Shown piece after piece: positions 1-7,948 of a DNA stretch of 7,948 nucleotides (its first letter is position 1; the number at the start of each line of letters is the position of its first letter). The translations under genes were made by a program, and so were the position numbers. Under the pieces are notes generated by a model. It was given only the letters and a program-made list of their open reading frames with translations, searched no databases and was not told the DNA's origin. Source of the stretch: JBGPLH01 sp041486365 [NCBI: Thermodesulfobacteriota bacterium] (GTDB lineage: Bacteria; JAUYMQ01); NCBI GenBank assembly GCA_041486365.1, contig JBGPLH010000144.1, forward strand, positions 1 through 7,948. The letters run 5' to 3'.

Positions 1-3000
1 CGCCCTCCCAATTGGAAAGGCGCTTCGCGCCGACTCGATGGGAACGCCGCCCTTCGGGCGGCTCGGCGGGAGCCTCGCCCTCCCACACCCGAGGTTCCGC
101 CCGCGCCCCGCCGCGCCGTCCTCCTCGCGCGCGACGCCGCGGGCTACGCCGAGATCTGCCGGCTCGTGACCGAGCGGCACCTCGGGCGGAACCGGCGCGA
201 TCTGCTGGGGCGGAACCATCGACAGAAGATTGAAGAGTCGGCCTTCGGCCGATCGGCTCGGCCGGAGGTCTCGGGCGAAGCGCGAGCCGGCTCTGAAAAC
301 GCGCCTCGCCCTCCCAAACCACCCGATGAAACGCCTTTCGATCTCGCCGACGCGATCCGCCGACACGCGGCGCGCGCCTTCGTACTCACGGCGAGCGAGC
401 CGCTCCTCGAGTCGCTCGCGGATGCGCTCCCGCGCGACGCGCTCTTCGCCGAGCTCCACCACTGGGGCGACGCGGAGAGCCGCGCGCGGATCCACCGCCT
501 CGCGCGCCGGGCCTCGCGCCTGGGGATCGGCGCGGTCGCCACCAACCGCGTCCATTTCCTCCGGCCCGACGGGCACCGGATCCACCGGGTGCTCTCCGCG
601 ATACGCACGAACACCACCGTGGGGTCGCTCCCGCCGCACGCAGAAGTCCCGCCCGAGGCGTTCTTCAAGTCGCCCGCCGCCATGGGCGCGCTCTTCCGCG
701 AGTTCCCGGAGGCCCTGACGCGCACGGCGGAGATCGCGGAGGCCTGCCGGGTCGATCTCGGGCTCGGCCGCCCCAGGCCGCCGCGCTTCCCCCTGCCGCC
801 GGGGGAGAGCGCCTTCTCGCTCCTGTGCAAGGAGGCCTTCGCCGGGCTCACGCGTCGCTACCGCCCCGTGACGCGCGAGGCCTGGGACACTCTCTCGCGC
901 GAGCTGGGCGTGATCGAGAAGCTCGATCTCGCGGACTACTTCCTGATCTGCTGGGATATCGTGCGCTGGGCGCGCGAGCGGGAGATGCCGTGCCTGGGGC
1001 GCGGCTCGGCGGCCAACTCGATCGTGAGCTACTGCCTGTCCATCACGCACGTCGACCCGCTCCGGCACAATCTCTTCTTCGAGCGGTTCCTGAACGAGGA
1101 GCGCACCACGCCCCCGGACTTCGACATCGACTTCGGCACCGACGACCGGGAGGAGGTGCTCGACTACGTCTTCGAGCGCCACGGGCGCGACCGCGTGGCG
1201 ATGATCTGCACGCTGAACCAGATGCACGCCCGCTCCGCCCTGCGCGAGACGGCCAAGGCGCTCGGCGTGCCGACCGCGGAGATCGACGGCTTCGTGAAGC
1301 GCCTCCCCGCCTTCGCCGACCCCGACGAGATCGAGGAGGTGATGCAGGCCTCCCCGGTGACGCGCGATCTCCCCGTGGACGAGGAGCCCTTTCGCACGCT
1401 GCTTTCCATCGCGAAGCGGATCGGCGGCTTCCCGCGCCACCTCGCCACGCACCCCTGCGGGATCGTCGTTGCGCCCGGGCCTATCACCGACTTCATGCCG
1501 CTCCAGATGGGGAACAAGGGACTCCCGATCACGCAGTGGTCGATGCATCCGGTGGAGGACGCGGGGCTGATCAAGATCGATCTGCTCGGGCAGAAGGGGC
1601 TCGCGGTGATCCCGGAGACGGTGCGCGAGGTGGAGAAGCACGAGGGAAGGAAGATCGACGTCGAGCAGGTCGACTATCTCGGCGACCCTCTCACCCGGAG
1701 GATGATGAGCGAGGGCGAGACCGAGGGGTGCTTCTACATCGAATCGCCGATCATGATGCAGCTCCTGCGGCAGGCACGCTGCGAGGACTTCGAGACGCTC
1801 ACGGCGCTCTCGTCGATCATCCGCCCGGGCGTGTCGAACTACGGCGGCAAGCAGACCTATCTCCGGCGGCACCTGGGGCTGGAGCAGGTCGAGGTGCCGC
1901 ACCCGATCCTCGAGCCGATCCTGCGCGACACGCACGGCTGCCTGATCTACCAGGAGCAGGTGATCCGTATCGCGGCGCGCATGGCGGGGATGAGCCTCGG
2001 CGAGGCCGACGGGCTGCGCAAGTGCATGTCGAAGAAGGGGGCCTGGAAGCCCATGGAGACCTACAAGGCGCGCTTCTACGACGGCGCGCGCGCCCAGGGG
2101 ATTCCCGGCTCGGTGATCGACACGGTGTACCGGCAGATCGAGAGCTTCGCCGGCTACGCCTTCTGCAAGGCGCACTCGGCGTCCTTCGCGCTCGAGAGCT
2201 TCGAGAGCCTCTACTGGAAGGCGCACCACCCGGCGGAGTTCATGGCGGCGGTGCTCTCGAACGAGGGCGGCTACTACTCGCCCTCGGAGTACGTGGAGGA
2301 GGCGCGGCGCACGGGCCTGGCGATTCTCCCGCCGCACGTGAACCGGAGCGAGGTGCGGTTTTCAGCGGAGGTTGCCGGAGATCATGAGCGAGCCGAGGTC
2401 GGCTCGGCAGGAGCCTCGCCCTCCCACAAAGAAGGTCCGCGCAACGCCGTGCGCGTGGGGCTCATGCGGGTGCGCGATCTGCGGCGGGAGATGGCCGAGG
2501 CCATCGTCGCCGCGCGGCGCGAGCGCCCCTTCGGGTCCGCGGGCGATCTGCTCGACCGCGTGCCGCTCAACAAGAAAGAAGCGGAGAACCTCGTGCGCTG
2601 CGGCGCGCTCGACGGCCTCGGGCCCTCGCGCCCCGCGATGCTCTGGGAGGTGGCGCTCGCGCGGGCGAACGACACGGGCGGGTCCGCCTTGGGAGGGCGA
2701 GGCGCTTCTTTGGGAGGGCGAGGCTCTTTTTTGGGAGGGCGGGACGCTTCTTGGGGAGGGCGAGGCTCCTGCCGAGCCATTCTCGATACACGCGGCCCTG
2801 CCTGGCCCGAATACGATGCCCGCCGGAAGCTCGCCCTGGAGCTGGAAATCCTCGACCTCACCGTCGGGGCCCACCCGCTCGCCCTCTTCGCCGATCGGGT
2901 GGCGTGCCTTCGCGAGAAGCGCCCCACGGTGCGCTCGATCGATCTGGCCGGGCACACGGGCGAGATGGTCTACACGGTAGGTTGGTACGTGACGGGGAAG

Positions 3001-3210
3001 CTGACGGCGACACAGGAAACGAAAGAGATGATGGAGTTCGTCACCTTCAGCGACGAGTGGGGCAAGTTCGAGGTGACGCTCTTCCCGAAGGCCTTCCAGC
3101 GCCTGGGCCTGGAACTGCGCCGCGGGAAGGGGCCCTTCCTGATTCGCGGGCGCGTGGAGTCAGAGCTGGGGATCGCGTGGCTCGTGGCGGCGGACATCGC
3201 GCTGGTGTGA
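1..3210 (+). CDS. dnaE2: DNA polymerase III alpha subunit, error-prone DnaE2/ImuC type (5' partial)
   Basis: Replicative-fold (family C) polymerase; the DnaE2/ImuC branch carries out mutagenic lesion bypass, usually with ImuA and ImuB. The frame is open from base 1, and residues around 38-62 (AVLLARDAAGYAEICRL) already match the PHP domain. The true start therefore lies upstream, and a GTG at 166 is not the start. 1069 residues are visible. Palm residues are present: PDFDIDF with D373/D375/D377, and D527 in KIDLLGQ. GRGSAANS (333-340) and YYSP followed by VNRSE favour DnaE2 over DnaE1. A helix-hairpin-helix region lies at about 825-880 and an OB fold at about 985-1065, ending directly at TGA. 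Three stretches look inserted relative to the family: residues 1-37, about 63-109 and about 800-812. A glycine-rich array occupies 897-926. All carry or adjoin the dispersed repeat. No stop or frameshift is seen. Family C polymerase is near certain; the DnaE2 assignment is probable. Confidence 0.85.
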   Translation, partial: RPPNWKGASRRLDGNAALRAARREPRPPTPEVPPAPRRAVLLARDAAGYAEICRLVTERHLGRNRRDLLGRNHRQKIEESAFGRSARPEVSGEARAGSENAPRPPKPPDETPFDLADAIRRHAARAFVLTASEPLLESLADALPRDALFAELHHWGDAESRARIHRLARRASRLGIGAVATNRVHFLRPDGHRIHRVLSAIRTNTTVGSLPPHAEVPPEAFFKSPAAMGALFREFPEALTRTAEIAEACRVDLGLGRPRPPRFPLPPGESAFSLLCKEAFAGLTRRYRPVTREAWDTLSRELGVIEKLDLADYFLICWDIVRWAREREMPCLGRGSAANSIVSYCLSITHVDPLRHNLFFERFLNEERTTPPDFDIDFGTDDREEVLDYVFERHGRDRVAMICTLNQMHARSALRETAKALGVPTAEIDGFVKRLPAFADPDEIEEVMQASPVTRDLPVDEEPFRTLLSIAKRIGGFPRHLATHPCGIVVAPGPITDFMPLQMGNKGLPITQWSMHPVEDAGLIKIDLLGQKGLAVIPETVREVEKHEGRKIDVEQVDYLGDPLTRRMMSEGETEGCFYIESPIMMQLLRQARCEDFETLTALSSIIRPGVSNYGGKQTYLRRHLGLEQVEVPHPILEPILRDTHGCLIYQEQVIRIAARMAGMSLGEADGLRKCMSKKGAWKPMETYKARFYDGARAQGIPGSVIDTVYRQIESFAGYAFCKAHSASFALESFESLYWKAHHPAEFMAAVLSNEGGYYSPSEYVEEARRTGLAILPPHVNRSEVRFSAEVAGDHERAEVGSAGASPSHKEGPRNAVRVGLMRVRDLRREMAEAIVAARRERPFGSAGDLLDRVPLNKKEAENLVRCGALDGLGPSRPAMLWEVALARANDTGGSALGGRGASLGGRGSFLGGRDASWGGRGSCRAILDTRGPAWPEYDARRKLALELEILDLTVGAHPLALFADRVACLREKRPTVRSIDLAGHTGEMVYTVGWYVTGKLTATQETKEMMEFVTFSDEWGKFEVTLFPKAFQRLGLELRRGKGPFLIRGRVESELGIAWLVAADIALV
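60..85 (+). repeat. dispersed palindromic repeat, copy A (in dnaE2)
   Basis: This is a near-full copy of a 26-base repeat that begins GGCTCGGCGGGAGCC and ends CGCCCTCCCA, one base different from the copies at 2401 and 6481. Its first 15 bases can fold as GGCTC/GAGCC around a 5-base loop. It is read in the polymerase frame as ...RREPRPP. A GC hairpin (46-62) overlaps its left end. Bases 1-10 (CGCCCTCCCA) look like the tail of another copy cut by the window edge. Confidence 0.8.
301..316 (+). repeat. dispersed repeat, right-half copy B (in dnaE2)
   Basis: GCGCCTCGCCCTCCCA matches the right half of the 26-base repeat. It is identical to the reverse complement of part of the first unit of the inverted array at 2689-2709. 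It is read as APRPPK in the polymerase frame and closes a stretch of about 45 codons (about residues 63-109) that has no counterpart in typical DnaE2 proteins as I know them. Confidence 0.65.
2401..2426 (+). repeat. dispersed palindromic repeat, copy C (in dnaE2)
   Basis: A full copy, identical over 26 bases to the copy at 6481-6506. It is read in frame as GSAGASPSH, between the strand ending RFSAEVAG and the family-conserved AVRVGLMRV segment, that is, in a loop before the helix-hairpin-helix region. It is preceded by an inverted repeat, CGAGCCGA and TCGGCTCG separated by GG (2389-2406), which overlaps its left end. Confidence 0.85.
2689..2778 (-). repeat. inverted tandem array of the dispersed repeat (4 x 21 bp, in dnaE2)
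   Basis: Four units start at 2689, 2710, 2731 and 2752, each exactly 21 bp and each containing GGGAGGGCG or a close variant. The polymerase frame reads them as LGGRGAS, LGGRGSF, LGGRDAS and WGGRGSC, followed by RA. The last unit extends into a full 26-base copy (2753-2778), in reverse orientation to the copy at 2401-2426. Because the period is a multiple of three, gain or loss of units would keep the polymerase in frame. The array sits in the linker after the helix-hairpin-helix region. Confidence 0.85.
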
Positions 3211-3235
3211 TCGCGCCTCACCCCTCCCAGGAACA

Positions 3236-3264
3236 GGAAGGCCGCCCCGCGGGGCGGCCCTTTG
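3236..3264 (+). terminator. intrinsic-terminator-like GC palindrome between convergent genes
   Basis: The arms GCCGCCCC and GGGGCGGC flank a GC dinucleotide, and the perfect palindrome spans 3240-3259. It lies 30 bases past the dnaE2 stop and is followed on the plus strand by CTTTG, only a short T tract. The CBS gene ends at 3284 on the opposite strand, so the same stem could serve both transcripts, although its minus-strand side has no real T run. Efficiency as a Rho-independent terminator is uncertain. Confidence 0.6.
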
Positions 3265-3283
3265 CGTTCGGCGGTCGGAGGGG

Positions 3284-3739
3284 CTAGGAATTCTTCGCGG
3301 CCCTCGATTTGCGCTTCGCCCGCCGCGCCCGTCCCGCCTCGGCGAAGTGGTGGAGCAGATCCGTCTCGGTGATCATCCCGACGAGGCGGCCGTCCTCCAC
3401 GACGGGGAGGCAGCCGATCTTCTCGTCGGCCATGAACTCGGCGGCCTCCTGCACGGTGGCGTCGGGGCCGATGGTGACCAGGCGGCGGCTCATCACTTCC
3501 TTGATCCGGATCGAGTTCAGGAAGGCCTTCTTCTCGTCCAGGCCCACGTTCGAGATGGACGAGAGCGAGGCGCGCAGGAGATCCCGATGGCTCACGACGC
3601 CGACCAGCTCTCCGGCCTTCACCACGGGGAGGTGTCGCACGTGGCCGAGGTTCATGATGTCGTCCACGGTGTCGAGGCTGTCGTCCGCGCTCACCGTCAC
3701 GATCTTCTCGTGCATGACCGACTTCACCCGCGCCCGCAT
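3284..3739 (-). CDS. two-CBS-domain protein (putative nucleotide-sensing regulator)
   Basis: A stand-alone pair of CBS domains, 151 residues, probably cytoplasmic. CBS pairs typically bind adenosine nucleotides and act as energy or redox sensors for a partner protein. CBS1 covers about residues 4-57 (VKSVMHEKIVTV to VVSHRDLL) and CBS2 about 79-132 (IKEVMSRRLVTI to ITETDLL). Both end in the ribose-contacting pattern, SHRD at 50-53 and TETD at 124-127. The tail from about 136 is basic (RARRAKRKSR), which may contact nucleic acid or simply be disordered. The start at 3739 is chosen because GAGGAGGG lies just upstream on the minus strand; a start 17 codons earlier is open but lacks such a site. 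It converges with dnaE2 and diverges from the glycosyltransferase gene. The partner protein cannot be inferred here. Confidence 0.85.
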   Translation of the reverse strand: MRARVKSVMHEKIVTVSADDSLDTVDDIMNLGHVRHLPVVKAGELVGVVSHRDLLRASLSSISNVGLDEKKAFLNSIRIKEVMSRRLVTIGPDATVQEAAEFMADEKIGCLPVVEDGRLVGMITETDLLHHFAEAGRARRAKRKSRAAKNS

Positions 3740-3903
3740 GGACCCTCCTCGATGCGCCTCTGCGACCACCGTCCGGTGATCCCCGCGCATGTCCGGACCG
3801 CTGAGACATCGCCGCGCCCTGTCTTACCCTATCGGCGCGATCGCCGTCAATCCGCAGCGGGGCCCGGCGAGCGGCGCCGCGGGGCCGGAAGCGGGGTTCC
3901 CCG

Positions 3904-5028
3904 GTGCTGAGCGCCTTCCTCTGCGCCCTGGTGCTCGCCCTCTGGGCGCTCCTGTGCCTGGGGCGCCTGCACGAGGACGATCGCTTCCGCCTCGATCCGT
4001 CGCCCCCGCCGGCCGAGGACCCGCGCGTCTCGGTGATCATTCCCGCCCGCAACGAAGCGCACCAGATCGCCGGCTGCATCGCGTCGCTGCGCGCGCAGAC
4101 GCTGCGTCCCAAGGAAATCGTCGTCGTGGACGACGGCTCGACCGACGGCACGGCCGATGTCCTGCGCGGCCTGGCCGCCCGCCTGCCCCACGATGACGTG
4201 CCCCTGATCCTCGTGGAAGGGCTCGCCCACCCGCCGGAGGGCTGGATCGGGAAGAGCCACGCGATCGCGCAGGGCCTGCCCCGGGCCGGCGGCGCCTGGA
4301 TCCTCTTCACCGACGCCGACACGGTGCACGCGCCCGAGGCGCTCGCCTCCGCCCTGGGTCACGCACAGCGCCACGATCTTGCCCTGCTTTCGATGACGGG
4401 GGATCAACGGGCGGTGGGCGTCTGGGAGAAGATCATCCAGCCGCTCGTCTTCCGGCTCCTCGATTTCCTCTATCCCATGCCCGTCGTGAACGGCCCGGAT
4501 CCGGATCGTGCCGCGGCCAACGGGATCTACCTGCTCATTCGCCGCGACGCCTACGAGGCCGTGGGGACCCACGCCGCGTTCCGGGGGGAGGTGCTCGAGG
4601 ACGTCGCGATGGCGCGGGCGGTGCGGCGCGCGGGGCACCGGACGGCGTTCCTCCGGGGCGGCGCGCTGCTGTCGGTGCGCATGTACCGGGACCTGCGACA
4701 CCTGTGGGAGGGGTGGACGAAGAACCTCTGGCCGCTCCTGGGCCACGACGCGCGGCGGTGCGCGCTCGCGGCCGCGGGTGTGCTCGCGGCCGGGGCGCTC
4801 CCGATCGCTATGCTATGCTATGCCGGCCCGGCCGGATGGGCCGCGGCGACGGGGGCTTTCGGCGCGGAGGCCTGGCTCCGGTCGCGGGACCGGGGCAACC
4901 TCATATATGTCGCCACGCTCCCGCTCGGCGCCCTGATCCTCGTCGCGATGATCGCGGAGTCGGCCCGGCGGCATCCCGGCGGCGGAGGGATTTCGTGGAA
5001 GGGAAGGACCTACCCGTCGTCACCATGA
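3904..5028 (+). CDS. membrane-anchored family 2 glycosyltransferase
   Basis: A GT-A fold transferase of 374 residues that would move a sugar from a nucleotide sugar to a lipid or other acceptor at the inner membrane. A hydrophobic helix spans residues 2-20. The GT2 domain begins at VSVIIPARNE (42-51), continues with VVVDDGSTDGT (73-83) and GKSHAIAQG (116-124), and has the metal-binding DAD at 137-139 in FTDADT. NGIYLLIRRDAYEAVG (206-221), LEDVAMA (231-237) and WEGWTKN (268-274) resemble the acceptor half of CrtQ/HpnB-like enzymes. Two further membrane segments lie at about 286-306 and 332-352, and the protein ends with the family-type WKGRTY (365-370). GTG 3904 is the first usable start after an in-frame stop at 3802. 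The 3' end overlaps the next gene, which suggests co-transcription with the pterin genes. Carotenoid, hopanoid or other lipid acceptors are the conventional guess; the acceptor is unknown. Confidence 0.85.
   Translation: MLSAFLCALVLALWALLCLGRLHEDDRFRLDPSPPPAEDPRVSVIIPARNEAHQIAGCIASLRAQTLRPKEIVVVDDGSTDGTADVLRGLAARLPHDDVPLILVEGLAHPPEGWIGKSHAIAQGLPRAGGAWILFTDADTVHAPEALASALGHAQRHDLALLSMTGDQRAVGVWEKIIQPLVFRLLDFLYPMPVVNGPDPDRAAANGIYLLIRRDAYEAVGTHAAFRGEVLEDVAMARAVRRAGHRTAFLRGGALLSVRMYRDLRHLWEGWTKNLWPLLGHDARRCALAAAGVLAAGALPIAMLCYAGPAGWAAATGAFGAEAWLRSRDRGNLIYVATLPLGALILVAMIAESARRHPGGGGISWKGRTYPSSP
4807..4823 (+). repeat. short GCTAT pentanucleotide tandem repeat
   Basis: Just over three copies of GCTAT occur within the coding region for the second membrane segment of the glycosyltransferase (residues IAMLCYA). 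The stretch is A/T-rich against a GC-rich background. Gain or loss of one 5-base unit would shift the frame. Three copies are few for real slippage. Confidence 0.5.
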
Positions 5029-5468
5029 CGCGGCGGATGACCTTCAACGCCGCCCACCGGTACCACCGTCCCGAGTGGAGCGAGGCCCGCAACCGGGAGG
5101 TCTTCGGCGCCTGCGTGAACACGCACGGCCACAACTACACGCTCGAGGTGAGCGTCCGCGGCCCCGTCGACCCCCCCACCGGCATGCTCTTCAACATGAC
5201 CCTGCTGAAACAGATCCTCGAGGAAGAGGTCCGCGCCGACTTCGATCACGTGCAGCTCGATCGGGACGTCGTGGCGCTGCGCGACCGGATCCCGACCTGC
5301 GAGAACCTCGCACGGGCGCTCTGGGATCGCGTCGCCCCCCGCGTGGCCGCCGCCGAGGGCGGGCGCTGCCGGCTCGCGCATCTGCGGCTCTTCGAGACGG
5401 AGAAGCTCTTCGTCGAGATCGGCGAAGGCGATCCGATCCCGGCCGCCGCCCAGGGAGCGCCCGCATGA
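4995..5468 (+). CDS. queD: 6-pyruvoyl-tetrahydropterin synthase family protein, PTPS-I/QueD type
   Basis: A tunnel-fold (COG0720) enzyme acting on 7,8-dihydroneopterin triphosphate or related pterins. From GTG 4995 it has 157 residues. Zinc ligands H21 (FNAAH), H44 and H46 (THGH) are present, with the catalytic cysteine C40 spaced CxxxHGH, the PTPS-I signature that includes 6-carboxy-tetrahydropterin synthase QueD. The Asp-His pair D84-H85 (FDHVQLD) and the pterin-anchoring Glu E134 (FETEK) are also present. GTG 4995 is preferred because GGAGG lies 6 bases upstream and PVVTMTRR completes the first beta strand. The alternative ATG 5025 overlaps the previous stop as ATGA but has no nearby ribosome-binding site. 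No queC or queE gene is in view. The neighbours are GTP cyclohydrolase I and a second PTPS, so a role outside queuosine synthesis is possible. Confidence 0.85.
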   Translation: MEGKDLPVVTMTRRMTFNAAHRYHRPEWSEARNREVFGACVNTHGHNYTLEVSVRGPVDPPTGMLFNMTLLKQILEEEVRADFDHVQLDRDVVALRDRIPTCENLARALWDRVAPRVAAAEGGRCRLAHLRLFETEKLFVEIGEGDPIPAAAQGAPA

Positions 5469-5890
5469 TGCAGCTCACCCACCGCTTCGACTTCTGCGCC
5501 TCCCACCGGCTGCACAACCCGGCCCTCTCCGAGAAGGAGAACATCGCCATCTACGGGAAGTGCAACAATCCCAACGGCCACGGCCACAACTACGACCTCG
5601 AGGTGACGATCGCCGGCGAGCCGGACCCGGAGACGGGGATGGTGCTGGAGCTGTCGATCCTGAAGCGGATCGTGGAGGACGAGATCGTCTCCCGCTACGA
5701 TCACAAGCACCTGAACCTCGACGTCCCGGACTTCAAGGAAGTGATCCCCACGGCGGAGAACATGCTCGTCGTGGTCTGGGATCGCCTGGCGGGAAGGATT
5801 CCGCGCGGCCGCCTCGCGCGCCTGCGCCTCACCGAGACCGCCAACAACGTGTTCGAGTATCACGGACCGGCCGTCCGCCGCGGCCCTTGA
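5465..5890 (+). CDS. ptpS: 6-pyruvoyl-tetrahydropterin synthase, PTPS-II type
   Basis: Converts 7,8-dihydroneopterin triphosphate to 6-pyruvoyl-tetrahydropterin, the middle step of tetrahydrobiopterin synthesis. The protein has 141 residues, close to mammalian PTPS. Zinc ligands are H14 (CASH), H39 and H41. C33 has CxxxxxHGH spacing in GKCNNPNGHGHNY, the PTPS-II signature and essentially the mammalian motif. D79-H80 (YDHKHLNLDVP), TAEN (96-99) and E124 (TETANNVFEY) complete the active site. The start codon overlaps the previous stop as ATGA (5465-5468), and AGGGAG at 5452-5457 provides a ribosome-binding site, so the two PTPS genes are probably translationally coupled. GTP cyclohydrolase I begins 15 bases downstream. 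Family and motif class are clear; the product in this organism is inferred from them. Confidence 0.9.
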   Translation: MMQLTHRFDFCASHRLHNPALSEKENIAIYGKCNNPNGHGHNYDLEVTIAGEPDPETGMVLELSILKRIVEDEIVSRYDHKHLNLDVPDFKEVIPTAENMLVVVWDRLAGRIPRGRLARLRLTETANNVFEYHGPAVRRGP

Positions 5891-5905
5891 CCCCCCGGGG
5901 GAACG

Positions 5906-6469
5906 ATGTCCATCCGCGACCACATCCACGGGATCCTGAACGAGCTCGGCGAGGACACCGACCGCGAAGGGTTGCGCGCCACGCCGGACCGCGTCGAGAA
6001 ATCGCTCCGCTTCCTGACGAGCGGCTACGCGCAGGACCCGAGGAAGGTGCTCAACAACGCCCTCTTCAGCGAGAAGTACAACGAGATGGTCCTGGTGAAG
6101 GACATCGATATCTTCAGCCTCTGCGAGCACCACCTGCTCCCCTTCTTCGGCAAGGCGCACGTGGCCTACGTGCCCGACCAGAAGATCGTGGGCCTCTCCA
6201 AGATCGTCCGGCTGGTGGAGATCTACGCGCGGCGGCTCCAGCTGCAGGAGCGTCTCACCCAGGACATCGCCCGGACCATCGAGGCGCAGCTCGAGCCGAC
6301 GGGGGTGGGCGTGGTGATCGAGGCGCAGCACCTGTGCATGCAGATGCGGGGGGTGGAAAAGCAGAACTCGGTGGCGATCACGTCCGCGATGCTCGGCCAG
6401 TTCCAGACCAACGCGAAGACCCGGGCCGAGTTCATGGGGCTGATCCACAGCGGCCTCAGGCACGTGTGA
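5906..6469 (+). CDS. folE: GTP cyclohydrolase I (FolE, type IA)
   Basis: Hydrolyses GTP to 7,8-dihydroneopterin triphosphate, the entry point to folate, queuosine-type and biopterin pathways. 187 residues. The N-terminal segment has [16 protein letters not shown] (15-30). [20 protein letters not shown] carries the zinc ligands C73 and H76 plus catalytic H75. [20 protein letters not shown] follows at 96-115. H142 and C144 in the [16 protein letters not shown] motif complete the site (equivalent to C110, H112, H113, H179 and C181 of the E. coli enzyme). ATG 5906 is preceded by GGGGGA, 4 bases away. It lies just after the two PTPS genes, whose substrate it makes. No folate genes (folB, folK, folP) are in view, so a biopterin role is favoured, although folate use is not excluded. 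Confidence 0.97.
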
Positions 6470-6480
6470 GAAATGAGGAC

Positions 6481-6526
6481 GGCTCGGCAGGAGCCTCGCC
6501 CTCCCAGGCAGGCGCCTCGCCCTCTC
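6481..6526 (+). repeat. dispersed palindromic repeat, intergenic copy plus a degenerate second copy
   Basis: 6481-6506 is identical to the full copy inside dnaE2 (2401-2426). A degenerate second copy of the right half follows at once (6507-6526, GGCAGG then CGCCTCGCCCTC). This fills most of the 83 bases between the folE stop and the reductase start, the only sizeable gap in this gene run. The GGCTC/GAGCC stem could form in the transcript. Confidence 0.85.
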
Positions 6527-6552
6527 GCGTCGAAATGCAGCAGGACGAAACG

Positions 6553-7269
6553 ATGGACCTGAAGGGCGCCGTGACGATCCTCACGGGAGCGAGCGGCGGG
6601 ATCGGGGCGGCGACGGCGGCGCGGCTGGCAGGGGCCGGCGCGAGGCTGGCTCTCGTGGCCCGGAATCCCGGCCGCCTCGATCGCGTCCTGGAGGATGTCG
6701 CCGCCGCGGGCGCTGAGGCGATCGCGCTCCCGGCGGACGTCACGCGCTCGGCCGACGTGCAGGCCCTCGTCGAGGCGACGATCTCGCGCTTCGGGCACGT
6801 GGACGTGCTCGTGAACGCGGCGGGAACCTTCGCGACGGCCAATATCGCCGACGAGGACGAGGGAAGCTTCGATCGCCAGATCGCCGCGAACCTGAAGTCC
6901 GTCTTCCTCGCCTGCCGCGCCGTCCTGCCGTACCTCGTCGCCCGGCACTCCGGACACATCGTGAACGTGCTGTCGATCGCCGCCCGCGAGGTCTTTCCCG
7001 GCAACGCGGCCTACTGCGCGTCGAAGTGGGGCGCGCTCGGGTTCACGCGCGTGCTCGCCCAGGAGGCGCGCGCCCAGGGCGTGCGCGTGACCGCCGTCCT
7101 CCCCGGCGCCACCGACACGCCCCTCTGGGACGAGATCGACTGGGCCCCGGACCGCGCGCGCATGCTGCGCCCCGATGACGTGGCCCGGGCCATCCTCGGC
7201 GCGCTCACCGCCCCGCCTTCCGCGAGCGTCGACGAGATCGTGATCACCCCTCCCACCGGCGTCCTGTGA
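6553..7269 (+). CDS. classical short-chain dehydrogenase/reductase, candidate sepiapterin reductase
   Basis: An NAD(P)H-dependent oxidoreductase of 238 residues with a Rossmann fold. The dinucleotide motif TGASGGIG is at 11-18 and NAAG at 88-91. The catalytic tetrad is N113, S141, Y154 and K158 (YCASK). R37 after the second strand (LVARN) suggests NADPH. The C-terminal part (PGATDTPLW, MLRPDDVA, VDEIVITPPTG) resembles what I recall of Chlorobium-type sepiapterin reductase, but FabG-like reductases share much of it. Position directly after PTPS-II and folE makes reduction of the 6-pyruvoyl side chain the best guess. ATG 6553 is chosen because AGGA lies 7 bases upstream; ATG 6535 in the same frame would add six residues. 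The SDR family is certain; the substrate is inferred from context. Confidence 0.92.
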   Translation: MDLKGAVTILTGASGGIGAATAARLAGAGARLALVARNPGRLDRVLEDVAAAGAEAIALPADVTRSADVQALVEATISRFGHVDVLVNAAGTFATANIADEDEGSFDRQIAANLKSVFLACRAVLPYLVARHSGHIVNVLSIAAREVFPGNAAYCASKWGALGFTRVLAQEARAQGVRVTAVLPGATDTPLWDEIDWAPDRARMLRPDDVARAILGALTAPPSASVDEIVITPPTGVL

Positions 7270-7312
7270 GTCGGATTCATTCCCGAACCGGGTCCCGCAT
7301 GCCCGCCGCATA

Positions 7313-7326
7313 CTCCCGTCCGGGAG
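7313..7326. other. GC hairpin downstream of the reductase gene
   Basis: CTCCCG and CGGGAG are separated by TC, 43 bases after the reductase stop. A second small stem (CCCG, AAC, CGGG at 7282-7292) lies before it. There is no T run after either, so a standard Rho-independent terminator is not supported. The hairpin could still mark the 3' end of the operon transcript. Confidence 0.35.
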
Positions 7327-7340
7327 CAGCCGCTTGGGGC

Positions 7341-7370
7341 TTGACACGCCCATCAATCTCACGCTAGACA
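7341..7370 (+). promoter_or_regulatory. sigma-70-like promoter for the TetR-family gene
   Basis: A consensus TTGACA (7341-7346) is followed after 18 bases by TAGACA (7365-7370), a moderate -10 match. The area from about 7341 to 7396 is visibly richer in A/T than the rest of the window. The gene start lies about 95 bases downstream, leaving a leader with a GCGCC-GGAA-GGCGC hairpin (7408-7421). Confidence 0.55.
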
Positions 7371-7379
7371 TGTTTATAA

Positions 7380-7395
7380 GTTAGTGCTCACTCAC
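7380..7395. promoter_or_regulatory. imperfect palindrome, candidate TetR-family operator
   Basis: GTTAGTG and CACTCAC flank CT; six of seven positions are symmetric. It sits about 9 bases after the proposed -10, where a bound repressor would block initiation. TetR-family regulators commonly bind such short palindromes at their own promoters, so autoregulation by the gene that follows is the simplest idea. Confidence 0.4.
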
Positions 7396-7465
7396 CAGGC
7401 CGAACCGGCGCCGGAAGGCGCGCTCCGGACCCTCCCCGCGGGGGCCGGAAGCAGGCGAGGGCGTG

Positions 7466-7948
7466 ATGACCACGAAGCGCAGGCCGGCCTCGAACCGGGG
7501 ACCGGCGAAAGCCCGGCAGAGGCTCACCGGGCACGAGCGACGCGCGCACATCCTCAAGGCCGCCACCCGGGTTTTCGCCGAGCGGCACTATCGCTCCACC
7601 ACCCTGGGCCAGATCGCCGCGGAAGCGGGCGTCTCCGAAGCCCTCATCTGCAAGCACTTCACCACGAAGAAGCAGCTCTTCCTCGCCACGATCGGCGCCA
7701 CCGGCCGCTACCTCGCCGACAATCTCCAGAAGCTCACCGAGCGCTCCAACCAGCAGCCAATCCAGAGCCTTCGCGAGGCCTTCCGCTTCTATTTCGACTA
7801 CCTGAACCAGGACCGCGGCACGGCGCGGATGATCTTCCAGGTCTCGTCGGAGCTGGACGATAAGGAAGTACGGGACGCGCTCTCGGAGGCGCTGCGCCGG
7901 TCCGCCGCCATCATCCGGCGGGCGCTGGAGCTGGGGCAGGAGCGCGGC
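7466..7948 (+). CDS. TetR/AcrR-family transcriptional regulator (3' partial)
   Basis: A DNA-binding repressor with an N-terminal helix-turn-helix. 161 residues are visible and the frame is still open at the window end. After a basic 22-residue leader (TKRRPASNRGPAKARQRL), the TetR_N domain runs from about 24 to 72: ERRAHILKAATRVFAE, then LGQIAAEAGVSEALICKHF with the recognition helix, then TKKQLFLATI. The later helices (FRFYFDYLNQD, ARMIFQVSSELDD) belong to the ligand-binding and dimerisation domain, whose effector cannot be read. ATG 7466 has GGCGAGG 5 bases upstream; an adjacent GTG at 7463 is in the same frame. It is preceded by its own promoter-like sequence and palindrome, so it is probably a separate unit from the pterin genes. 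Typical length would be about 190-220 residues. Confidence 0.9.
   Translation, partial: MTTKRRPASNRGPAKARQRLTGHERRAHILKAATRVFAERHYRSTTLGQIAAEAGVSEALICKHFTTKKQLFLATIGATGRYLADNLQKLTERSNQQPIQSLREAFRFYFDYLNQDRGTARMIFQVSSELDDKEVRDALSEALRRSAAIIRRALELGQERG

What the first reader, a model, noticed from the sequence alone, without database searches (positions are those of the whole stretch)
60..2778. Stop-free palindromic repeat inserted in frame in a DNA polymerase gene
The 26-base repeat has no stop codon in any of the six frames. In this gene it appears in both orientations and in different frames: it reads REPRPP at 60-85, GSAGASPSH at 2401 and GGRGSCRA at 2753. All sites are loops or linkers outside the conserved core. 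This is the behaviour expected of a mobile or amplifying element selected to survive inside genes, comparable in principle to the protein-coding palindromic elements of Rickettsia. Most of the window's copies (about eight of ten) are in this one gene.
Basis: partly seen in the sequence, partly recalled or inferred. Interest (0 to 1): 0.65.

Follow-up and report, generated by a model that had tools for sequence, protein, structure and literature searches.

The report
REP palindromes inserted inside dnaE2
A short hairpin-forming repeat of the REP type, a known kind of small bacterial repeat thought to be copied by a helper enzyme, has landed several times in frame inside the gene for a DNA-repair polymerase, a situation already described in other bacteria.

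Summary
The window has four full copies of a 25-26 bp repeat (three inside a dnaE2-type gene in both orientations, one 11 bp after the folE stop) plus half-copies, including a 21-bp-period array. Those in the gene are read through, and relatives' genes lack the clearest inserts. On one strand the repeat reads GGAG-GGC-GA-GGC-TCCT-GCC-GA-GCC: a REP-like foot, then a hairpin with a G.A bulge. It also occurs in 10 of 392 Planctomycetota genomes sampled. There it forms head-to-head pairs with genome-specific spacing (REPINs), one stem pair covaries (57 of 58 sites Watson-Crick), and some carriers encode REP-associated transposases (RAYTs). Best explanation: a REP/REPIN family, probably moved in trans by a RAYT, not a new class of gene-adapted element. 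REPs in dnaE2 were reported in 2013 (PMC3733652). Unusual here: the GGAG foot, identical copies in two distant lineages (0 of 80 genomes of the nearest phylum have it at up to 2 mismatches), and several inserts in one gene. The RAYT link is suggestive only; the window's genome is not held.

The parts
1..3210 (+). dnaE2/imuC-type C-family DNA polymerase gene, 5' end cut by the window, open over 1069 codons, carrying the inserts
   Evidence: Pfam DNA_pol3_alpha, DNA_pol3_finger, HHH_6. NCBIfam does not separate replicative from error-prone: PRK05673 701 bits and PRK05672 614 bits, both under their cut-offs. Relative L003 (51% over the alignment; 59% best segment) has the gene behind lexA and a Y-family polymerase gene, the SOS cassette layout.
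1..10 (+). possible tail of a further copy cut off by the window edge (CGCCCTCCCA)
   Evidence: too short to test alone
60..85 (+). full REP copy 1 (1 mismatch), reads REPRPP; N-terminal region, length-variable in relatives
255..315 (+). possible degenerate copy 255-273 and tag-side half copy 301-315, inside a ~48-residue insert absent from all 10 relatives that cover the site
   Evidence: (301-315); 255-273 has shuffle p = 0.05 as one of seven segments tried, so it is not secure
2401..2426 (+). full REP copy 2, reads GSAGASPSH; inside a 22-23-residue insert absent from 8 of 8 relatives that cover the site
   Evidence: falls in a gap of the alignment to solved polymerase 3e0d
2689..2753 (-). 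three tag-side half copies with 21-bp (7-codon) period, read LGGRGAS LGGRGSF LGGRDAS; linker length-variable in relatives
2754..2778 (-). full REP copy 3 closing the array, reads GGRGSCRA
6481..6506 (+). full REP copy 4, intergenic, 11 bp after the folE stop
6512..6526 (+). tag-side half copy, 21 bp after the same part of copy 4

Best explanation
The repeat is a REP-type element: a GGAG foot followed by an imperfect hairpin (GGC GA GGC TCCT GCC GA GCC). It belongs to a family that in several Planctomycetota genomes is arranged as REPINs (two inverted REPs at a fixed distance). By analogy with characterised REPs, a RAYT (Y1/HuH transposase) recognises the folded single strand in trans, cuts beside it and joins a copy elsewhere. 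Copies that land in genes survive only where the frame stays open and the protein loop tolerates them, which for this GC-rich element is easy; loops of dnaE2 are such places. The half-copy arrays grew by tandem duplication of 21 bp. Shown: dispersed repeat, hairpin with a covarying pair, REPIN pairs, empty sites in relatives, RAYT genes in some carrier genomes. Inferred: RAYT as the mover, any activity in the window's organism, growth of the 21-bp array by slippage, near-neutrality of the inserts.
For: 25-mer at <=1 mismatch in 10 of 392 Planctomycetota genomes, reversed-pattern control 0. Broad pattern at <=3 mismatches: 1-141 copies in the 10 carriers against 0-2 for the reversed control. 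21 of 23 close pairs among the listed places are head-to-head with genome-specific spacing, 75-78, 42-46 and 56-57 bp; in 374 kb of G473 chosen around known copies 12 pairs, five of them already, all lie at 56-57 bp. Stem pair 9:18 is G-C 44, A-T 10, C-G 3, G-T 1 of 58 sites; 57 Watson-Crick against 36.3 in shuffles (0 of 2000 reach it); the G.A bulge is kept at 54 and 55 of 58. Proteins over the NCBIfam RAYT cut-off (100.4 and 82.5 bits, cut-off 80) in two carriers. Strong RAYT matches (E <= 1e-25) in 5 of 10 carriers against 5 of 49 non-carriers, Fisher p = 0.008 without correction for kinship. In G473 two of five RAYT-like matches have a copy at 180 and 377 bp. The intergenic window copy sits 11 bp after folE, a usual REP place (PMC3733652).
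Against: The foot is GGAG, not the published GT[AG]G (PMC6006769) nor the degenerate forms named in PMC3733652. Window copies form no head-to-head pair; none of seven flanking segments tried holds a convincing partner. RAYT adjacency was seen in one genome only, and over about 60 RAYT/IS200-like loci examined P(>=2) = 0.09. The 5 non-carriers with strong RAYT matches have no copy even with the broad pattern, and 5 of 10 carriers have no strong match to that RAYT. Y1_Tnp was found in 0 of 13 records and genomes holding the viral-collection copies or the nearest relatives, and only 1 of 80 genomes of the phylum nearest the window has a RAYT over cut-off. The folding energy of the 26-mer alone is no better than shuffles.
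Confidence: 0.75

Rival explanations
1. A protein-coding palindromic element specifically adapted to live inside genes (as proposed for Rickettsia RPE-1), selected for stop-free frames.
For: About four sites in one gene, both orientations, all open.
Against: Stop-freedom is the norm for such GC-rich 26-mers, and the partner arm carries TGA. Of 18 repeat-bearing open frames from carrier genomes or viral-collection contigs given to Pfam (9, 9; L079 in two frames, L029 for two copies), 4 had any match, and in none did the printed best stretches lie on both sides of the repeat. The window has an intergenic copy too.
Confidence: 0.1
2. Tandem expansion in a GC-rich gene (replication slippage), with no mobile element involved.
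For: The 21-bp period at 2689-2778 and the 21-bp step at 6481-6526.
Against: Slippage does not explain near-identical 25-mers in both orientations at 60, 2401, 2754 and 6481, nor fixed-distance inverted pairs in other genomes.
Confidence: 0.05
3. A REP-type element moved by a transposase other than a RAYT (an IS200/IS605 Y1 transposase), or spread by recombination and templated repair.
For: All 10 carriers have Y1_Tnp proteins (non-carriers not searched with this family), many of plain IS200 type by eye. RAYT-REP adjacency is weak overall. Half of the carriers lack a strong match to the tested RAYT.
Against: Proteins over the REP_Tyr_transpos cut-off occur in two carriers. The REPIN layout is, from recall, the published hallmark of RAYT systems (PMC3116915, only the listing and start of its abstract seen).
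Confidence: 0.15

Closest known systems
GTAG-tagged REPs, including intragenic ones (Di Nocera 2013, PMC3733652; abstract, sections 5, 15, 16, part 1 of 17 and passages read)
   Same: 20-40 bp hairpin with an unpaired 4-base foot, head-to-head dimers, dispersal, some copies in frame in genes including dnaE2, uvrA and DNA polymerase I; usual place near the 3' end of genes
   Different: Foot GGAG instead of GTAG and its named variants. Whether one of their Opitutus or Rhodopirellula families has this stem could not be checked (the figure is not held).
REPINs with RAYTs (PMC3116915, listing and start of abstract only; PMC2817692 and PMC8266576, passages)
   Same: Two inverted REPs at a genome-specific distance; single copies beside two RAYT-like genes (G473); a conserved bulge in the stem, as in the E. 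coli REP
   Different: Window copies are single or truncated, not paired; cutting by a RAYT untested
In-frame REPs inside tnpAREP genes, subclass 2.4 (PMC6006769, sections 13 and 17 and passages)
   Same: REP inserted in a coding frame without breaking it
   Different: Host gene is dnaE2-type. The candidate RAYTs L099, L106 and L108 have EH[AIV]H as HuH motif, a form not listed in that paper's Table 1.
Rickettsia palindromic elements (RPE; as told in PMC3733652)
   Same: Palindromic repeats in frame in genes
   Different: RPE-4/6 are there counted with the CGTC repeats, which lack an associated transposase; no sequence relation tested here

Membership tests
REP (broad sense) | short hairpin with a conserved unpaired foot 5' of the stem | tested here: met
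   covariation and kept bulge over 58 sites. Foot GGAG at 59-63 of 63 sites per position and G at the freely searched second position in 55 of 58, both partly by construction because loci were fetched with GGAG patterns. Plain folding energy is no better than shuffles.
REP (broad sense) | many dispersed copies in a genome | tested here: met
   Met in other genomes: 1-141 copies in 10 carriers (one carrier has a single copy). Not testable in the window's genome, which is not held.
GTAG superfamily (PMC3733652) | foot GTAG, or GYAG/GYRG/GTRG/GTMG/GTGG | tested here: not met
   The four full window copies have GGAG. In viral contigs the GGAG form matches 17 stretches (16 contigs, some of them near-identical), the GTAG form 1, the reversed control 0.
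REPIN | inverted REP pair, feet outside, fixed spacing | tested here: met
   21 of 23 close pairs in listed Planctomycetota places; NOT met for the window's own copies
REP moved by RAYT | cognate RAYT gene next to the repeat | tested here: inconclusive
   2 of 5 RAYT-like matches in G473, none elsewhere at <=3 mismatches in the flanks examined; P 0.0007 in that genome, 0.09 over about 60 loci
REP moved by RAYT | cleavage of the single-stranded hairpin | not testable with these tools
   bench assay needed
Rickettsia-type protein-coding element | adapted to coding frames (no stops, mainly intragenic) | tested here: not met
   stop-freedom ordinary, partner arm has TGA; no Pfam-spanning case among 18 sampled frames. 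The genic share over a whole genome was not counted.

The most novel reading that the evidence does not exclude
A GGAG-footed REP/RAYT system has crossed between phyla (identical 25-mers in Planctomycetota and in a Krumholzibacteriota-like lineage whose 80 held relatives lack it), and dnaE2, an SOS mutagenesis gene, is a recurrent landing place for palindromic repeats, so that bursts of error-prone synthesis and REP spread are mechanistically coupled.
Probability: 0.15. Interest if true: 0.7.

Novelty: new variant of a known kind. Interest (0 to 1): 0.42.

Why it matters
It adds a REP family with a non-canonical foot, found in at least two distant bacterial lineages, and a clear case of repeated in-frame REP insertion into an error-prone-type polymerase. 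It bears on how REPs spread between phyla, on the untested remark in PMC3733652 that repair genes are hit more than chance would give, and on annotation: peptides such as GSAGASPS, EGEAPAEP and GGRGSCRA in predicted proteins (window; contigs) can be translated REPs.

Tried and rejected
Tried without gain: the window's own genome is not held. Exact peptides and a 24-mer in the paper library: 0 papers. A 32-base query with the repeat against plasmids and phages by blastn: no match. Partner arms around window copies: none convincing. The repeat in the dnaE-type genes found in the carriers (9 of 10 carriers had one): none at <=3 mismatches, two 6-mismatch hits. Structure model of the window polymerase: mean pLDDT 56, pTM 0.28, from 8 sequences; its lowest stretches (1-35, 62-111, 783-823, 890-957) include all insert sites, but others are as low, so I give it little weight. 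The alignment (a stretch of L001 with stops read through) was useless and dropped.

Considered and rejected: selection for six-frame openness; pure slippage for the full copies; this gene as a proven hotspot (P = 0.09). A second dnaE2-like gene, in G380, first looked like an independent case with three other repeats in frame, but its parts lie in scrambled order on the contig, so it is broken or misassembled and I do not count it as support.

Limits: Planctomycetota were sampled at 392 genomes drawn evenly; apart from the 80 genomes of the phylum of G003 and single genomes behind the loci, other phyla were not searched. Phylum names are read from record titles of L003 and L008. The carrier/non-carrier comparison is not corrected for kinship. 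The sites of the covariation count come from loci fetched by near-identical patterns and their neighbours. One search used printed places only: all of G380, G268, G253, G213, G374 and G141, 23 of 33 of G473, none of G159, G179 and G415.

Full report
OBSERVATION. The gene is open from base 1 to its stop at 3210. It carries the polymerase alpha, finger and HHH_6 domains and keeps the PDFDIDF and KIDLLG motifs (seen in the translation; their catalytic role is recalled). NCBIfam does not separate replicative from error-prone type. Relative L003 has the gene behind lexA and a Y-family polymerase gene, so dnaE2/imuC is the likely name.

EMPTY SITES. One scan of genome contigs with a stretch of the polymerase gave 27 loci, the best at 64% identity (L001, labelled Latescibacterota) and four labelled Krumholzibacteriota or Krumholzibacteriia at 55-59%. 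In an alignment with 11 of the 27, the stretch around the 2401 copy is absent in all 8 that cover it, the ~48-residue stretch holding 255-315 is absent in all 10 that cover it, and the sites of the 60 copy and of the 2689-2778 array are length-variable. In the alignment to solved polymerase 3e0d the 2401 insert also falls in a gap. So these look like insertions in loops and linkers, although the 2401 copy is inside the HHH_6 match.

STOP-FREEDOM. 4351 of 7923 window 26-mers are stop-free in six frames, and 1925 of 2379 with at least 20 G+C; the common partner arm of the family has TGA.

WHAT IT IS. On the other strand the element reads GGAG followed by GGC GA GGC TCCT GCC GA GCC. The plain folding energy is not better than shuffles, but comparison supports the hairpin: over 58 distinct sites, pair 9:18 is G-C 44, A-T 10, C-G 3, G-T 1, i.e. 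57 Watson-Crick against 36.3 in shuffles, and the G.A bulge positions are kept at 54 and 55 of 58. The foot GGAG is nearly invariant over 63 sites, partly because the sites were fetched with it. A less biased test is the scan of viral contigs: GGAG form 17 stretches (16 contigs, some near-identical), GTAG form 1, reversed control 0.

WHERE ELSE. At <=3 mismatches in 0 of 8 genomes of the best DnaE2 relatives and 0 of 18 genomes behind other loci; at <=2 mismatches in 0 of 80 of the phylum of G003 (some genomes shared); at <=1 mismatch in 10 of 392 Planctomycetota. With a broad pattern at <=3 mismatches the carriers hold 1 to 141 copies (G179 141, G374 33, G473 33, G159 30, G380 29, G253 20, G268 13, G213 13, G141 10, G415 1), the reversed control 0-2. 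Of the other 26 genomes in that call, 3 had 1, 1 and 6 matches and 23 none; the reversed control had 1-2 matches in 7 of the 26. Exact copies also lie in 9 stretches of the viral collection, none found in the plasmid or phage records by blastn.

REPIN LAYOUT. Among listed places, 21 of 23 pairs closer than 200 bp are head-to-head, with spacing 75-78 bp in G268, 42-46 in G253 and 56-57 in G473; the other two are head-to-tail in G374. In 374 kb of G473, chosen around known copies and RAYT-like genes, twelve pairs lie at 56-57 bp, five of them already. Contigs L029 and L033 of the viral collection show the same layout. G380, G213 and G141 showed no pair, and neither does the window.

MOBILISER. 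Y1_Tnp proteins are in 10 of 10 carriers, many of plain IS200 type by eye; in 0 of 9 viral-collection records and 0 of 4 relatives. Proteins of G473 (100.4 bits) and G268 (82.5 bits) pass the REP-associated tyrosine transposase cut-off of 80. Strong matches to the G473 protein (E <= 1e-25) are in 5 of 10 carriers, 5 of 49 non-carriers and 0 of 6 genomes of the phylum of G003, p = 0.008 for the first two without kinship correction. Against: those 5 non-carriers have no copy, and 1 of 80 genomes near the window has a RAYT over cut-off, without this repeat in its flanks. In G473 two of five RAYT-like matches have a copy at 180 and 377 bp; P = 0.0007 for that genome, 0.09 over about 60 loci looked at. 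I read this as suggestive.

MECHANISM. By analogy with the E. coli and Stenotrophomonas REP enzymes (PMC8266576, passages: foot and, in E. coli, bulge matter; cutting at CT, with the foot as proposed guide), a RAYT would bind the folded single strand, cut beside it and join it elsewhere. The A and G proposed to guide CT cutting in GTAG are kept in GGAG; that is inference. Insertion in frame is then filtered by selection on the protein. The 21-bp arrays look like later tandem growth of the foot-side half, since the same 21-bp step occurs at the intergenic copy, where no frame matters.

PRIOR ART. PMC3733652 (abstract, sections 5, 15, 16, part 1 of 17 and passages) reports intragenic REPs, names DnaE2 among the hit genes and notes loops as tolerant places. 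PMC6006769 (sections 13 and 17 and passages) reports REPs inserted in frame in tnpAREP genes. PMC2817692 was seen in passages. A search for the peptides and a 24-mer found 0 papers. A search for DnaE2 with 'repetitive extragenic palindromic' found only PMC3733652, and a looser search had it first of 10 listed out of 510. Novelty is therefore a variant: GGAG foot, a two-lineage distribution, and several inserts in one dnaE2-type gene.

Noticed in passing
L162:6806-10832 (G380 C654): A dnaE2-like gene in scrambled order on the contig, whose middle part holds three in-frame stretches, each related to a different dispersed repeat of that genome: an AATCCAA array, a CCCTCTCCC..GGGAGAGGG palindrome, and a GCACAG..CTGTGC palindrome. 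Broken gene or misassembly.
   Followed up: partly
G141, places C8:13791, C55:11344, C189:17706 (no window coordinates): Variant REPs in which the G.A bulge is replaced by paired bases (GGAGGGCCCGGCTCCCGCCGGGCC and similar), suggesting a sister family with a perfect stem.
   Followed up: no
L029:8077-8100: One copy with the canonical GTAG foot, paired head-to-head with a GGAG-footed copy at 8026.
   Followed up: no
window 5025-5890: Two adjacent 6-pyruvoyl-tetrahydropterin-synthase-like genes before folE, a possible queuosine or pterin cluster.
   Followed up: no
L053, L062, L070, L078 (G268): The spacer of these G268 REPINs itself contains a second GC-rich inverted repeat next to one arm.
   Followed up: no
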